Positions 1-63,029 of a stretch of 63,029 bases of DNA are shown piece by piece. The notes below the pieces were generated by a model that saw only the letters and a list, made by a program, of their open reading frames with translations, did not search any database and had not been told where the DNA came from. The translations under genes and the position numbers were made by a program. The stretch lies in contig JAUNHC010000033.1 in NCBI GenBank assembly GCA_030524175.1, positions 1 to 63,029 of the forward strand. The letters run 5' to 3'. Position 1 is the first letter of the stretch. Each line of letters opens with the position of its first letter. This DNA comes from Eubacteriales bacterium (GTDB taxonomy: Bacteria > Bacillota > Clostridia > Lachnospirales > Lachnospiraceae).

Positions 1-10
1 TAGGTGGTGT

Positions 11-49
11 GGGAGGTCGGTAGATAAAATAATTATCTACCTCCTACCC
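11..49. repeat. Inverted repeat at the 3' end of the first gene
   Basis: Two arms, GGTAGATAA and TTATCTACC, are separated by a few A/T bases and flanked by further partly pairing GGAGG and CCTCC. The repeat overlaps the stop codon of the minus-strand membrane protein gene. It could fold as a transcription end signal, but it has no T-run on the minus strand and lies at the window edge. Confidence 0.4.
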
Positions 50-430
50 GATATAGGAACCTATTATGTATACAGTGCCGCAGATCAATGAAACCAGTGC
101 AAACAGGTCGATGGTATGTATTTTAATAAGAAAGCACATCAGTGCAGTAAGATTCAAAATAAAGAGCAAGGAGCCTGCTATCCGATAATATTTCAGAGAG
201 ATTATTTCATTCACAGATTCCAGACCTAAAAATGAAGCAATCAAAGAAAGTGACGACAGGCCATAGGAAAGAGCGGATACGGATGGACTATGGGATTCAT
301 ATACCGCAGCCGGTCCTTTAATTCCGAAAAATACAGAAGCAATGCATAATATTAAATACAGCAATGAAAAAAACAATAGAAAATCGGCTGAAAGTTTGAT
401 TAAGTGTTTACCTTCCTTTTTAATGTTCAT
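44..430 (-). CDS. Small integral membrane protein, unknown function
   Basis: A 128-residue protein made largely of hydrophobic segments, about four predicted membrane spans near residues 12-38, 52-70, 84-104 and 107-126, after a short basic N-terminus. I recognise no family. The start is the ATG at 428-430, with a weak GCAGG ribosome site seven bases upstream. It lies downstream of the AgrC/AgrA-like pair on the same strand after a 175-bp gap that holds inverted repeats, so it may be transcribed with them or from its own signal. A role beside the sensor kinase, such as export or immunity, is only a guess from position. Confidence 0.55.
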   Translation of the reverse strand: MNIKKEGKHLIKLSADFLLFFSLLYLILCIASVFFGIKGPAAVYESHSPSVSALSYGLSSLSLIASFLGLESVNEIISLKYYRIAGSLLFILNLTALMCFLIKIHTIDLFALVSLICGTVYIIGSYIG

Positions 431-480
431 AGATACCTGCCTTTCAAACGGACATGTCTGCTGACACAGACACCACCAGT

Positions 481-529
481 CATGAAAGTGGATTTCGCCG
501 TCTCACGGCTGCTGTCCGGGACTTTCATG
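481..529. repeat. Nested inverted repeats between the membrane protein and kinase genes
   Basis: The ends CATGAAAGT (481-489) and ACTTTCATG (521-529) are perfect complements, and inside them GCCGT-CTC-ACGGC (497-509) forms a second small hairpin. The structure lies between two minus-strand genes. It could be an RNA processing or regulatory element, or a protein-binding palindrome. Confidence 0.5.
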
Positions 530-605
530 GTATTTAAAAGTGTTTACTGTGAATTTTAACATGACAAGGCAGATTTTGATTTTTTCTGGTACAAATTGGT
601 TTGTT

Positions 606-1937
606 TTAGGGATTATCTTGCAGAAAGGCATATAGTTTAAATATCTGTCCCTCTGAGCAGATTTTCATACGTCCTCCATATTTTTCTACAATACCTTCAA
701 TCGATAAAATTCCAATGCCCCCGTTCTTTTTTTCTGACATCATTCTATCCGTGAAACGGCTCACAGTTCCGTCGTATGTGTTTTCGCATAAAAGGCTTAT
801 GCGGTCAGCCGTTCTTAGGATCCTGAGATGGATATACCTGGGGCCGTCCGGCAGTTTACCGCAGGCTTCCAGGGCATTTTCCAGAAGATTTCCGAAGAGG
901 ACAGCTAAATCTGTTACAGGGATCCAACATTTGTCAAAGCGGACAGGAGTGATCAACAGTCTGACATCAGTCTCTTCTGCTTTTCTCTTGTAATACTGGA
1001 ACAGCATATTAAGGGGAAGGATATCACATACCGAAGTGGTGTCCGGAAGTAAATATTTCTCTTTATATTCAGAAAGGTACTCTTCAAGCCCTGTCATATC
1101 CTTGTTTTGCACATAGCCCATAATTGTGATAATGTGCTGCCGCCAGTCGTGGCGCACCCGGGCATCGGAATCAATTTTGTTCTGAAGACCCTTATATTGG
1201 GTTTCCCAGAGACTGAGCTGATTCTGGGCTATTGTAAGCTGTTCCCGTTCCAGAGATGCATCATAGTTGTCCACAATGGATCTAAGAGTCACGTAATACG
1301 AAGCCAAAGCGAAAATATTCAGAAGGATTAGGGGGAGAAAGAGTTCTTTATCTATATCTGAGGCGCTTTCATAGAGACTGTTTACAAGAACGGAAATCGT
1401 GACAAAAAATAAGGCCGGAAGACAGAAGAGGAATTCCGTATGTTTCATTATAATGTTTTCCTCTACAATTCTTTTATAATAGCCAGACAGAGAAAGGTAA
1501 ACGACCAGAAAGATGAGGATACAATACAGAGTTGCCGCAAGCAGGAGGTTACTGTATTCATAGGCAATAAATTCTGGGAAATGGTGAAATCTGAGAGTGG
1601 CGTTTGCCAGGAAAAAAGAATTCATCTGTACATTCAGCAATACGAACAGCACAAAGAGCAGAAAAATTATTTTTTTCTGCGTGACAGTTTTATAGAATAT
1701 TATCGTAAAAAGCAAAATCAGTAAGGCGCCGGCTTTTTTATTGGGATATGGTGATATTTCAGTGAAGGTAATGCATACGATCAGGGTGATCAATATAAAG
1801 TGGACGCACAGCCTGATCCAGAAAACTTTTTTGCTTACACTTAAGCTGCCGCCGAATACCTTCAGTAAAAACACCATACTAAGTCCCAGAAATACCAGGA
1901 GCTGAAAGGCATGCCAGAATATGTTGAGATCGATCAT
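606..1937 (-). CDS. AgrC-like sensor histidine kinase (GHKL ATPase)
   Basis: A 443-residue membrane histidine kinase of the HPK10/AgrC type, which normally senses a secreted peptide and phosphorylates a LytTR regulator. Residues 1-220 hold about six to seven membrane spans. A short coiled linker leads to the phospho-acceptor motif R-H-D with H263, and a GHKL ATPase domain follows, with the N-box L-L-E-N-A-L-E-A near 350 and a glycine-rich G-G-I-G-I-L loop near 410. It starts four bases after the stop of the regulator gene on the same strand, so the two form one operon. No AgrB protease or AgrD peptide gene is adjacent, so the ligand is unknown. Confidence 0.85.
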   Translation of the reverse strand: MIDLNIFWHAFQLLVFLGLSMVFLLKVFGGSLSVSKKVFWIRLCVHFILITLIVCITFTEISPYPNKKAGALLILLFTIIFYKTVTQKKIIFLLFVLFVLLNVQMNSFFLANATLRFHHFPEFIAYEYSNLLLAATLYCILIFLVVYLSLSGYYKRIVEENIIMKHTEFLFCLPALFFVTISVLVNSLYESASDIDKELFLPLILLNIFALASYYVTLRSIVDNYDASLEREQLTIAQNQLSLWETQYKGLQNKIDSDARVRHDWRQHIITIMGYVQNKDMTGLEEYLSEYKEKYLLPDTTSVCDILPLNMLFQYYKRKAEETDVRLLITPVRFDKCWIPVTDLAVLFGNLLENALEACGKLPDGPRYIHLRILRTADRISLLCENTYDGTVSRFTDRMMSEKKNGGIGILSIEGIVEKYGGRMKICSEGQIFKLYAFLQDNP

Positions 1938-1941
1938 AGCT

Positions 1942-2676
1942 TTAATTTTCCAATTCTTTGAAAATGAAATTTACATACTGTTCATTTACCTGAGCCATGT
2001 AACGGCGGCTGATGGGCATGTAGTATATATTGCCGCTGTTCAGTGACCTGAGGGTGATGTTCCGGCTGTCTACCTTAGCGGCATAGGACAGGTTGACGAT
2101 GGTTCCTCTGTTGCATCGGATAAAACCACGGTGCCCTTCTAACAGAGCCTCTATTTCCCGGAAGGTCATACGGGTGGAGTAGATCCGTTCCTCCGTACAT
2201 ATGGAGATATAATTAGCATGATTTTCTGCATAGAGTATCTGGGGCAGGGAAAGCTTATACCAGCATCTGTTTTCTTTTATACAGATGCTGGGCGGTTCTT
2301 TTTCGGTTTTGTTTACAATATCACTGAGCAGCTCGGCTATCCTCTCATAGGTATATGGCTTGATGATATAACCGAAGGCTTTTACATCATATCCCTCCAG
2401 TGCATATTGGGAAGTGACCGTGCAGAAGACGATCACTCCCTGGTATCCGTTTTTCCGGAGTATACGGGCCACATCAAGACCGTTGCCGTCCCCGATGAAA
2501 ATGTCCAGGAAAATGGCATCTGCCACTGAAAAATCTCCTGCATCAAGAAAGTCATCTGTTGAAGAAAAATGGGAAATCCCGCAGTCTTGGTTTTCAGTAT
2601 GAAAAAACTTATTTATATATGTGATTAAAGTAGTCAAGTCTTTTTCGCAATCTTCCACAATAATTATATTCATCAT
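1942..2676 (-). CDS. AgrA-like response regulator with LytTR DNA-binding domain
   Basis: A 244-residue regulator. The receiver domain (about 1-120) has acidic residues near the N-terminus (V-E-D), the phosphorylation site D58 in F-L-D-I-F, and a lysine in I-I-K-P-Y. The C-terminal half (about 135-240) is a LytTR domain, recognised by Y-A-E-N-H-A-N-Y and the R-C-N-R-G-T-I-V-N-L pattern. It is the first gene of the operon with the kinase. Two adjacent ATGs at 2671-2676 could both serve as start. Target genes are not evident; itself and the downstream membrane protein are the nearest candidates. Confidence 0.88.
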   Translation of the reverse strand: MMNIIIVEDCEKDLTTLITYINKFFHTENQDCGISHFSSTDDFLDAGDFSVADAIFLDIFIGDGNGLDVARILRKNGYQGVIVFCTVTSQYALEGYDVKAFGYIIKPYTYERIAELLSDIVNKTEKEPPSICIKENRCWYKLSLPQILYAENHANYISICTEERIYSTRMTFREIEALLEGHRGFIRCNRGTIVNLSYAAKVDSRNITLRSLNSGNIYYMPISRRYMAQVNEQYVNFIFKELEN

Positions 2677-2742
2677 ACAAATCTTCTTTCCTGGTGATCA
2701 GTCAATGTGAGGGCTAACATTAAAATTGTACTTATTATATAT

Positions 2743-2771
2743 ATTTTATCACGCAGTGTATAGTGAGTCAA
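2743..2771 (-). promoter_or_regulatory. Sigma-A-type promoter of the AgrA/AgrC-like operon
   Basis: On the minus strand TTGACT (2771-2766) and TAAAAT (2748-2743) are separated by exactly 17 bases, about 70 bases upstream of the regulator start codon. Confidence 0.7.
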
Positions 2772-2828
2772 ACAGTGGATTTTTGTATTTTCACAATGAA
2801 TAATGTAATCAAAAAACAAAATTATTTC

Positions 2829-2857
2829 TTGACTTTCTGTGGTTCTCATGTTATCTT
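2829..2857 (+). promoter_or_regulatory. Promoter of the infC-rpmI-rplT operon
   Basis: TTGACT (2829-2834) and TATCTT (2852-2857) are 17 bases apart. Transcription would begin near 2864 and produce a leader of about 230 bases, as expected for this operon in Bacillota. Confidence 0.65.
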
Positions 2858-2879
2858 ATAACAGTACGTGAAGAAAAGA

Positions 2880-3001
2880 AAGCAGAGTTCCGCTCTCACC
2901 TTAGCGCAGACAGGCGACTTGGGTTAATATTGCACAGTTCCGCAGGCATATTGTGTCAGTGGGTGTAATAGAGTGTGGATATCTGTCCGCACTTTTTTTT
3001 A
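2880..3001 (+). ncRNA. Ribosomal protein L20 leader (autoregulatory attenuator)
   Basis: The leader carries elements I recall as typical of the Bacillota L20 leader: CTCTCACCTTAGC near 2892, GGGTTAATA near 2921 and GTGGGTG near 2959, followed by an intrinsic terminator. In Bacillus subtilis, excess L20 binds this RNA and favours early termination, so L20 controls its own operon. Here the terminator stem AGTGTGGA/TCCGCACT is followed by eight Ts and stops before the infC ribosome site. The family assignment is from memory of the consensus. Confidence 0.8.
2972..3001 (+). terminator. Attenuator terminator in the L20 leader
   Basis: The stem AGTGTGGA (2972-2979) pairs with TCCGCACT (2986-2993), with one G-U pair, and is followed directly by a run of eight Ts. 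It lies about 80 bases before the infC ribosome binding site and is the likely decision point of L20-controlled attenuation. Confidence 0.8.
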
Positions 3002-3094
3002 TGGACAGGATGCGGTAAATATAATGCCGTACGGGGATCTAAAGAGAGTGACGGAAAGTCATCATTTATCTATCATTTATGGAGGTGCACTACT

Positions 3095-3601
3095 ATTAGC
3101 AATTTAATGATTAATGAACAGATCAGAGACAAAGAGGTACGCTTAGTCGGAGCGGATGGAGCACAGCTTGGAGTTATGTCCGCAAAAGATGCAATGCTCA
3201 AAGCTCAGGAGGCAGGGCTTGATTTAGTTAAAATTGCGCCTCAGGCAAAGCCGCCGGTATGTAAGATTATCGATTACGGAAAATACCGCTACGAGCTGGC
3301 CAGAAAAGAAAAAGAAGCCAAGAAGAAGCAGAAAACCATCGATGTCAAAGAAGTGCGTCTTTCTCCAAACATTGATACTAATGACTTGAACACGAAAGTA
3401 AATGCAGCCAGAAAGTTCCTTTCAAAGGGCGACAGGGTAAAGGTTACCTTACGTTTCCGCGGAAGAGAAATGGCTCATATGGGAGCAAGCAGGCATGTTC
3501 TTGACGACTTTGCAGCGAATCTGGCAGATATTGCAACTGTGGAGAAGGCTCCAAAGGTTGAGGGCAGAAGCATGACTATGTTTTTAACTGAAAAACGTTA
3601 A
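3095..3601 (+). CDS. infC: Translation initiation factor IF-3 (AUU start)
   Basis: IF-3 binds the 30S subunit, keeps it apart from 50S and proofreads the initiator tRNA-start codon match. The 168-residue product has the N-domain (I-N-E-Q-I-R near residue 6, then [11 protein letters not shown]) and the C-domain (V-K-E-V-R-L-S-P, then F-R-G-R-E). I place the start at ATT 3095, because a strong GGAGGTG site (3081-3087) lies eight bases before it. The next ATG (3107) is 20 bases from that site, and an in-frame ATG further upstream (2975) lies inside the attenuator terminator. An AUU start is the known mark of infC and lets IF-3 limit its own synthesis. Confidence 0.93.
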
Positions 3602-3653
3602 AATATATGTAATTAATATAATTACACCTACGAAGATTAAGGAGGAAATTACA

Positions 3654-3851
3654 ATGCCAAAAATTAAAACTTGTAGAGCAGCAGCAAAACGCTTCAAAAA
3701 AACAGGTACAGGAAAATTAGTGAGAAATAAAGCTTATAAGAGCCATATCTTAACCAAGAAATCTCAGAAGAGAAAGAGAAATCTGAGAAAATCTACTGTT
3801 GTTGATTCTACTAATGTTAAGAACATGAGAAAAGCTTTACCATATTTATAA
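3654..3851 (+). CDS. rpmI: 50S ribosomal protein L35
   Basis: A 65-residue, strongly basic protein with the typical L35 pattern: the opening M-P-K-I-K-T, the stretch [10 protein letters not shown], then [16 protein letters not shown]. It is a component of the large ribosomal subunit. It lies 52 bases after infC with an AAGGAGG ribosome site and 40 bases before rplT, the usual infC-rpmI-rplT order. Expression should follow the L20 leader. Confidence 0.97.
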
Positions 3852-3891
3852 GAAGATATTATAGAGAAGACGAACAGGAGGAAATTAAGAA

Positions 3892-4248
3892 ATGGCAAGA
3901 ATTAAAGGCGGCTTAAACGCAAAAAAAAGACATAACCGTACATTAAAATTGGCAAAGGGCTACAGAGGAGCCCGTTCCAAACAGTATAGAGTAGCAAAAC
4001 AGTCTGTAATGAGAGCACTTTCCAGCTCCTATGCCGGAAGAAAGCAGAAAAAACGTCAGTTCAGACAGCTTTGGATCGCACGTATCAACGCTGCAGCAAG
4101 AATGAATGGCTTGTCCTACAGCAAACTGATGCATGGCCTGAAGGTAGCTAATGTTGATATCAACAGAAAGATGCTGGCAGAACTTGCAGTTAACGATGCA
4201 GAGGGATTTGCAGCACTGGCTGAGGTTGCTAAGAAGGCAGTTGCTTAA
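3892..4248 (+). CDS. rplT: 50S ribosomal protein L20
   Basis: A 118-residue protein that binds 23S rRNA early in 50S assembly. The basic N-terminal extension ([14 protein letters not shown]) and the globular C-terminal half with [11 protein letters not shown] and L-S-Y-S-K-L-M are diagnostic. In Bacillota L20 is also the repressor of this operon through the leader RNA seen upstream. It is the last gene before a strong terminator. Confidence 0.97.
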
Positions 4249-4271
4249 TCAGCAGAGTATTTGTACATGAT

Positions 4272-4301
4272 AAGTCCGGGGGGAAACCCTCGGGCTTTTT
4301 T
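4272..4301 (+). terminator. Intrinsic terminator after rplT
   Basis: AAGTCCGGGGG pairs with CCCTCGGGCTT across a short GAAA loop and is followed by six Ts. It starts 24 bases after the rplT stop codon and ends the ribosomal protein operon. Confidence 0.88.
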
Positions 4302-4363
4302 GTATACTATGCCCTTAAAGTCAGGGTTGATTTTATAAATCTTAAATTTTCATAAATTTCCAC

Positions 4364-4392
4364 TTGCATTCAAAATTGCAAGATGCTATAAT
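4364..4392 (+). promoter_or_regulatory. Promoter of the liv operon
   Basis: TTGCAT (4364-4369), a 17-base spacer and a perfect TATAAT (4387-4392). The predicted transcript starts near 4399, about 137 bases before the livJ start codon, so the operon has a long leader. Confidence 0.8.
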
Positions 4393-4434
4393 CATAACAT
4401 TAAAGTATTAGTGAGAGAAAGTCAGTAGGAGGCC

Positions 4435-4464
4435 AAAGCCGGCTGGGAGTCCAGCGGGCTTTTT
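4435..4464 (+). terminator. Terminator-like hairpin in the liv leader
   Basis: AAAGCCGGCTGG and CCAGCGGGCTTT pair over 12 positions with one mismatch around a GAGT loop, ending in five Ts (4460-4464). It lies between the predicted transcription start and livJ, so it could act as an attenuator. I recognise no riboswitch class and see no leader peptide rich in branched-chain codons. Confidence 0.6.
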
Positions 4465-4535
4465 ACCTATACATACATGGGACAGCGCCAAAACGAAACC
4501 TTCTGACAATTCATGAAAACAAGGAGGAGAATATT

Positions 4536-5693
4536 ATGAGGAATTGGAAAAAAGCACTGAGTGTAACCGCAGCTATGGCAATGGCAGTATCTGCATTAGC
4601 AGCACCTGTATCTGTAAATGCAGCTGACGAGGTATTTAAGATCGGTGGTATCGGACCAACCACAGGAGGGGCTGCTATTTACGGCCAGGCTGTTAAGAAT
4701 GCAACTGAGCTTGCCATCAATGAAGTGAACGAAGCCGGCGGAATCAACGGATATCAGGCTGAGTTTAATTACCAGGACGATGAGAATGATGCAGAGAAAT
4801 CTGTAAATGCTTATAATACACTGAAAGACTGGGATATGGATATCCTGGTTGGTACTGTAACTTCCACTCCCTGTGTGGCAGTAGGAAATGAGACAGCTGC
4901 TGACAATATGTTCCAGCTCACACCTTCAGGCTCTGCTGTAGAGTGTGTTGTTAATCCTAACGTGTTCCGTGTCTGCTTCTCTGATCCTAACCAGGGTCTT
5001 GCTTCTGCACAGTACATAGGAGAGCACAAACTTGCTTCTAAGGTAGCAGTTATCTATGACAGCTCTGATGTATATTCTTCCGGAATTTATCAGAAGTTTG
5101 CAGAAGAAGCCGGAAACCAGGGGATTGAGATTGTTGCTGCAGAAGCTTTTACCGCTGACAATAAAGCAGACTTCTCCGTACAGCTTCAGAAAGCAAAAGA
5201 CGGCGGAGCAGAGTTGATCTTCCTTCCGATCTACTACACCGAGGCTTCTCTGATCCTTGCCCAGGCTAACAGCATGGGAATGGATATCCAGTTCTTCGGA
5301 TGTGACGGTATGGATGGTATTCTGAATGTTGAGAACTTTGATACTTCTCTTGCTGAAGGTCTTATGCTTCTGACACCGTTTGCAGCAGATGCAGAGGATG
5401 AGAAGACACAGAATTTCGTTAAAGCATATGAAGAAGCATATGGTGATACTCCTAACCAGTTCGCAGCAGATGCCTACGATGCTGTTTATGCAATCAAGGC
5501 TGCAGCAGAAAAAGCTGATGTGAAGGCTGATATGGAAGTTTCTGATATGTGTGAAGCTCTTAAGACAGCTATGACTGAGATCACTCTTGATGGTATCACC
5601 GGTGAGGGAATCACCTGGACAGCAGACGGCGAGCCTTCCAAAGCTCCTAAGGCTGTTATGATCCAGGATGGTGCTTACACTGCAATGGAATAA
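4536..5693 (+). CDS. livJ: Branched-chain amino acid ABC transporter, substrate-binding protein
   Basis: A 385-residue extracellular binding protein of the Peripla_BP_6 / leucine-binding family that would capture Leu, Ile or Val (related amino acids or amides are possible). The family start is visible as F-K-I-G-G-I-G-P-T-T-G after a signal peptide of about 29 residues ending N-A-A-D. The signal peptide has no cysteine, so there is no lipobox, which is unusual for a Gram-positive binding protein. It is first in the liv operon, with an AAGGAGGAG ribosome site. A GC-rich hairpin separates it from livH, which would favour its expression over the membrane subunits. Confidence 0.93.
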   Translation: MRNWKKALSVTAAMAMAVSALAAPVSVNAADEVFKIGGIGPTTGGAAIYGQAVKNATELAINEVNEAGGINGYQAEFNYQDDENDAEKSVNAYNTLKDWDMDILVGTVTSTPCVAVGNETAADNMFQLTPSGSAVECVVNPNVFRVCFSDPNQGLASAQYIGEHKLASKVAVIYDSSDVYSSGIYQKFAEEAGNQGIEIVAAEAFTADNKADFSVQLQKAKDGGAELIFLPIYYTEASLILAQANSMGMDIQFFGCDGMDGILNVENFDTSLAEGLMLLTPFAADAEDEKTQNFVKAYEEAYGDTPNQFAADAYDAVYAIKAAAEKADVKADMEVSDMCEALKTAMTEITLDGITGEGITWTADGEPSKAPKAVMIQDGAYTAME

Positions 5694-5766
5694 TCATTGC
5701 TGCTGTTTTCCATATGACTGTGGATAAGAAGTATTAATTAAAAAGAACAAATAATAGAAAATGACT

Positions 5767-5799
5767 GGGGCTGTCTGAATTCACGCAGGCAGCCCTTGT
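5767..5799 (+). terminator. Intercistronic hairpin between livJ and livH
   Basis: GGGCTGTCTG (5768-5777) pairs with CAGGCAGCCC (5786-5795), 10 pairs with one G-U, and is followed by TTGTTT. It is 75 bases after livJ and 25 bases before livH. It is probably a partial terminator or mRNA 3' stabiliser that keeps livJ transcript above the rest. Confidence 0.65.
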
Positions 5800-5820
5800 T
5801 TGGAAAGAAAGGATGTTCCT

Positions 5821-6705
5821 ATGAGTTTTTTATCGTATCTGATAAGTGGTGTCAGCCTGGGAAGTGTGTATGCGATCATTGCACTTGGCTATACCATGGT
5901 ATACGGGATTGCTAAAATGCTGAATTTTGCTCATGGAGACGTAATTATGGTGGGCAGCTTTGTGGTGTTTTCCTGTGTCAGCGGCATGGGACTGCCGCCT
6001 CTGATCGCAATTTTGCTTTCAGTGATCGTATGTACTACTCTCGGTATTGTTATTGAGGGTGTGGCATACCGTCCGCTTCGTAATGCGGCATCTCCTCTTG
6101 CAGTTCTGATCACGGCTATCGGTGTCAGTTATCTGCTGCAGAATGTGGCACTTTTAATTTACGGCGCCAATACGAAATCATTTACCTCAGTTATCAAGGT
6201 TCCTGCACTGAAATTAGCAGGAGGTGCTCTTGTTATTACAGGAGAGACTATGGTAACGATCCTCAGCGGTATTGTGATCATGATAGGTCTGATTCTGTTT
6301 ATTAAAAAGACAAAAACCGGACAGGCCATGCTTGCTGTTTCTGAGGATAAGGGGGCAGCACAGCTTATGGGAATTAATGTAAACCGTACAATTTCCATTA
6401 CCTTTGCTATCGGTTCTGCGCTGGCAGCGATAGCAGGTGTACTTCTATGTTCCGCCTATCCTTCCCTTACTCCTTACACCGGCGCTATGCCCGGTATCAA
6501 GGCTTTTGTGGCGGCTGTATTCGGTGGGATCGGTTCTATTCCCGGTGCGTTTATCGGCGGTATTTTCCTTGGTATTCTGGAAATTTTCGGTAAGGCCTAT
6601 ATTTCATCTCAGATGGCAGATGCGATTGTGTTCGCTGTCCTGATCGTAGTTTTGGTTTTGAAACCTACAGGCATTCTAGGAAAAAATATTCAGGAGAAAG
6701 TGTAG
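5821..6705 (+). CDS. livH: Branched-chain amino acid ABC transporter, permease LivH
   Basis: A 294-residue inner-membrane subunit of the BPD_transp_2 family with about eight membrane spans. Family motifs are Y-A-I-I-A-L-G-Y-T-M-V-Y-G and N-F-A-H-G-D near residues 18-45, and F-V-A-A-V-F-G-G-I-G-S-I-P-G-A near 235. I chose ATG 5821, which has AAAGGA a few bases upstream; an in-frame TTG at 5800 lies within the downstream arm of the intercistronic structure and is unlikely. It forms the channel with LivM, and its stop codon touches the livM start. Confidence 0.94.
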   Translation: MSFLSYLISGVSLGSVYAIIALGYTMVYGIAKMLNFAHGDVIMVGSFVVFSCVSGMGLPPLIAILLSVIVCTTLGIVIEGVAYRPLRNAASPLAVLITAIGVSYLLQNVALLIYGANTKSFTSVIKVPALKLAGGALVITGETMVTILSGIVIMIGLILFIKKTKTGQAMLAVSEDKGAAQLMGINVNRTISITFAIGSALAAIAGVLLCSAYPSLTPYTGAMPGIKAFVAAVFGGIGSIPGAFIGGIFLGILEIFGKAYISSQMADAIVFAVLIVVLVLKPTGILGKNIQEKV

Positions 6706-7788
6706 GTGACAGATATGGAAAAGAAGAAAATGAGCAAAACTACAAAAAGCAATCTGATTACATATGGTTTAGTCCTGGCCTGTTACCTGGTTGTACAGGG
6801 AATGATAGCAGGAGATTTGCTGTCAAACCTTATGCAGGGACTTCTTGTGCCTTTATGCGTATACGTTATACTGGCGATCTCACTGAACCTAACTGTGGGT
6901 ATCTTAGGCGAACTGAGTCTGGGACACGCCGGGTTTATGTGTGTGGGGGCATTCACAAGCGCCGCATTTTCAAAGGCGACAATGGAAAGTATATCCTCAG
7001 CGGGACTCCGTTTTTTCCTGGCACTGATCATCGGTGCTGTGTGCGCAGGGATTTTCGGCCTTTTGATCGGGATACCTGTGCTTCGGCTTAAAGGAGATTA
7101 CCTTGCCATCGTGACCCTGGCTTTCGGTGAGATCATCAAGAATATTGTGAATGTTCTTTATGTAGGTATTGACAGCAGCGGTATCCATTTTTCCATGAAG
7201 GATGTAATGTCCCTTGGCATGGAACCGGGAGGAAAAGTGATCATCAGCGGGGCCATGGGAATTACAGGAACCCCCAAGGCTTCTACCTTTACCATAGGTA
7301 TTATACTGATATTTGTGACACTGTTCATCGTGCTGAATCTTATAAATTCCCGTGACGGACGTGCGATCATGGCAATCCGTGACAACAGGATCGCTGCAGA
7401 ATCTATCGGTATCAATGTGACGAAATATAAATTAAAAGCCTTTGCTGTTTCTGCCGGACTGGCTGGTGTGGCCGGTGTGCTTTATGCACATAATCTGTCA
7501 ACACTCACTGCTCTTCCCAAGAACTTTGGTTATAATATGTCCATCATGATCCTGGTATTCGTTGTCTTAGGAGGAATTGGAAATATCAGGGGTTCCATTA
7601 TTGCCGCTGTTGTATTGACAATGCTTCCGGAGCTTCTCCGAAGCCTGAATGACTACCGTATGCTTCTGTATGCGATCGTACTGATCGTCATGATGCTTTT
7701 AAACTGGAGTCCGAAGGCGATCGAGATGAGAGAACGGTATTCCCTGAAGCGTTTATTCGGCAGAGGGAAGAAAGAGAAGGAGGCATAA
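6706..7788 (+). CDS. livM: Branched-chain amino acid ABC transporter, permease LivM
   Basis: A 360-residue second permease with about nine to ten membrane spans and the LivM motifs L-G-H-A-G-F-M near residue 75, L-K-G-D-Y-L-A-I-V-T-L-A-F-G near 130 and G-G-I-G-N-I-R-G near 290. A charged, lysine-rich tail ends the protein. The GTG at 6706, directly after the livH stop, is the likely start, with CAGGAG nine bases upstream; an ATG at 6715 is the alternative. It pairs with LivH in the membrane and contacts the two ATPases encoded next. Confidence 0.93.
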   Translation: MTDMEKKKMSKTTKSNLITYGLVLACYLVVQGMIAGDLLSNLMQGLLVPLCVYVILAISLNLTVGILGELSLGHAGFMCVGAFTSAAFSKATMESISSAGLRFFLALIIGAVCAGIFGLLIGIPVLRLKGDYLAIVTLAFGEIIKNIVNVLYVGIDSSGIHFSMKDVMSLGMEPGGKVIISGAMGITGTPKASTFTIGIILIFVTLFIVLNLINSRDGRAIMAIRDNRIAAESIGINVTKYKLKAFAVSAGLAGVAGVLYAHNLSTLTALPKNFGYNMSIMILVFVVLGGIGNIRGSIIAAVVLTMLPELLRSLNDYRMLLYAIVLIVMMLLNWSPKAIEMRERYSLKRLFGRGKKEKEA

Positions 7789-7791
7789 GAG

Positions 7792-8550
7792 ATGGCATTG
7801 CTTGAAGTAAACCATTTAAGTATATCATTTGGCGGTCTGCATGCAGTGGATGAATTCCATGTCTCCATTGAAAAAGGACAGCTTTACGGTCTGATCGGAC
7901 CAAACGGTGCCGGAAAGACTACAATATTTAATCTTCTCACAGGAGTATATAAGCCGGATGAAGGAATCATCAAGCTTGACGGTATGGATATTACAGGTAA
8001 GAAGAATATAGATATCAATAAAGCAGGAATTGCCAGAACCTTTCAGAATATCAGGCTCTTTTCCCAGATGTCGGTTCTGGATAATGTGAAGGCCGGACTG
8101 CATAATAAAAATGAGTACGGTACTTTGACAGGGATTTTCCGTCTTCCCAAGTATTTTAAAGTGGAAAAAGATATGAACGAGGAGGCAATGAAGCTCCTTA
8201 AGGTATTTGACCTGGACAAAGAGGCTGACTATCTGGCTTCCAATCTCCCTTATGGAAAGCAGAGGAAGCTGGAGATCGCCAGGGCCCTTGCAACCAATCC
8301 AAAGCTCTTGTTGTTGGATGAGCCGGCGGCAGGTATGAATCCCAACGAGACAGAGGAGCTTATGAATACGATCCGTTTTGTGAGGGATAAATTTGACATG
8401 ACCATCCTTCTCATTGAACATGATATGAAACTGGTATCCGGAATCTGCGAAGAGCTTACCGTTCTTAACTTCGGACGTGTGCTGGCACAGGGAGAGACCT
8501 CAGAGGTTCTGCACAACCCGGAGGTTATCAAGGCATATCTTGGAGAATAG
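7792..8550 (+). CDS. livG: Branched-chain amino acid ABC transporter, ATPase LivG
   Basis: A 252-residue cytoplasmic ATPase of the LivG class. Walker A is G-P-N-G-A-G-K-T at residues 36-43, the signature is the LivG-typical L-P-Y-G-K-Q-R-K-L-E, Walker B is L-L-L-L-D-E-P-A-A-G-M, and the switch histidine is in L-I-E-H-D-M. It follows livM after three bases. It would pair with LivF as a heterodimer that drives LivHM. Confidence 0.94.
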   Translation: MALLEVNHLSISFGGLHAVDEFHVSIEKGQLYGLIGPNGAGKTTIFNLLTGVYKPDEGIIKLDGMDITGKKNIDINKAGIARTFQNIRLFSQMSVLDNVKAGLHNKNEYGTLTGIFRLPKYFKVEKDMNEEAMKLLKVFDLDKEADYLASNLPYGKQRKLEIARALATNPKLLLLDEPAAGMNPNETEELMNTIRFVRDKFDMTILLIEHDMKLVSGICEELTVLNFGRVLAQGETSEVLHNPEVIKAYLGE

Positions 8551-8563
8551 GAGGAGAGACAAA

Positions 8564-9274
8564 ATGGCATTACTGGAAGTAAAGGACATACAGGTCTATT
8601 ATGGAATGATCCAGGCATTGAAGGGTGTTTCCTTCGAGGTGAATGAAGGGGAGGTCATTGCCCTTATAGGTGCAAATGGCGCCGGTAAAACCACAACCTT
8701 ACATACGGTAACAGGGCTTCTCCGCGCAAAGACAGGCCAGATCAATTTTGACGGGCAGGATATCACAAAGATCCCGCCTCATAAGATCGTTACCATGGGT
8801 ATGGCCCACGTGCCGGAAGGCCGCCGTGTGTTCGCAAATATGTCTGTATTGCAGAATCTGAAGATGGGGGCATTTACCAGAACTGATAAAGTGGAAATAG
8901 AGGAGAGTCTCCGGAAAGTGTATAAACGTTTTCCGCGGCTGGAAGAACGTCAGAACCAGATGGCAGGAACCTTAAGCGGCGGTGAGCAGCAGATGCTGGC
9001 AATGGGGCGTGCACTCATGAGCAAACCCAGGATCATACTTATGGACGAGCCGTCTATGGGGTTGTCACCGATCTTTGTAAACGAGATTTTTGATATTATC
9101 AAGGAAGTCAGTGAAAGCGGCACAACAGTACTCCTTGTGGAACAGAATGCGAAGAAGGCTTTGTCCATCGCAGACAGGGGATATGTCCTCGAGACAGGAA
9201 AGATCATCCTGGACGGCAATGCGGATGATCTGTTAAATGATGAGTCTGTACAGAAAGCGTATCTTGGAGAATAG
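8564..9274 (+). CDS. livF: Branched-chain amino acid ABC transporter, ATPase LivF
   Basis: A 236-residue ATPase, second of the LivG/LivF pair. Walker A is G-A-N-G-A-G-K-T at residues 36-43, the signature L-S-G-G-E-Q-Q-M-L-A-M-G-R-A-L, Walker B I-I-L-M-D-E-P-S-M-G-L, and the LivF-typical V-E-Q-N-A-K replaces the switch histidine. The ATG at 8564 follows GGAGGAG with seven bases between and gives the same M-A-L-L-E-V opening as LivG. Longer in-frame starts lie inside livG. Confidence 0.94.
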   Translation: MALLEVKDIQVYYGMIQALKGVSFEVNEGEVIALIGANGAGKTTTLHTVTGLLRAKTGQINFDGQDITKIPPHKIVTMGMAHVPEGRRVFANMSVLQNLKMGAFTRTDKVEIEESLRKVYKRFPRLEERQNQMAGTLSGGEQQMLAMGRALMSKPRIILMDEPSMGLSPIFVNEIFDIIKEVSESGTTVLLVEQNAKKALSIADRGYVLETGKIILDGNADDLLNDESVQKAYLGE

Positions 9275-9284
9275 GAGGGAGATT

Positions 9285-9908
9285 ATGGATAACTTTGTAA
9301 TTACCATTGCAAGGCAGTACGGCAGCGGCGGACGGACCATCGGTGAGATGTTGTCAAAACGCCTGGGAATTTCTTACTATGACAAGGATATTATCCGCAT
9401 GGCTTCTGAGGACAGCGGAATACACGAGAAACTGTTCGGCCGTGTGGACGAATACAGCAGTGCAAAACCGCCCCTTTTTGCAAAAACAAGCATTTATAAG
9501 GGAGAATTGATTCCTCCTCAGAGCAAGGAATTTACCTCGGATGAGAATCTGTTCAATTATACTGCCAAAGTCATCCGGCATCTTGCAGAGACAGAATCTT
9601 GTGTTATTATCGGCCGCTGCTCTAACTTTATACTCAAGGATTACCCAAACGTGCTCAGCGTATTTATTCATGCATCTCATGATTACCGTATGCAGGAGGC
9701 ATCAAAGAAGCTTAGTAAATCTGAGAAAGAAATAGAAAAATTCCTTCAGAAGGATGATAAGCGGAAGTTTGAATATTACCGCCGATTTACAGGTGGAGAG
9801 TGGACGGATGCCACAAATTATGATCTATGCCTGGACAGCAGCAAGCTTGGGTATGAAAAGTGTATTGAGGAAATTGAACACAGGCTGAAGGTACTGCGGG
9901 AAAAATAA
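9285..9908 (+). CDS. Cytidylate kinase-like family protein
   Basis: A 207-residue protein of the cytidylate-kinase-like P-loop family (Cytidylate_kin2 type). The opening I-T-I-A-R-Q-Y-G-S-G-G-R-T-I-G-E holds a modified nucleotide-binding loop, then Y-Y-D-K-D-I-I resembles the Cmk substrate region, and C-V-I-I-G-R-C-S follows near residue 105. True cytidylate kinases are usually about 220 residues, so this is probably a paralogue of unknown substrate. The ATG at 9285 follows GGAGGGA and is 10 bases after livF, so it is the last gene of the liv operon. A link with amino acid uptake is not obvious. Confidence 0.8.
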   Translation: MDNFVITIARQYGSGGRTIGEMLSKRLGISYYDKDIIRMASEDSGIHEKLFGRVDEYSSAKPPLFAKTSIYKGELIPPQSKEFTSDENLFNYTAKVIRHLAETESCVIIGRCSNFILKDYPNVLSVFIHASHDYRMQEASKKLSKSEKEIEKFLQKDDKRKFEYYRRFTGGEWTDATNYDLCLDSSKLGYEKCIEEIEHRLKVLREK

Positions 9909-9998
9909 TTTCTGCTGCACATACAGTGCGGAGAAATCCGCGGGAATCAAGGGGGTACTATATTTTTTAATCTGTAAAAATGTGTCCGGAACATGGAG

Positions 9999-10037
9999 GG
10001 CAGGAAATCTGACAGAAAATCAGTTTCCTGCCTTTTT
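9999..10037 (+). terminator. Terminator of the liv operon
   Basis: GGCAGGAAA (9999-10007) pairs perfectly with TTTCCTGCC (10024-10032), with a further inner CTGA/TCAG pairing, followed by TTTTT. It ends transcription about 90 bases after the cytidylate-kinase-like gene. Confidence 0.88.
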
Positions 10038-10168
10038 AGTGTGCAGAAAATAAGACCAAAAGGTACGGTCTGTGTATAAATGTTCTGAATGCAGGTCCGG
10101 AACGCCATACTTCTTTCTTGAGGCCTCCCCACATATATTATTGAGAGGAAACCGGCAGGTAGCAGGAA

Positions 10169-10867
10169 ATGAAAAAGGGGAAAATTATTTTTGCAGTAAT
10201 GCTGGCGGCAGCATTGGCAGCGTCGGCTTTCGGTAAAAAAGAAGTGAGGATGACAGCAGCCCAGGTGATAGCAGGAAAGGGAATGATCCGGCTGATGGAG
10301 GAAAACATAGAGCATCCTAAAGTTGCATTGACCTTCGACGATGGTCCGAGTGCTAAGTATACACCGCAGCTTCTGGACGGCCTGAAAGAGAGAGGGATCC
10401 ATGCCACATTTTTTCTCATGGGGAAAAATATCGTAGGCAACGAACAGCTTGTAAAACGCATACAGGATGAGGGGCATCTTATCGGCAATCACACATACAA
10501 TCATGTGCAGCTTAACAAAATATCCGAGGCAAAGGCAAAGGAGGAGATTGAGAAGACAAGTAATGAAATTTATGAGATAACCGGAACCTATCCTGTATAT
10601 CTCCGTCCCCCTTTCGGTGCCTGGCGCAAGGATCTGGAGCTTACAGTAACTATGTTTCCTGTATTCTGGGATATTGATACATTGGACTGGAAAAGCAAAA
10701 ATGTGTGCTCTGTCCTTAATATTGTAGAGAGCAATGTGGAAGACGGGGCGATCATTCTTATGCATGACGGGTATCAGACATCAGTGGAGGCAGCCCTTCA
10801 GATCGTGGATCTGCTCTCAGGACAGGGGTATGATTTCGTTACTGTGGATACATTGGTGGTTCCGTGA
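10169..10867 (+). CDS. Polysaccharide deacetylase (NodB/CE4 family)
   Basis: A 232-residue secreted or membrane-anchored deacetylase, probably acting on peptidoglycan or another N-acetylated glycan. An N-terminal hydrophobic segment (about residues 5-22) serves as signal or anchor. CE4 motifs are all present: T-F-D-D-G-P-S with the base and metal aspartates D57-D58, the zinc motif H-T-Y-N-H with H108 and H112, R-P-P-F-G-A-W, a D-T-L-D-W segment and a final L-M-H-D-G with the catalytic histidine. It stands alone between the liv terminator and the rarA promoter. The ribosome site (GCAGGA) is modest. Confidence 0.9.
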   Translation: MKKGKIIFAVMLAAALAASAFGKKEVRMTAAQVIAGKGMIRLMEENIEHPKVALTFDDGPSAKYTPQLLDGLKERGIHATFFLMGKNIVGNEQLVKRIQDEGHLIGNHTYNHVQLNKISEAKAKEEIEKTSNEIYEITGTYPVYLRPPFGAWRKDLELTVTMFPVFWDIDTLDWKSKNVCSVLNIVESNVEDGAIILMHDGYQTSVEAALQIVDLLSGQGYDFVTVDTLVVP

Positions 10868-10936
10868 TCAGCTTAAGACGTAACGATTCCTTTATATTTC
10901 ATAACTGCAAAAGTTAAAAATAATCCCTTCCATCCG

Positions 10937-10965
10937 TTGAAAATCCATGGGTTAAAGGGTATAAT
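10937..10965 (+). promoter_or_regulatory. Promoter of rarA
   Basis: TTGAAA (10937-10942), a 17-base spacer and TATAAT (10960-10965), 31 bases before the rarA start codon. Confidence 0.8.
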
Positions 10966-10996
10966 GGGAAGAACAAATGTACGGGAGTGAACCATT

Positions 10997-12316
10997 ATGG
11001 ATTTATTTGAATATGCAAAATCAAAGACCCTTGACCGGGAGTCGCCTCTGGCTTCCAGGTTACGTCCAACCACATTAGACGAAGTGGTTGGACAACGGCA
11101 TATAGTAGGGAAGGATAAGCTGCTCTACCGGGCAATTAAAGCGGATAAGCTGACCTCAGTTATTTTCTACGGACCGCCCGGAACCGGCAAGACGACTCTG
11201 GCAAAAGTGATAGCCAATACCACAAGCGCTAATTTCACCCAGATCAATGCTACCATAGCAGGGAAGAAAGACATGGAAGAGGTGGTGAAGCAGGCCCAGA
11301 ATGACCTTGGAATGTACGGGAAGAAGACAATTCTGTTCATAGATGAGATCCATCGTTTTAATAAAGGTCAGCAGGATTATCTTCTGCCCTTTGTGGAGGA
11401 CGGCACGATCATCCTGATCGGTGCCACCACGGAAAATCCTTATTTCGAGGTAAACGGCGCTCTTCTGTCCAGGTCCATCATCTTTGAGCTGAAGGCGCTG
11501 GAGATGAGTGAGATTAAGGAATTGATCCTCCGTGCTGTCAATGACTGTGAAAAGGGAATGGGGAATTATAATGCAGTGATAGAGGAGGATGCCCTTGAAT
11601 TTCTGGCAGATATGGCTGGCGGCGATGGGAGAAATGCCCTCAATGCAGTGGAATTGGGGATTTTGACCACACCGCGCAGTGAGGATGGAAAAATCCACCT
11701 CTCCCTCGAGGTTGCTTCGGAGTGTATCCAGAAGCGGGTGGTGCGCTATGATAAAAAAGGCGATAACCATTATGATATTATCTCTGCCTTTATTAAAAGT
11801 ATGCGGGGATCCGATCCTGATGCCGCAGTCTATTACCTTGCCAAGATGCTCTATGCAGGGGAAGACGTAAAATTTATTGCAAGGCGTATCATGATACTGG
11901 CCTCTGAGGATATTGGAAATGCTGACCCCCAGGCATTATGTGTAGCGGCCGCAGCCGCCCAGGCGGTGGAGCGTGTGGGAATGCCGGAGTCTCAGATCAT
12001 TTTGTCCCAGGCAGTGACGTACATGGCATGTGCGCCCAAGAGCAACTCGGCCGTCATGGCCATTGATGCTGCCATGCAGTCTGTGAAGCGCACCAGGACA
12101 ACCGTTCCTTCCCACCTCCAGGATGCTCACTATGGAGGACATGAAAAATTAGGTCATGGGGTTGGTTACCGGTATGCCCATGATTATCCAAATCATTATG
12201 TGCAGCAGCAGTATCTTCCTTCGGAGATTATAAATGAGAGATTTTATGAACTGAGTGATATGGGATATGAGAAGAATTTAAAAGAACATATGAAACACAT
12301 AAAAGAGAAGGCATAA
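10997..12316 (+). CDS. rarA: Replication-associated recombination protein A (RarA/MgsA AAA ATPase)
   Basis: A 439-residue cytoplasmic AAA+ ATPase related to clamp loader subunits that works at stalled replication forks. Walker A is G-P-P-G-T-G-K-T at residues 59-66 and Walker B is I-L-F-I-D-E-I-H-R near 112-119. The C-terminal MgsA/WRNIP1 part is recognised by S-D-P-D-A-A-V-Y-Y-L-A and by P-S-H-L-Q-D-A-H-Y. The length fits the family. The ATG 10997 follows GGGAG, and a consensus promoter lies just upstream, so it is a single-gene unit ending at a shared terminator. Confidence 0.95.
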   Translation: MDLFEYAKSKTLDRESPLASRLRPTTLDEVVGQRHIVGKDKLLYRAIKADKLTSVIFYGPPGTGKTTLAKVIANTTSANFTQINATIAGKKDMEEVVKQAQNDLGMYGKKTILFIDEIHRFNKGQQDYLLPFVEDGTIILIGATTENPYFEVNGALLSRSIIFELKALEMSEIKELILRAVNDCEKGMGNYNAVIEEDALEFLADMAGGDGRNALNAVELGILTTPRSEDGKIHLSLEVASECIQKRVVRYDKKGDNHYDIISAFIKSMRGSDPDAAVYYLAKMLYAGEDVKFIARRIMILASEDIGNADPQALCVAAAAAQAVERVGMPESQIILSQAVTYMACAPKSNSAVMAIDAAMQSVKRTRTTVPSHLQDAHYGGHEKLGHGVGYRYAHDYPNHYVQQQYLPSEIINERFYELSDMGYEKNLKEHMKHIKEKA

Positions 12317-12335
12317 CGGAGAAATGCGGCTAAGA

Positions 12336-12366
12336 AATGGAGGAGCTTTATAAAAGCTCCTCCATT
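12336..12366. terminator. Bidirectional terminator between rarA and the DUF4364 gene
   Basis: AATGGAGGAGCTTT and AAAGCTCCTCCATT form a perfect 14-bp stem with a three-base loop. It is followed by TATTTTTTC on the plus strand and overlaps the stop codon of the convergent minus-strand gene, so it can serve both. Confidence 0.88.
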
Positions 12367-12860
12367 ATTTTTTCATAGATCACCTGGCTTTTGTCGGACC
12401 AGTTCCGGCACATGGATTTGGCGGCCTCCAGATTAGGGGCAGACATGGTCAGATCAATGAGAGAAACATTCCGCTCGATCAGACGGCAGCGTACAGCATA
12501 ACCATCCTGTCCTGTAGTGTAATAATCTGCCGGTGTGAGGATGCGCCGCTGCATTTGACGGCCATTCTTTTTTAAGTATTCTTTTACTTCCTTTTTTATC
12601 TCAGGGGATACTTCATCTGAAAAATAAGACAGGGTAGTATTGCCGTCTTCCGTAATCTTGTAATAGGAAGTATTGGAAACTGTCTGTTTCTCAATGAGGT
12701 CTGACTCCTCCAGCTCAGACAAGGCCTGCTGGAGATGGAAGTAATTTGTATATTCCCGGTCAAGTATGAATTCAGAAATCTGTGAATTGGTAAGAGAGAC
12801 TTCTGAGTTCTGAAGCATATACAGTACAATTAATTTGTAAACAGTGAATGGTGTTGCCAT
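12348..12860 (-). CDS. DUF4364 family protein (winged-helix-like)
   Basis: A 170-residue protein that matches my recollection of DUF4364, found in Clostridia. The N-terminal 80 residues look like a winged helix: T-V-Y-K-L-I-V-L-Y-M-L, then S-Q-I-S-E-F-I, H-L-Q-Q-A-L-S-E-L-E-E-S-D-L-I and Y-Y-K-I-T-E-D-G. A DNA-binding regulatory role is therefore likely but unproven. It is the last gene of a minus-strand operon, 19 bases after the radical SAM gene. Confidence 0.78.
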   Translation of the reverse strand: MATPFTVYKLIVLYMLQNSEVSLTNSQISEFILDREYTNYFHLQQALSELEESDLIEKQTVSNTSYYKITEDGNTTLSYFSDEVSPEIKKEVKEYLKKNGRQMQRRILTPADYYTTGQDGYAVRCRLIERNVSLIDLTMSAPNLEAAKSMCRNWSDKSQVIYEKIMEELL

Positions 12861-12879
12861 TTACTACCTCCTTAGAAAA

Positions 12880-13812
12880 TCAGGTGTGAGGAATAAGTGC
12901 CTTTCCCTGGAAGCTTTTATATTCTTTCATACGATGATGGAGAAGATTTAAAACTTCACGCTTCCTGGCAGCCCATACAGGGGCGGTCAGAAGTTCCTTG
13001 GGACCATCACCGGTCACACGGTGGATCACAATCCCGGGATCAAGGTGTTCCAGACATTGAATGACTAAATCCAGATATTCATCCCGTTCCAGAACACGGA
13101 AGGAACCTTTTTCATAGTCCAGGGCCAGATCAGTGCCCCTAAGTACATGAAGCAGCTGAAGCTTGATTCCCTGAATGTCTTTCGTATTTAAATATTCCAT
13201 GGTAGCTAAAATATCTTTGCAGTTCTCTCCGGGAAGCCCCAGAATGGTATGCACGATCACCTCAATCCCCTCCCTGCGCAGTGCCTGAACTGCAGTCTCA
13301 AAGGTGATCAGGGGATAACCGCGGCGGATATATTCTGCAGTGGTTTCATGTATGGTCTGAAGACCAAGCTCTACCCACACAGGCTTCTGCCTGTTCAGTT
13401 CTGACAATAGGTCTATAACCTCATCACCGAGACAATCCGGTCTGGTGCCTATGGACAATGCAGCAATCTGCGGATGTGAGAGGGCTTCCGTAAAAATTTT
13501 CCTTAGGTAGTCCACAGGTGCATACGTATTAGTATATGCCTGAAAATAGGCAATATACTTATGAATGGGCCGTTTTTCCGAGAGCAGGGCAATCTGTGAC
13601 TCTATCTGCTGGGAGATACTAAGAGAAGCATCAGCAGCAAAGTCTCCGCTGCCGCCCTCACTGCAGAAAATGCAGCCTCTGTGTCCAAGGGTGCCGTCCC
13701 GGTTAGGACAGGACATTCCTCCGTTTAACGTAACCTTGTAGACCTTTTCTCCAAAACGCTGACGCAGCATATAGTCCAGTGAATGGTAAGGTTTACCGTT
13801 CCATTGCATCAT
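12880..13812 (-). CDS. TIGR01212 family radical SAM protein (YhcC-like)
   Basis: A 310-residue radical SAM enzyme. Its cluster-binding cysteines are C35, C47 and C50 (C-P-N-R-D-G then C-I-F-C), the spacing of the YhcC/TIGR01212 group rather than the classic CxxxCxxC. Other landmarks are A-Y-F-Q-A-Y-T-N-T-Y near residue 90, G-T-R-P-D-C-L and W-V-E-L-G-L-Q-T. The family resembles the Elp3/HemN class; I do not know its substrate. The start codon overlaps the stop of the upstream DUF624 gene (ATGA-type), so the two are translationally coupled. Confidence 0.9.
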   Translation of the reverse strand: MMQWNGKPYHSLDYMLRQRFGEKVYKVTLNGGMSCPNRDGTLGHRGCIFCSEGGSGDFAADASLSISQQIESQIALLSEKRPIHKYIAYFQAYTNTYAPVDYLRKIFTEALSHPQIAALSIGTRPDCLGDEVIDLLSELNRQKPVWVELGLQTIHETTAEYIRRGYPLITFETAVQALRREGIEVIVHTILGLPGENCKDILATMEYLNTKDIQGIKLQLLHVLRGTDLALDYEKGSFRVLERDEYLDLVIQCLEHLDPGIVIHRVTGDGPKELLTAPVWAARKREVLNLLHHRMKEYKSFQGKALIPHT

Positions 13813-14492
13813 ACTGGTGTATCTCCGGAATCAGGAAGTGCATCTTTATCAGAATCATCCTCTTCCTTAGGAACGTAATTGTCAAAAATTTTAACCAGGA
13901 ATTTTGAGTTAAAATACGCTACCGTGGCGAAGCCCATAAGGATAAAGAGCATGATCAGAATGGACTGCACCTGGAAGCTTGGGATGAATAAAATTGCAAC
14001 AGGTATCAAGCTGATAACAAGCATTAAAAATGTATAGGGCAGATGACGTATTGCCATCAGGAATGCGTTGACAAAAGTGTTCTTCACTGTATTGTAAAAC
14101 TTGGACAATACAGGGTAAATATATAAGAACAGCAATGCATACAAAAATGTAAATGCGATGAATATACAGAATAAAACCTTGTACATTGTACCTTCCATGT
14201 TATTTACGATATTAAGGTCCAAAAACAGCATGACTGCAGTTGCCAGCATGATCACGTTAATGATGGTAGCCTGCTTGAAATTCTCCTTGAAGGATTTGAA
14301 AAAGCTTCTCACAATATAAGACTCTTCGTCCCTTGCCATCTTAAGGGTTACATAATACATAGCGGTGATGGAGGCACCGGCAGTGACGATGGGAATACAG
14401 CAAATCAGGCAAAGCAGGTTCAAAATAATCAAATCCGCCACCCTTCCCATAAAGACGAAAAATTTATTATCCATGTTGAAAAATCTGTTCAT
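13809..14492 (-). CDS. DUF624 family membrane protein (YesL-like)
   Basis: A 227-residue membrane protein with about five to six spans, near residues 20-42, 75-95, 103-127, 145-165 and 172-192. The opening M-N-R-F-F-N-M-D-N-K-F-F and L-C-L-I-C-C-I-P-I-V-T-A-G-A are typical of DUF624/YesL. YesL-type proteins often sit near carbohydrate ABC systems, but here the partners are a radical SAM enzyme and a DUF4364 protein. The C-terminal 25 residues are acidic and cytoplasmic. Function unknown. Confidence 0.85.
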   Translation of the reverse strand: MNRFFNMDNKFFVFMGRVADLIILNLLCLICCIPIVTAGASITAMYYVTLKMARDEESYIVRSFFKSFKENFKQATIINVIMLATAVMLFLDLNIVNNMEGTMYKVLFCIFIAFTFLYALLFLYIYPVLSKFYNTVKNTFVNAFLMAIRHLPYTFLMLVISLIPVAILFIPSFQVQSILIMLFILMGFATVAYFNSKFLVKIFDNYVPKEEDDSDKDALPDSGDTPV

Positions 14493-14585
14493 TTTCTGCA
14501 GCTCCTTTTTCTGTTACGTGTTCTATACCTGTTGAACTGACCATGGTCAACAGGGTATAAAAATAAGTAATATAGTTTAATGATA

Positions 14586-14614
14586 AGTATAACGAATATG
14601 GAGCAAAAAAGCAA
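14586..14614 (-). promoter_or_regulatory. Promoter of the DUF624 / radical SAM / DUF4364 operon
   Basis: On the minus strand TTGCTT (14614-14609) and TATACT (14591-14586) are 17 bases apart, about 94 bases upstream of the DUF624 start codon. Confidence 0.65.
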
Positions 14615-14716
14615 ACTGAAAATGTATATGCACAGGTGTTTTGACAGCAGTTCAGATGGGCCTTAACTGTTGTGAGCCGGCATTGTCTGTTACGTGGAGG
14701 AGATAAATGTTTTTGA

Positions 14717-14745
14717 TTGACAACCCGGAATCTAAGAAATATAAT
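14717..14745 (+). promoter_or_regulatory. Consensus promoter of the OmpR/7TM-DISM operon
   Basis: Perfect TTGACA (14717-14722), a 17-base spacer and perfect TATAAT (14740-14745), the only fully consensus promoter I found in the window. The transcript would start near 14752, giving a leader of about 94 bases that contains two perfect inverted repeats. The rest of the 353-base gap (14493-14845) holds the divergent promoter of the DUF624 operon. Confidence 0.85.
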
Positions 14746-14758
14746 GAATTTATGATTT

Positions 14759-14784
14759 CTGCGAATGGCTGCTGCCATTCGCAG
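14759..14784 (+). repeat. Leader hairpin upstream of the OmpR regulator
   Basis: CTGCGAATGG (14759-14768) and CCATTCGCAG (14775-14784) form a perfect 10-bp stem with a six-base loop, at the very start of the predicted transcript. The following GTTGTCGTTT is a poor T-tract, so it is a weak terminator at most. Confidence 0.6.
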
Positions 14785-14795
14785 TTGTCGTTTAT

Positions 14796-14823
14796 GGGAA
14801 TATGAACAGATTTGTTCATATTC
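14796..14823. promoter_or_regulatory. Palindromic site GAATATGAAC-N6-GTTCATATTC
   Basis: A perfect 10-bp inverted repeat with a six-base centre, just before the ribosome site of the OmpR-type regulator gene. A close copy of the left arm and centre is found before the BspA-like gene at 17591. The sharing suggests a binding site for the regulator, autorepressing here. It could instead act as an RNA hairpin in the leader. Confidence 0.55.
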
Positions 14824-14845
14824 AGAAAGAAAGGAGGGGTGAGAT

Positions 14846-15526
14846 ATGGAACAATCCTATTGCCTTTTGACAGTTGACGATGAATCGGACATCCAGCGCA
14901 CAAACAGGAAATATCTGGAAGCCCAGGGCTATAAGGTTGACACTGCTGTCTGTGCTGAGGAGGCTTTGGATATGCTCCGGCAGAATCGTTACGACTGCAT
15001 TCTGCTGGATGTGCTTATGCCGGATATGGATGGTTTCGCTTTATGTCAGGCTGTGCGTGCCCTTACATCGGCTCCGATCCTGTTTCTGAGCTGTATGGAC
15101 GATGAGGAGGATAAGGTGAAGGGATTGATGGCAGGCGGAGACGACTATATTACGAAGCCGTACAGCCTGAAGGAACTTTCAGCCCGTGTCTATGCCCAGG
15201 TAAGAAGAAGTATGATGAAACGGTTTGTCATTGACCATGACCAGCAGCTTCTCACTGTTGACGGCCGGGTGATATCCCTGCCTCAGAAGGAGTTCGAACT
15301 ATTCCTTTATCTCTTGGGGAATCCAGGCCGGGTGCTGACAACCAAGGAATTATACAGTGAGGTTTGGAATCCGGGAAAGGTGGATATGACCAATACTGTG
15401 GCAGTACATATTGCCAGGCTGCGGCGCAGGCTTGAAGGGACAGAGGAAATTGTAGGCAGGATTGAGACAGTACGGGGGGAGGGCTACCGGTTTTTTCCGG
15501 GAACTGAAGTGAGGATAAAATTATGA
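14846..15526 (+). CDS. OmpR-family response regulator
   Basis: A 226-residue two-component regulator. The receiver domain (1-115) has the acidic pair in T-V-D-D-E, the phosphorylation site D55 in L-L-D-V-L-M-P-D and the lysine in Y-I-T-K-P-Y. The C-terminal winged helix (about 130-222) shows L-P-Q-K-E-F-E-L-F-L-Y-L and T-V-R-G-E-G-Y-R-F. It overlaps the kinase gene by four bases (ATGA), so the two are co-translated. Targets are unknown; repeated sites point to its own operon and the BspA-like gene. Confidence 0.93.
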   Translation: MEQSYCLLTVDDESDIQRTNRKYLEAQGYKVDTAVCAEEALDMLRQNRYDCILLDVLMPDMDGFALCQAVRALTSAPILFLSCMDDEEDKVKGLMAGGDDYITKPYSLKELSARVYAQVRRSMMKRFVIDHDQQLLTVDGRVISLPQKEFELFLYLLGNPGRVLTTKELYSEVWNPGKVDMTNTVAVHIARLRRRLEGTEEIVGRIETVRGEGYRFFPGTEVRIKL

Positions 15527-17493
15527 AGCGATTCTGGGTGATATTTGCACTGATACTCTCCTTGTGCCTTGCCGTATTTTTTACTGCGTCCAGGCCTTAT
15601 GTATCAGAAGGGCCCCGGGCGGAAAACGGTGTCATAGATTTCAGCGGAACGGATTTCTCAGCTTCCGTATATGCACTTCAGGGACAGTGGGAGTTTTATT
15701 ACAGTAAGCTGTATACTCCGGAGGATTTGGAGAAAGGTATTTCTGATGACAGGGAGATGATCGAGCTTCCCGGCCCCTGGACGAAAAAAGGGTATCCGGG
15801 TCTTGGATATGCCACCTACCGCCTTACTGTGCGCACCGGTGACGAGAAGGCTCTTCTTCTGTATATTCCGGAAATCATGTCTTCCTCAGTGGTATGGGTG
15901 AACGGTGATGAAATATTCAGGGCCGGAAGTGTGGGAACATCTGCTGGTGAGACTACACCGGGGGTGCGCAATGATCTGTTGTCTGTGGTGCCTGAGGATG
16001 GGACTCTTGAACTGGTTATTCAGTCAGCTAATTATCATATGAATGGAAGCGGGCTGTTTTATTCTGTGATTATTGGCAGGGATACGGTACTGACGCATTG
16101 TTTTATGTGGCAGAGAATTGCGGTGGCAGCGGCATTGGGAGGTATTCTGCTCATGGGTGCTTATCATTTGTTCCTGTATTTTTTCCGCCGCAGAGAACGA
16201 ATGTATCTTACCTTCAGTCTTATCTGTCTGACAACGGTACTTCGTCTGGGAATGGAGAGCAATTCCCTTTACCAGTATTTCATGCCCCGGGGCATCGGGC
16301 CGGTGATGAACAGGGTATTTCTGGAGTTGTTTGTATTTCACAGCCTTTGTATCTGCATTTTTATGCTGCAGGCGTTTTCTATCCGGCTGGGCCGGGTTTT
16401 GCGGGTAATCTATTCAGCAGCGTTTATACTGCCTGTAATAGGGATTTGCTTATTGCCATATGCTTCGGCAGTAAACTGTATGTTTGTGGTAATGATTCCT
16501 TATGTCATATCTGTGGTGCTGGTACTGCGCTCCGGAAAAATAGGGAAGGACCCGTATAAGCTTTTATACTTGTGCGGACTTATTACCTTCCTGCTTTATG
16601 GTCCCCTTACGAAGACGGTTTTTGAGGGCGCGCTCTTTGTTCCAGCAGTCGTTCCTAACCTATTTCTGATCTTAACACAGTGTGTCATGCTTTCCCGTAA
16701 TTATGCGGAGGCTCACAATGAGGTGGAGAGGATAAACGCAAACCTTGAACTTCTGGTGGAACAGCGCACCGCGGAACTGAACCGGGCCAACCAGTATCTG
16801 GCCTCTTCCCAGGCAGCCCTACGGGAAATGATTGCAAATATTTCACATGATTTAAAAACTCCTTTGACTGTGCTGAATAATTATCTGGAGATTTTGGGAG
16901 ACGAAAGCATTGTGACTGATGACCGGGAACGGGCAGAATACCTGGGAATAGCCTATCACAAGAATCTGGATTTACAACGGCTTATCCATAATCTTTTTGA
17001 AATTACCCGGATGGAAGGGGGAACCCTTGTGTACCGTAAGGAGTGGCTCAATGCCGGGCAGCTCATGGAGGAGGCAGAATGTAAATATGGAGAGCAGGTC
17101 CGTAACAGCGGACTGGAGTTTTATGCAGAAGCAGATGACGGGGTGGAACTGGAGGCTGACAGTAATAGAATTTGGAGTGTACTGGATAATCTTGTGTATA
17201 ATGCCATACGTCACACGCCGGAGGGCGGCAGTATTGCAGTCAGTATACAGAGAGACGGGGAAAAGGCTGTATTAAGTGTGAAAGATACCGGCACAGGCAT
17301 TGCCGCAGAGCACTTGTCTCACATCTTTGAACGATTTTATAAGGTTTCAAAGGAGAGAGGACAAAAGGACGGCTCCAGCGGACTGGGGCTGTATATTGTA
17401 CGTACAGCAACAGAGGCTATGGGAGGCACTGTCACAGTTAAAAGCGAGCCGGGAAAAGGTTCAGAGTTTATTCTGACATTTTCTGCAAGATAA
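15523..17493 (+). CDS. Sensor histidine kinase with extracellular 7TM-DISM sensor
   Basis: A 656-residue membrane kinase. After an N-terminal membrane segment (about 5-22) comes an extracellular beta-sandwich (about 30-190, with L-Q-G-Q-W-E-F-Y-Y and L-P-G-P-W) of the galactose-binding-like kind that precedes 7TMR-DISM modules. Seven membrane spans follow (about 195-400), then a coiled coil (400-435), a HisKA domain with H442 in S-H-D-L-K-T-P-L-T, and an ATPase domain with D-N-L-V-Y-N-A-I-R, D-T-G-T-G-I and G-L-G-L-Y-I. 7TM-DISM domains are thought to bind carbohydrates or other small ligands; the ligand here is unknown. Confidence 0.9.
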   Translation: MKRFWVIFALILSLCLAVFFTASRPYVSEGPRAENGVIDFSGTDFSASVYALQGQWEFYYSKLYTPEDLEKGISDDREMIELPGPWTKKGYPGLGYATYRLTVRTGDEKALLLYIPEIMSSSVVWVNGDEIFRAGSVGTSAGETTPGVRNDLLSVVPEDGTLELVIQSANYHMNGSGLFYSVIIGRDTVLTHCFMWQRIAVAAALGGILLMGAYHLFLYFFRRRERMYLTFSLICLTTVLRLGMESNSLYQYFMPRGIGPVMNRVFLELFVFHSLCICIFMLQAFSIRLGRVLRVIYSAAFILPVIGICLLPYASAVNCMFVVMIPYVISVVLVLRSGKIGKDPYKLLYLCGLITFLLYGPLTKTVFEGALFVPAVVPNLFLILTQCVMLSRNYAEAHNEVERINANLELLVEQRTAELNRANQYLASSQAALREMIANISHDLKTPLTVLNNYLEILGDESIVTDDRERAEYLGIAYHKNLDLQRLIHNLFEITRMEGGTLVYRKEWLNAGQLMEEAECKYGEQVRNSGLEFYAEADDGVELEADSNRIWSVLDNLVYNAIRHTPEGGSIAVSIQRDGEKAVLSVKDTGTGIAAEHLSHIFERFYKVSKERGQKDGSSGLGLYIVRTATEAMGGTVTVKSEPGKGSEFILTFSAR

Positions 17494-17546
17494 GAATGAA
17501 AAATGTATGAACCGGACAGGTACTTAACTAATAAAAACAGGTATGG

Positions 17547-17580
17547 AAATGCGAACACGTGTAATCATGTGTTCGCATTT
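17547..17580 (+). terminator. Terminator after the 7TM-DISM kinase gene
   Basis: AAATGCGAACAC and GTGTTCGCATTT form a perfect 12-bp stem with a 10-base loop, 54 bases after the stop. The T-tract is short (ATTTCC), but the A-rich/T-rich ends fit a factor-independent terminator. Confidence 0.7.
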
Positions 17581-17590
17581 CCTGCTTTCA

Positions 17591-17622
17591 GGGAATATGA
17601 ACGATTTCGTTCAAAATTGTAA
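17591..17622 (+). promoter_or_regulatory. Predicted regulator site and weak promoter before the BspA-like gene
   Basis: GGGAATATGAAC-N6-GTTCA (17591-17613) repeats the sequence found before the neighbouring two-component operon (14796-14818), with the right arm diverging after GTTCA. A TTGTAA (17617-17622) follows directly and could be a -35 element; no good -10 is found at 17 bases, as expected if an activator is needed. Confidence 0.5.
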
Positions 17623-17668
17623 GTCAAAATGATTTGGTAAATAAAAAACATAAAAGGAGAAGTACAGA

Positions 17669-17989
17669 ATGAGAATTAAAAGAAAGGTTTTATCAGCAAT
17701 ATTGTGTCTATGCCTATGCCTGATGCCGCTTGAAGGTGTTTTGCCGGTGTATGCATACAATGAGGACGATGTATTTACAGACAGGGAGACACCGGAGACA
17801 GATTCGTATTTTGATCATGATGATGTACAGACTGCGGACGACTATGCAGAAGCAGAAATGTTTAGTTCAGAACAAGTTTTTGAAGACGGAACCGAAATAT
17901 TAACAGAAGAAAACGATTCTGGAGATTTGATGACAGCATCCGATGACTCGGGATATGTTTTTGAGGGGGGGGGTATTAACTGTCAGTAG
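17669..17989 (+). CDS. BspA-like protein, N-terminal piece before the G9 tract
   Basis: A 106-residue product with a signal peptide (about residues 1-29, ending V-Y-A-Y) and a Glu/Asp-rich spacer. It starts at ATG 17669 behind AGGAGAA. In the sequenced state it stops shortly after the G-run with an out-of-frame tail (G-G-G-I-N-C-Q). With eight or eleven Gs it would continue into the leucine-rich repeats. On its own it would be a short secreted peptide with no recognisable function. Confidence 0.7.
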   Translation: MRIKRKVLSAILCLCLCLMPLEGVLPVYAYNEDDVFTDRETPETDSYFDHDDVQTADDYAEAEMFSSEQVFEDGTEILTEENDSGDLMTASDDSGYVFEGGGINCQ

Positions 17990-19742
17990 TGACAGTGGAA
18001 CAACTGCCTGGAGATATGATAAGCAAATAGGTAAGGACGAGGTACGCAGAGTAATACTGGAAAATGGTGTAAAAAATATAGAGAATTCAGCATTTTATAA
18101 CTGTATTAATCTGGAAAGTGTTGACTTTTCCGGCTGTACTGATCTGGAAACCATAGATGATCAGGTATTCCGGGGATGCGGAAAATTAAAAAGTATCGAC
18201 TTATCTGCCTGCAAGAAATTAAACCGGATTGGGAAAATTGTGTTTTGGGAATGCAGTGAACTGGAAAGTGTAAACTTGTCAGGGTGCAGCCGTCTGCAGA
18301 TAATTGACAATAACGCATTTTATAAATGTACACAATTGAACTCAATCAATTTTTCCGGCTGCAGTGGATTGGAGACAATTAAAAATTTGGTGTTTTGGTA
18401 TTGCAGTAGCCTGACCAGTATTGATCTATCTGACTGTACCAATTTAGAAGCCATTGGTAATCAGACTTTCAGAGAATGCAGTGAACTGGCAAGCATCGAT
18501 TTATCCGACTGCAGTAAGCTGGATTCTATTGACGACCAGGCGTTCGCCCAATGTATTAAGTTAAAAGAACTTCGGTTAGGTGGCAATTCAGCCCCGTCAT
18601 CCTTGGGCGGGCACCTTTTTAGAGGGGTACCAGGAGGTTTTCATGTTCATGTACCCGAGAATGCTAGCGGATATAATGCGTCAGACTGGTCACCTGGCAC
18701 ACTTGTGTATGGTTCTGTTGATTTGAATTCTTCTAAGGTTGATATTGTTTTTTTGGACAGCCAGAACAATTCTGTTACAGATGCAGAGTATGGAGAGGTT
18801 ATCACTTTTCGGGCAAATGTGCGGGATGAATTACAGAATACGCCGGCTTCGGATGGAAGTGTGACTTTTAAGGCAGGGACTGCCTTGTCGGATACGAAAC
18901 AAATAGTACAAGGAAGTGCTGTCAGTAAACCTGTTACACTTACGGGAGACTCCTGGAAACCAGGGGATTATACCATTCGGGCAGAGTACAGCGGTGGAAC
19001 AGGGTTACTGCCTAATGATACAGCAAACAAGCTTCTTACCATAAAAAGAGCAGGGCGTACAATCTCCCTGTCGGATTCAGTGTCAGTGAATGAGACGGAT
19101 GTGACATTGAACAATGCAGTACTTTCTGAAGGGAAAAATGACGGGACGGTTCAATATGGCTATAGCTTGGACAAGGACAGCCAAGCAGTGAAAAACTGGC
19201 AGAACAGTCCTGTATTTACCGGCCTGGAATCAGGAAAAACCTATTACTTTTTTGCTTCCGTATCAGAAGGCACCTATTACGGAAAAGCAGTTTCTTCAGG
19301 AGTGGAAGTGACAATACCAATATATGAGGGGATATGGGTGAACAACGTAAATCTGCTCCGTGATCAGGACCATACAATAGCATGCGGCAATGGAACTGCG
19401 TCTTTTAATCCGGATACGAATATTCTGACGCTGGAAAATGCTACAATTGATAAATTTTATAATAACTTTATTGGAGGAGTCTATCCCTATCCGTACATAT
19501 GGCTGGATACCACAATGGATTGTACTGTTGAGCTGAAAGGAGTAAATCATATTGGCAAAACAGGTGATCCTTCACGGGAAGGGATTATGGCTAAGTGCAA
19601 CCTGACAATAACAGGAACGGGAAGTCTGGAAATAGAGGCGGCAGGAAAGACCTTCGAGAATCGTTTTTATGGTATCCATACTGTGAATTCCCATATTAAC
19701 ATACAGGATACTGTTATTACAATGAAAAATGAAATTATATGA
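17943..19742 (+). CDS. BspA-like protein, leucine-rich repeat and Ig-like piece
   Basis: An open frame of up to 599 residues. Residues about 30-215 hold at least six repeats of the pattern I-x-x-x-A-F-x-x-C-x-x-L-x-S-I-D-L-S-G-C, the BspA/LRR_5 type found in surface proteins of gut and oral bacteria, some of which bind host matrix. An Ig-like segment with V-T-F-K-A-G-T-A-L and a W-V-N-N-V-N-L-L carbohydrate-binding-like domain follow. The first ATG (17943) has no ribosome site and lies before the G-run, so this piece is probably not translated separately. Confidence 0.65.
   Translation: MTRDMFLRGGVLTVSSDSGTTAWRYDKQIGKDEVRRVILENGVKNIENSAFYNCINLESVDFSGCTDLETIDDQVFRGCGKLKSIDLSACKKLNRIGKIVFWECSELESVNLSGCSRLQIIDNNAFYKCTQLNSINFSGCSGLETIKNLVFWYCSSLTSIDLSDCTNLEAIGNQTFRECSELASIDLSDCSKLDSIDDQAFAQCIKLKELRLGGNSAPSSLGGHLFRGVPGGFHVHVPENASGYNASDWSPGTLVYGSVDLNSSKVDIVFLDSQNNSVTDAEYGEVITFRANVRDELQNTPASDGSVTFKAGTALSDTKQIVQGSAVSKPVTLTGDSWKPGDYTIRAEYSGGTGLLPNDTANKLLTIKRAGRTISLSDSVSVNETDVTLNNAVLSEGKNDGTVQYGYSLDKDSQAVKNWQNSPVFTGLESGKTYYFFASVSEGTYYGKAVSSGVEVTIPIYEGIWVNNVNLLRDQDHTIACGNGTASFNPDTNILTLENATIDKFYNNFIGGVYPYPYIWLDTTMDCTVELKGVNHIGKTGDPSREGIMAKCNLTITGTGSLEIEAAGKTFENRFYGIHTVNSHINIQDTVITMKNEII
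17965..17973 (+). repeat. Homopolymeric G9 tract inside the BspA-like gene
   Basis: Nine consecutive Gs about 100 codons into the gene. Nine Gs put the signal peptide out of frame with the rest; eight or eleven restore a continuous frame. Long G-runs inside surface protein genes are classic slipped-strand phase-variation switches. Confidence 0.85.
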
Positions 19743-22005
19743 GAGTGATTTAAAGTATGAACCGCAGGTTACAGAGGAGTGGTTTATGCCAATCAATGGA
19801 ATAAACTCTGTTTTGCTTGACGGAGCACACATAGAAGCTCTTTTGGGTCCGAATGATGAACATAACGTTATTTGCAGTACAGGGGAATTGAATATCAGGA
19901 ACGGTTGTGATATTAATGTCGAAAGTGGTTATGAACCATTACTTGGTAAAGCCGGTATTAATATTGAGGACAGCAGAATACATGCTGTTTCAACTTGTAG
20001 CAGTGCTATCTTTTCAGAAGAAGGGCCACTGACTATCAGTGGAGATGCAGAAGTAATAGCTAAGGGTTATTATCGTGGTTTACAGTCCAACGGCGATATA
20101 ACGATCAGCGGCGGTGAAATATACGCAGAAAGCAGCGATGAAACAAGTATCTGGTCAGTGGAGGCTCTGGAAATCAGTGGAACTCCAAAGATAACAACCA
20201 AGGGTTACTATCGTGGTTTACAATCAAATGGCAATATGACCATCAGCGGCGGTGAAATATATTCGGAAAGCAGCGATGAAACAAGTATCTGGTCAAGGGG
20301 GACGCTGACAATTAGCGGGACTCCAGAGATAACAACCAAGGGCTATTACAGTGGTCTGCAATCGAATGGCGATATGACGATCAGCGGTGGTAAAATTGAC
20401 GCGGTAAGTAGCGATGACATAGGTCTTTGGTCAAGGGCATTGTTGAGTATTACCGGAGGTGAGATTCATGCCAAGGCAGGAAACGGGAATGCGGCCATTG
20501 CTGCCAGAAATGACAGAACAGCATCGGAGGATGCAGGATTGCACATCTATGTGGATGGATTAATGGAGAAAAATGACGCAAAAACCGCTTTTTCTGACTG
20601 GTTTAATGTTAGCAACGGAGATACGAGAAACTGGTCTGCCTTCATCCCACGGGATGCCGAGAAGCTGGAGGTAAAGGACGGTGCAATGCAGAACGCTTCG
20701 GATGAAGTGTGGCTTGCGGCAGGCTGTACGGTGACCTTTGATGTAAATGGAGGCACAGGGACAAACACAACGGTTAAAGTGTTCCCGGGAGAAAAAGTTA
20801 CCCCTCCTGCGTCCCTCACCAGGCCCGGATACTATCTGGCTGGCTGGACCACAGACAACGGTTCCTATTTTAATCCCGCAATCCAGCCTGTGAGCCGGGA
20901 TATGACACTGTATGCAAAGTGGGCTGTAGTTTCCAATACTTCCTACTATACTATTACAGCAAGTGCAGGGGAACATGGCACCATTACACCTTCCGGCAGT
21001 ATATCGGTAAGAGAGTACACAGACCAGACCTTTACCTTCACACCGGAGGAAGGATATGAGACGGCAGAGGTGCTGGTGGACGGCAAGAAGGTTGAGACGG
21101 GAGATTTTTATAAGTTTGAGAGAGTGACTGCAGGACATACCATATCGGTTTCTTTCTTAAAGAAAGTACCCGAGGATTACCCCGACGGAACTGTGGCCAA
21201 GCCGGACGGGAGTTTTGTGACACCGGACGAGGTGGTCATCCTTCCGGACGGTACCGTCATCCTGAACGACAAGGATGAGACCGAATTGAAGCCGGACAGC
21301 GATGGCAATGTGGCTGTGATCAACAAGGACGGGACAGTGACTGTGCAGGACGGCTCTGTGAGAAACCCGGACGGTACCTATGTGCGCCCGGCAAAACCGG
21401 AGATCAAGACTATTCAGGTAAGGGGGAACAGAGTGGATATCTCCTTGAATGAAAGGACAGCCGGGGCGGCCGGATATGATTATGTTATCAGCCCGAACCC
21501 CAACTGCATCAAAGACAAGGATTACACCCGGGTAAACAAAAATGTGCTCCTCACAAACACGTCCATGTTTTACGTGCAGCAGGATACCTACTATGCTTAC
21601 TGCCATTCCTGGCTGCGAGGCAGTGACGGGAAGAAGGTGTTCAGCCAGTGGTCAAAGGCTTATGAGTTTACAGTTTCCGACTATACACCGGAAGCTCCTG
21701 CAGTCATCAGCACTGCCAATCCGAAAAAAGGCGTAGTTGTTGTGACCGTATCTGTACCGGAGGGGGCAAAGGGCTTTGACGTGATCCTTGGCAGAAGTGT
21801 CAAAAAGGTAAACGGTGAGAAACGTCCGGTGGATTACGGTACTGATGTACAGAAAAACAGGAACAGTACCCTTAAGACAGTGACCTTCCGCAATGTAAAA
21901 CCGGGGACAGTGTACGCTGCCCTTCATTCTTACACCAGGGCCCAGGAGACAAATAGCAAGGTGTTCAGTCCCTGGTCAACAAGCAAAAAGATTATTGTGA
22001 AATAG
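19729..22005 (+). CDS. BspA-like protein, beta-helix and C-terminal piece
   Basis: An open frame of up to 758 residues. It continues the same carbohydrate-binding-like domain that is cut off at 19742, then has three 46-residue repeats starting K-G-Y-Y, a Listeria-Bacteroides repeat near residues 340-395, a Y-T-I-T-A-S-A-G-E-H-G-T-I domain, P-D-G-rich spacers and two fibronectin-like domains ending S-K-K-I-I-V-K. The first ATG has no ribosome site, and the domain is split across the boundary. It is therefore the C-terminal part of the same gene, not a separate protein. Confidence 0.65.
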   Translation: MKLYESDLKYEPQVTEEWFMPINGINSVLLDGAHIEALLGPNDEHNVICSTGELNIRNGCDINVESGYEPLLGKAGINIEDSRIHAVSTCSSAIFSEEGPLTISGDAEVIAKGYYRGLQSNGDITISGGEIYAESSDETSIWSVEALEISGTPKITTKGYYRGLQSNGNMTISGGEIYSESSDETSIWSRGTLTISGTPEITTKGYYSGLQSNGDMTISGGKIDAVSSDDIGLWSRALLSITGGEIHAKAGNGNAAIAARNDRTASEDAGLHIYVDGLMEKNDAKTAFSDWFNVSNGDTRNWSAFIPRDAEKLEVKDGAMQNASDEVWLAAGCTVTFDVNGGTGTNTTVKVFPGEKVTPPASLTRPGYYLAGWTTDNGSYFNPAIQPVSRDMTLYAKWAVVSNTSYYTITASAGEHGTITPSGSISVREYTDQTFTFTPEEGYETAEVLVDGKKVETGDFYKFERVTAGHTISVSFLKKVPEDYPDGTVAKPDGSFVTPDEVVILPDGTVILNDKDETELKPDSDGNVAVINKDGTVTVQDGSVRNPDGTYVRPAKPEIKTIQVRGNRVDISLNERTAGAAGYDYVISPNPNCIKDKDYTRVNKNVLLTNTSMFYVQQDTYYAYCHSWLRGSDGKKVFSQWSKAYEFTVSDYTPEAPAVISTANPKKGVVVVTVSVPEGAKGFDVILGRSVKKVNGEKRPVDYGTDVQKNRNSTLKTVTFRNVKPGTVYAALHSYTRAQETNSKVFSPWSTSKKIIVK
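20062..20475 (+). repeat. 138-bp tandem repeats (three copies) in the BspA-like gene
   Basis: Units begin at 20062, 20200 and 20338, exactly 138 bp (46 codons) apart, each opening with K-G-Y-Y and containing L-Q-S-N-G and I-S-G-G. The first two copies are nearly identical at DNA level and the third has diverged more. Such repeats form rungs of a beta-helix and can change number by recombination. Confidence 0.85.
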
Positions 22006-22087
22006 GAGTGATCCACTTTCATAGGTGATGCCTGTGCTGGCAGATATGGTCAGCAAATATCACTGTCAGCTAGGTACGTTTTATAAG

Positions 22088-22122
22088 AAAAGACCGGGTG
22101 GTTTGCTGCCCGGTCTTTCCTT
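22088..22122 (+). terminator. Terminator after the BspA-like gene
   Basis: AAAGACCGGG (22088-22097) pairs perfectly with CCCGGTCTTT (22109-22118), followed by CCTTAT. It separates the surface protein gene from the sugar-sensing locus. Confidence 0.75.
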
Positions 22123-22274
22123 ATATGCATCTGAACCATAGGTCTGGAGAAATTACTTTACCAAAATTTAGAAATTCCATTGTGGCGGCCGCCCGCCTGA
22201 TTTATAATAACTATCAAAAGTATTGCTGTCTGTATTTTTTCGGAGGGCAGAAAAAAGGAACGGGGAAATCTTAC

Positions 22275-23273
22275 ATGGGGAAAAAGAAGAGATCAAATCA
22301 ACTGCTGCTTTTAGTCGGTGCCGGGATTTTGATCATATTATATATGGTGTACATTTCTTATTACCACAGCATTATGGAGCAGGCGGGAATCAAAGATGAT
22401 GAGCCTGCGGGAAGTTATAAATATCAATTTGACATGATCGTGGACAGGCCCAATTCGGCTTTTTGGCAGGCAGCATACGGCAGCGCCCTTAACACTGCAG
22501 AGGACAATGAAATATTGCTGGAAATCAAGGGCCCGGACTGGGAGACGGAATACGACAAAAACGATTTTATGAATATGAGTATTGCGGCTCAGGTAAATGG
22601 GATCATTGTGGAATACAACGGGGAGGCAGGACTGGAGGAAAAGATAAATGAAGCTGTGGAAAACGGAATCCCAGTGGTCACAGTTATGAGTGATGCCCCA
22701 AAGAGCCAGCGTCAGAGCTTTGTGGGAGTGAGTGATTATCAGATGGGGACAGAATACGGCAGGCAGGTGGCCAGTCTGGTAGACGGCAATACCAGGGAAA
22801 TACTTGTTCTCATTAAACGGAATCTGGATGATATGAATCAGAGTATGATCTATACCCAGATCAATAATGCTGCACTGAAGAAGGCCGGCCAAGGCCAACG
22901 GATTGAAGTTAAAGGCCGTAACCTTCTCTCAGGTGGGCTTTTTGATACAGAGGAGGCGATCCGTGATATTTTCCAACAGGAAGGAGGACCGCCGGATATT
23001 CTTGTATGTATGGATGAGGAGACAACGGAATCTGCATATCAGGCAATGATCGACTTTAATATGGCAGGAGATGTGAAGATCATCGGCTATTATACCTCAA
23101 AAAATATTATAGGGGCAGTAAAAAAGGAACTGATCCCCGTTACCTGCAATGTGGACACTTCACAGCTTGGAATTTATAGTGTACAGGCATTGTCGGAATA
23201 TCTGGAAGAGGGCCGTGCCAGCTCCTACTACAGAGTGGATGTGAATTTTGTCACCAAAGATAATGTGGAGTAA
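22275..23273 (+). CDS. Membrane-anchored periplasmic-binding-protein-like sugar sensor
   Basis: A 332-residue protein with one N-terminal membrane span (about residues 9-28) followed by a Peripla_BP_4 type sugar-binding fold (about 45-330, with N-S-A-F-W-Q-A-A near 60 and N-G-I-I-V-E-Y-N near 105). It resembles accessory sensors such as XylFII of Clostridium beijerinckii, which present a sugar to a LytS kinase. I chose ATG 22275, with GGGGA eight bases upstream; earlier in-frame starts run through the preceding terminator. The next genes encode exactly such a kinase and regulator. The ligand is unknown; a pentose or galactose is the best guess. Confidence 0.82.
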   Translation: MGKKKRSNQLLLLVGAGILIILYMVYISYYHSIMEQAGIKDDEPAGSYKYQFDMIVDRPNSAFWQAAYGSALNTAEDNEILLEIKGPDWETEYDKNDFMNMSIAAQVNGIIVEYNGEAGLEEKINEAVENGIPVVTVMSDAPKSQRQSFVGVSDYQMGTEYGRQVASLVDGNTREILVLIKRNLDDMNQSMIYTQINNAALKKAGQGQRIEVKGRNLLSGGLFDTEEAIRDIFQQEGGPPDILVCMDEETTESAYQAMIDFNMAGDVKIIGYYTSKNIIGAVKKELIPVTCNVDTSQLGIYSVQALSEYLEEGRASSYYRVDVNFVTKDNVE

Positions 23274-23402
23274 CATTTCAGATCTGTCTGAATTGTTACA
23301 ATGTGGATAAGATGTAACCGTCTAAACAGGTCTGCCCCGTTGCTGCGCAGACCGCGGGAAAGTTTGACGGCTGCTATAAGATAGTAAGGAGGGAGAAAGC
23401 GG

Positions 23403-24911
23403 ATGAAGAAAATCCGGTGGAAAAATCTGTCTCTGGCAAGTAAAATGCTCCTGGAGGTAGGAATGATCGCTGCCCTTCTCTTCTGTATGAATGTAGGATT
23501 TTACTTCCAGATCAATCAGTCCATGCAGAAGCTGGACAATGTTTATGCCAGTAATGTGGATATGACACTTTTGGCAGACTCTTTTGAGGCTGTCCAGGAC
23601 AATGTTTATGAATATCTTAAGGTGAAAAGTTCAGATTCCCTTATGGATTATTACCAAAGCGAAGCAAAATACAGAGAACAGCTTTCAAAGCTGAACGATA
23701 AGAATATCGGCAATTCCGTAAAGATACTGGAAAAGAGTATCAGGAAAATGTCAGAGACCTACCTCACCTATACGGCAGAGACTGTGTCGGCCAAGAGGGG
23801 AAGGAATGTGGAGAAATATAAGGCAAAATATGAGGAAACCAGGCAGTTATATGGATATATACAGTCTGCTATGGATGACTTGAACAATCAGTTATTTAAA
23901 AACAATTCCCAAAGCTATGCCTCTCTTCGCCAAGTATTGAGATATCTGGAGGTGACAAATTCAGCGCTCATGCTGGGAATCGTCATGGGAGGCTTGGTGG
24001 TAATGATTTATATCACCAAGGGAATGGTCACCCCTTTAAAGGATATGGCAGAGACGGCAGAGTTAGTCGGTAAGGGAAATTTTAATGTGAAAATGCCTTC
24101 AACAGATGCGGAGGATGAACTGGGGGTGGTGACCCGTGCCTTTAATACAATGGTGGAAAGCCTTGGGGAGTACGTGGACAGGACCAAGAAAAGTATGGAG
24201 AAGGAGCAGCAGATGATCGAGCGGGAGCTTCTTATGGAGAACCATTTAAAGGAAGCCCAGCTTAAATATCTCCGCTCTCAGATAAATCCGCACTTCCTGT
24301 TTAATTCTTTAAATGCCGGAGCCCAGCTTGCCATGATGGAGGATGCGGAGAAAACCGGGATTTTTGTGGAGAAGATGGCTGATTTCTTCCGGTATAATGT
24401 GAAGAAGGGGGAGGAAGATGCTACACTGGAAGAAGAGCTGGAAGCAGTGGACAATTACATCTATATACTCAATGTAAGATTTGCGGGAGATATTCATTTT
24501 ACTAAGGAAGTGGACAATACCGTGATCCACAGGCGCATTCCCAGTATGATCCTCCAGCCTGTGGTGGAGAATGCAGTGAACCACGGAATCCGGGATATTG
24601 AGTGGGAAGGAAAAATCCATTTGTCAGTAAGCCGGCAGGAAGATTCTGTTAACATCAGTATCCGTGACAACGGGGAAGGTATGACAGAAGGGCAGATAGA
24701 AAGTGTTTTGGCCGGAAGGGCCAGGCAGGAGACGGAGCAGGGAGATTCCACAGGCATAGGCATGAACAATGTGATCAGCCGTCTGGAGCTATATTATGAG
24801 AGAAAAAACCTTTTAAGAATATACAGTGATGGGCCGGGAAAAGGTACAGAGGTGGTAATCACCATACCGGCAGACAGGAGAGAGGATTATGTATCGGATA
24901 TTGTTGGCTGA
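23403..24911 (+). CDS. LytS/YesM-type sensor histidine kinase
   Basis: A 502-residue membrane kinase with spans near residues 17-36 and 187-205. The extracellular part between them is helical. A HAMP domain (about 205-260) leads to a His_kinase domain with H297 in Q-I-N-P-H-F-L-F-N-S-L, then a HATPase_c domain with V-V-E-N-A-V-N-H-G and G-I-G-M-N-N-V. It has no own ligand-binding fold, consistent with sensing through the anchored binding protein encoded just upstream. It overlaps the YesN-type regulator gene by 23 bases. Confidence 0.92.
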   Translation: MKKIRWKNLSLASKMLLEVGMIAALLFCMNVGFYFQINQSMQKLDNVYASNVDMTLLADSFEAVQDNVYEYLKVKSSDSLMDYYQSEAKYREQLSKLNDKNIGNSVKILEKSIRKMSETYLTYTAETVSAKRGRNVEKYKAKYEETRQLYGYIQSAMDDLNNQLFKNNSQSYASLRQVLRYLEVTNSALMLGIVMGGLVVMIYITKGMVTPLKDMAETAELVGKGNFNVKMPSTDAEDELGVVTRAFNTMVESLGEYVDRTKKSMEKEQQMIERELLMENHLKEAQLKYLRSQINPHFLFNSLNAGAQLAMMEDAEKTGIFVEKMADFFRYNVKKGEEDATLEEELEAVDNYIYILNVRFAGDIHFTKEVDNTVIHRRIPSMILQPVVENAVNHGIRDIEWEGKIHLSVSRQEDSVNISIRDNGEGMTEGQIESVLAGRARQETEQGDSTGIGMNNVISRLELYYERKNLLRIYSDGPGKGTEVVITIPADRREDYVSDIVG

Positions 24912-26487
24912 CGACGAAGGCATTATGCTGGAGTCCCTGAAAAATATTATAGAAACAAATTTTGGAAAGGAATGTGAGATACATTGTGCCAAAACAGGCA
25001 GGGCTGTGGTGGAAAAGGCTCAGGCATATCCGCCGGATATCTGTTTCATGGATATACAGATGCCAGGCTTAAACGGTATCCAGGCAATTAAAGAGATCCA
25101 GAAGTTTAACCAGTCTGTTATTTTTGTGGTGATCACTGCCTATGATAAATTTAATTATGCAAAGGAAGCGGTGAATCTGGGTGTGATGGAATTTCTCACC
25201 AAGCCTGTGAACAAGAAGGTGATCGTGGAAATCTGCAGCAAAGCAATGGCTAAGGTGGACCAAGCCCGGAAAAAACGAAGTGATGACCTGAGGATCCGGG
25301 AAAAGCTGGAGACAGTGGTGCCTATGATCGAAAGCGGATATATCAATAATCTGCTCCTTCAGGATGATTTCCAGACTTATCAGGACAATTACAGGCAGCT
25401 TCTTGATATTCCTCAGGATTATGCTTTTATGATAGTGGTAGAATTCGGGGACACAGAGGAAGACGGAATCCTTACAAACGCAGTGGGCGCCAGCGTCAAA
25501 GCCAATAAGTTCTATTCCACCTTCCGTGAGATCGCCCAGGGTTTTTTCGACTGTCTGGTGGGGCCGGTTATGGGAAACAGGATCGTGTTACTGATACCTT
25601 TTGAAAGAGAGGCGGCAGAATACGAGGAACGTGTGGAGATCGTCACCAGGACCAGGAATATGGTGCATAAGCTTGAGAGCCGGATAGACAGCAGATTCCG
25701 CTGCGGTGTGGGGCGGGTAAAGGAACTGGGAGGGATGGTGAAGGAATCCTACAATGAAGCACTCAGGGCATTAAGAGAAAACAGCAGCCACGTGGTGCAT
25801 ATTGAGGACCTTCCTCTTGTCCAGAAATATGACGGCGAATATCCCCAGGAGCTGGAACGCCGTTATATCCAGCGTGCGCTTTCCAGGGATTCGGCAGGGG
25901 CCATCAACTGCGCCGGACAGTTTTTTGACTGGATGCTTCACCAGCGTAATGCAGGAAGAGAGGACGTGGAAGTAAAGGTATTGGAGCTGATCATGGAGCT
26001 GGAGAAAAAAGCGTTTTATGCCGGAGGGGTAAAATATGGATTCCGCTATCGGGGAAACTATATCAGAGAAATCCAGGGATGCAGAGACTTTAATGAGATC
26101 AGGGAGTGGTTTCTGGGAAAGACCCGGGATGTGTGCAGGAACATGGAGACAGCTAAGGAGAAGGAGGCAGTCACTGTGGTGGAAAAGGCAAAGGCATATA
26201 TCAACGATAATTTCCAGAAGGATATTTCTCTTGATGAGGTGTCAAGGGAAGTGGATATCAGCCCCTATTATTTCAGCAAGCTGTTTAAGCAGGAGTCAGG
26301 GAAAAATTTCATAGAATATGTGACGGAGATCCGCCTGAGAAAAGCACGGGAGCTGCTCAGCGATTCCAGATATTCCATCAAGGAAATCTGTGTCATGTCA
26401 GGGTACAGTGATCCAAACTATTTCAGCCGTATATTTAAAAAGTACGAGGGCGTGACTCCAAGTGAGTACCGGGAGAGGTTGGGGTGA
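24889..26487 (+). CDS. YesN-type response regulator with AraC DNA-binding domain
   Basis: A 532-residue regulator. The receiver domain (1-120) has D55 in F-M-D-I-Q-M-P-G and the lysine in L-T-K-P-V. A long middle region of the YesN type follows, and residues about 430-530 form an AraC domain with two helix-turn-helix motifs (I-S-P-Y-Y-F-S-K-L-F-K and Y-S-D-P-N-Y-F-S-R-I-F-K-K). It is the partner of the LytS/YesM kinase and probably activates the sugar uptake genes that follow. Its stop codon overlaps the start region of the next gene. Confidence 0.93.
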   Translation: MYRILLADDEGIMLESLKNIIETNFGKECEIHCAKTGRAVVEKAQAYPPDICFMDIQMPGLNGIQAIKEIQKFNQSVIFVVITAYDKFNYAKEAVNLGVMEFLTKPVNKKVIVEICSKAMAKVDQARKKRSDDLRIREKLETVVPMIESGYINNLLLQDDFQTYQDNYRQLLDIPQDYAFMIVVEFGDTEEDGILTNAVGASVKANKFYSTFREIAQGFFDCLVGPVMGNRIVLLIPFEREAAEYEERVEIVTRTRNMVHKLESRIDSRFRCGVGRVKELGGMVKESYNEALRALRENSSHVVHIEDLPLVQKYDGEYPQELERRYIQRALSRDSAGAINCAGQFFDWMLHQRNAGREDVEVKVLELIMELEKKAFYAGGVKYGFRYRGNYIREIQGCRDFNEIREWFLGKTRDVCRNMETAKEKEAVTVVEKAKAYINDNFQKDISLDEVSREVDISPYYFSKLFKQESGKNFIEYVTEIRLRKARELLSDSRYSIKEICVMSGYSDPNYFSRIFKKYEGVTPSEYRERLG

Positions 26488-26488
26488 A

Positions 26489-27493
26489 ATGAAAAAAATT
26501 GTCAAGTTATGGGGAATATTCCTTGTTGTAAGCTTACTATTCTGCGGCTGTACGGAATCTAAGGAAGTTTCGCTGCAGGAGCACTCAGCGGAGAACGAGA
26601 AGGAAGAGGGCATAGTGCAAATCGGCTTGTCCGTGGATTCCTTTGTCATTGAGCGGTGGATCCGTGACAGGGATATGTTTGTGTCAAGGGCCAAGGAGCT
26701 GGGGGCTGAGGTGAACGTGCAGGATGCCAGAGGAGACGCCCAGGAGCAGATAAACCAGATTGAATATTTTATTAAAAAGCAGATGGATGTGATCGTTGTG
26801 ATTGCCAGAGACTGTAATAAGTTGGCGGATGTGATGCTCAAGGCCCGGGATGCCGGTATTGCCACAGTCTCTTATGACAGACTTATACAGAATGCAGACT
26901 GCGATCTGTACATATCCTTTGACAGCAGGAAGGTAGGAGAACTGATGGCTGAAGCTTTGATCGAAGCTATTCCTAATGGCGGGGATGTGTTTATGATACA
27001 GGGTTCTGCTGAAGACAACAATGTGGATCTTGCCAGTGAAGGCTTTCATGAAAAAATTAAAGGAAGCGGACTAGAGGTGGCTTATAAGTCTAACTGTCAG
27101 GGATGGCTGGCAGAACAGGCTGTGGAGTATGTGGAGGAAGGGCTTGCAAAATATCCTGATGTGAAAGGAATCATGTGCGGAAATGATGATATCGCAAGTC
27201 AGGTTATCCAGACACTGGCAGAGAACAGGAAGGCCGGGGAAGTGATCGTAGTGGGCCAGGACGGAGACTTGGCGGCATGCCAGAGGATCGTGGAAGGCAC
27301 ACAGTACATGACGGCATTCAAATCTATAGAAGAGTTGGCAAAGCAGGCTGCTGAGTATGCGGTACGGCTTGGAAACGGGGAGGAGCTGGAGGAGATAAGG
27401 AAGAGTGTGAATGACGGTTCCTATGATGTGCCTTGCGTTGTGCTGGAGCCGGTGGCGGTCACAGAAAAAAATATGGATGAAATCATAATCTAG
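26489..27493 (+). CDS. Sugar-binding lipoprotein (XylF-like, Peripla_BP_4)
   Basis: A 334-residue binding protein. The signal peptide ends in L-F-C-G-C, an acceptable lipobox, so it is probably lipid-anchored. The mature part is XylF-like: N-Q-I-E-Y-F-I, V-S-Y-D-R-L-I and I-S-F-D-S-R-K-V-G-E. The ATG 26489 lies two bases after the regulator's stop and restarts translation from it. It is transcribed with the regulatory genes, not with the transporter, so it may take part in sensing or supply a second specificity. A terminator follows it. Confidence 0.87.
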   Translation: MKKIVKLWGIFLVVSLLFCGCTESKEVSLQEHSAENEKEEGIVQIGLSVDSFVIERWIRDRDMFVSRAKELGAEVNVQDARGDAQEQINQIEYFIKKQMDVIVVIARDCNKLADVMLKARDAGIATVSYDRLIQNADCDLYISFDSRKVGELMAEALIEAIPNGGDVFMIQGSAEDNNVDLASEGFHEKIKGSGLEVAYKSNCQGWLAEQAVEYVEEGLAKYPDVKGIMCGNDDIASQVIQTLAENRKAGEVIVVGQDGDLAACQRIVEGTQYMTAFKSIEELAKQAAEYAVRLGNGEELEEIRKSVNDGSYDVPCVVLEPVAVTEKNMDEIII

Positions 27494-27607
27494 GGTGGTT
27501 TCCACAGAAAGGAAGATGTATACCTGAATGCAGGGTATATAAAGTGAGAATCCCGGAATGGCGTGTGACCACTGTGTGATTTATGTCAATAGCAGATTTT
27601 TGCGGCA

Positions 27608-27645
27608 AAAATGTCTTGCTCTGTGCAGGACATTTTTATTTTTGG
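27608..27645 (+). terminator. Terminator between the sensor genes and the transporter genes
   Basis: AAAATGTCTTGC (27608-27619) and GCAGGACATTTT (27625-27636) form a 12-bp stem with one G-U pair and a five-base loop, followed by TATTTTT. The 262-base gap also holds the region where the regulated promoter of the transporter genes should lie; I see no clear consensus promoter in it. Confidence 0.78.
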
Positions 27646-27755
27646 AAAAAATATCCCCATGGTTGCCAACCAAGTCCAGTAACTCCTGTGCTACATTGAG
27701 ATTACCAACAAAAACGTGTGAAACGTAAACTAAGAAGAAATGGAGGAATTAAGAA

Positions 27756-28826
27756 ATGAAAAAGAAAATGGTATCTGCAATACTCTGTGCATCAATGGTG
27801 GCTGGATTGGTAGTGGTTCCCGGTGTGGCAGTTAAGGCGGCTGACGACAAAAAAGTGATCGGTGTTACCATGCCTACCAAGGATCTTCAGAGGTGGAACC
27901 AGGATGGCGATAACATGAAAAAAGAGCTGGAAGCAGCAGGCTATGAAGTAGACCTTCAGTATGCTTCTAATAGCGAGGAAACTCAGGTATCCCAGGTAGA
28001 GAACCAGATAGCCAACGGATGTGATCTGCTGGTTATTGCCTCCATCAACGGAAGCAGCCTTGGCGGACCTCTGGCACAGGCAAAAGAAGCAGGAATCCCT
28101 GTTATTGCCTATGACCGTCTGCTCATGAATTCCGATGGCGTGTCCTACTATGCAACCTTCGACAATTATAAAGTGGGACAGAAGCAGGGCGAATATATTG
28201 TTGAGGCACTGGATCTGGAAAATCAGGACGGACCGTTCAACATTGAGCTGTTCACAGGAGACCCTGGTGATAACAACTGTACATTCTTCTTCGGCGGAGC
28301 TATGGATGTGCTGCAGCCTTACATTGATTCCGGAAAATTAGTAGTAAAATCAGGACAGACTGAATTTGAGCAGGTTGCTACTCCAGGATGGGATACAGCA
28401 AAAGCTCAGGACAGAATGGATACTATCATTGCCGGAAACTATGCAGACGGCACAAACATTGATGCAGTTCTCTGCTCAAATGACTCTACAGCACTTGGTG
28501 TTACAAATGCACTGGCAGCTTCCTACACAGGCGAATATCCTATCATCACCGGACAGGACTGCGATACTCCTAATGTAAAAAATATTGCCGCTGACAAACA
28601 GGCTATGTCTGTTTTCAAGGATACACGTGCTCTGGCATCCCAGGTTGTAAAGATGGTTGACTCCATCATGAAGGGTGAGGAAGTAGAAGTTAACGATACT
28701 GAAAGCTATGACAACGGTGAAATTGTTGTTCCGTCCTATAACTGTGAGCTGACTGTTGTGACAAAGGACAACTATAAAGAAATGTTGATCGATTCCGGAT
28801 ACTATACAGAAGACCAGATTCAGTAA
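27756..28826 (+). CDS. chvE: Multiple-sugar ABC transporter, substrate-binding protein (ChvE-like)
   Basis: A 356-residue extracellular binding protein of the ChvE type, which binds monosaccharides such as galactose, arabinose, xylose or glucose. The signal peptide (about 1-30) ends A-V-K-A-A-D and has no lipobox; C11 is preceded by A-I-L, which does not fit one. Family features are V-I-G-V-T-M-P-T, W-N-Q-D-G, V-I-A-Y-D-R-L and S-N-D-S-T-A-L-G. It is first of the chvE-gguA-gguB transporter genes, and a GC-rich hairpin separates it from the ATPase gene. The sugar cannot be told from sequence. Confidence 0.9.
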   Translation: MKKKMVSAILCASMVAGLVVVPGVAVKAADDKKVIGVTMPTKDLQRWNQDGDNMKKELEAAGYEVDLQYASNSEETQVSQVENQIANGCDLLVIASINGSSLGGPLAQAKEAGIPVIAYDRLLMNSDGVSYYATFDNYKVGQKQGEYIVEALDLENQDGPFNIELFTGDPGDNNCTFFFGGAMDVLQPYIDSGKLVVKSGQTEFEQVATPGWDTAKAQDRMDTIIAGNYADGTNIDAVLCSNDSTALGVTNALAASYTGEYPIITGQDCDTPNVKNIAADKQAMSVFKDTRALASQVVKMVDSIMKGEEVEVNDTESYDNGEIVVPSYNCELTVVTKDNYKEMLIDSGYYTEDQIQ

Positions 28827-28910
28827 AGTATTTCATGGCTGCCGTTCAAAGACCTGAACTGTGAATGGCAATATCTTACGGAACGTTTTAGCAGATTGGA
28901 ATGATCTGAT

Positions 28911-28936
28911 ACAGGCGGGAGAATGTGCCCGCCTGT
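28911..28936 (+). terminator. Intercistronic hairpin between chvE and gguA
   Basis: ACAGGCGGG (28911-28919) pairs perfectly with CCCGCCTGT (28928-28936). There is no T-run. It sits 85 bases after chvE and 26 bases before gguA and probably protects or partly ends the chvE transcript. Confidence 0.6.
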
Positions 28937-28961
28937 ACTTACTTGACAGGGAGGGATACAG

Positions 28962-30503
28962 TTGGCTAAGATACTTTTGGAAATGAAAAATATCACCAAG
29001 ACTTTCCCGGGTGTAAAAGCACTGGATAATGTAAATCTGCAGGTGGAGGAGGGCGAAATCCACGCTCTTGTAGGTGAGAACGGAGCGGGCAAATCCACCC
29101 TGATGAACGTATTAAGTGGAATTTATCCCTATGGGACTTATGAAGGTAATATTATTTATGACGGAGAAATCTGTAAATTTTATAATATTAAAGACAGTGA
29201 AGAAAAAGGAATCGTAATTATCCACCAGGAACTGGCGTTAATCCCTTATATGACTATCGGGGAGAACCTGTACCTGGGCAATGAACGTGGAAAGGCCTGC
29301 TCCATCAATTGGAATGAGACATACGGAGAGGCTGACAAATATTTGAAAATAGTGGGGCTGGAGGAATCCTCCAGAACTTTGATCAAGGATATCGGCGTAG
29401 GAAAACAGCAGCTTGTGGAAATAGCCAAGGCATTGGCAAAAAAAGCAAGGCTTCTCATTCTTGACGAGCCGACGGCATCTCTCAACGAGGATGATTCCAA
29501 AGCTCTTCTTGATTTACTGCTGAAATTTAAACAGCAGGGTATGACATCTATTATTATTTCTCATAAGCTCAATGAAGTTGCCTATGTGGCAGATAAAATA
29601 ACAGTGATCCGTGACGGAGCCACCATTGAGACGCTGGATAAAGCCACTGATGATATTTCAGAGCAGCGGATTATCAAGGGAATGGTAGGCCGTGAGCTTA
29701 CCGACCGTTTTCCTAAAAGACAGAATAAAAATATAGGCGAAGTGGCTATGGAAGTTAAAAACTGGAATGTGTACCACCCTCTTTATACTGAGCGGAAAGT
29801 GGTGGATGATGTTTCATTTAAAGTGCACAAAGGTGAAGTGGTAGGAATTGCCGGACTGATGGGGGCCGGGCGCACAGAGCTTGCCATGAGCATTTTCGGA
29901 AAAAGCTATGGAACCAGGATAACAGGGCAGGTATTTATCCAGGGCAGTGAAGTGAAATTAAATACAGTCCAGGATGCCATTGACCATAAGCTGGCATATG
30001 TGACGGAAGACCGTAAGGGAAATGGTTTGATTTTATCGAAATCCATTAAGCTCAATACTTCTCTTGCAAACATGAGAGCCATCAGCAGGAATGGAGTTAT
30101 TGACGGCGATAAAGAGTTTCTGGTGGCAGAAGAATACCGGGACAAGCTGAAAACAAAGTGTCCCACAGTGGAGCAGAATGTGGGGAATTTAAGCGGAGGC
30201 AACCAGCAGAAGGTACTCCTGGCAAAATGGATGTTTGCCCAGCCGGATATCCTTATTCTTGACGAGCCTACCAGAGGTATTGACGTAGGGGCGAAATATG
30301 AGATTTACTGCATTATCAATGATTTGGTGGCAGCAGGGAAATCCGTGGTCATGATATCCTCCGAGCTTCCGGAAATACTGGGAGTGGCGGACAGGATCTA
30401 CGTTATGAATGAAGGGAAAATCGTGGGAGAAATCAAAGGGGAAGAGGCTACCCAGGAACTGATCATGTCCCGGATTTTGAAATCAAGCAAAGGAGAGCAG
30501 TAG
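28962..30503 (+). CDS. gguA: Multiple-sugar ABC transporter, ATPase (GguA/MmsA-like, TTG start)
   Basis: A 513-residue tandem ATPase as in Mgl, Rbs, Xyl and Ggu systems. The first domain has Walker [10 protein letters not shown] near residues 38-46 and Walker B L-L-I-L-D-E-P-T; the second has the usual degenerate G-L-M-G-A-G-R-T loop near 300 and L-S-G-G-N-Q-Q-K-V. The start is TTG 28962, a few bases after GGGAGGGA; the next in-frame ATG is seven codons on and has no ribosome site. It is followed one base later by the permease gene. Confidence 0.93.
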
Positions 30504-30504
30504 G

Positions 30505-31677
30505 ATGGAGAAGAAAATTAATATTTCGGAAATTCTTAAAAAATACACAATGGTCATTGTGCTGATCGTGTTGGTGATCTTTTTCAGCGCGAACACAGAA
30601 GGCAGAATGGTTCTTCCTCAGAATGTGAACAACCTGATCGCCCAGAATGCATATGTATTCATTCTTGCAACCGGTATGCTGTTCTGTATTCTCACAGGAG
30701 GAAACATCGACCTGTCTGTGGGCTCTGTCGTCTGTTTCGTGGCGGCTGTGGGCGGAAAAATGATGGTAAGCAGCAAAATGAACCCATACCTTACCATGCT
30801 GGTGATGCTGCTGGTAGGTATCCTCATCGGTGCATGGCAGGGCTTCTGGATCGCTTATGTACGAATACCGCCCTTTATTGTTACTCTGGCAGGAATGCTG
30901 GTATTCCGGGGGTTATCCAATGTAGTGCTTGAGGGCCAGACGCTGGCGCCATTGCCGGAATCCTATCTTGCATTGTTCAATAATTATATTCCGGATATAT
31001 TTGGTAAGGAAGGCTTTAATATCACCTGCTTTGCAGTTGGAATCCTGATGTGTCTGATTTATGTGGCATTCATGCTGAAGGGCCGTACAGACCGCGTAAA
31101 AAAAGGATATCAGGTGGATCCTCTTGGGGGTATGGTGATCAAGATGGCTGTTATCTGTGCGGCTGTGCTTTTATTTATGTTCCGTTTGTCACAGTATAAG
31201 GGCATTCCCAATTCACTTGTGTGGGTAGTGGTAGTCATTGCCATTTATACCTATATTGCGTCAAAAACCACCACAGGCCGGTATTTCTATGCTGTGGGCG
31301 GTAATGAGAAGGCCACTAAGCTTTCCGGTATCAATACCAACAGGGTTTATTTCCTGGCTTATCTCAACATGGGACTTCTTGCGGCTGTTGCCGGCATGGT
31401 TACCATGGCGAGAATGAATTCTGCCACTCCTACGGCAGGATCTAACTATGAGATGGATGCTATCGGTTCCTGTTTTATAGGCGGTGCCTCCGCATACGGC
31501 GGTATCGGAACAGTGCCGGGAGTTATCATCGGTGCACTTCTTATGGGTGTATTGAATCTTGGTATGAGTATTATGGGTATTGACCAGAATATCCAGAAGG
31601 TGGTAAAAGGATTAGTACTTTTGGCAGCGGTTATTTTTGATGTTGTCAGCAAGAGGAAATCTTTTATTGTAAAATAA
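30505..31677 (+). CDS. gguB: Multiple-sugar ABC transporter, permease (GguB/MmsB-like)
   Basis: A 390-residue membrane protein of the BPD_transp_2 sugar family with about ten spans. Landmarks are G-G-N-I-D-L-S-V-G-S near residue 70, I-P-P-F-I-V-T-L-A-G-M near 125 and the C-terminal cytoplasmic loop A-V-G-G-N-E-K-A-T-K-L-S-G-I-N near 270. It is longer than ribose permeases and matches the GguB/XylH size class. It forms the channel for the ChvE-like protein and is the last gene before a strong terminator. Confidence 0.93.
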   Translation: MEKKINISEILKKYTMVIVLIVLVIFFSANTEGRMVLPQNVNNLIAQNAYVFILATGMLFCILTGGNIDLSVGSVVCFVAAVGGKMMVSSKMNPYLTMLVMLLVGILIGAWQGFWIAYVRIPPFIVTLAGMLVFRGLSNVVLEGQTLAPLPESYLALFNNYIPDIFGKEGFNITCFAVGILMCLIYVAFMLKGRTDRVKKGYQVDPLGGMVIKMAVICAAVLLFMFRLSQYKGIPNSLVWVVVVIAIYTYIASKTTTGRYFYAVGGNEKATKLSGINTNRVYFLAYLNMGLLAAVAGMVTMARMNSATPTAGSNYEMDAIGSCFIGGASAYGGIGTVPGVIIGALLMGVLNLGMSIMGIDQNIQKVVKGLVLLAAVIFDVVSKRKSFIVK

Positions 31678-31700
31678 ATAGTTATGAGATATATAACTGT

Positions 31701-31731
31701 ACCCGGATGCCTGACCGCATCCGGGTCTTTT
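31701..31731 (+). terminator. Terminator after gguB
   Basis: ACCCGGATGC (31701-31710) pairs perfectly with GCATCCGGGT (31717-31726), followed by CTTTT. Confidence 0.88.
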
Positions 31732-31813
31732 GTAATAGTGGGAGAAGCATGTAATGAAAATCCTTTTTGCCTATATGATTTTAGATTAGGATGATCAAAT
31801 GAAATAATTCCAC

Positions 31814-31842
31814 TTGTAGAATAAATAAAAAAGTGGTGTAAT
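31814..31842 (+). promoter_or_regulatory. Promoter of the PHP phosphatase gene
   Basis: TTGTAG (31814-31819), a 17-base spacer and TGTAAT (31837-31842). Transcription from here would begin near 31850, just before a large inverted repeat. Confidence 0.55.
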
Positions 31843-31858
31843 ATTACTAATGTACTAA

Positions 31859-31906
31859 CCGGATTACATTCAGCCAAACAGTACTGTTTGACGGAATGTG
31901 ATCCGG
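31859..31906. repeat. 48-nt two-tier inverted repeat before the PHP phosphatase gene
   Basis: The outer arms CCGGATTACATTC and GAATGTGATCCGG pair over 13 positions with one G-U, and the inner CAAACAG-TA-CTGTTTG is a perfect hairpin. It lies at the start of the predicted transcript. There is no T-run, so it is not a terminator. It is either a leader RNA structure or a protein-binding palindrome. Confidence 0.65.
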
Positions 31907-31957
31907 AGGGCAAACCAGAGATTCCTGAGATCATGATTCAGAAAGGATATGAAAAAT

Positions 31958-32680
31958 ATGAGCTACGATTATGTTTTAGATTTACACACACATACGGTTG
32001 CCAGCGGACATGCCTATTGTACCCTGCGGGAGATGGCGAAGGCAGCGGCTGACAAGGGACTTGAAGTATTGGGAATAACAGAACATGCCCCTAAGATGCC
32101 GGGGGCCAGCCATAATTATTACTTTCATAATTTGAAGGTGGTGCCCAGAGAGCTGTACGGAATCCGTCTTCTTCTTGGGTCGGAAGTGAACATTCTGGAC
32201 CCGGAGGGAACTGTGGATTTAAATGAAAAAGAACTGCGAAGTATGGATGTGGTCATTGCCAGCCTTCACCTTGTGTGTATGAAGCCGCGTACGCGCAGGG
32301 AAAACACAGAGGCGTATCTGAACGCGATGAAAAATCCATACGTGAATATTATAGGACATCCTGATGACGGGCGATATGAGATTGACTACAAGGCATTGGT
32401 GGAGGGGGCCAAGGAGTACGGCAAGGTTCTGGAGCTTAACAACCATTCTCTGGAGCCTGACTGTTTCCGCCAGAATGCCCGGGAAAACGACATTCGTATG
32501 TTGGAGCTGTGCAAGGAATATCGAGTTCCGGTGATCATGGGAAGTGATGCACACTTTGACAGTCTGATCGCTGGATTCAGCCAGGCAGTGTCTTTGCTCA
32601 CGGAGCTTGATTTTCCGAAGGAACTTGTTCTGAATAGTTCTGTGGACGCCATCCGCGGACATATTAACCGGAAAATCTAA
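31958..32680 (+). CDS. PHP domain phosphatase (YcdX-like)
   Basis: A 240-residue metal-dependent phosphoesterase of the PHP family, YcdX branch. Metal ligands are visible in order: H10-x-H12 (L-H-T-H-T), the acidic-histidine pair in T-E-H-A-P, the histidine in S-L-H, G-H-P-D-D-G, and the closing S-D-A-H. The natural substrate of this branch is not settled. I prefer ATG 31958, ten bases after AAAGGA, over the ATG at 31949, which touches that site. It has its own promoter and leader structure. Confidence 0.88.
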   Translation: MSYDYVLDLHTHTVASGHAYCTLREMAKAAADKGLEVLGITEHAPKMPGASHNYYFHNLKVVPRELYGIRLLLGSEVNILDPEGTVDLNEKELRSMDVVIASLHLVCMKPRTRRENTEAYLNAMKNPYVNIIGHPDDGRYEIDYKALVEGAKEYGKVLELNNHSLEPDCFRQNARENDIRMLELCKEYRVPVIMGSDAHFDSLIAGFSQAVSLLTELDFPKELVLNSSVDAIRGHINRKI

Positions 32681-32720
32681 AATTGTGACAGAAATTCTCC
32701 GCCTTTTTATGAAAAACATC

Positions 32721-32749
32721 TTGCTTATCACAATTTAGCGTGTTAAAAT
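32721..32749 (+). promoter_or_regulatory. Promoter of the YerC-type regulator gene
   Basis: TTGCTT (32721-32726), a 17-base spacer and TAAAAT (32744-32749), giving a leader of about 100 bases. Confidence 0.6.
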
Positions 32750-32807
32750 ATCAGTGTTGGAGAAGAATGAAATCTAAGGATACGTTCTATCTCCAGGCAG
32801 GTAGTGG

Positions 32808-32833
32808 AGTGGATAGAAATATCCACTTTATTT
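32808..32833 (+). terminator. Terminator-like hairpin in the leader of the YerC-type gene
   Basis: AGTGGAT (32808-32814) pairs with ATCCACT (32821-32827) around a six-base loop, followed by TTATTTT. It ends just before the AAGGAG ribosome site (32845), so it could attenuate transcription. Confidence 0.5.
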
Positions 32834-32857
32834 TACAAAGTAAAAAGGAGCAGGGAC

Positions 32858-33175
32858 ATGAGCAAAAAAATCAGAACTGAAGCGGTGGACCATCTTTTTG
32901 AGGCAATCCTTTGTCTGAAAAATAAAGAAGAGTGCTATACGTTTTTTGAGGATGTCTGCACGATCAATGAGCTTCTTTCTTTATCCCAGCGTTTCGAGGT
33001 TGCTAAGATGCTGATGGATAAGCGCACATATCTGGATATTTCCGAGAAGACAGGGGCTTCCACTGCGACGATCAGCCGTGTGAACCGTTCACTCAACTAT
33101 GGGAATGACGGATACGAAATGGTATTTAAAAGAATGCGCGAAAATGGAGCAGAAGATACAGAAGAAACAAAATAA
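32858..33175 (+). CDS. yerC: YerC/YecD family TrpR-related regulator
   Basis: A 105-residue protein of the TrpR-like YerC family. The middle carries the helix-turn-helix: L-S-L-S-Q-R-F-E-V-A-K-M-L, then Y-L-D-I-S-E-K-T-G-A-S-T-A-T-I-S-R-V-N-R. YerC proteins are widespread in Bacillota. They lack proven tryptophan binding, and their target is not established. The ATG 32858 follows AAGGAG with seven bases between; an in-frame upstream start would run through the leader hairpin. A terminator follows. Confidence 0.9.
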   Translation: MSKKIRTEAVDHLFEAILCLKNKEECYTFFEDVCTINELLSLSQRFEVAKMLMDKRTYLDISEKTGASTATISRVNRSLNYGNDGYEMVFKRMRENGAEDTEETK

Positions 33176-33202
33176 AAGAGCGTAAGAGAACAGAGATCAA
33201 AG

Positions 33203-33234
33203 AGACAGGCGGGAGATTACCGTCTGTCTTTTTC
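33203..33234 (+). terminator. Terminator after the YerC-type gene
   Basis: AGACAGGCGG (33203-33212) pairs with CCGTCTGTCT (33220-33229), with one G-U pair, followed by TTTTCT. It ends 43 bases before the lacZ start codon. Confidence 0.82.
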
Positions 33235-33273
33235 TAAAGTGTAATTTTATTTAAACGAAACAGAGGAGAATGA

Positions 33274-36321
<3,048 letters not shown>

Positions 36322-36516
36322 CCTTAAATTGCTTTATGGTCATGTGTGATATTGTCATTAGTTTTATCCTTCTCCCCTTGCGGAGACAGGAATAGGGGAA
36401 ATATTAGGTAATATCTTAAAATATTACTGTATTTCCCAAAAAATTCCTCTTTCTTTCTTCTGTTTTTCGTGTAAAATGTAAAATGAAAGTAAAACACAAG
36501 AAAGGAGGAAGAAAGC

Positions 36517-36747
36517 ATGACCGTCAAAAAAATTTGGTTTGAGACAATGGAAGATATCAATCGTTTCCTTAATGAAACCGAAAAATTTCCATTTGATGTA
36601 GATCTTCGCTGCGGCAGCAAAATCGTGGATGCGAAATCCGCTTTAGGGGTAGCCGCTATGGGTATCCGTAAAGAACTGGATCTGTGTGCATATGTGCCAA
36701 GTCCGGAGCCGGATTTCTATTCTAAGTTATCATTTTGCATGAGATAA
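36517..36747 (+). CDS. HPr-like protein lacking the phospho-accepting histidine
   Basis: A 76-residue protein with the HPr fold pattern: a short first strand, a helix, then V-D-L-R-C-G-S-K-I-V-D-A-K-S-A-L-G-V-A-A-M-G-I, matching the Ser46 region of HPr with S41. The protein contains no histidine at all, so it cannot take phosphate from enzyme I at a His15-like site. It may act like Bacillus Crh, an HPr paralogue that works through the regulatory serine and CcpA. AAGGAGG precedes the start. It stands alone between lacZ and a terminator. Confidence 0.78.
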   Translation: MTVKKIWFETMEDINRFLNETEKFPFDVDLRCGSKIVDAKSALGVAAMGIRKELDLCAYVPSPEPDFYSKLSFCMR

Positions 36748-36792
36748 AACAGGCAGAGAGGAAACTAGTGGAAATGGTTAATACAAAAGGAT

Positions 36793-36840
36793 AGGCCGGG
36801 AGCAGCCACGAATGGATGCTTACCGGCCTGTTTGTTATTT
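36793..36840 (+). terminator. Terminator after the HPr-like gene
   Basis: AGGCCGG (36793-36799) pairs with CCGGCCT (36823-36829), and AGCAGCCA with TGGATGCT extends the stem, followed by GTTTGTTATTT. It lies between convergent genes. Confidence 0.72.
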
Positions 36841-36847
36841 CTGCTTG

Positions 36848-37486
36848 TCACTGCTCTTTTGGTTGTTTTTTAACTTTTTTGGACCTTTTGCTGTCACATT
36901 CCGGACCCATATCGTCTATAAGCTGTTCAATGAGCATCTTCTTCACATATACGTCAAAGCTCAGCAGACAGATAAATGAAAATTTTTTCAGAAATTCCTG
37001 GTCTTCCTCGTCAGCATCCTCAAAGGTAGAGCTGGCGGCATTATACCGCTTCAAAAGATCCTTCTTCAGATATTCTATCTGCCCCTTTTCCATTCCAAAC
37101 ACTTCGTTGTAAATATAGGTGAGATCCTTACCGCTGGTGGATTTAAAAAATTTCTCGGTCACAGGGCCAAGAAGAGTCTGGATATCACTGATCGAAAGTA
37201 TATTTTTGAAATAGTAAATGAAGATCAGCATCAGAAGGTGTTCCCGGGAATAACGCTTTTTCTCCGGCGGGGGGAGCAGCTTGTTCTTCGCATAATTGTT
37301 TATCATGGTTTTCGTCAGGATCTTGTCTTCCTCATACCGTTTGGAGGCAGAGAGCTGATCCTCCATAAAGGTGGTGACCTGATCCATATACAAATCAATA
37401 TTAGGCAGGTCTTCCGGCTTTATATAGTCAATCCTGGACACGCTGTCCAGAATACTGTTGATCATATCCTTGGCATCTATTGTCAT
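36848..37486 (-). CDS. DUF1836 domain protein (MerR-like helix-turn-helix)
   Basis: A 212-residue protein matching DUF1836. The middle (about 55-120) resembles a MerR-type DNA-binding module: T-K-T-M-I-N-N-Y-A-K-N-K-L-L-P-P-P, then R-Y-S-R-E-H-L-L-M-L and L-S-I-S-D-I-Q-T-L-L. The C-terminal half is helical and the tail is Lys-rich. A transcription regulatory role is likely; the target is unknown. The start follows GAGGTGAT. It is convergent with the HPr-like gene. Confidence 0.8.
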   Translation of the reverse strand: MTIDAKDMINSILDSVSRIDYIKPEDLPNIDLYMDQVTTFMEDQLSASKRYEEDKILTKTMINNYAKNKLLPPPEKKRYSREHLLMLIFIYYFKNILSISDIQTLLGPVTEKFFKSTSGKDLTYIYNEVFGMEKGQIEYLKKDLLKRYNAASSTFEDADEEDQEFLKKFSFICLLSFDVYVKKMLIEQLIDDMGPECDSKRSKKVKKQPKEQ

Positions 37487-37508
37487 CTGTTAATCACCTC
37501 TACTCCCT

Positions 37509-37537
37509 ATTATATAGTTTCAATTACTACTTGTAAA
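37509..37537 (-). promoter_or_regulatory. Promoter of the DUF1836 gene
   Basis: On the minus strand TTTACA (37537-37532) and TATAAT (37514-37509) are 17 bases apart, 22 bases from the start codon. The rest of the gap up to 37900 is very AT-rich with no clear plus-strand consensus promoter, as expected for an AraC-activated promoter of the next locus. Confidence 0.65.
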
Positions 37538-37900
37538 TGCTTTTTTGTCAAAATAATATGTTTTTTTGCTCTGCCTTTTTGTTCCGTTCTGCGGATTTTG
37601 AACAGGTTATCTGTAACACAATCTTACCGGAAAGGTGATAAAGTCGGAATTTGAAATATTTAGATATGTTTTTGATATATATTATTTGCTGTGAAAATAT
37701 ATAATGATATATAACGAATATTTGAAGTTTCACATTTATTTATCTGATTAAAATGAAAATAAACAAGATATATTTAGCTAAAAACTTCCAAAATCGAAAA
37801 TTATAATTTATTTTATGACTTTTAGTATTCATTTTCTTCAGGACAAAAATTCTTATATTTTGGATAAGTTTGATGAAATGAACAGGACGAGGAACTGCAT

Positions 37901-39766
37901 ATGAAAAAGAGGTTTAAGCAACCAAGATTCAAAAATATTTGTATAAAACAAATACAGCCTCAGGGATGGCTGCGCCGGCAGCTGGAAATCCAGGCAGAAG
38001 GATTGTGTGGTAATTTAGATTTGTTTTGGCCGGACATTAAAGACAGTAAGTGGATAGGAGGTTCCCGTGAAGGATGGGAAAGAGTGCCCTATTGGCTGGA
38101 TGGATTTATCCCGCTGGCTTATCTTTTAGATGACGGCAATATGAAGAAAAGAGCCGGGTTTTACATTGACACCATCATTAAAGGGCAGCAGGAGGACGGG
38201 TGGTTATGTCCCTGTACCTATGAGGAACGGTCTTACTATGATGTTTGGTCCTTATTCCTGATTTTAAAAGTCCTGATTTTATACGATAGTGCGGCTGATG
38301 ACAGCAGGATTGAGACTGTGGTATACAAGGCTTTAAAGAATCTGGACAGGCATATAGATATCCATACATTAAGCGGATGGGCCCAGATGAGATGGTATGA
38401 ATGTCTGTTTTCTATTATGTGGCTGTATGAAAGAAGACCGGAAGAATGGCTCATTGACTTGGCTGTAAAATTAAAATCCCAGGGCTTTGATTACAAAACT
38501 CTTTTTGATAATTTTCCTTATGAAAAAGCTGTAAAAAAAGATATGTGGAGTTTGATGAGCCATGGAGTGAATATTGCAATGGCATTAAAATCCAAAGCAC
38601 TTGAATATCTCATATCAGGAGACAGGGAAACGCTGGAGTATACAGATTATATGCTGAAACAGTTAGAATATTATCATGGAATGGTAACGGGAATGTTTTC
38701 CTCGGATGAGTGTCTGTCAGGGAAGAGTCCTGTTCAGGGGACAGAGCTATGTGCTGTAACAGAAATGATGTATTCACTGGAGACACTGACAGCAATATCT
38801 GGTGAAGGGAAATATGGAGATTTGCTTGAACGGATTACATTTAACGCCCTTCCCGCAGCGATCAGTCCTGATATGTGGTCTCATCAATATGACCAGCAGG
38901 TGAACCAGATCAATTGTATAGAGACAGAAACACCTATATTTAATACGAACAGAGGGGATTCCAATTTGTTTGGCCTGGAACCTCACTTTGGATGCTGCAC
39001 CGCCAATTTCGGCCAGGGATGGCCTAAGTTTGCACTTTCTACTATTATGCAGGGAGAAGAAGGGATATATGTGGTATCTTATGCACCCAATAAAGTGAGG
39101 GTCCTCATTGATGATACACCTGTCACAATAGAAGTACAGGGTGAGTATCCCTTCAGGGATAAGGTGATTATAACGATTGAATCGGAGACGGAAACGGAGT
39201 TTGCCTTGATGCTTCGGATACCAGAGTATGTGTGGAATGCCAGGATCCAGGCTGATGAATTATATCTGGCAAATGCCGGAAAGATTTTTACCCTGAAGAA
39301 AGTCTGGAAAAGACATGCCAGGATTGAGATTGATTTTAATACATGTCCGGTTTTTGAAAGCCGTCCGGAAAATCTTGTTGCTCTGAAACGGGGGCCGCTG
39401 GTATTTTCATTAAAAATTGACGAAGAATGGGTTCGTGTACATGAAAATGAAAAGGGGAAGGAGATTCCTCACTGCGATTATGAGGTGCATGGGAAAAGTG
39501 AATGGCGGTACGGAATTGTGGATTTAGATACAGAAACCATTTGGCATGAAATTGGCCGGTATCCTTTTTCACCTGAAGGAGCTCCTGTGGAAATGCGGGT
39601 AAAATGCGGAAGGATTGATTGGAAAGAGGAGAATACATACGCTGCCAGAGTTCCCTCATCAAGAAAACCCAAGGGTGATACTTGTGTCAAAACATTTATA
39701 CCATACGGATGTACGAATATCCGTATCACAGAACTGCCATATATCGGGGAGGTGATGGATGACTGA
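37901..39766 (+). CDS. Beta-L-arabinofuranosidase-like glycoside hydrolase (GH127 family)
   Basis: A 621-residue protein of the DUF1680/GH127 group. The zinc-cysteine active site of this group is recognisable: E282-L-C284 and the pair C365-C366 in H-F-G-C-C-T-A-N-F, the second region holding the catalytic cysteine. The (alpha/alpha)6 barrel covers about 40-420 and beta-sandwich domains follow. There is no signal peptide, so it acts in the cytoplasm on imported oligosaccharides, releasing L-arabinofuranose or a related sugar. It is first of a locus with an ABC importer, a second glycosidase and an AraC regulator. Exact linkage is uncertain. Confidence 0.85.
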   Translation: MKKRFKQPRFKNICIKQIQPQGWLRRQLEIQAEGLCGNLDLFWPDIKDSKWIGGSREGWERVPYWLDGFIPLAYLLDDGNMKKRAGFYIDTIIKGQQEDGWLCPCTYEERSYYDVWSLFLILKVLILYDSAADDSRIETVVYKALKNLDRHIDIHTLSGWAQMRWYECLFSIMWLYERRPEEWLIDLAVKLKSQGFDYKTLFDNFPYEKAVKKDMWSLMSHGVNIAMALKSKALEYLISGDRETLEYTDYMLKQLEYYHGMVTGMFSSDECLSGKSPVQGTELCAVTEMMYSLETLTAISGEGKYGDLLERITFNALPAAISPDMWSHQYDQQVNQINCIETETPIFNTNRGDSNLFGLEPHFGCCTANFGQGWPKFALSTIMQGEEGIYVVSYAPNKVRVLIDDTPVTIEVQGEYPFRDKVIITIESETETEFALMLRIPEYVWNARIQADELYLANAGKIFTLKKVWKRHARIEIDFNTCPVFESRPENLVALKRGPLVFSLKIDEEWVRVHENEKGKEIPHCDYEVHGKSEWRYGIVDLDTETIWHEIGRYPFSPEGAPVEMRVKCGRIDWKEENTYAARVPSSRKPKGDTCVKTFIPYGCTNIRITELPYIGEVMDD

Positions 39767-39835
39767 AGTCTTATGCACATCTCAAGGTTTAAAAGAACAA
39801 TAACTCAGGAAATGTATGAAAGAAAGGAGCTTAAA

Positions 39836-41125
39836 ATGAAAAAAACAAATGGTAAAACTATAATAGCCCGTACACTTGCAATAGCCGTAACTGCGTCTGT
39901 ACTTACCTGCGGTTTCAGTACAGCAGCATATGCTTCCCCTACTGCAGAGGAACCTGTGAAAATTACGTATTGGTCCCATTTCGGCGGTGAGGATGGTAAA
40001 TACATGAACAATATGGTGGAGGAGTATCAAAACCAGCATCCTGAAGTTGAGATTGAACATCTGCAGGTCACAAATGAGGATTACTACACAAAATTTAAAA
40101 CAGGAATCACCTCAGGACAGGGACCTGACTTATCAACAGGAGACGCAAACCGTCTTGTGGAATTTAAGAATTCAGAGCTTGTCACAGACATGACACCGTA
40201 TGCAGAGAAAGCCGGGGTTGACTGGGACAGTTTTAATAAGAATGTTCTGGACTCCTGTATTGTGGATGGTGAGCATCTTGCAATCCCTCTCAGTTCTTAT
40301 GTCACCATAATGTTTGCCAATAAGAAACTGCTGGAGGATGCAGGCATGCTTCGGCTGAATGATAAGGGGGTCATAGATTTCGGGAATTCTCCGGAAGAAT
40401 TTATTGCATTCCTGGAAGAATATCAGGAGAAGAAGCCGGAGGATGTTTACACGATCGTGGGCGGTACAACCGGAGATGATCCGTACCGTTTATGGTGGTC
40501 CTTCTATGGTCAGACAGGTGAAACTTTGCTTAATGACGATATGACAAGTACGAATATCAATTCTGAAAACAGCAAAAAAGCATTGGAGCTTACAGCCAGT
40601 CTCACGGAAAAAGGGTTGTGGCCGGCAGGAATTGAGGATGCAGACCAGGCATTTCTGGCGAATAAAGCTGCATTTTATGTAAGCGGAAACTGGTGGGTTG
40701 GTGCAGTATCAGAATCAGACATTGATTTTATAGCTATGCCGATTCCTCAGGTTTTTGATCAGCCTTCGGCCTGGGGAGGCACTCATGTATTTTATTTAAA
40801 TCCGAAGCCGGGACAGACAGATGAGCAGAGAATTGAGGCAGTAAAATTTGCCGACTGGATGGCATCAAATGCTGCAGAATGGGCAAAAGGCGGACATATT
40901 CCGGCAAAACCCGAAGTTCAGGAATCAGAAGAATATAAATCACTGTCTCACAGGGATACTTATGCAGAGGTAAATACATACATGCAGGATTTGCCGGCAA
41001 ACAAAAATATTAATGCCATAGTTGATGTCTTCCGGAATAATTTCCCTCTGGCTTTTAACGGACAGAGTCCGGTGGAAGATGTGCTGGCAAACAGTGAACA
41101 GGAAATTAATGCTTTGCTGGAATAA
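39836..41125 (+). CDS. Carbohydrate ABC transporter, substrate-binding protein
   Basis: A 429-residue binding protein of the SBP_bac_1 type for oligosaccharides. The mature part opens V-K-I-T-Y-W-S-H-F-G, with G-Q-G-P-D-L-S-T-G near residue 90. The signal peptide (about 1-35) ends A-A-Y-A-S-P; its only cysteine is in L-T-C-G and does not fit a lipobox, so the protein is probably released or held by another contact. ATG 39836 follows AAAGGAGC. It is 69 bases after GH127 and is followed by a perfect hairpin before the first permease gene. The likely substrate is an arabinose-containing oligosaccharide. Confidence 0.9.
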   Translation: MKKTNGKTIIARTLAIAVTASVLTCGFSTAAYASPTAEEPVKITYWSHFGGEDGKYMNNMVEEYQNQHPEVEIEHLQVTNEDYYTKFKTGITSGQGPDLSTGDANRLVEFKNSELVTDMTPYAEKAGVDWDSFNKNVLDSCIVDGEHLAIPLSSYVTIMFANKKLLEDAGMLRLNDKGVIDFGNSPEEFIAFLEEYQEKKPEDVYTIVGGTTGDDPYRLWWSFYGQTGETLLNDDMTSTNINSENSKKALELTASLTEKGLWPAGIEDADQAFLANKAAFYVSGNWWVGAVSESDIDFIAMPIPQVFDQPSAWGGTHVFYLNPKPGQTDEQRIEAVKFADWMASNAAEWAKGGHIPAKPEVQESEEYKSLSHRDTYAEVNTYMQDLPANKNINAIVDVFRNNFPLAFNGQSPVEDVLANSEQEINALLE

Positions 41126-41154
41126 AAGAAACACAGGAATATGTAAGCGATGAA

Positions 41155-41183
41155 GTCTGCTGCCGGAAATTGCGGCAGCAGAC
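41155..41183 (+). terminator. Intercistronic hairpin between the binding protein and permease genes
   Basis: GTCTGCTGCC (41155-41164) pairs perfectly with GGCAGCAGAC (41174-41183). There is no T-run. It sits 29 bases after the binding protein gene and likely stabilises or partly ends that transcript. Confidence 0.65.
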
Positions 41184-41225
41184 AAGAATCTGGATTTTCC
41201 GGGCTGATGAGAAAGAAGGGAGACT

Positions 41226-42110
41226 ATGAAAAAGAAAAAGTCTGGTGACCTGTTAGCAGCGGTCCTGTTTTTGCTTCCTTTTATGATAGTATATTTGTTG
41301 TTTATGATTTATCCTATTTTGAAGGGCTTCTATACAAGTATGTGTGACGTGGAGCTTAACTTCACCCAGACATTCAGCGGACTGGCAAATTATGAGAAGA
41401 TGTTCAGTGATAAATTTTTCTGGCAGGCGATCAAGACCACGTTGATATACACTGTACTCAACACTCCTGCGCTGGTAATTTCCGGGTTAGTGTTTGCCAT
41501 GATCCTCAATGCAAGGCTCCGCGGAAATATTGTTTACCGGACTATATTTTTCTTACCGTATGTATTGTCTGTCTCTGTTGTTGTTTACATATGGAAATTT
41601 ATTCTCCAGCCGTACAGTGGTTTGTTAAACACGATTCTGCATCAGCTGGGTGTACAGAACGAGATAATGTGGCTTCAAAACAGCAATCTGGTTTGGGGCG
41701 GTGTAGTGGCTATGACTGTTTGGTCAGGAATTGGCTTCAATATGGTTATGTTTTTGGCCGGAATGCAGGAAATCGACGATAATCTCTATGAGGCTGCGGA
41801 AATCGACGGGGCAGGAGCATTTTCCAGGTTTTGGTATGTGACTTTACCGGGGCTAAAGAATGTAACCTTGATGATCACTGTTTTACAGACAATTGCTTCC
41901 ATGAAATTATTCAGCCACACTTTCCTTCTGACGAAGGGCGGACCAGGCACACAGACAAGAAGCATAGTTCACTATATCTATGTAAAAGCGTTTACCGAAA
42001 ACAAGCTGGGCGCGGCATCAGCTATGTCAGTAATTCTGCTGATCATCATGATGGCGTTTGCGGTAATCCAGTTCAGGATAGGTTCTGAGCCCAGAGATAA
42101 GGGGCGGTGA
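41226..42110 (+). CDS. Carbohydrate ABC transporter, permease (MalF-like)
   Basis: A 294-residue membrane subunit with six spans. The EAA loop that docks the ATPase is E-A-A-E-I-D-G-A-G near residue 195, followed by F-W-Y-V-T-L-P-G-L. It belongs to the sugar type of BPD_transp_1 (MalF/UgpA class). It is followed four bases later by the second permease. No ATPase gene lies in this locus. Confidence 0.92.
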   Translation: MKKKKSGDLLAAVLFLLPFMIVYLLFMIYPILKGFYTSMCDVELNFTQTFSGLANYEKMFSDKFFWQAIKTTLIYTVLNTPALVISGLVFAMILNARLRGNIVYRTIFFLPYVLSVSVVVYIWKFILQPYSGLLNTILHQLGVQNEIMWLQNSNLVWGGVVAMTVWSGIGFNMVMFLAGMQEIDDNLYEAAEIDGAGAFSRFWYVTLPGLKNVTLMITVLQTIASMKLFSHTFLLTKGGPGTQTRSIVHYIYVKAFTENKLGAASAMSVILLIIMMAFAVIQFRIGSEPRDKGR

Positions 42111-42114
42111 TAGG

Positions 42115-42942
42115 ATGAAACGCAGGAAAATGACTTTAGGCAGGGGATTGCTGTATCTGTTTGCAATCGTCTGCGCCGTACTCTGGCTTGCACCTGTGGT
42201 TTGGATGATACTGGCTTCGCTGAAACCACAGAATTCAGCCGTGACAATTTTAAGTAATCTGGTTAAAGGGCCTTTTACATTTGAGAATTATGTGGAGGCT
42301 GCGGAAAGTGAAATCTGGCTGTGGATGAAAAACAGTCTCATACTGGGGGTGCTCTCTACTTTGGGCGCGGTGGCCGTTGATTCTATGGCTGCATATGCAT
42401 TGTCTTATCTGAGATATCCGGGAAAAAAAGCAGTTTTCTGGTTTATTATGGTGGGTATGATGATACCTGTGGAGGCGGAGATCATTCCATTGTATCAGGA
42501 GATGGTAGAATTCGGGCTGATGAATTCCTATGCCTCCATAGTGCTGCCGGCACTGGCCGGACCATTTGGGGTATTTATCCTGAAACAGTTTTATGACGGA
42601 ATACCGAGAGAACTGGCAGAAGCAGCCCGCATGGATGGAGCAGGATACTTTCGTATTTTTGCAAATATCTTTGTTCCGCTTTCAAAATCATCAATATTTG
42701 CCCTTGGAATATTCCTATTTATCGGAAGCTGGAATAATTTCCTATGGCCGTTTATGACGCTTACAAGCAGCAATAAGATGACTGTTCCCGTGGGACTGCC
42801 GATGTTTAACAGTCTTATGGGGTCTGACATGGTAATGCCTATGGCAGCAGCTTTTCTGTCCAGTATTCCAACGATCATCGTGTTCCTGTTTTTCCAGAAG
42901 CACATCATCAAAGGGATTACCATGACTGGGATAAAAGGATGA
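42115..42942 (+). CDS. Carbohydrate ABC transporter, permease (MalG-like)
   Basis: A 275-residue membrane subunit with six spans, MalG/UgpE class. The EAA loop is E-A-A-R-M-D-G-A-G near residue 165, followed by F-V-P-L-S-K. It forms the channel with the preceding permease. The GATAGG before the start is a weak ribosome site, but the close spacing suggests translational coupling. The next gene, a glycosidase, begins 28 bases later. Confidence 0.92.
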   Translation: MKRRKMTLGRGLLYLFAIVCAVLWLAPVVWMILASLKPQNSAVTILSNLVKGPFTFENYVEAAESEIWLWMKNSLILGVLSTLGAVAVDSMAAYALSYLRYPGKKAVFWFIMVGMMIPVEAEIIPLYQEMVEFGLMNSYASIVLPALAGPFGVFILKQFYDGIPRELAEAARMDGAGYFRIFANIFVPLSKSSIFALGIFLFIGSWNNFLWPFMTLTSSNKMTVPVGLPMFNSLMGSDMVMPMAAAFLSSIPTIIVFLFFQKHIIKGITMTGIKG

Positions 42943-42970
42943 CATATAAATAATACTAGGAGGGAACAAT

Positions 42971-43939
42971 ATGATCATAGATACTTTAAAACAAGGCTGT
43001 GCAGCCGGATGGCGGCGATATGAGAACAATCCGGTGATCGGAAATGAACTGGGAGAGTGCTTTGATGTGTCGGTTCTCAGTAAGCCTGAGGGCGGATACA
43101 GAATGTACTTTTCCTGGAGAAGCAAGAAAAGTATTGCTATGACAGAGAGTCCTGACGGATTAACCTGGGATGCGCCTGTCACTGTTCTGGGCCCCAGGCC
43201 GGAGAGCGGATGGGAAGATGATGTGAACCGCATCAGCGTAATTTTCCACGAGGGACAATACTGGATGTGGTACAGCGGGCAGGTGTGCGGTAAGTTAGTG
43301 AACGAGGAACACAAATTTTATCTGGATGAAGAAAATGCATTTTCTTGGATCGGGCTGGCAACCAGTGAGGACGGCATACATTGGGAACGGCGGGAGCAGC
43401 CGGTGATGAAACCTGTACAGCCCTGGGAAAAGAAGTCTCTGATGTGTCCTCATGTAATGTGGGATGAGGAAAAGGGAAAGTTCCGTATGTGGTATTCTGC
43501 CGGCGGTTGGTTTGAACCGGATGCCATTGGGTATGCTGAAAGTATGGACGGAATACATTGGGAACCATATAAAGAAAATCCTGTATTAGAGGCTGTCCCG
43601 GCAAATTTGTGGGAACGGGAGCGGACAACTGCCTGCCAGGTGGTACGTCAGGGGGATTGGTATTATATGTTCTATATAGGCTTTGAGGATATAGACAAAG
43701 CCCGTATCAATATGGCCCGTTCAAAGGATGGGATCACAGGCTGGCAGCGGCATCCTGACAATCCCATTATAGTGGGAGGACGTGCCGGAGGCTGGGACTG
43801 TGAAGCTGCTTACAAACCATTTGCCATCTATGAGGAAGAAAAGGACAGGTGGATTCTGTGGTATAATGGAAGACGCGCATATATAGAACAGATTGGTGTG
43901 GCATTTCATGACGGTGCTGATTTGGGGTTTGATAAGTGA
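42971..43939 (+). CDS. Putative five-bladed beta-propeller glycosidase (GH43/GH32-like)
   Basis: A 322-residue cytoplasmic protein with five internal repeats of the type S-x-D-G-I-x-W-E (for example S-P-D-G-L-T-W, S-E-D-G-I-H-W, S-M-D-G-I-H-W, S-K-D-G-I-T-G-W), the hallmark of five-bladed propellers in the GH32/43/62/130 set. Conserved acids are in C-F-D-V-S and E-R-E-R-T-T. The family cannot be fixed by eye. Its position in the GH127 locus suggests cleavage of an arabinose-containing or similar oligosaccharide after import. GGAGGG precedes the start. Confidence 0.68.
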   Translation: MIIDTLKQGCAAGWRRYENNPVIGNELGECFDVSVLSKPEGGYRMYFSWRSKKSIAMTESPDGLTWDAPVTVLGPRPESGWEDDVNRISVIFHEGQYWMWYSGQVCGKLVNEEHKFYLDEENAFSWIGLATSEDGIHWERREQPVMKPVQPWEKKSLMCPHVMWDEEKGKFRMWYSAGGWFEPDAIGYAESMDGIHWEPYKENPVLEAVPANLWERERTTACQVVRQGDWYYMFYIGFEDIDKARINMARSKDGITGWQRHPDNPIIVGGRAGGWDCEAAYKPFAIYEEEKDRWILWYNGRRAYIEQIGVAFHDGADLGFDK

Positions 43940-44019
43940 GCAGTTGGCCGTCGGCGGAAAATTGTGACAGGAACTTTAAGACGGAACCGGATAATATCCG
44001 AGAATAATGAGAGGTTTGC

Positions 44020-44826
44020 GTGTATTATTTAGATTTATCTCAGAAGATCAGCTTTGCAGAATGCGAATTCAGAAAATTCATTACCGGTGAACGTCATATA
44101 ACCAGGAAATGGGATAAAAGCGTTCTGCTGCTGGTTTTTAAGAATGCATTATATTTTGAGGAGGACGGAAAAGAAGTGTGCGTGCCTGAATCTTCCTGGT
44201 ATATTCAGCGGGATAACCTGCTGCAGAGGGGGAATGTGGGATCGCCGGCACCAGAATATTTTTACATTCATTTTGACGGGAAATATCTTAATGATACAGA
44301 ATATACAGAAACAACACTTCCTATATCAGGTAAATTTGATATGCAGACAATTTATCCCCTTGTGAAAGAACTGTATGAAAACCAAAACGATATTAAAAAC
44401 GGTACACTATATGGCAATATCGTTTTTAAATATATTCTGCTGAAGATAAAGCGAGAGTTTGAAACAACACAAAACGGGCTTGCCTATCAGTTAAACGAGT
44501 ATATCTTAAACAGATTTCATATGTCAGTGACAATAAAAGATATATCAGGTCAATTCGGATATTGTGAAGACTATTTAGGACGAGTTTTTAAAAAGCAGTT
44601 TGGGATCACGATCCATCAGTACATTACACATCTGCGTATCCAAAAAGCAAAGCAGTTACTTTTATGCAGCACAAAGTCTATACATGAGATCAGTGAGGAG
44701 GTGGGATATACATCTCATTCACTTTTCTATAAATCCTTTCTGAAAATAGAGAATAAGTCACCTCAACAGTGGAAAGACGAAAACAGGAGCTTTATGTCAG
44801 GCTCTGATATGGGAAATGAACATTAA
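44020..44826 (+). CDS. AraC family transcription regulator (GTG start)
   Basis: A 268-residue regulator with an N-terminal cupin-like sensing half (about 1-150) and two helix-turn-helix motifs at the C-terminus (I-S-G-Q-F-G-Y-C-E-D-Y-L-G-R-V-F-K-K and G-Y-T-S-H-S-L-F-Y-K-S-F). The start is GTG 44020, six bases after GAGAGG. It is last in the GH127 locus and probably senses the imported sugar and activates the AT-rich promoter before the GH127 gene. Confidence 0.88.
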   Translation: MYYLDLSQKISFAECEFRKFITGERHITRKWDKSVLLLVFKNALYFEEDGKEVCVPESSWYIQRDNLLQRGNVGSPAPEYFYIHFDGKYLNDTEYTETTLPISGKFDMQTIYPLVKELYENQNDIKNGTLYGNIVFKYILLKIKREFETTQNGLAYQLNEYILNRFHMSVTIKDISGQFGYCEDYLGRVFKKQFGITIHQYITHLRIQKAKQLLLCSTKSIHEISEEVGYTSHSLFYKSFLKIENKSPQQWKDENRSFMSGSDMGNEH

Positions 44827-44834
44827 CGGCAGGC

Positions 44835-44867
44835 ACCAAAGGCGGAGGGATAGTACCAGCCTTTGGT
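44835..44867. terminator. Hairpin between convergent AraC-type genes
   Basis: ACCAAAGGC (44835-44843) pairs perfectly with GCCTTTGGT (44859-44867), nine bases after the plus-strand stop. T-runs are weak on both sides. Confidence 0.55.
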
Positions 44868-44907
44868 TCCTGGCGGAGAGAAAACTTTTTTGGCTGGAGA
44901 TATCCGG

Positions 44908-45756
44908 TCAAAGAAGTTTATTTTTTTGTCTGTATTCCCGCGGGGATATTCCGTATACATTTTTGAAGGCTCTTGAAAAGTGAAGCTGGTTGGGATAACC
45001 GACCTGAATGCTGATATCCCCCACTGATAGGTCTGAGGTTTTTAGGAGCTCAGCAGCCTTGGCCATCCGGTACCGGATGAGAAATTCCTGAGGGGCCTGT
45101 CCCATAGTCTCTTTAAAAATTTTCCCGAAATAGCTTCGGTCAAGATTACACCGGCGTGCCATATCCTCCACTGTGACTGCACGTGAATAATTTTGTTCGA
45201 TAAAGGCCACAGCTTCTTTTGAATAAAATTCGGAAAGCTTTCCGCCCTGGACTTTCCGTTTGCTGGTGGAGCCTTGTACAATAGCATCCATAATAAGATA
45301 AAAGTGGCCTATAAGGTGGAGCGGTGATTCCTGGGAGTGGTTGGCAAGGTATAACAATTCATCCTTTACACGCTCCCCGGCTGCGGGGGAGGAGGGGAGG
45401 AATATGGGAGTAGTTGAAGAAAGCCCTGCGTTTTCCAGAAGCTCTCTGGCCCGCAGGCCTCCGAATTCCACCCATGTATATTCCCAGGGGTCCTCCCTGT
45501 CGGCAAAATAGGTATTCACCCGCTCTGGTTCAATGAGAAAACCGCTGCCCGGGCCGATTTTATATTCTGTTGAAGTATTGTTGGTATCATCTGTCAGTAG
45601 TGTGCCTCTTCCTGAGATCACATAGTGGAACAGATAATGGTTGCGGATAAAGGGACCGTAGGAGTGGAGCGGACGGCATTTTTCATATCCATACTGATAT
45701 ATTGTCAAGTCCATGAAACGTTCATCTGAAAACATACTAAACAAGAGATTTGGCAT
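44908..45756 (-). CDS. AraC family transcription regulator (MsmR/RafR-like)
   Basis: A 282-residue regulator. The N-terminal half is an AraC_binding cupin (H-Y-V-I-S-G-R-G-T-L near residue 47 and P-G-S-G-F-L-I near 72). The C-terminal 100 residues hold M-A-R-R-C-N-L-D-R-S-Y-F-G-K-I-F-K and V-G-Y-P-N-Q-L-H-F-S-R-A-F-K. It is divergent from a binding protein, two permeases and an alpha-galactosidase, the arrangement of msm/raf loci, so it probably activates them in response to raffinose or melibiose. GAGGAGATG precedes the start. Confidence 0.88.
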   Translation of the reverse strand: MPNLLFSMFSDERFMDLTIYQYGYEKCRPLHSYGPFIRNHYLFHYVISGRGTLLTDDTNNTSTEYKIGPGSGFLIEPERVNTYFADREDPWEYTWVEFGGLRARELLENAGLSSTTPIFLPSSPAAGERVKDELLYLANHSQESPLHLIGHFYLIMDAIVQGSTSKRKVQGGKLSEFYSKEAVAFIEQNYSRAVTVEDMARRCNLDRSYFGKIFKETMGQAPQEFLIRYRMAKAAELLKTSDLSVGDISIQVGYPNQLHFSRAFKNVYGISPREYRQKNKLL

Positions 45757-46085
45757 ATTTTATTCATCTCCTCTTACGCGATAATGGGAATATTGCATAA
45801 AATATTTTGTTAAAACTTGTGAATAAGCACTGAAATTACGCTGTTTTATTATATTATATACCATAATAAGTAGTAACTTCAATATGATTCTAGAAATATC
45901 GTATTATGCTATAAAAGTGGATTCATGGGAATATTTACGAAAATCAAAAGGAATGCTAAAATTTAATCATATTAAAGCTGTATTTCCGGCAGGCAGACGT
46001 GAAAATGCCGGGAACATAGGATGTAACGGCCGTTTCAGACACTAGCTTTGAGTTAATGACAAATGAGCAAAGGAGAGATATGAGA
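45757..46085. promoter_or_regulatory. Divergent regulatory region of the alpha-galactoside locus
   Basis: A 329-base AT-rich gap between the AraC regulator and the binding protein gene. A TGCTATAAAA stretch near 45909 could be an extended -10 for the plus-strand genes but has no good -35, and TTCTAGAA near 45890 is a small palindrome. This fits an activator-dependent promoter. No catabolite-repression site could be assigned with confidence. Confidence 0.4.
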
Positions 46086-47414
46086 ATGAAGAGAAAAGCC
46101 ATACTTGCCGCGGGCTGCGGTGCAGCGCTTTTGGGACTGGGGATGCTTTTTACCGGATGTGCCGGCCCTGCCGCAGGCAGCGACGGTAAAATCCATATTG
46201 AAATGGTCCAGTATAAACCAGAGGCAGTGAAAGCCTTTGAACAGTTCCAGAAAAAGTTTAATGACACTCATGATGATATATATCTGACGATCGATTCTCC
46301 CAATGAAGCTATGACCATATTGAAGACACGGTTTGTGAAGGAGGACCAGCCGGATATAATAGGGATCGGCGGTGATATCAACTACTCCAATTTCCTGGAC
46401 TCTGATATGCTGATGGATATTTCTGATTTTGACGGGCTTGCTGATATCAAACAGGCATATCTGGATATTGACAAGAATCTGGAGTTCGTTCCTGAAGAGG
46501 GGACTTATGCAGTGCCTTATATGGCCAATGCGGCCGGAATTTTGTACAACAGAGAAATGTTTAAAGAGAACGGCTGGGAGATTCCAAAAACCTGGACTGA
46601 GTTCATTGAGCTTTTAGATACCATCCAGGCATCAGGCCAGCAGCCATTGTACTTTGGATTTAAAGATACCTGGACCTGTCTTGCACCATGGAATGCCATG
46701 GCAGTGGACCTTGCACCGGCAGATGTATGCCAGCAGGTGAACCGTGGACAGGCCTCCTTCTCCCAGGAGTACCGTGAGGTAGCGGAAAAAATCATCCAGC
46801 TTCTGCCCTATGCCCAGAAGGATCCCTACGCATACAGCTACAATGACGCCTGTACTGCCTTTGCCAGGGGAGAATCGGCAATGTATTGCATCGGAAGCTA
46901 TGCGGTGCCGCAGATTCTATCTGTGAATCCTGACTTGGATGTAGATTCCTTTGTTTTTCCGGCAAGTGATAATGCAGAAGAGAATATTCTGAACTCCGGT
47001 GTGGATTTACAATTCAGTGTTATGGAAGACTGTAAAAATAAAGCGGCAGCCTATGAAGTGATCCGTTTCATGCTGGAGGATGAAAATATTCAGATTTATC
47101 TTGACGAACAGAATGCAGTTCCCTGTAAGGAGGGTGATTTCCAGCTTCCTTCCATGCTGGACGGTATGACAGAATACATCCGTGAAGGAAAAATGGCTGA
47201 TTATCAGGATCATTACTATCCGGCAGAGATGAGTGTGGACGCAATGATACAGACCTATCTAATGGACGGGGATGTGGAAGTATTTCTCAAAAAGTTTGAT
47301 ACAGAGTGGCAGCGTTATAACCGTGACCTTATAGCGAAAGTCAAGAAGTATGAGGAAGAGCACGGCAGCACTGTTCCGGATGAAAGGGAAGCCGGGGAGG
47401 AAGGAGAAGAATAA
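46086..47414 (+). CDS. Carbohydrate ABC transporter, substrate-binding lipoprotein
   Basis: A 442-residue SBP_bac_1 family protein. The signal peptide ends L-F-T-G-C, a good lipobox, so it is lipid-anchored outside the membrane. The mature part begins I-H-I-E-M-V-Q-Y-K-P and contains Q-P-D-I-I-G-I-G-G-D near residue 95; the tail is acidic. I chose ATG 46086, ten bases after AGGAG; ATG 46080 is possible. It overlaps the first permease gene (TAATG), with no hairpin between them. From the neighbouring GH36 gene the substrate is probably raffinose, stachyose or melibiose. Confidence 0.9.
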   Translation: MKRKAILAAGCGAALLGLGMLFTGCAGPAAGSDGKIHIEMVQYKPEAVKAFEQFQKKFNDTHDDIYLTIDSPNEAMTILKTRFVKEDQPDIIGIGGDINYSNFLDSDMLMDISDFDGLADIKQAYLDIDKNLEFVPEEGTYAVPYMANAAGILYNREMFKENGWEIPKTWTEFIELLDTIQASGQQPLYFGFKDTWTCLAPWNAMAVDLAPADVCQQVNRGQASFSQEYREVAEKIIQLLPYAQKDPYAYSYNDACTAFARGESAMYCIGSYAVPQILSVNPDLDVDSFVFPASDNAEENILNSGVDLQFSVMEDCKNKAAAYEVIRFMLEDENIQIYLDEQNAVPCKEGDFQLPSMLDGMTEYIREGKMADYQDHYYPAEMSVDAMIQTYLMDGDVEVFLKKFDTEWQRYNRDLIAKVKKYEEEHGSTVPDEREAGEEGEE

Positions 47415-48292
47415 TGGATAAAGCTAAGGGAAATGAGAGAAAACGTACATTCTTATTGATCACGATACCGATTCTGGTCCTGTTTTTCGTGTTTAATACA
47501 TTGCCGCTCATCAAAGGCCTGGTTTACAGCTTTACTAATTTTAAAGGATACGGCAGCTATGACTGGGTGGGGCTGCGCAATTATATTGATCTGTTCCAGG
47601 ATGCACGTGTGGGAAAATCTTATCTGTTCACATTTAAATTTGCACTTGTAAGTACCATAATTGTTAATGTCATAAGTCTGGTACTGGCACTTGGCCTTAA
47701 CAGTAAAATCCGGGGGAAAAGCGCACTGCGCGGTATTTATTTTATACCCAATATTTTAGGCGGATTGGTTGTAGGTTATATTTTCAGCTTTTTCTTTACG
47801 TATATCCTTCCTTCTTTAGGACAGAAGATGGGGATTGAATTTTTGAGCAACAGTATGCTGGCAAGTACAAAGAGTGCATGGTTCGCCATCGTGATCGTAG
47901 CTTCCTGGCAGGCAATTGCCATGAACACCATTATCTACATCTCCGGTCTTCAGACAGTTCCTGAGGAGGTATATGAGGCCGGTGCCATAGACGGGGCAAC
48001 AGGCTGGAAGAAGTTTAAGAGTCTTACCTTCCCGCTGATCATACCGTTCTTCACCATTAACATGGTGCTTTGCATGAAAAACTTTTTGATGGTGTTTGAC
48101 CAGATCATGGCATTGACAAAGGGAGGTCCCGCACAGAGTACAGAGTCTATTTCTTTTCTCATTTACAAAAACGGTATGGACGGCGGCCAGTTCGGTTTCC
48201 AAAGTGCCAATGCAGTATTGTTTTTTGTAGTGATCGTAGTGATTTCTGTATGTCAGCTTCAGTTTATGAATAAGAAGGAGGAGCAGTTATGA
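47414..48292 (+). CDS. Carbohydrate ABC transporter, permease (MsmF-like)
   Basis: A 292-residue membrane subunit with six spans and the EAA loop E-A-G-A-I-D-G-A-T near residue 193. It has the size and layout of MsmF/RafF permeases. Its start overlaps the binding protein stop and its end overlaps the next permease by four bases, so the three are coupled. Confidence 0.92.
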   Translation: MDKAKGNERKRTFLLITIPILVLFFVFNTLPLIKGLVYSFTNFKGYGSYDWVGLRNYIDLFQDARVGKSYLFTFKFALVSTIIVNVISLVLALGLNSKIRGKSALRGIYFIPNILGGLVVGYIFSFFFTYILPSLGQKMGIEFLSNSMLASTKSAWFAIVIVASWQAIAMNTIIYISGLQTVPEEVYEAGAIDGATGWKKFKSLTFPLIIPFFTINMVLCMKNFLMVFDQIMALTKGGPAQSTESISFLIYKNGMDGGQFGFQSANAVLFFVVIVVISVCQLQFMNKKEEQL

Positions 48293-49140
48293 TGAAGAAG
48301 AAACAATCAGGCGTGGGCGGCACTAACTGGCCAGTTACAATTTTGCTGATCATCGGCTGTATTACAGTTTTCTTTCCTCTGTATATGGCAATCGTCATTG
48401 CCTTTAAACAGCCCTCTGAGATGACGAACAACATTGCAGGCGCACTGTCTCTGCCGTCCTCATTCAGCCTCAGCAACTTTACGGAGGCAATGAGGGTCAC
48501 AGATTTCTGGAATTCTCTTGGAAACAGTGTTTTGATCACCCTTGTAACAGTAGTGTTGGCAATCGCCATTCATTCTTTGGCAGGTTATGCCATTGGAAGA
48601 AATATGGGGAACAGCAAGTTTTATAAATTTTCATATTTGTACATTGTAAGCGGTATGTTTGTACCTTTTGCCATCCTGATGATGCCTCTGGTAAAACAGA
48701 CCTCTCAGATGGGAATCGGCAACAGAGTGGGTGTGATCGTACTTTACACAGTATTCTATATGCCCATGAACCTGCTTTTATATTCAGGCTATCTGAAAAA
48801 CATTCCCATGGCTCTTGAAGAAGCTGCAAAGGTGGACGGTGCAAGCACCTGGAAAACATACTGGAGTATTATTTTTCCTATTATGAAGCCTATGCATGCA
48901 ACTGTTGCGGTTCTCACAGCCCTTGGAACATGGAACGATGTAATGACACCTCTTGTTATTATGTCAGGAACAGGAAAGAACACCCTGCCCTTGGCACAGC
49001 TGAATTTCCAGACACAGTTCGGTACGAATTATAACCTGGCCTTTGCTTCTTATCTGCTGGCCCTGATACCCATTCTTATATTCTATCTGGTCTGCCAGAA
49101 ACAGATTCTGAACGGTGTAGTGAACGGAGCTGTGAAGTAA
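48289..49140 (+). CDS. Carbohydrate ABC transporter, permease (MsmG-like)
   Basis: A 283-residue membrane subunit with six spans and the EAA loop E-A-A-K-V-D-G-A-S near residue 180. It completes the membrane part of the alpha-galactoside importer with the preceding gene. Two ATGs (48289 and 48292) are possible starts. No ATPase gene is present; a shared MsmK-type ATPase elsewhere is expected. Confidence 0.92.
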   Translation: MMKKKQSGVGGTNWPVTILLIIGCITVFFPLYMAIVIAFKQPSEMTNNIAGALSLPSSFSLSNFTEAMRVTDFWNSLGNSVLITLVTVVLAIAIHSLAGYAIGRNMGNSKFYKFSYLYIVSGMFVPFAILMMPLVKQTSQMGIGNRVGVIVLYTVFYMPMNLLLYSGYLKNIPMALEEAAKVDGASTWKTYWSIIFPIMKPMHATVAVLTALGTWNDVMTPLVIMSGTGKNTLPLAQLNFQTQFGTNYNLAFASYLLALIPILIFYLVCQKQILNGVVNGAVK

Positions 49141-49171
49141 GAGATTTATAAACAAATAAAGGAGACAACTT

Positions 49172-51364
49172 ATGGCGATTATACTCAATGAAAAACAATC
49201 CTTATTTACTTTACAGACGAAGAACAGCATGTATCAGATGAAAGCTGACGAATACGGTGCTCTTCTTCATACCTATTACGGAAAAAAGACGGAAAATATT
49301 GATTATTCTTATCTGATTTCCATGCAGGACAATGGATTCTCGGGGAATCCTTACGGCAATGCCCATGACAGGGCATACTCCTTTGATACTCTGCCCCAGG
49401 AATATCCTGTGTATGGAGGCGGGGATTTCCGGAGAAGCGCACTTATGGTACGCTATGGTGCCGGACACTGTGCTTTGGAGCTGCATTATGATTCTTACCG
49501 GATCATTAAAGGCAAATATTCAATTCCCGGACTTCCCGCTGTTTATGCAGAGGAGAGGAATCAGGTAGACACCCTTATTGTTACTCTGAAAGATGATCAA
49601 GAAGATATTTTTGTACATCTGTACTATGGTGTTATGGAAGATCTTGATATGATAACCAGGACGGTACGTGTGGAAAACAGGGGAAAAGATAAGGTTGTTT
49701 TGGAGAGGGTCATGAGTATGTGTCTGGACCAGCAGTATGGCGATTATGACTTCCTTACTTTTTATGGAAAACATGCCATGGAGAGAGAGCTTTCCCGAAT
49801 GCCGGTCCACCATGGAGTACAGTCTGCGGGCAGTGTGCGCGGAGCCTCCAGTCATCAATATAATCCTTTTGTGATATTGGCTGATCATAAGGCAGAGGAG
49901 ACAAAGGGAGACTGTTATGGAGTGTCTTTTCTTTACAGCGGAGATTTTCTGGCAGAGACAGAGTATGACCAGATAAACCAGACAAGGTTGGTGATGGGCA
50001 TTCATCCTGATAATTTCAGGTTTATTCTGGAGCCTGGAGAGGAATTTTGGGCACCTGAGGCTGCAATGGTATACAGTGATAAAGGTTTTGAAAATATGTC
50101 CCATATTTATCATAAAGCCTTCAGGAATAATCTCTGCAGGGGAAAGTATAAGAATGCCCGCCGCCCGGTGCTTTTAAATAACTGGGAGGGTACTTATTTC
50201 GATTTCAACGGCGAGAAATTGGTTCAGATGGCAGAGGAAGCCGCAGAAATGGGCGTGGAGCTCTTCGTGCTGGATGACGGCTGGTTTGGAAAAAGAGACA
50301 GCGATAACAGCGGGCTGGGGGACTGGACAGTCAATGAAAAGAAGCTGGGCTGTACATTAAAGGAACTTTCAGACAGGATCCATGAACTGGGACTTACCTT
50401 TGGGATCTGGTTTGAGCCGGAGTGTGTGTCTGAGGACAGTGACCTTTACCGGGAACATCCTGAGTGGGCACTGAAGGCTCCCGGGAAAAAACCTATGCTT
50501 TCCCGCAGTCAGCTTGTGCTGGATTTCTCCAGAGCGGAAGTGAGGGAGCATATTTTTGCCCAGATGTGCAGTGTGCTGGACAGTGCCAGGATTGAATATG
50601 TCAAATGGGATTTCAACAGAAGTATCAGTGATATCTACAGCGCAGGGCTTTCGGCGGAGCGCCAGGGGGAAGTGGCTCACCGCTATGTACTGGGGCTTTA
50701 TGATATCCTGGAACGAATCACACAACGGTATCCGGATCTGCTCATTGAAGGATGCAGCGGAGGAGGAGGACGGTTTGATGCAGGAATGCTTTATTATACT
50801 CCCCAAATCTGGTGCAGTGACGATACAGATGCTATTGAACGGTTAAAAATCCAGTATGGTACTTCTTTCGCTTATCCGGTGAGTACGGTAGGTGCTCATG
50901 TGTCTGCATCTCCCAATCATCAGACCGGCAGAAAGACTCCTATTTCCACAAGGGCAGCGGCAGCTATGGCGGGAACCTTCGGGTATGAGCTTGACCCGGG
51001 TAAGCTCAATGCCCGGGACAAGGAAGAAATCCATGATCAGATCGAAGTATTTAAAAAGTATTATGATTTAATCCAGCAGGGCGATTATTACCGTCTCACA
51101 AATCCTTATGGAGAGAAAGCGTACCATGCCTGGGAATTTGCAGCTCCTGACGGCAGGGAAGCGCTGGTCAGTGTTGTGGCTGTAAAGGTCTATGCCAATC
51201 CGGCGCCTGTGATCATAAAACTGCGGGGACTCAGGGAGGATAAGTATTATCGCTTAAATGGAAAAAGCTATCTGGGCGGTGCACTTATGTATGCCGGATT
51301 GCCCTTGCCTCAGCCAAAGGAAGAATATGAGAGTTGGAATTTCCATCTGGTGATGGAGAAATAA
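49172..51364 (+). CDS. aga: Alpha-galactosidase, GH36 family
   Basis: A 730-residue cytoplasmic enzyme that removes alpha-1,6-galactose from raffinose, stachyose or melibiose. Layout: N-terminal beta-supersandwich (about 1-330), TIM barrel (about 335-630) and C-terminal beta-sheet domain. The nucleophile is D480 in V-K-W-D-F-N-R and the acid/base D550 in W-C-S-D-D-T-D; their 70-residue spacing equals that of characterised GH36 enzymes. The substrate loop V-L-D-D-G-W-F-G is also present. AAAGGAG precedes the start, 31 bases after the second permease gene, so it belongs to the importer operon. Confidence 0.96.
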   Translation: MAIILNEKQSLFTLQTKNSMYQMKADEYGALLHTYYGKKTENIDYSYLISMQDNGFSGNPYGNAHDRAYSFDTLPQEYPVYGGGDFRRSALMVRYGAGHCALELHYDSYRIIKGKYSIPGLPAVYAEERNQVDTLIVTLKDDQEDIFVHLYYGVMEDLDMITRTVRVENRGKDKVVLERVMSMCLDQQYGDYDFLTFYGKHAMERELSRMPVHHGVQSAGSVRGASSHQYNPFVILADHKAEETKGDCYGVSFLYSGDFLAETEYDQINQTRLVMGIHPDNFRFILEPGEEFWAPEAAMVYSDKGFENMSHIYHKAFRNNLCRGKYKNARRPVLLNNWEGTYFDFNGEKLVQMAEEAAEMGVELFVLDDGWFGKRDSDNSGLGDWTVNEKKLGCTLKELSDRIHELGLTFGIWFEPECVSEDSDLYREHPEWALKAPGKKPMLSRSQLVLDFSRAEVREHIFAQMCSVLDSARIEYVKWDFNRSISDIYSAGLSAERQGEVAHRYVLGLYDILERITQRYPDLLIEGCSGGGGRFDAGMLYYTPQIWCSDDTDAIERLKIQYGTSFAYPVSTVGAHVSASPNHQTGRKTPISTRAAAAMAGTFGYELDPGKLNARDKEEIHDQIEVFKKYYDLIQQGDYYRLTNPYGEKAYHAWEFAAPDGREALVSVVAVKVYANPAPVIIKLRGLREDKYYRLNGKSYLGGALMYAGLPLPQPKEEYESWNFHLVMEK

Positions 51365-51378
51365 GTACGGCATGATTC

Positions 51379-51404
51379 AGCCGGCGGCATTTATGCCGCC
51401 GGCT
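51379..51404 (+). terminator. Terminator after the alpha-galactosidase gene
   Basis: AGCCGGCGGCAT and ATGCCGCCGGCT form a perfect 12-bp stem with a two-base loop. The T-tract is poor (ATTGCT), so termination may be partial. Confidence 0.65.
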
Positions 51405-51528
51405 ATTGCTAATGTGCGGGTTATTGTTACATACACTAAAGCCCATTGTGTTCTGAATAAAACTGTGATATTATAAAAGTGATCTGGGATATCTCTGTGG
51501 TTTTGATACTTAAAATTTAATAAAGTCC

Positions 51529-51557
51529 TTGCAGTACAAAATGTTCTGTGGTAGACT
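51529..51557 (+). promoter_or_regulatory. Possible promoter before the nuclease-family remnant
   Basis: TTGCAG (51529-51534), a 17-base spacer and TAGACT (51552-51557), 34 bases before the ATG of the small gene. Confidence 0.35.
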
Positions 51558-51591
51558 GATTTAACAGAACACTTCAGGAATATCTATTTTC

Positions 51592-51972
51592 ATGCCGTTC
51601 GGCAATTATACTCCTGTAATTTCAGTTACCATACAAATACAGAACAGGCAGTATACTGCAGTTCTTTTGGATCAATATGAAATAATAGACAATGGCCGAG
51701 TGGAGGTGAAAGATGTGTGTGATGCATGGGACGGTGCTATGATGATGTATAAAGAAGAAGGCCGGGAATCCGGTTTATTGGAAGGCCGGAAGTCCGGAAT
51801 AATAGAAGGTCGGGAATTGGGAATTAAGGCCCTGATCCTGGATAATCTGGAAGAGGGAAAAGGGAAAGAAACCATACTTACGAAACTCGAAAGAAGATTT
51901 TCATTGTCCTCAGAAGAGGCAGAATTATACTTTAGTCAGTTTGCTAATGACAGCCTTTTTCCGAAGATATAG
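51592..51972 (+). pseudogene. C-terminal remnant of an Rpn/PD-(D/E)XK nuclease-transposase family gene
   Basis: A 126-residue frame. Its second half has the Glu/Gly/Arg repeat E-G-R-E-S-G-L-L-E-G-R-K-S-G and the ending A-L-I-L-D-N-L-E-E-G with K-L-E-R-R-F-S-L-S, typical of the C-terminus of Rpn-type recombination-promoting nucleases (transposase-like PD-(D/E)XK). The N-terminal catalytic domain is missing, and the first 45 residues are not recognisable. No ribosome site precedes the ATG. It is probably a decayed fragment, though a short orphan protein is possible. Confidence 0.55.
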
Positions 51973-52146
51973 TAAAAAGCATGACAGGGTTAAATGGTCA
52001 TACAATATATGATTGTATGCAGTTGGATTACTTCGGAATGCCAAAATCATAGAAAGAAGGAAGAAAGGGTTTATGATGGGTAGCCCTTTCTTCCTTAAAA
52101 AACAACCGGTCTGCAAGTCGATGAATGTATGTCTTATTTTTCTATC

Positions 52147-54627
52147 TTATTCTATTGTTTCAATTGATTCCACAATACTTAGCCTTGCTATTTGGCGAAG
52201 GGGGATGCAGGTGGCCAGCAGACAGGCCATTATGGATATAAGTGAGGCTTCCAGCATCGGCAGCCATGGAGGCAGTATAAGCTGTATCGAATCTGTGACG
52301 GCGGCATTTATAAACAAAGTACAGATATAGCCTGCCGCACAGCCGACAGCTGCAGCAATGATTCCGTAATATGCACCCTCCCACAGAAAAGTCTTATACA
52401 AGTCCGGTACACTCATACCAATGGCTCTTTGGATGCCGATTTCCGTAATTCTGGTATGGATATTGGTGTAAACTGTGTTTATGATGTTTAGAAGACCGAT
52501 AAGTCCCACAAACAGGATCAATCCCCATGCCAGCAGACGAATCTGGCTGTAGCTTTCCTTAAGCTGTAGGTCTGTATTTTCATAGGAAAACCAGGTTCCG
52601 CTGCTTTTGCTGCAAAGTTCATCCATAGCGTTTTCTACGGCTTTGCGGTCAGCATCCGGAGACAGAACGGGATAGATTTCTGAATATCCAGTGTGTCCTG
52701 TCAATGTGTCATATACTGTGTCAAATACAATCACCTGCACACCGTTGACAAAGCCGTCATTGTCAAGGAGAATGGGATTGTCTAATAACCCTGCCACTTT
52801 CAGGGACTTATCATTAATGGTGATGGTTTCCCCGGCAGAAAGGTCTGTGGCGGGCAGTTTCTTATCTCCGTAAGAAACTGCAACAGGATTTTTAATAAGA
52901 CAGGCATCTCCGCTTTTCAATGATGCAATGTCCTCCTGTGACAAATCAGAGGTAAGGGAATTGAGCCAGTTACCGTCTATTCCGGCCAGATGCAGTGTTT
53001 CTCCTGGGTTTAGACTGATATTCGTGCGGATATCCGCCAGGCTGCCTGACATATCCGGCTGATACAGGCTGTATTTTAAGGTTGAAACAGTCTGTATTCC
53101 GGGGGTATGGGAAAAGTCTGCCACTTGTTCTGGAGAAAATCCATCTGCCTGGTTTGTAAGGGAGTAATCCCCCCGATGCATCTGCCGGATATTAGCAGAG
53201 GTGTCCAATATGGAGGAAAAGCTCTGCAGCGCTACGAAGACAGTGATACTCATTACAAGAGATAAAACTGTGATAACCGTTCTCCTGGGATTGCGTTTCA
53301 TGTTCATCCGTGCATAGAATGCTTCAAAGTTACGGATACGTCCGGTATTCCTATTTCTTCTTTTGACAGGCTGAGCCTGACCTGCCATTGCGGCAGTGGG
53401 GGAAACCTTTGCGGCGAAACGGGCTGCGGGCATGGCAGCTGCGAAGGCAAATAAAAGAGTGACGGCCGCGCTGATCAAAAGGGGTAATGCTTTGCTTTGG
53501 GCATTAGCTGCAATCATTTGGTTAAGTTCTTGTTGGCTGCCAGCCATAAAAAGCCGGGGGTTGAAAAATCCTGCAGCAGCAGTGGTGATCCCCTTGGCAG
53601 ATAAAAGGCCAAGGATTGCTCCGGCAGGGATTCCAACAGAGCAGAGTATCAGCAGGTTTAGGGATACAAGGGTATATAACTTTCCTTGTTCAGCGCCTAT
53701 AGCCCGCAGAGTTCCATATTCCTTGACGCGTTTGGAAACTGCAATTTTAAGGATATTATAGATTACCAGTCCTGCGGCGAAAAGTATTAAAGTGCCTGTT
53801 ACAATACCTGCCATCATCAGATAGGAAAAACCCGATGACTGCTGTTCCTGATTTTTTGACCGGTATGAAATACCGGCAGCAGAAAGCAAGGTTTCGTTGT
53901 ACTGAATGTGGCCTTCCGGTATGTCATATTTTTGGGCAGTATCATCTATGATCTGCTGAAATGCTTTTTTATCTTTTGTGCGGATATCCACAGAATAAAG
54001 CTGGTATTTTTTCGGAAGCAGCAATTTTGCAGTTCCGGGGCCGATGATTCCTATGGCAGAGCCTGACACATATCCAATATAGTTAGGCTTTAATATCCCT
54101 GTGAGTGTGAAATTACAGCTGGTTTCGTAGGGAAGCTCTGTGTCCTGGAGCAAGGAAGCGCGGATATTAAGTGTAATAGTATTTCCGATTTTTTTTTCCA
54201 AGCCAAGGAGAGACAGTATGTCAGAGGATAAAGCGATTTCTCCAGGCTCAAGAGGAAGAGTGCCTTGTTCCAGTGTGGTGTCATTTTTATAGGCTGAAGC
54301 GGAATTTCCCAGAAACTCTCTCAGAAGAATGGAAATTTTACTGCCGGGGATGTCCGACACACCGGCGGACGTATATTTTTCACCATAAGAAAAACGGGGA
54401 TCCTTACAAATTTCGTCCGCCTGCGCTTCGGTGAGCTGATGCAGGGTGGCATATCTGTTGCCGTTTAAGCCGGCTGCCTGATTAATCCGCATGGCACTTA
54501 ATATACCAATGGATTGGCCCACAGCAGTGGTCATCATAGTAGAGAGGATGACTGCTGCCAGAATCAATATAGACGTTACTTTCTGAGCATACAGCTCTTT
54601 CCATGCAAGTGCGCGGTAAGATTTCAT
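52147..54627 (-). CDS. ABC exporter permease, FtsX/MacB-like with two FtsX domains
   Basis: An 826-residue membrane protein. An N-terminal span (about 15-40) is followed by a large extracellular domain, a first FtsX block of spans (about 270-410), another span near 450, a second extracellular domain and a final FtsX block (about 695-815, with L-N-I-I-N-T-V-Y and I-G-I-Q-R-A-I-G-M-S). Proteins of this kind export peptides or lipids, or act as mechanotransmitters, with a LolD-type ATPase. It overlaps the ATPase gene by four bases and is the last gene of the cluster. A role in peptide antibiotic response is plausible from the adjacent two-component genes. Confidence 0.9.
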   Translation of the reverse strand: MKSYRALAWKELYAQKVTSILILAAVILSTMMTTAVGQSIGILSAMRINQAAGLNGNRYATLHQLTEAQADEICKDPRFSYGEKYTSAGVSDIPGSKISILLREFLGNSASAYKNDTTLEQGTLPLEPGEIALSSDILSLLGLEKKIGNTITLNIRASLLQDTELPYETSCNFTLTGILKPNYIGYVSGSAIGIIGPGTAKLLLPKKYQLYSVDIRTKDKKAFQQIIDDTAQKYDIPEGHIQYNETLLSAAGISYRSKNQEQQSSGFSYLMMAGIVTGTLILFAAGLVIYNILKIAVSKRVKEYGTLRAIGAEQGKLYTLVSLNLLILCSVGIPAGAILGLLSAKGITTAAAGFFNPRLFMAGSQQELNQMIAANAQSKALPLLISAAVTLLFAFAAAMPAARFAAKVSPTAAMAGQAQPVKRRNRNTGRIRNFEAFYARMNMKRNPRRTVITVLSLVMSITVFVALQSFSSILDTSANIRQMHRGDYSLTNQADGFSPEQVADFSHTPGIQTVSTLKYSLYQPDMSGSLADIRTNISLNPGETLHLAGIDGNWLNSLTSDLSQEDIASLKSGDACLIKNPVAVSYGDKKLPATDLSAGETITINDKSLKVAGLLDNPILLDNDGFVNGVQVIVFDTVYDTLTGHTGYSEIYPVLSPDADRKAVENAMDELCSKSSGTWFSYENTDLQLKESYSQIRLLAWGLILFVGLIGLLNIINTVYTNIHTRITEIGIQRAIGMSVPDLYKTFLWEGAYYGIIAAAVGCAAGYICTLFINAAVTDSIQLILPPWLPMLEASLISIMACLLATCIPLRQIARLSIVESIETIE

Positions 54628-55298
54628 TCAGCGCTCACCTCCCGAAGTATGCCGTCTACAATCTGTAACTGCCGGTCTGCCATCCGTGCTATGCGGCTGT
54701 CATGGGTAATGATGACCAGAGTTTTTCCAAGCTTTGACCAAATATCACCAAGCATATCCATGACCTCAGCACCGTTTTTACTGTCTAGATTTCCCGTAGG
54801 CTCATCTGCAAATATAACATCCGGTTTGGCAATGAGAGCACGGGCGATAGCAACCCGCTGCTGCTGTCCGCCGGATAGCTCATGGGGCAGATGTGACAGT
54901 CTGTCCCGGATATCCAGCAACCCGGTCAGTTTTTCAAGGTATTCTTCATCCGGCTGCCTTTTATCAAGAAGAAGGGGCATGAGGATGTTTTCTCTTGCAG
55001 TAAGGACAGGAAGAAGATTAAACTGCTGGAAAATAAATCCGATTCTCTGGCGGCGAAAGGCTGATAATTCTTTATCACTGAATGAGTAAATATCTTTTCC
55101 ATCATAAGTCAGGCCGCCTGAGGTGGGACGGTCAAGTCCGGATAGAAGATGAAGCAGTGTGCTTTTTCCGCTACCGGAAGGACCCATAATGGAAAGAAAA
55201 CTATTTGTATGGATCGAGATATCAGCGCGGTCAAGGGCGGTTACCTGGCTTTCACCGCTGCCATAAGTTTTTGTCAGTTGTCTGGCTTCAATATTCAT
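54624..55298 (-). CDS. ABC exporter ATPase (LolD/MacB-like)
   Basis: A 224-residue ATPase of the LolD/MacB class. Walker A is G-P-S-G-S-G-K-S at residues 39-46, the signature L-S-G-G-Q-Q-Q-R-V-A-I-A-R-A-L, Walker B V-I-F-A-D-E-P-T-G-N-L-D, the class marker, and the switch region V-I-I-T-H-D. It is coupled to the FtsX-type permease. A 131-base gap with a predicted regulator site separates it from the kinase gene upstream. Confidence 0.95.
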   Translation of the reverse strand: MNIEARQLTKTYGSGESQVTALDRADISIHTNSFLSIMGPSGSGKSTLLHLLSGLDRPTSGGLTYDGKDIYSFSDKELSAFRRQRIGFIFQQFNLLPVLTARENILMPLLLDKRQPDEEYLEKLTGLLDIRDRLSHLPHELSGGQQQRVAIARALIAKPDVIFADEPTGNLDSKNGAEVMDMLGDIWSKLGKTLVIITHDSRIARMADRQLQIVDGILREVSAE

Positions 55299-55413
55299 AT
55301 GATTACACTCTCCTTTTCTGGTGGAGCCTCAGGTCTCTTTGGCTGCTATGAGGCTATAAAGTTATTCGCGAAGCAGATTGTGAAGCTTCGTCTTGATTAA
55401 GAGTGTAAGTGGT

Positions 55414-55434
55414 AAATCTCAAGTTTCCCTCAAG
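55414..55434 (-). promoter_or_regulatory. Predicted response regulator site before the ABC exporter genes
   Basis: Plus-strand TAAATCTCAAG and a second CTCAAG, starting at 55418 and 55429, lie 11 bases apart, one helical turn. 19 of 22 bases match the site at 57324-57344 before the regulator gene. On the minus strand the second half, TTGAGA, lies 17 bases before TAATCA, a possible -10 for the ATPase gene. The site overlaps the end of the kinase gene. Confidence 0.6.
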
Positions 55435-56581
55435 GTTTTGAAAAAATAGCTGTTGTTTTGGAACCTTCCGCTGTATTTTCTATTATAAGACTGCCGCCAT
55501 GTTTCAAACACAGAAGCCGGCACACATAAAGTCCCATACCAAAATGCTCATCATCAGAAGAAGAATCTCCCCGGAGAAAAGGGGCTGCTCCCTTGTTCAG
55601 AACGGAGGCCGGAAAGCCGGGCCCGTCGTCACAAACAGTGAGACGAACTTCTTTTTCTGTACAGGATAAATTGACGATTGTCCGGGACTTTGCATACCGG
55701 AGAGAATTGGATACCAGGTTTTCTGCTACATTAAAGAAAATATTTTTATCCGTTTCTGTATGGTCAATATTGGTATCAAAACGGAAATCCAGTGTAATGG
55801 GGGAAGCGGAAGCAAGCAGAGACAAAGAAACTGCAAGTTCCTCCTTTAACCGGGAACATTCAACCGGTTTGGGCATGCACTGCAGTTCCTCTAATTTCTG
55901 TACGCTGGTCATAGCTGATATATAGGATTCGATCCGCCCTGAATACTGGAGGATAAGAGAGAGGGGGAGCTGAGCTTCAGACGGAGAGAGACTTCCTGTC
56001 TGCAGCTTATCACTCAATATTTTGGCAGAGCCTTTCAGGACAGTTACAGGATTTCTGAGGTCATGTGCAAAAGCAGCATTCAGACGTTTCCGTTCTTCAG
56101 CCTGACGCCACAACTCCTGACTGGTCCGAAGGAGCTCAGACCGCATTGTTTCAAAGGTTGAACAGAGAGAACCAAGTTCATCATCACTATATTTTTCTAT
56201 TGTGAAATCAAGTCTTTGATGCTGAATCCGTTCGGCACCCTGTGTTAGGATTTCAAGAGGCTTTTTCAGCTTAAAATGATAAAAAAATACATCGGCAAGA
56301 ATAAGAGACAGAACAATGAAGCACACAGGCAGAATAAGCTGCAGGATGCTAAGAACAGATATGACAGCCTCGTTTTTTCTGACAGAATCTGTCATTTCAG
56401 AGGTGGAGAACCTTACACTGTTATCCATAGTAACTTTTATTTCAGGAGAATTGTCAAAAATGCTCCGGATTTTGATGCAGGCAGTAAAAGATATCACGGA
56501 TAAAAGGATACCTGCAGATAAGAATAATGCAGTGATCATAAAAAATGATTTCTTTAGTCCTTTATTCTTTAACTTTTCCAT
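55430..56581 (-). CDS. Sensor histidine kinase
   Basis: A 383-residue kinase with two membrane spans (about 11-33 and 75-100) and a short extracellular loop of about 40 residues. A HAMP domain (about 100-155) precedes the HisKA domain with H173 in F-A-H-D-L-R-N-P-V-T, and the ATPase domain has V-A-E-N-L-V-S-N-S-L-R-Y, D-D-G-P-G-F and F-G-M-G-L-Y-V. It overlaps the regulator gene by 13 bases. The loop is short for a direct ligand sensor, so sensing may occur in the membrane or through the ABC exporter. Confidence 0.92.
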   Translation of the reverse strand: MEKLKNKGLKKSFFMITALFLSAGILLSVISFTACIKIRSIFDNSPEIKVTMDNSVRFSTSEMTDSVRKNEAVISVLSILQLILPVCFIVLSLILADVFFYHFKLKKPLEILTQGAERIQHQRLDFTIEKYSDDELGSLCSTFETMRSELLRTSQELWRQAEERKRLNAAFAHDLRNPVTVLKGSAKILSDKLQTGSLSPSEAQLPLSLILQYSGRIESYISAMTSVQKLEELQCMPKPVECSRLKEELAVSLSLLASASPITLDFRFDTNIDHTETDKNIFFNVAENLVSNSLRYAKSRTIVNLSCTEKEVRLTVCDDGPGFPASVLNKGAAPFLRGDSSSDDEHFGMGLYVCRLLCLKHGGSLIIENTAEGSKTTAIFSKP

Positions 56582-57243
56582 TTGTATCCTACCCCCCAGA
56601 CGGTCTCTATATAATTGTGAAGTGTGCAGGCTGAAAATTTTGCCCGTATTTTCCTGATATGTTCCATGACAGTGTCGCTGTTTCCATCGCTGTCAAGGCT
56701 CCATACAGACTCATAGATCCGCTCTCTGTCGAAAATCTGACCTGGGTTGAGAGAGAGCAGTTCTACAATGTCAAATTCTTTTTTGGATAATGGGACAGAA
56801 GTATTATCTATTTTAACTTCTCTTTTAGAATAGTTGATGGACATATTTCCGAAAAAACGCAGAAGAGACGGCTCCTGCCTGCGGTTCTCTCTCCTGAGGT
56901 GGGCGGCTACCCGTGCACCCAGCTCATCAAGGTCAAAGGGTTTAACGATATAATCGTCAGCACCAGCCTGAAATCCCCGGATTTTGTCTGTTGTTTCTAT
57001 CCTGGCAGTAAGAAAAAGAATAGGACAGGAAATATGCTGCCGGATACGTTCACACACGGCAAGACCATCCATTTCCGGCATATTGATGTCAAGGAGAATA
57101 ATGTGAGGACAGTATTTCAGTTTCACAAGTGCTTCCTTGCCGTTATATGCCGTGTAAACCTCATAGCCGCTCATTACAAAATAACTTTGAAGCATCTGTA
57201 CGACGCCTTTTTCATCATCCACTATTAAAATTTTATGACCCAT
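56569..57243 (-). CDS. OmpR-family response regulator
   Basis: A 224-residue regulator. The receiver domain has V-D-D-E near the N-terminus, D52 in L-L-D-I-N-M-P and the lysine in I-V-K-P-F; the C-terminal winged helix has L-S-K-K-E-F-D-I-V-E-L-L and V-W-G-V-G-Y-K-W. It is first in the kinase-exporter cluster. Its promoter region and the exporter gene region share a CTCAAG-type direct repeat, so it probably controls both. Confidence 0.93.
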   Translation of the reverse strand: MGHKILIVDDEKGVVQMLQSYFVMSGYEVYTAYNGKEALVKLKYCPHIILLDINMPEMDGLAVCERIRQHISCPILFLTARIETTDKIRGFQAGADDYIVKPFDLDELGARVAAHLRRENRRQEPSLLRFFGNMSINYSKREVKIDNTSVPLSKKEFDIVELLSLNPGQIFDRERIYESVWSLDSDGNSDTVMEHIRKIRAKFSACTLHNYIETVWGVGYKWKS

Positions 57244-57312
57244 AAGAAAAACTCCTTCCAGAGCGTTGCGTTAATATCACAGTAACGAATTTTTAAACAC
57301 GTTCTTGATACA

Positions 57313-57344
57313 GATTATCATATAAATCTCAAGAATTCCTCAAG
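57313..57344 (-). promoter_or_regulatory. Predicted response regulator site and promoter of the two-component operon
   Basis: Plus-strand CTCAAG at 57328 and 57339, 11 bases apart, inside TAAATCTCAAG-AATTC-CTCAAG, repeats the site at 55414. On the minus strand the outer TTGAGG is followed after 18 bases by GATAAT, so the repeats overlap the -35 region. Autoregulation is likely. Confidence 0.55.
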
Positions 57345-57403
57345 TTATTATTGGAAATAAGCATGTGAGGGTAAAAAATTGTATGCAAGGAATATATATA
57401 TGC

Positions 57404-57434
57404 ATAACAAAAGGCTCCGGCAAATGCAAGAGCC
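57404..57434 (-). terminator. Terminator after azlD
   Basis: On the minus strand GGCTC (57434-57430) pairs with GAGCC (57417-57413) across a 12-base loop and is followed by TTTTGTT. A second perfect inverted repeat, AGAGCGTGTTT-C-AAACACGCTCT, at 57462-57484 overlaps the azlD stop codon. Confidence 0.6.
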
Positions 57435-57482
57435 TGATGTAATGATTATTCCCGGCAGATCAGAGCGTGTTTCAAACACGCT

Positions 57483-57809
57483 CTAGAAAACAAATTGTAC
57501 CAACAGCATGTATACAATGGTGCCGCCTGCTATCGAAAGGAGCATCTGCCGTTTCCAGAAATGGAGGATTGTCACGACAGCAATTGAAATGAGCTCCGGT
57601 ACCGCATGCATGCCGGTGAAAATGCTCACATCCTTCAGGCAGTAAATGACAAGCATACCAAGGGCGGCAGCGGGAAGAACTTTTCCAAGATATTGTATGT
57701 ATTCCGGTGTCTTCTTTCCAGCAGGAAATATCAGGAAAGGCAGAAAACGGGTAGTCATGGTGCCAAGGACAACCATGGTTATGGTGATTATCATTTGTGC
57801 CGTAGTCAT
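57483..57809 (-). CDS. azlD: Branched-chain amino acid transport protein AzlD
   Basis: A 108-residue membrane protein with about four spans, the small partner of AzlC. Features are [10 protein letters not shown] near residue 20, then [14 protein letters not shown]. AzlCD exports branched-chain amino acids or their analogues in Bacillus. ATG 57809 overlaps the azlC stop (ATGA) and follows AGGAGG; longer in-frame starts lie inside azlC. The liv importer in the same window handles the opposite direction. Confidence 0.9.
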
Positions 57810-58519
57810 GATAGAACCTCCTCCTTTTTTGTAAGTGTGTTCCGGAGCAGGCTTAAAGCTCCCAGGATACAAAGCATGGACGGAATGATAAAGTTGCTGC
57901 TTCCGAAGATGACCAGACACACGAAAGAAAGTCCAAGTCCCAGGAGGGAGCTTACATGATTTTTTTCCTTCATCCACTGCTCCAGGAATATTACAACCAA
58001 AAGGGCAGTCATCACAAACTCCAGCCCCTCCATGTTAAAATCCAGGAGTGAACCGAACAGCCCTCCTAAAGTGGCACCCATAAACCAGTAACAATGGTTC
58101 AGCAGTGTTACAAAGAAGTAAAACCATCCTTTGTCCACATTTTCCGGTATTTCAGCAGTACAGTTGATAGAAAAAGATTCATCGCACATGCCGAAAATCA
58201 GATACCAGCGTTTTTTGCCCACGTTCTTGTACTTATCCAGCATGGACAGTCCGTAGAAAAGATGACGGGCATTTACCATCAGAGTAAGCATGAATGCACC
58301 TACCGGGTTAAAAGCACCCAGCAGTAAATCCACAGTAACAAATTCCATGGAACCGGCAAAAATCGTAAGACTCATGAGAACCGGATAAATGGCGGAAAAG
58401 CCTGAAACTCTCATATAAATGCCGTATGCAATACCAAGAAAAAGAAAACCGGCAAAAATGGGAATAGTGAATGGAAAAGCGGCCCGGAAAGCAGCTTTTA
58501 TATTATTTTGTTTACCCAT
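57806..58519 (-). CDS. azlC: Branched-chain amino acid transport permease AzlC
   Basis: A 237-residue membrane protein with about seven to eight spans. AzlC landmarks are [11 protein letters not shown] near residue 10, [18 protein letters not shown] near 52 and V-N-A-R-H-L-F-Y-G near 80. With AzlD it forms an exporter for branched-chain amino acids. AAGGAGG precedes the start. The 315-base gap upstream contains divergent promoters for this pair and for pcrA. Confidence 0.93.
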
Positions 58520-58722
58520 GGGGGCAATACCTCCTTAAATTGCAGTGATACGTGTATAAAAATCCCATAATTCAATAGTTTACCATCACAAAGCGTTTAC
58601 GGCAATACTGGAAATCACAAAAAGGTCAAAAGGTCAAAAGCAGCCGGATCACGAGTAACAGTCCAGACCTCCCTGAACAATTACGAACTGTTCGTTTCCA
58701 TTACTGTCTTCGCAGGATATGG

Positions 58723-58751
58723 TTGTGGGAACCAGAGAATTCGTGTATAAT
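58723..58751 (+). promoter_or_regulatory. Promoter of pcrA
   Basis: TTGTGG (58723-58728), a 17-base spacer and a perfect TATAAT (58746-58751), about 84 bases before the start. The remainder of the 58520-58834 gap shows short direct repeats (AAAGGTC twice near 58620) and no gene that I can support. Confidence 0.65.
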
Positions 58752-58834
58752 GTGCCGTAGTGACAGCAGCCGGAAGAACGGGAATATCCCGCAGGCTTTA
58801 ATGTGAGATATATTATCGGACAGGAGAAAATAAG

Positions 58835-61066
58835 ATGAGTATATACGATACCTTGAATCCTCAGCAGCAGGAAGCTGTGTGCCATACGGAGGGGCCTCTT
58901 TTGATTTTGGCAGGTGCCGGTTCAGGCAAGACAAGAGTGCTGACACACCGGATTGCATACCTGATCGGAGAGAAAGGGATAAATCCGTGGAATATCCTTG
59001 CCATTACCTTTACCAACAAAGCAGCTCAGGAGATGCGGGAGAGGGTGGATAAGATCGTGGGCTTCGGCTCAGAGAGTGTTTGGGTTTCCACCTTTCATTC
59101 CACTTGTGTGAGAATTTTGCGCAGACATATTGACCGCCTTGGATATGACAACAACTTTACTATCTATGACACAGACGACCAGAAAACCCTGATGAAAGAA
59201 ATCTGCCGTCGTCTAAATGTGGATACAAAGATTTATAAAGAACGTTCCCTGTTGGCGCAGATTTCCCATGCTAAGGATGAACTGATCACACCTGATGAAA
59301 TGGAATTGAATGCCGCCGGAGATTATAATAAGAAAAGAGTGTCAGAGATTTACCGGGAATATCAGGCATCACTCAGAAAAAATAATGCTCTTGATTTCGA
59401 CGATCTGATCGTTAAGACAGTGGAGCTGTTCCAGAATTGCGGTGAGGTGCTGGAATCTTACCAGGAGCGTTTCAAATATATAATGGTAGATGAATACCAG
59501 GATACCAATACGGCTCAGTTTAAATTTATCAGTCTCCTTGCGTCAAGATATGAGAACCTTTGTGTGGTAGGCGATGATGACCAGTCTATCTACAAATTCC
59601 GGGGAGCAAATATAGGAAATATCTTAGGTTTCGAGAGAGTATTTTCCAATGCGAAAGTAATCCGGCTGGAGCAGAATTACCGTTCCACCCAGAATATCCT
59701 AAATGCTGCCAATAATGTGATCAGTAACAATACGGAGCGTAAGCCAAAAACCTTGTGGACAGAGAATGAAGAGGGGGAGAAGGTACATTTCCGCCAGTTT
59801 TTAAATGGCTATGAGGAGGCAGAATATGTGACAGGAGAAATCGCCCAGGCACATAGGGAGGGGCGCTGTCAGTATCGTGACTGTGCAATCCTCTATAGGA
59901 CCAATGCTCAGTCCCGTCTGTTTGAAGAGAAATTTCTTCTGGCAAATATACCCTATAAAATTGTGGGCGGTGTAAACTTTTATGCCCGCAGAGAAATCAA
60001 GGATCTGCTTTGTTATCTGAAAACCATTGATAATGCCAGGGATGATCTGGCAGTCCGCAGGATCATAAATGTTCCCAAGAGGGGCATCGGCGCTACTACT
60101 CTGGGACGCATCCAGGATTATGCAGATAAGATGGATGTAAGCTTTTATGATGCTTTGCGTGTGGCAGAGGAAGTTCCCTCCATCGGGAGAAGCCTGTCGA
60201 AAATCGAGGGCTTTGTCACCTTCATCCAGTCCCTGAAAAGTAAGGCAGATGCGTACACTGTAAAACAGCTTCTTGAGGAGGTCATTGATCTTACAGGGTA
60301 TGTTAAGGATTTAGAAGCGGAAGATACAGACGAGTCCAGGGCCAGAATCGAAAATATCGACGAATTGATTTCCAAGACAGTATCATATCAGGAGGCCATG
60401 GAGGAGATGAATCAGCCGGCAACTCTTTCCGGATTTTTGGAGGAGATTGCCTTGGTGGCAGATATTGATACGGTGGACCCTGATCAGGATTATGTACTCC
60501 TTATGACATTACATAGCGCAAAAGGACTTGAGTTCCCTTACGTGTATCTGGCTGGTATGGAAGACGGGATTTTTCCCAGCTACATGACGATCACAGCAGA
60601 CGATCCCACGGAAATCGAAGAGGAAAGACGTCTGTGTTACGTGGGGATCACAAGGGCGATGAAAGAATTGACAATGACAAGCGCACAGCAGCGCATGATC
60701 CGCGGTGAGACGCAATATAATAAAGTATCGCGTTTTATAAGAGAAATTCCCCGGGAGCTTGTGGATTTAGGCCATAAAGTCACGGAAAGCAAACAAAAGC
60801 TTGAAAATGTAATATCTGCAAAGAGCAGTTACGCACAGATGAAAATGGCTTTTCAGGCAAAATCTTACCAAACGAAAAATTTCACGGTCACAAAGGCAGC
60901 GTCTTTAGACTATCAGGTAGGAGATACAGTACGTCACGTGAAATTCGGAGTAGGGCTTGTAAAAAACATTGTGGAAGGCGGCAGAGATTATGAAGTGACT
61001 GTAGACTTTGATAAAGCAGGAGTCAAAAAAATGTTTGCCAGTTTTGCAAAACTAAAGAAGATCTGA
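58835..61066 (+). CDS. pcrA: ATP-dependent DNA helicase PcrA/UvrD
   Basis: A 743-residue superfamily 1 helicase that unwinds DNA 3' to 5' in repair and plasmid replication. Motif Q is L-N-P-Q-Q-Q-E-A-V, Walker A is A-G-A-G-S-G-K-T at residues 26-33, motif II V-D-E-Y-Q-D-T-N, motif III G-D-D-D-Q-S-I-Y, motif IV Q-N-Y-R-S-T, motif V T-L-H-S-A-K-G-L-E and motif VI V-G-I-T-R-A. The C-terminus carries the PcrA-type tail with V-G-D-T-V-R-H-V-K-F-G. Length and order are normal. Confidence 0.96.
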   Translation: MSIYDTLNPQQQEAVCHTEGPLLILAGAGSGKTRVLTHRIAYLIGEKGINPWNILAITFTNKAAQEMRERVDKIVGFGSESVWVSTFHSTCVRILRRHIDRLGYDNNFTIYDTDDQKTLMKEICRRLNVDTKIYKERSLLAQISHAKDELITPDEMELNAAGDYNKKRVSEIYREYQASLRKNNALDFDDLIVKTVELFQNCGEVLESYQERFKYIMVDEYQDTNTAQFKFISLLASRYENLCVVGDDDQSIYKFRGANIGNILGFERVFSNAKVIRLEQNYRSTQNILNAANNVISNNTERKPKTLWTENEEGEKVHFRQFLNGYEEAEYVTGEIAQAHREGRCQYRDCAILYRTNAQSRLFEEKFLLANIPYKIVGGVNFYARREIKDLLCYLKTIDNARDDLAVRRIINVPKRGIGATTLGRIQDYADKMDVSFYDALRVAEEVPSIGRSLSKIEGFVTFIQSLKSKADAYTVKQLLEEVIDLTGYVKDLEAEDTDESRARIENIDELISKTVSYQEAMEEMNQPATLSGFLEEIALVADIDTVDPDQDYVLLMTLHSAKGLEFPYVYLAGMEDGIFPSYMTITADDPTEIEEERRLCYVGITRAMKELTMTSAQQRMIRGETQYNKVSRFIREIPRELVDLGHKVTESKQKLENVISAKSSYAQMKMAFQAKSYQTKNFTVTKAASLDYQVGDTVRHVKFGVGLVKNIVEGGRDYEVTVDFDKAGVKKMFASFAKLKKI

Positions 61067-61172
61067 CCATGGCCGGGGGACATGACAGTGTGCGTTGCCG
61101 GTCGCGGAGTGAACGGTATTACAGGAAGAGATGACATATCTAAAATTTTGATATAAGTTATGGTAAAATTGC

Positions 61173-61343
61173 ATGGATGGTGGTATAATAACCACAACTG
61201 GAGTAGCTGTTTTTTATAGCGGCAACCCTGGCATGATTGTCGGTTACACCGGCAAAATCAGCGGCAGAGATACCAATGGCCCATTGCGGCACTTCTACGG
61301 AATCCGGCCTGCAACAAAAAAGAGAGGATGGTGCGCAATATGA
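61173..61343 (+). other. Possible 56-residue small ORF upstream of the acidic membrane protein
   Basis: An open frame from ATG 61173 to TGA 61343 whose stop overlaps the ATG at 61340 (ATGA). The product would contain V-A-V-F-Y-S-G-N-P-G and G-Y-T-G-K-I-S-G-R; no family is recognised. No ribosome site precedes the ATG, and an extended -10 (TGGTATAAT, 61181-61189) lies inside it. It may be a leader rather than a gene. The rest of the 61067-61339 gap shows nothing else. Confidence 0.2.
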
Positions 61344-61564
61344 ATATGAATAAAATCGAGGAATTATTAACTGCATTAAAGAAAAAAGAAGATGAGAAAC
61401 AGAAAAATACGGTCCTCTGGGCGCTGGCGATCATAGGTGCAGTGGCAGCAGTAGCAGGCATTGCTTTTGCCGTATACCGCTTCTTCGCCCCTGATTATCT
61501 GGAAGACTTTGAAGAAGACTTCGATGATGATTTTGACGATTACTTTGAGGATGAAGAAGAATAA
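61340..61564 (+). CDS. Small membrane protein with acidic tail, unknown function
   Basis: A 74-residue protein: a charged helix (about 3-20, rich in E and K), one membrane span (about 24-46, W-A-L-A-I-I-G-A-V-A-A-V-A-G) and a tail in which most of the last 24 residues are Asp or Glu with interspersed Phe and Tyr. I recognise no family by name, though small proteins of this shape are common in Lachnospiraceae. ATG 61340 is 12 bases after AGAGAGG; ATG 61328 touches that site and is less likely. It sits between pcrA and rlmD and ends at a strong terminator. Confidence 0.65.
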   Translation: MNMNKIEELLTALKKKEDEKQKNTVLWALAIIGAVAAVAGIAFAVYRFFAPDYLEDFEEDFDDDFDDYFEDEEE

Positions 61565-61581
61565 AGGAAACAACGAGACTA

Positions 61582-61610
61582 TAGCTCCGGCGTAAACCGG
61601 AGCTATTTTT
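61582..61610 (+). terminator. Terminator after the acidic membrane protein gene
   Basis: TAGCTCCGG and CCGGAGCTA form a perfect stem with a six-base loop, followed by TTTTT. It lies 18 bases after the stop codon. Confidence 0.88.
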
Positions 61611-61648
61611 GGTTTGTGCGCCGTGAGCGCGCTTCAACGGGAGGTATT

Positions 61649-63022
61649 ATGAAAAAAGGCGAAATTTATGAAGGTATTATCCAAAAAGTTGATTTTCCCA
61701 ACAAGGGGTGTATATATATTGAGGATCAAAAGGTGACTGTTAAAAATGGCATCCCAGGTCAGAAAATACGTTTTATCATAAATAAAAAACGATCCGGCCG
61801 GGTAGAGGGACGACTTCTGGAGGTGTTAGAGAAATCCCCTCTTGAGACAAGAGAGCCTGTATGCAGCATCTTTCCTGCCTGCGGCGGATGCATGTATCAG
61901 ACCATGGCATATGAGGATCAGCTCAATATGAAAGAGCAGCAGGTGCGTGAACTGCTGGGACAGGCTTTGGCTGATTCCAACGGGGATTATCAATGGGATG
62001 GAATATACGGCAGTCCTACGGAATTTGCCTACCGCAATAAAATGGAATTTTCCTTTGGTGATGAATATAAAGATGGTCCTCTTTCTCTTGGGCTCCACAA
62101 AAAGGGCAGCACCTATGATGTGCTTACAGCAAGGGACTGCAAACTTGTGCATGGGGATATGACAAAGATCCTCACTTGTGTTTTAGAGTATTGCCGCACC
62201 CAGAAGCTCCCATATTATAAGAAAATGCAGCATATTGGATATCTGCGCCATCTTCTGCTTCGCAGAGGGGTGACCACAGGTGAAATTCTGGTGCATATTA
62301 TTACAACCAGCCAGGAGGAGCACGATTTTACCTTGCTAAAGGATCAGCTTTTGGAGCTGCCCCTTGATGGCGGGATTGTGGGGATCATGCATATTATCAA
62401 TGATTCCTTATCAGATGTGGTCCGCAGCGACGAGACAAAAATTCTTTACGGTCAGGATTATTTTTATGAAAATCTTCTGGGACTGAAGTTTAAAATCAGT
62501 ACCTTCTCATTTTTTCAGCCAAATACCCTGGCTGCAGAGGTTCTGTACTCTATTGTACGGGATTACATCGGAGATACAAAGGATATGGAAGTGTTCGACC
62601 TATACAGCGGAACAGGAACCATCGCCCAGTTGGCAGCGCCTGTGGCAAAGGAAGTTATCGGCGTGGAAATCGTGGAGGAGGCCGTGGAGGCCGCCCGGGA
62701 AAATGCGGCTCTCAACGGCCTGGACAACTGCCGCTTTATTGCCGGAGATGTTCTGAAAGTCCTTGACGAAGTCCCGGAAAAACCAGATGTAATAATCCTC
62801 GACCCGCCCCGGGATGGAATACATCCAAAAGCATTGCCGAAAATTTTGGCATACAACGTTGACAGGATTATTTATATTTCTTGTAAAGCAACCAGCCTGG
62901 CCCGCGACCTGCTGGCCTTCTTGCAAGCAGGGTATCGGGTGGAGAAGGCTTGCTGTGTTGACCAATTCTGCTCTACGGTGCATATAGAGACTGTGGTAAG
63001 ACTACAAAGGAAACATACCTAG
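61649..63022 (+). CDS. rlmD: 23S rRNA (uracil-C5)-methyltransferase (RlmD/RumA family)
   Basis: A 457-residue SAM-dependent RNA methyltransferase. The N-terminal TRAM domain (about 1-60) binds RNA. Iron-sulphur cluster cysteines are C72, C78 and C81 (C-S-I-F-P-A-C-G-G-C) with a fourth in A-R-D-C-K. The SAM fold has D-L-Y-S-G-T-G-T-I near residue 320, L-D-P-P-R-D-G near 395, and the catalytic cysteine in Y-I-S-C-K-A-T-S-L-A-R-D. Bacillota often carry two RlmCD-like paralogues, so the target uridine (747, 1939 or both) is not certain. ATG 61649 follows GGGAGGT. The gene ends seven bases before the window edge. Confidence 0.93.
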   Translation: MKKGEIYEGIIQKVDFPNKGCIYIEDQKVTVKNGIPGQKIRFIINKKRSGRVEGRLLEVLEKSPLETREPVCSIFPACGGCMYQTMAYEDQLNMKEQQVRELLGQALADSNGDYQWDGIYGSPTEFAYRNKMEFSFGDEYKDGPLSLGLHKKGSTYDVLTARDCKLVHGDMTKILTCVLEYCRTQKLPYYKKMQHIGYLRHLLLRRGVTTGEILVHIITTSQEEHDFTLLKDQLLELPLDGGIVGIMHIINDSLSDVVRSDETKILYGQDYFYENLLGLKFKISTFSFFQPNTLAAEVLYSIVRDYIGDTKDMEVFDLYSGTGTIAQLAAPVAKEVIGVEIVEEAVEAARENAALNGLDNCRFIAGDVLKVLDEVPEKPDVIILDPPRDGIHPKALPKILAYNVDRIIYISCKATSLARDLLAFLQAGYRVEKACCVDQFCSTVHIETVVRLQRKHT

Positions 63023-63029
63023 AAATCCT

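What the first reader, a model, noticed from the sequence alone, without database searches (positions are those of the whole stretch)
17669..19742. G9 tract that could switch a BspA-like surface protein on and off
The sequence shows nine Gs at 17965-17973 between the signal peptide and the leucine-rich repeats. Counting frames, nine Gs end translation at 17989, while eight or eleven join the signal peptide to the repeats. Slipped-strand mispairing at G-runs in surface protein genes is an established phase-variation mechanism. That this cell is in the OFF state is inference; a sequencing error of one G would look the same.
Basis: partly seen in the sequence, partly recalled or inferred. Interest (0 to 1): 0.75.

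Follow-up and report, generated by a model that had tools for sequence, protein, structure and literature searches.

The report
Poly-G switch before a broken surface gene
A run of nine Gs sits between the export signal and the body of a surface-protein gene, as a similar run does in three other genes of the same genome, which fits an on/off switch made by copying slips; but this particular gene is also broken further down, so here the switch probably no longer controls a full protein.

Summary
The G9 at 17965-17973 is real and the frame count is right: signal-peptide ORF 17669-17989 and LRR ORF 17943-19742 lie in different frames. One G9 in this window is within chance, but genome-wide run lengths are G6 506, G7 23, G8 5, then G9 6, G10 6, G11 3: 15 runs of nine or more against 1.4 or fewer expected. 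Four secreted-protein genes share the layout signal peptide, G9-11, long body out of frame. One has an ortholog with G10 instead of G11 at the same place and a body under purifying selection (dN/dS 0.076). Slippage phase variation is the best reading of the class; slippage itself was not observed. Against the reading: the G053 ortholog of the closest paralog has no tract. Unexplained: long G runs in this genus are followed by TA in 119 of 245 cases.

The parts
14846..15526 (+). OmpR-type response regulator gene upstream
   Evidence: Pfam Response_reg 1.5e-27, Trans_reg_C 6.1e-22
15523..17493 (+). Histidine kinase gene with 7TMR-DISM sensor, directly upstream of the surface gene
   Evidence: Pfam HATPase_c 2.5e-29, HisKA 9.3e-14, 7TMR-DISM_7TM 7.7e-14
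17545..17582 (.). Perfect inverted repeat with 14-bp arms (17545-17558 and 17569-17582) between kinase gene and surface gene
   Evidence: read from the sequence; function not tested
17655..17660 (+). Ribosome-binding-site-like AGGAGA
   Evidence: read from the sequence
17669..17989 (+). ORF 1, 106 aa: signal-peptide-like start and acidic linker; runs through the G tract and ends 16 bases after it
   Evidence: signal peptide judged by eye; no Pfam match at 0.01
17965..17973 (+). G9 tract, followed by TA
17943..19742 (+). ORF 2, 599 aa: BspA-type LRR, an Ig-like stretch and the start of a repeat region; different frame from ORF 1
   Evidence: Pfam LRR_5 3.4e-37; Big_3_5 3.2e-8, just under its curated cut-off
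19728..19742 (+). Second frame break: net loss of about 221 bp relative to paralog C55
   Evidence: tblastn pieces and DNA alignment to C55 and G053
19729..22005 (+). ORF 3, 758 aa: rest of the same protein in a third frame
   Evidence: 75.6% aa identity to C55 and 62.5% to G053; Pfam Cthe_2159 8.1e-13, Flg_new 8.9e-12
21394..22002 (+). C-terminal module shared by 18 proteins of the genome
   Evidence: 21 matches in G000 at E 1e-6, which I merged to 18 proteins

Best explanation
The G9 tract is one of fifteen long (9-11) poly-G tracts in this assembly that look like contingency tracts. In four secreted-protein genes, this one included, the tract lies soon after the signal peptide. Replication slippage changes its length by one or two bases and so decides whether translation that starts at the signal peptide enters the body frame or stops within a few codons. 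As assembled, all four are out of frame. The window gene has in addition lost about 221 bp further down, so it is most likely a member whose body began to decay, perhaps while switched off; switching would at best give a truncated secreted LRR protein. Shown: tract, frames, the shared layout, genome-wide excess, conserved tract with another length in one sister gene, the downstream loss. Inferred: slippage itself, reversible switching, surface exposure, decay during an off period.
For: Run-length plateau at 9-11 (expectation 0.24 to 1.4 against 15 observed). Same layout in C46 (window), C47, C55 and C71. C71 and its G053 ortholog: G11 against G10 at the same point after a signal peptide identical in 27 of 28 residues, body dN/dS 0.076 over the 1337 codons compared, so the body is under selection although out of frame with the signal peptide in both assemblies. 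Other tracts split a LytTR response regulator (C9) and a 7TMR histidine kinase (C118). In G053 two tracts lie inside open frames (L060, L062), as expected if some loci are in the on state. A pilin leader carries G10 in G000 and G11 in G053. Deletion: ORF 2 matches C55 up to position 5022 and ORF 3 from 5239.
Against: No reads and no second strain, so no length variation was seen for the window tract. The G053 ortholog of C55 has no tract and one uninterrupted frame. Of 18 proteins with the shared C-terminal module, 3 have a tract of eight or more after the signal peptide (positions; the N-terminus of one, C80, may be cut by the contig end). Seven tracts (1 of 15 in G000: C86; 6 of 28 fetched in G053) lie within 6 codons of the end of a long frame, where length would only change the tail. 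dN/dS between the C46 pieces and C55 (0.31-0.37) shows past constraint but cannot tell whether the window copy still works.
Confidence: 0.7

Rival explanations
1. The window gene is a plain pseudogene: the G9 frame break and the 221-bp loss are two ordinary inactivating changes, and the tract is not a working switch in this copy.
For: Two separate frame breaks in one gene; no tract in the G053 ortholog of the closest paralog.
Against: ORFs 2 and 3 are otherwise open over 599 and 758 codons; the same layout recurs in three more genes; long G runs are in strong excess genome-wide.
Confidence: 0.25
2. The frame breaks at the tracts are assembly or sequencing errors of one or two Gs; the genes are in frame in the cell.
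For: Homopolymers are error-prone (recalled); in the six genes of G000 where a tract lies between two recognisable parts of one gene, the parts are out of frame in six of six.
Against: Long tracts recur at the same place in a second species, two G053 tracts lie in open frames, and the 221-bp loss is no homopolymer error. Error and real length mixture look alike in a consensus.
Confidence: 0.15
3. Transcriptional slippage or ribosomal frameshifting at the G run makes a fixed share of full-length product from an out-of-frame gene, without any DNA switching.
For: Long G runs can be slippery for polymerases (recalled); the C71 body stays under selection although out of frame in both assemblies.
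Against: Tract length differs between orthologs (G11, G10), and the intergenic and leader tracts cannot work by reading frame.
Confidence: 0.1

Closest known systems
Bifidobacterium breve UCC2003 sortase pilus genes bbr_0113 and bbr_1889 (PMC9187656; abstract and passages seen)
   Same: Signal peptide and body of a surface protein in two ORFs separated by a G11 or G10 tract; length shown to vary within cultures and to shift in mice.
   Different: Pilin precursors with a sortase motif; here LRR and repeat-domain proteins of an unnamed genus. No LPxTG in ORF 2, ORF 3 or the C55 and C47 bodies, and a second break in the window copy.
BspA-like proteins of Candidatus Mycoplasma girerdii (PMC5476646; passages seen)
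   Same: BspA-like surface genes predicted to go on and off by repeat-length changes; eight such genes affected in one population.
   Different: Dinucleotide repeats rather than poly-G, and a mycoplasma.
Neisseria meningitidis porA promoter poly-G (PMC3639595; start of abstract in a search listing only)
   Same: Poly-G length controls a surface protein; one G053 tract (L044) lies between TTGCCG and TATAAT with 18-bp spacing (read by eye).
   Different: Transcriptional switch; the window tract is inside the coding sequence.

Membership tests
Poly-G contingency (phase-variable) gene | Long mononucleotide tract inside the gene, above chance | tested here: met
   G9; not above chance in the window alone, but runs of 9-11 in strong excess genome-wide
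Poly-G contingency (phase-variable) gene | Tract length decides which frame follows the start | tested here: met
   ORF 1 and ORF 2 in different frames across the tract
Poly-G contingency (phase-variable) gene | Coding part beyond the tract is intact, so that switching restores a product | tested here: not met
   Not met for the window gene: second break near 19733. The bodies of C47, C55 and C71 are open
Poly-G contingency (phase-variable) gene | Tract length varies within a population or between strains | not testable with these tools
   No reads, one held genome per species; sister gene C71 is G11 here and G10 in G053
Poly-G contingency (phase-variable) gene | Tract conserved in orthologs | tested here: inconclusive
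   No true ortholog of the window gene found; its Ig-to-repeat part matches 2 of 64 genus genomes, own included, at E 1e-10. G053 ortholog of C55 lacks the tract; the C71 and pilin pairs keep one
BspA-like LRR protein | BspA-type leucine-rich repeats | tested here: met
   LRR_5 3.4e-37
BspA-like LRR protein | Secreted or surface-located | tested here: inconclusive
   Signal peptide by eye only; no anchor domain among Pfam matches and no LPxTG

The most novel reading that the evidence does not exclude
This genus runs a poly-G switching repertoire whose tracts are born and kept in a preferred sequence context, Gn followed by TA, pointing to a particular slippage-prone replication or repair context, or to selection on that context, rather than to tracts arising at random. 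It would switch exported adhesin-like proteins, sensor kinases, polysaccharide enzymes and type IV pilin together.
Probability: 0.25. Interest if true: 0.7.

Novelty: new member of a known kind. Interest (0 to 1): 0.48.

Why it matters
Slippage switches are best known from Gram-negative pathogens (recalled), and have been measured in bifidobacteria (PMC9187656, passages). A whole repertoire in another genus, covering exported LRR and repeat proteins, kinases, polysaccharide genes and pilin, would mean that single isolates or consensus assemblies misstate which surface proteins a population makes, and that gene callers split these genes in two. The TA context gives a concrete handle on how such tracts arise.

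Tried and rejected
Chance as explanation of the tract: not excluded by the window alone, made very unlikely by genome-wide run lengths.

The TA after long tracts as a promoter -10 box in general: rejected, because the sixth position shows no T preference in 59 tracts (C 17, T 16, A 13, G 13); single intergenic tracts may still be promoter spacers.

Paralog N-termini from the loci: the loci were too short. I instead compared frame-opening positions with run positions.

Ortholog search in genome contigs gave one distant locus only. Rfam found nothing in the window at gathering scores. Papers: I saw no title or abstract joining slippage phase variation with this kind of genus in the listings. Most of these listings were capped (one search showed 15 of 4,575) and the genus is unnamed, so this is weak.

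ORF 3 as a separate gene: rejected as main reading, because it is collinear with the body of C55 and G053 and I saw by eye no ribosome-binding site before its ATG.

Changed after re-checking the calls: 16 of 42 (not 47) tracts picked from seven other genomes; phylum mirror control 36 (not 37); added the end-of-frame tracts and the two in-frame G053 tracts.

Full report
Observation. The window holds nine Gs at 17965-17973. An ORF with a signal-peptide-like start (17669-17989, 106 aa) enters the tract and ends 16 bases beyond it; a 599-aa ORF with BspA-type leucine-rich repeats (17943-19742, LRR_5 E 3.4e-37) is open on the far side in another frame. The signal peptide is judged by eye.

Is it more than chance? 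In this window alone it is not: 69 of 100 shuffles have at least as many G8 matches and 40.5% of 200 first-order Markov sequences have a run of nine or more. The whole assembly (5,951,962 bases, 119 contigs, 90.7% complete) tells more. Exact run lengths are G6 506, G7 23, G8 5, G9 6, G10 6, G11 3 (arithmetic checked). The declines from G7 to G8 and from G6 to G7 predict 1.4 and 0.24 runs of nine or more; 15 are there (Poisson 3e-11 or less). Long G runs are rare in this genome except for a separate class of 9-11.

Where the tracts lie. I fetched all 20 runs of eight or more. In four genes the tract comes soon after a signal peptide and the long body is in another frame: window C46 (G9, 599-aa ORF), C47 (G9, 1176 aa), C55 (G10, 1571 aa) and C71 (G11, 2952-aa frame). 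G8 splits a LytTR response regulator in C9, and G10 splits a 7TMR-DISM histidine kinase in C118. A G9 ends an acyltransferase frame in C79, and a G10 and a G9 lie near the ends of cytidylyltransferase and GGDEF genes. G11 lies just before the start of a MerR gene and G10 in the leader of a type IV pilin gene. The rest are intergenic or unclear. In the six genes where a tract lies between two recognisable parts of one gene, the parts are out of frame in six of six. In G053, two of 28 fetched tracts lie inside open frames, one of them a glycosyltransferase gene.

Not every tract fits an early switch. Seven (C86 among 15 in G000; six of 28 fetched in G053) lie within 6 codons of the end of a long frame, where a length change would alter only the tail.

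Conservation. Among 64 held genus genomes, only G053 besides the own genome has a match to the Ig-to-repeat part of the window protein (E 1e-10) or to the first 700 aa of the C71 body (E 1e-60); the LRR part alone matches many (58 of 98 genomes). The C71 gene and its G053 ortholog share signal peptide (27 of 28 residues) and tract position, with G11 and G10; the bodies are 85% identical over the 1337 codons compared, with dN/dS 0.076, although out of frame in both. The pilin leader has G10 in G000 and G11 in G053, as one arm of an inverted repeat (by eye). Against this, the G053 ortholog of C55 has no tract and one uninterrupted frame. G053 has 32 runs of nine or more; of the 28 I fetched, several lie in or at the end of glycosyltransferase and other sugar genes, and one splits a GHKL kinase.

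The second break. The window protein continues in a third frame, 19729-22005. C55 and the G053 protein are open through this point. ORF 2 matches C55 to position 5022 and ORF 3 from 5239, which with the overlap in the window gives a net loss of about 221 bp, not a multiple of three. The tract therefore cannot by itself control a full-length product in this copy. ORFs 2 and 3 are otherwise open and differ from C55 with dN/dS 0.31-0.37, so the loss is probably recent.

Surroundings. Upstream lie an OmpR-type regulator and a 7TMR-DISM kinase. The C118 locus has a kinase, a regulator and a protein with the same C-terminal module in one direction, and there the tract is in the kinase. The C-terminal module occurs in 18 proteins of the genome by my merging of 21 matches; in 3 of 18 (C46, C47, C55) a tract of eight or more follows the signal peptide (the N-terminus in C80 may be cut by the contig end).

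Mechanism. Slipped-strand change of tract length, deciding between early stop and the body frame, is the best-supported reading for C47, C55 and C71 and for the origin of the layout in the window gene. For the window gene I take a member with its switch still present and its body damaged. Slippage itself was not observed.

Known kinds. The nearest is the Bifidobacterium breve pilus switch, where secretion signal and body lie in two ORFs separated by G10 or G11 with measured variation (PMC9187656, abstract and passages). BspA-like genes switched by dinucleotide repeats are known from Candidatus Mycoplasma girerdii (PMC5476646, passages). So this is a new member of a known kind.

An unexplained pattern. 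Of 59 tracts of nine or more that I fetched (15 of 15 in G000, 28 of 32 in G053, and 16 of 42 in seven other genomes, these all G10 or G11), 27 are followed by TA (8, 10 and 9), against 103 of 1612 runs of G4-6 in the same loci (Fisher 5e-16). In the 64 genus genomes it is 119 of 245 run ends (sums), while the mirror pattern AT before the run occurs 16 times (my sum of the control columns). In a phylum sample without the own genome (148 genomes) the counts are 57 and 36 (my sums), so the bias is strong in this genus and weak elsewhere. I have no explanation.

Noticed in passing
window 17974-17975, and long G tracts across the genus: Runs of nine or more G are followed by TA in 119 of 245 cases in 64 genus genomes, mirror control 16; 27 of 59 against 103 of 1612 for G4-6 runs. 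Unexplained.
   Followed up: partly
L026 4039-4048 (G000 C22) and L065 3976-3986 (G053 C27): Type IV pilin genes with G10 or G11 in the leader, forming one arm of an inverted repeat kept in both species (by eye).
   Followed up: partly
L040 (G000 C118), tract at 4075-4084: 7TMR-DISM histidine kinase split by G10, next to a regulator and a protein with the same C-terminal module as the window gene.
   Followed up: partly
L024 (G000 C9), tract at 4053-4060: LytTR response regulator split by G8 in its receiver domain.
   Followed up: no
L038 (G000 C86) and G053 loci L045, L048, L051, L056, L061: Seven tracts end a long frame within 6 codons, so length would change only the protein tail or what follows.
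   Followed up: no
L044 (G053 C1): G11 lies between TTGCCG and TATAAT with 18-bp spacing, a porA-like promoter arrangement (by eye).
   Followed up: no
window 21446-21929: 484 bases identical to paralog C55, while the earlier part of ORF 3 is only 57% identical in protein; suggests gene conversion or recent exchange.
   Followed up: partly
window 17545-17582: Perfect inverted repeat with 14-bp arms between kinase gene and surface gene.
   Followed up: no
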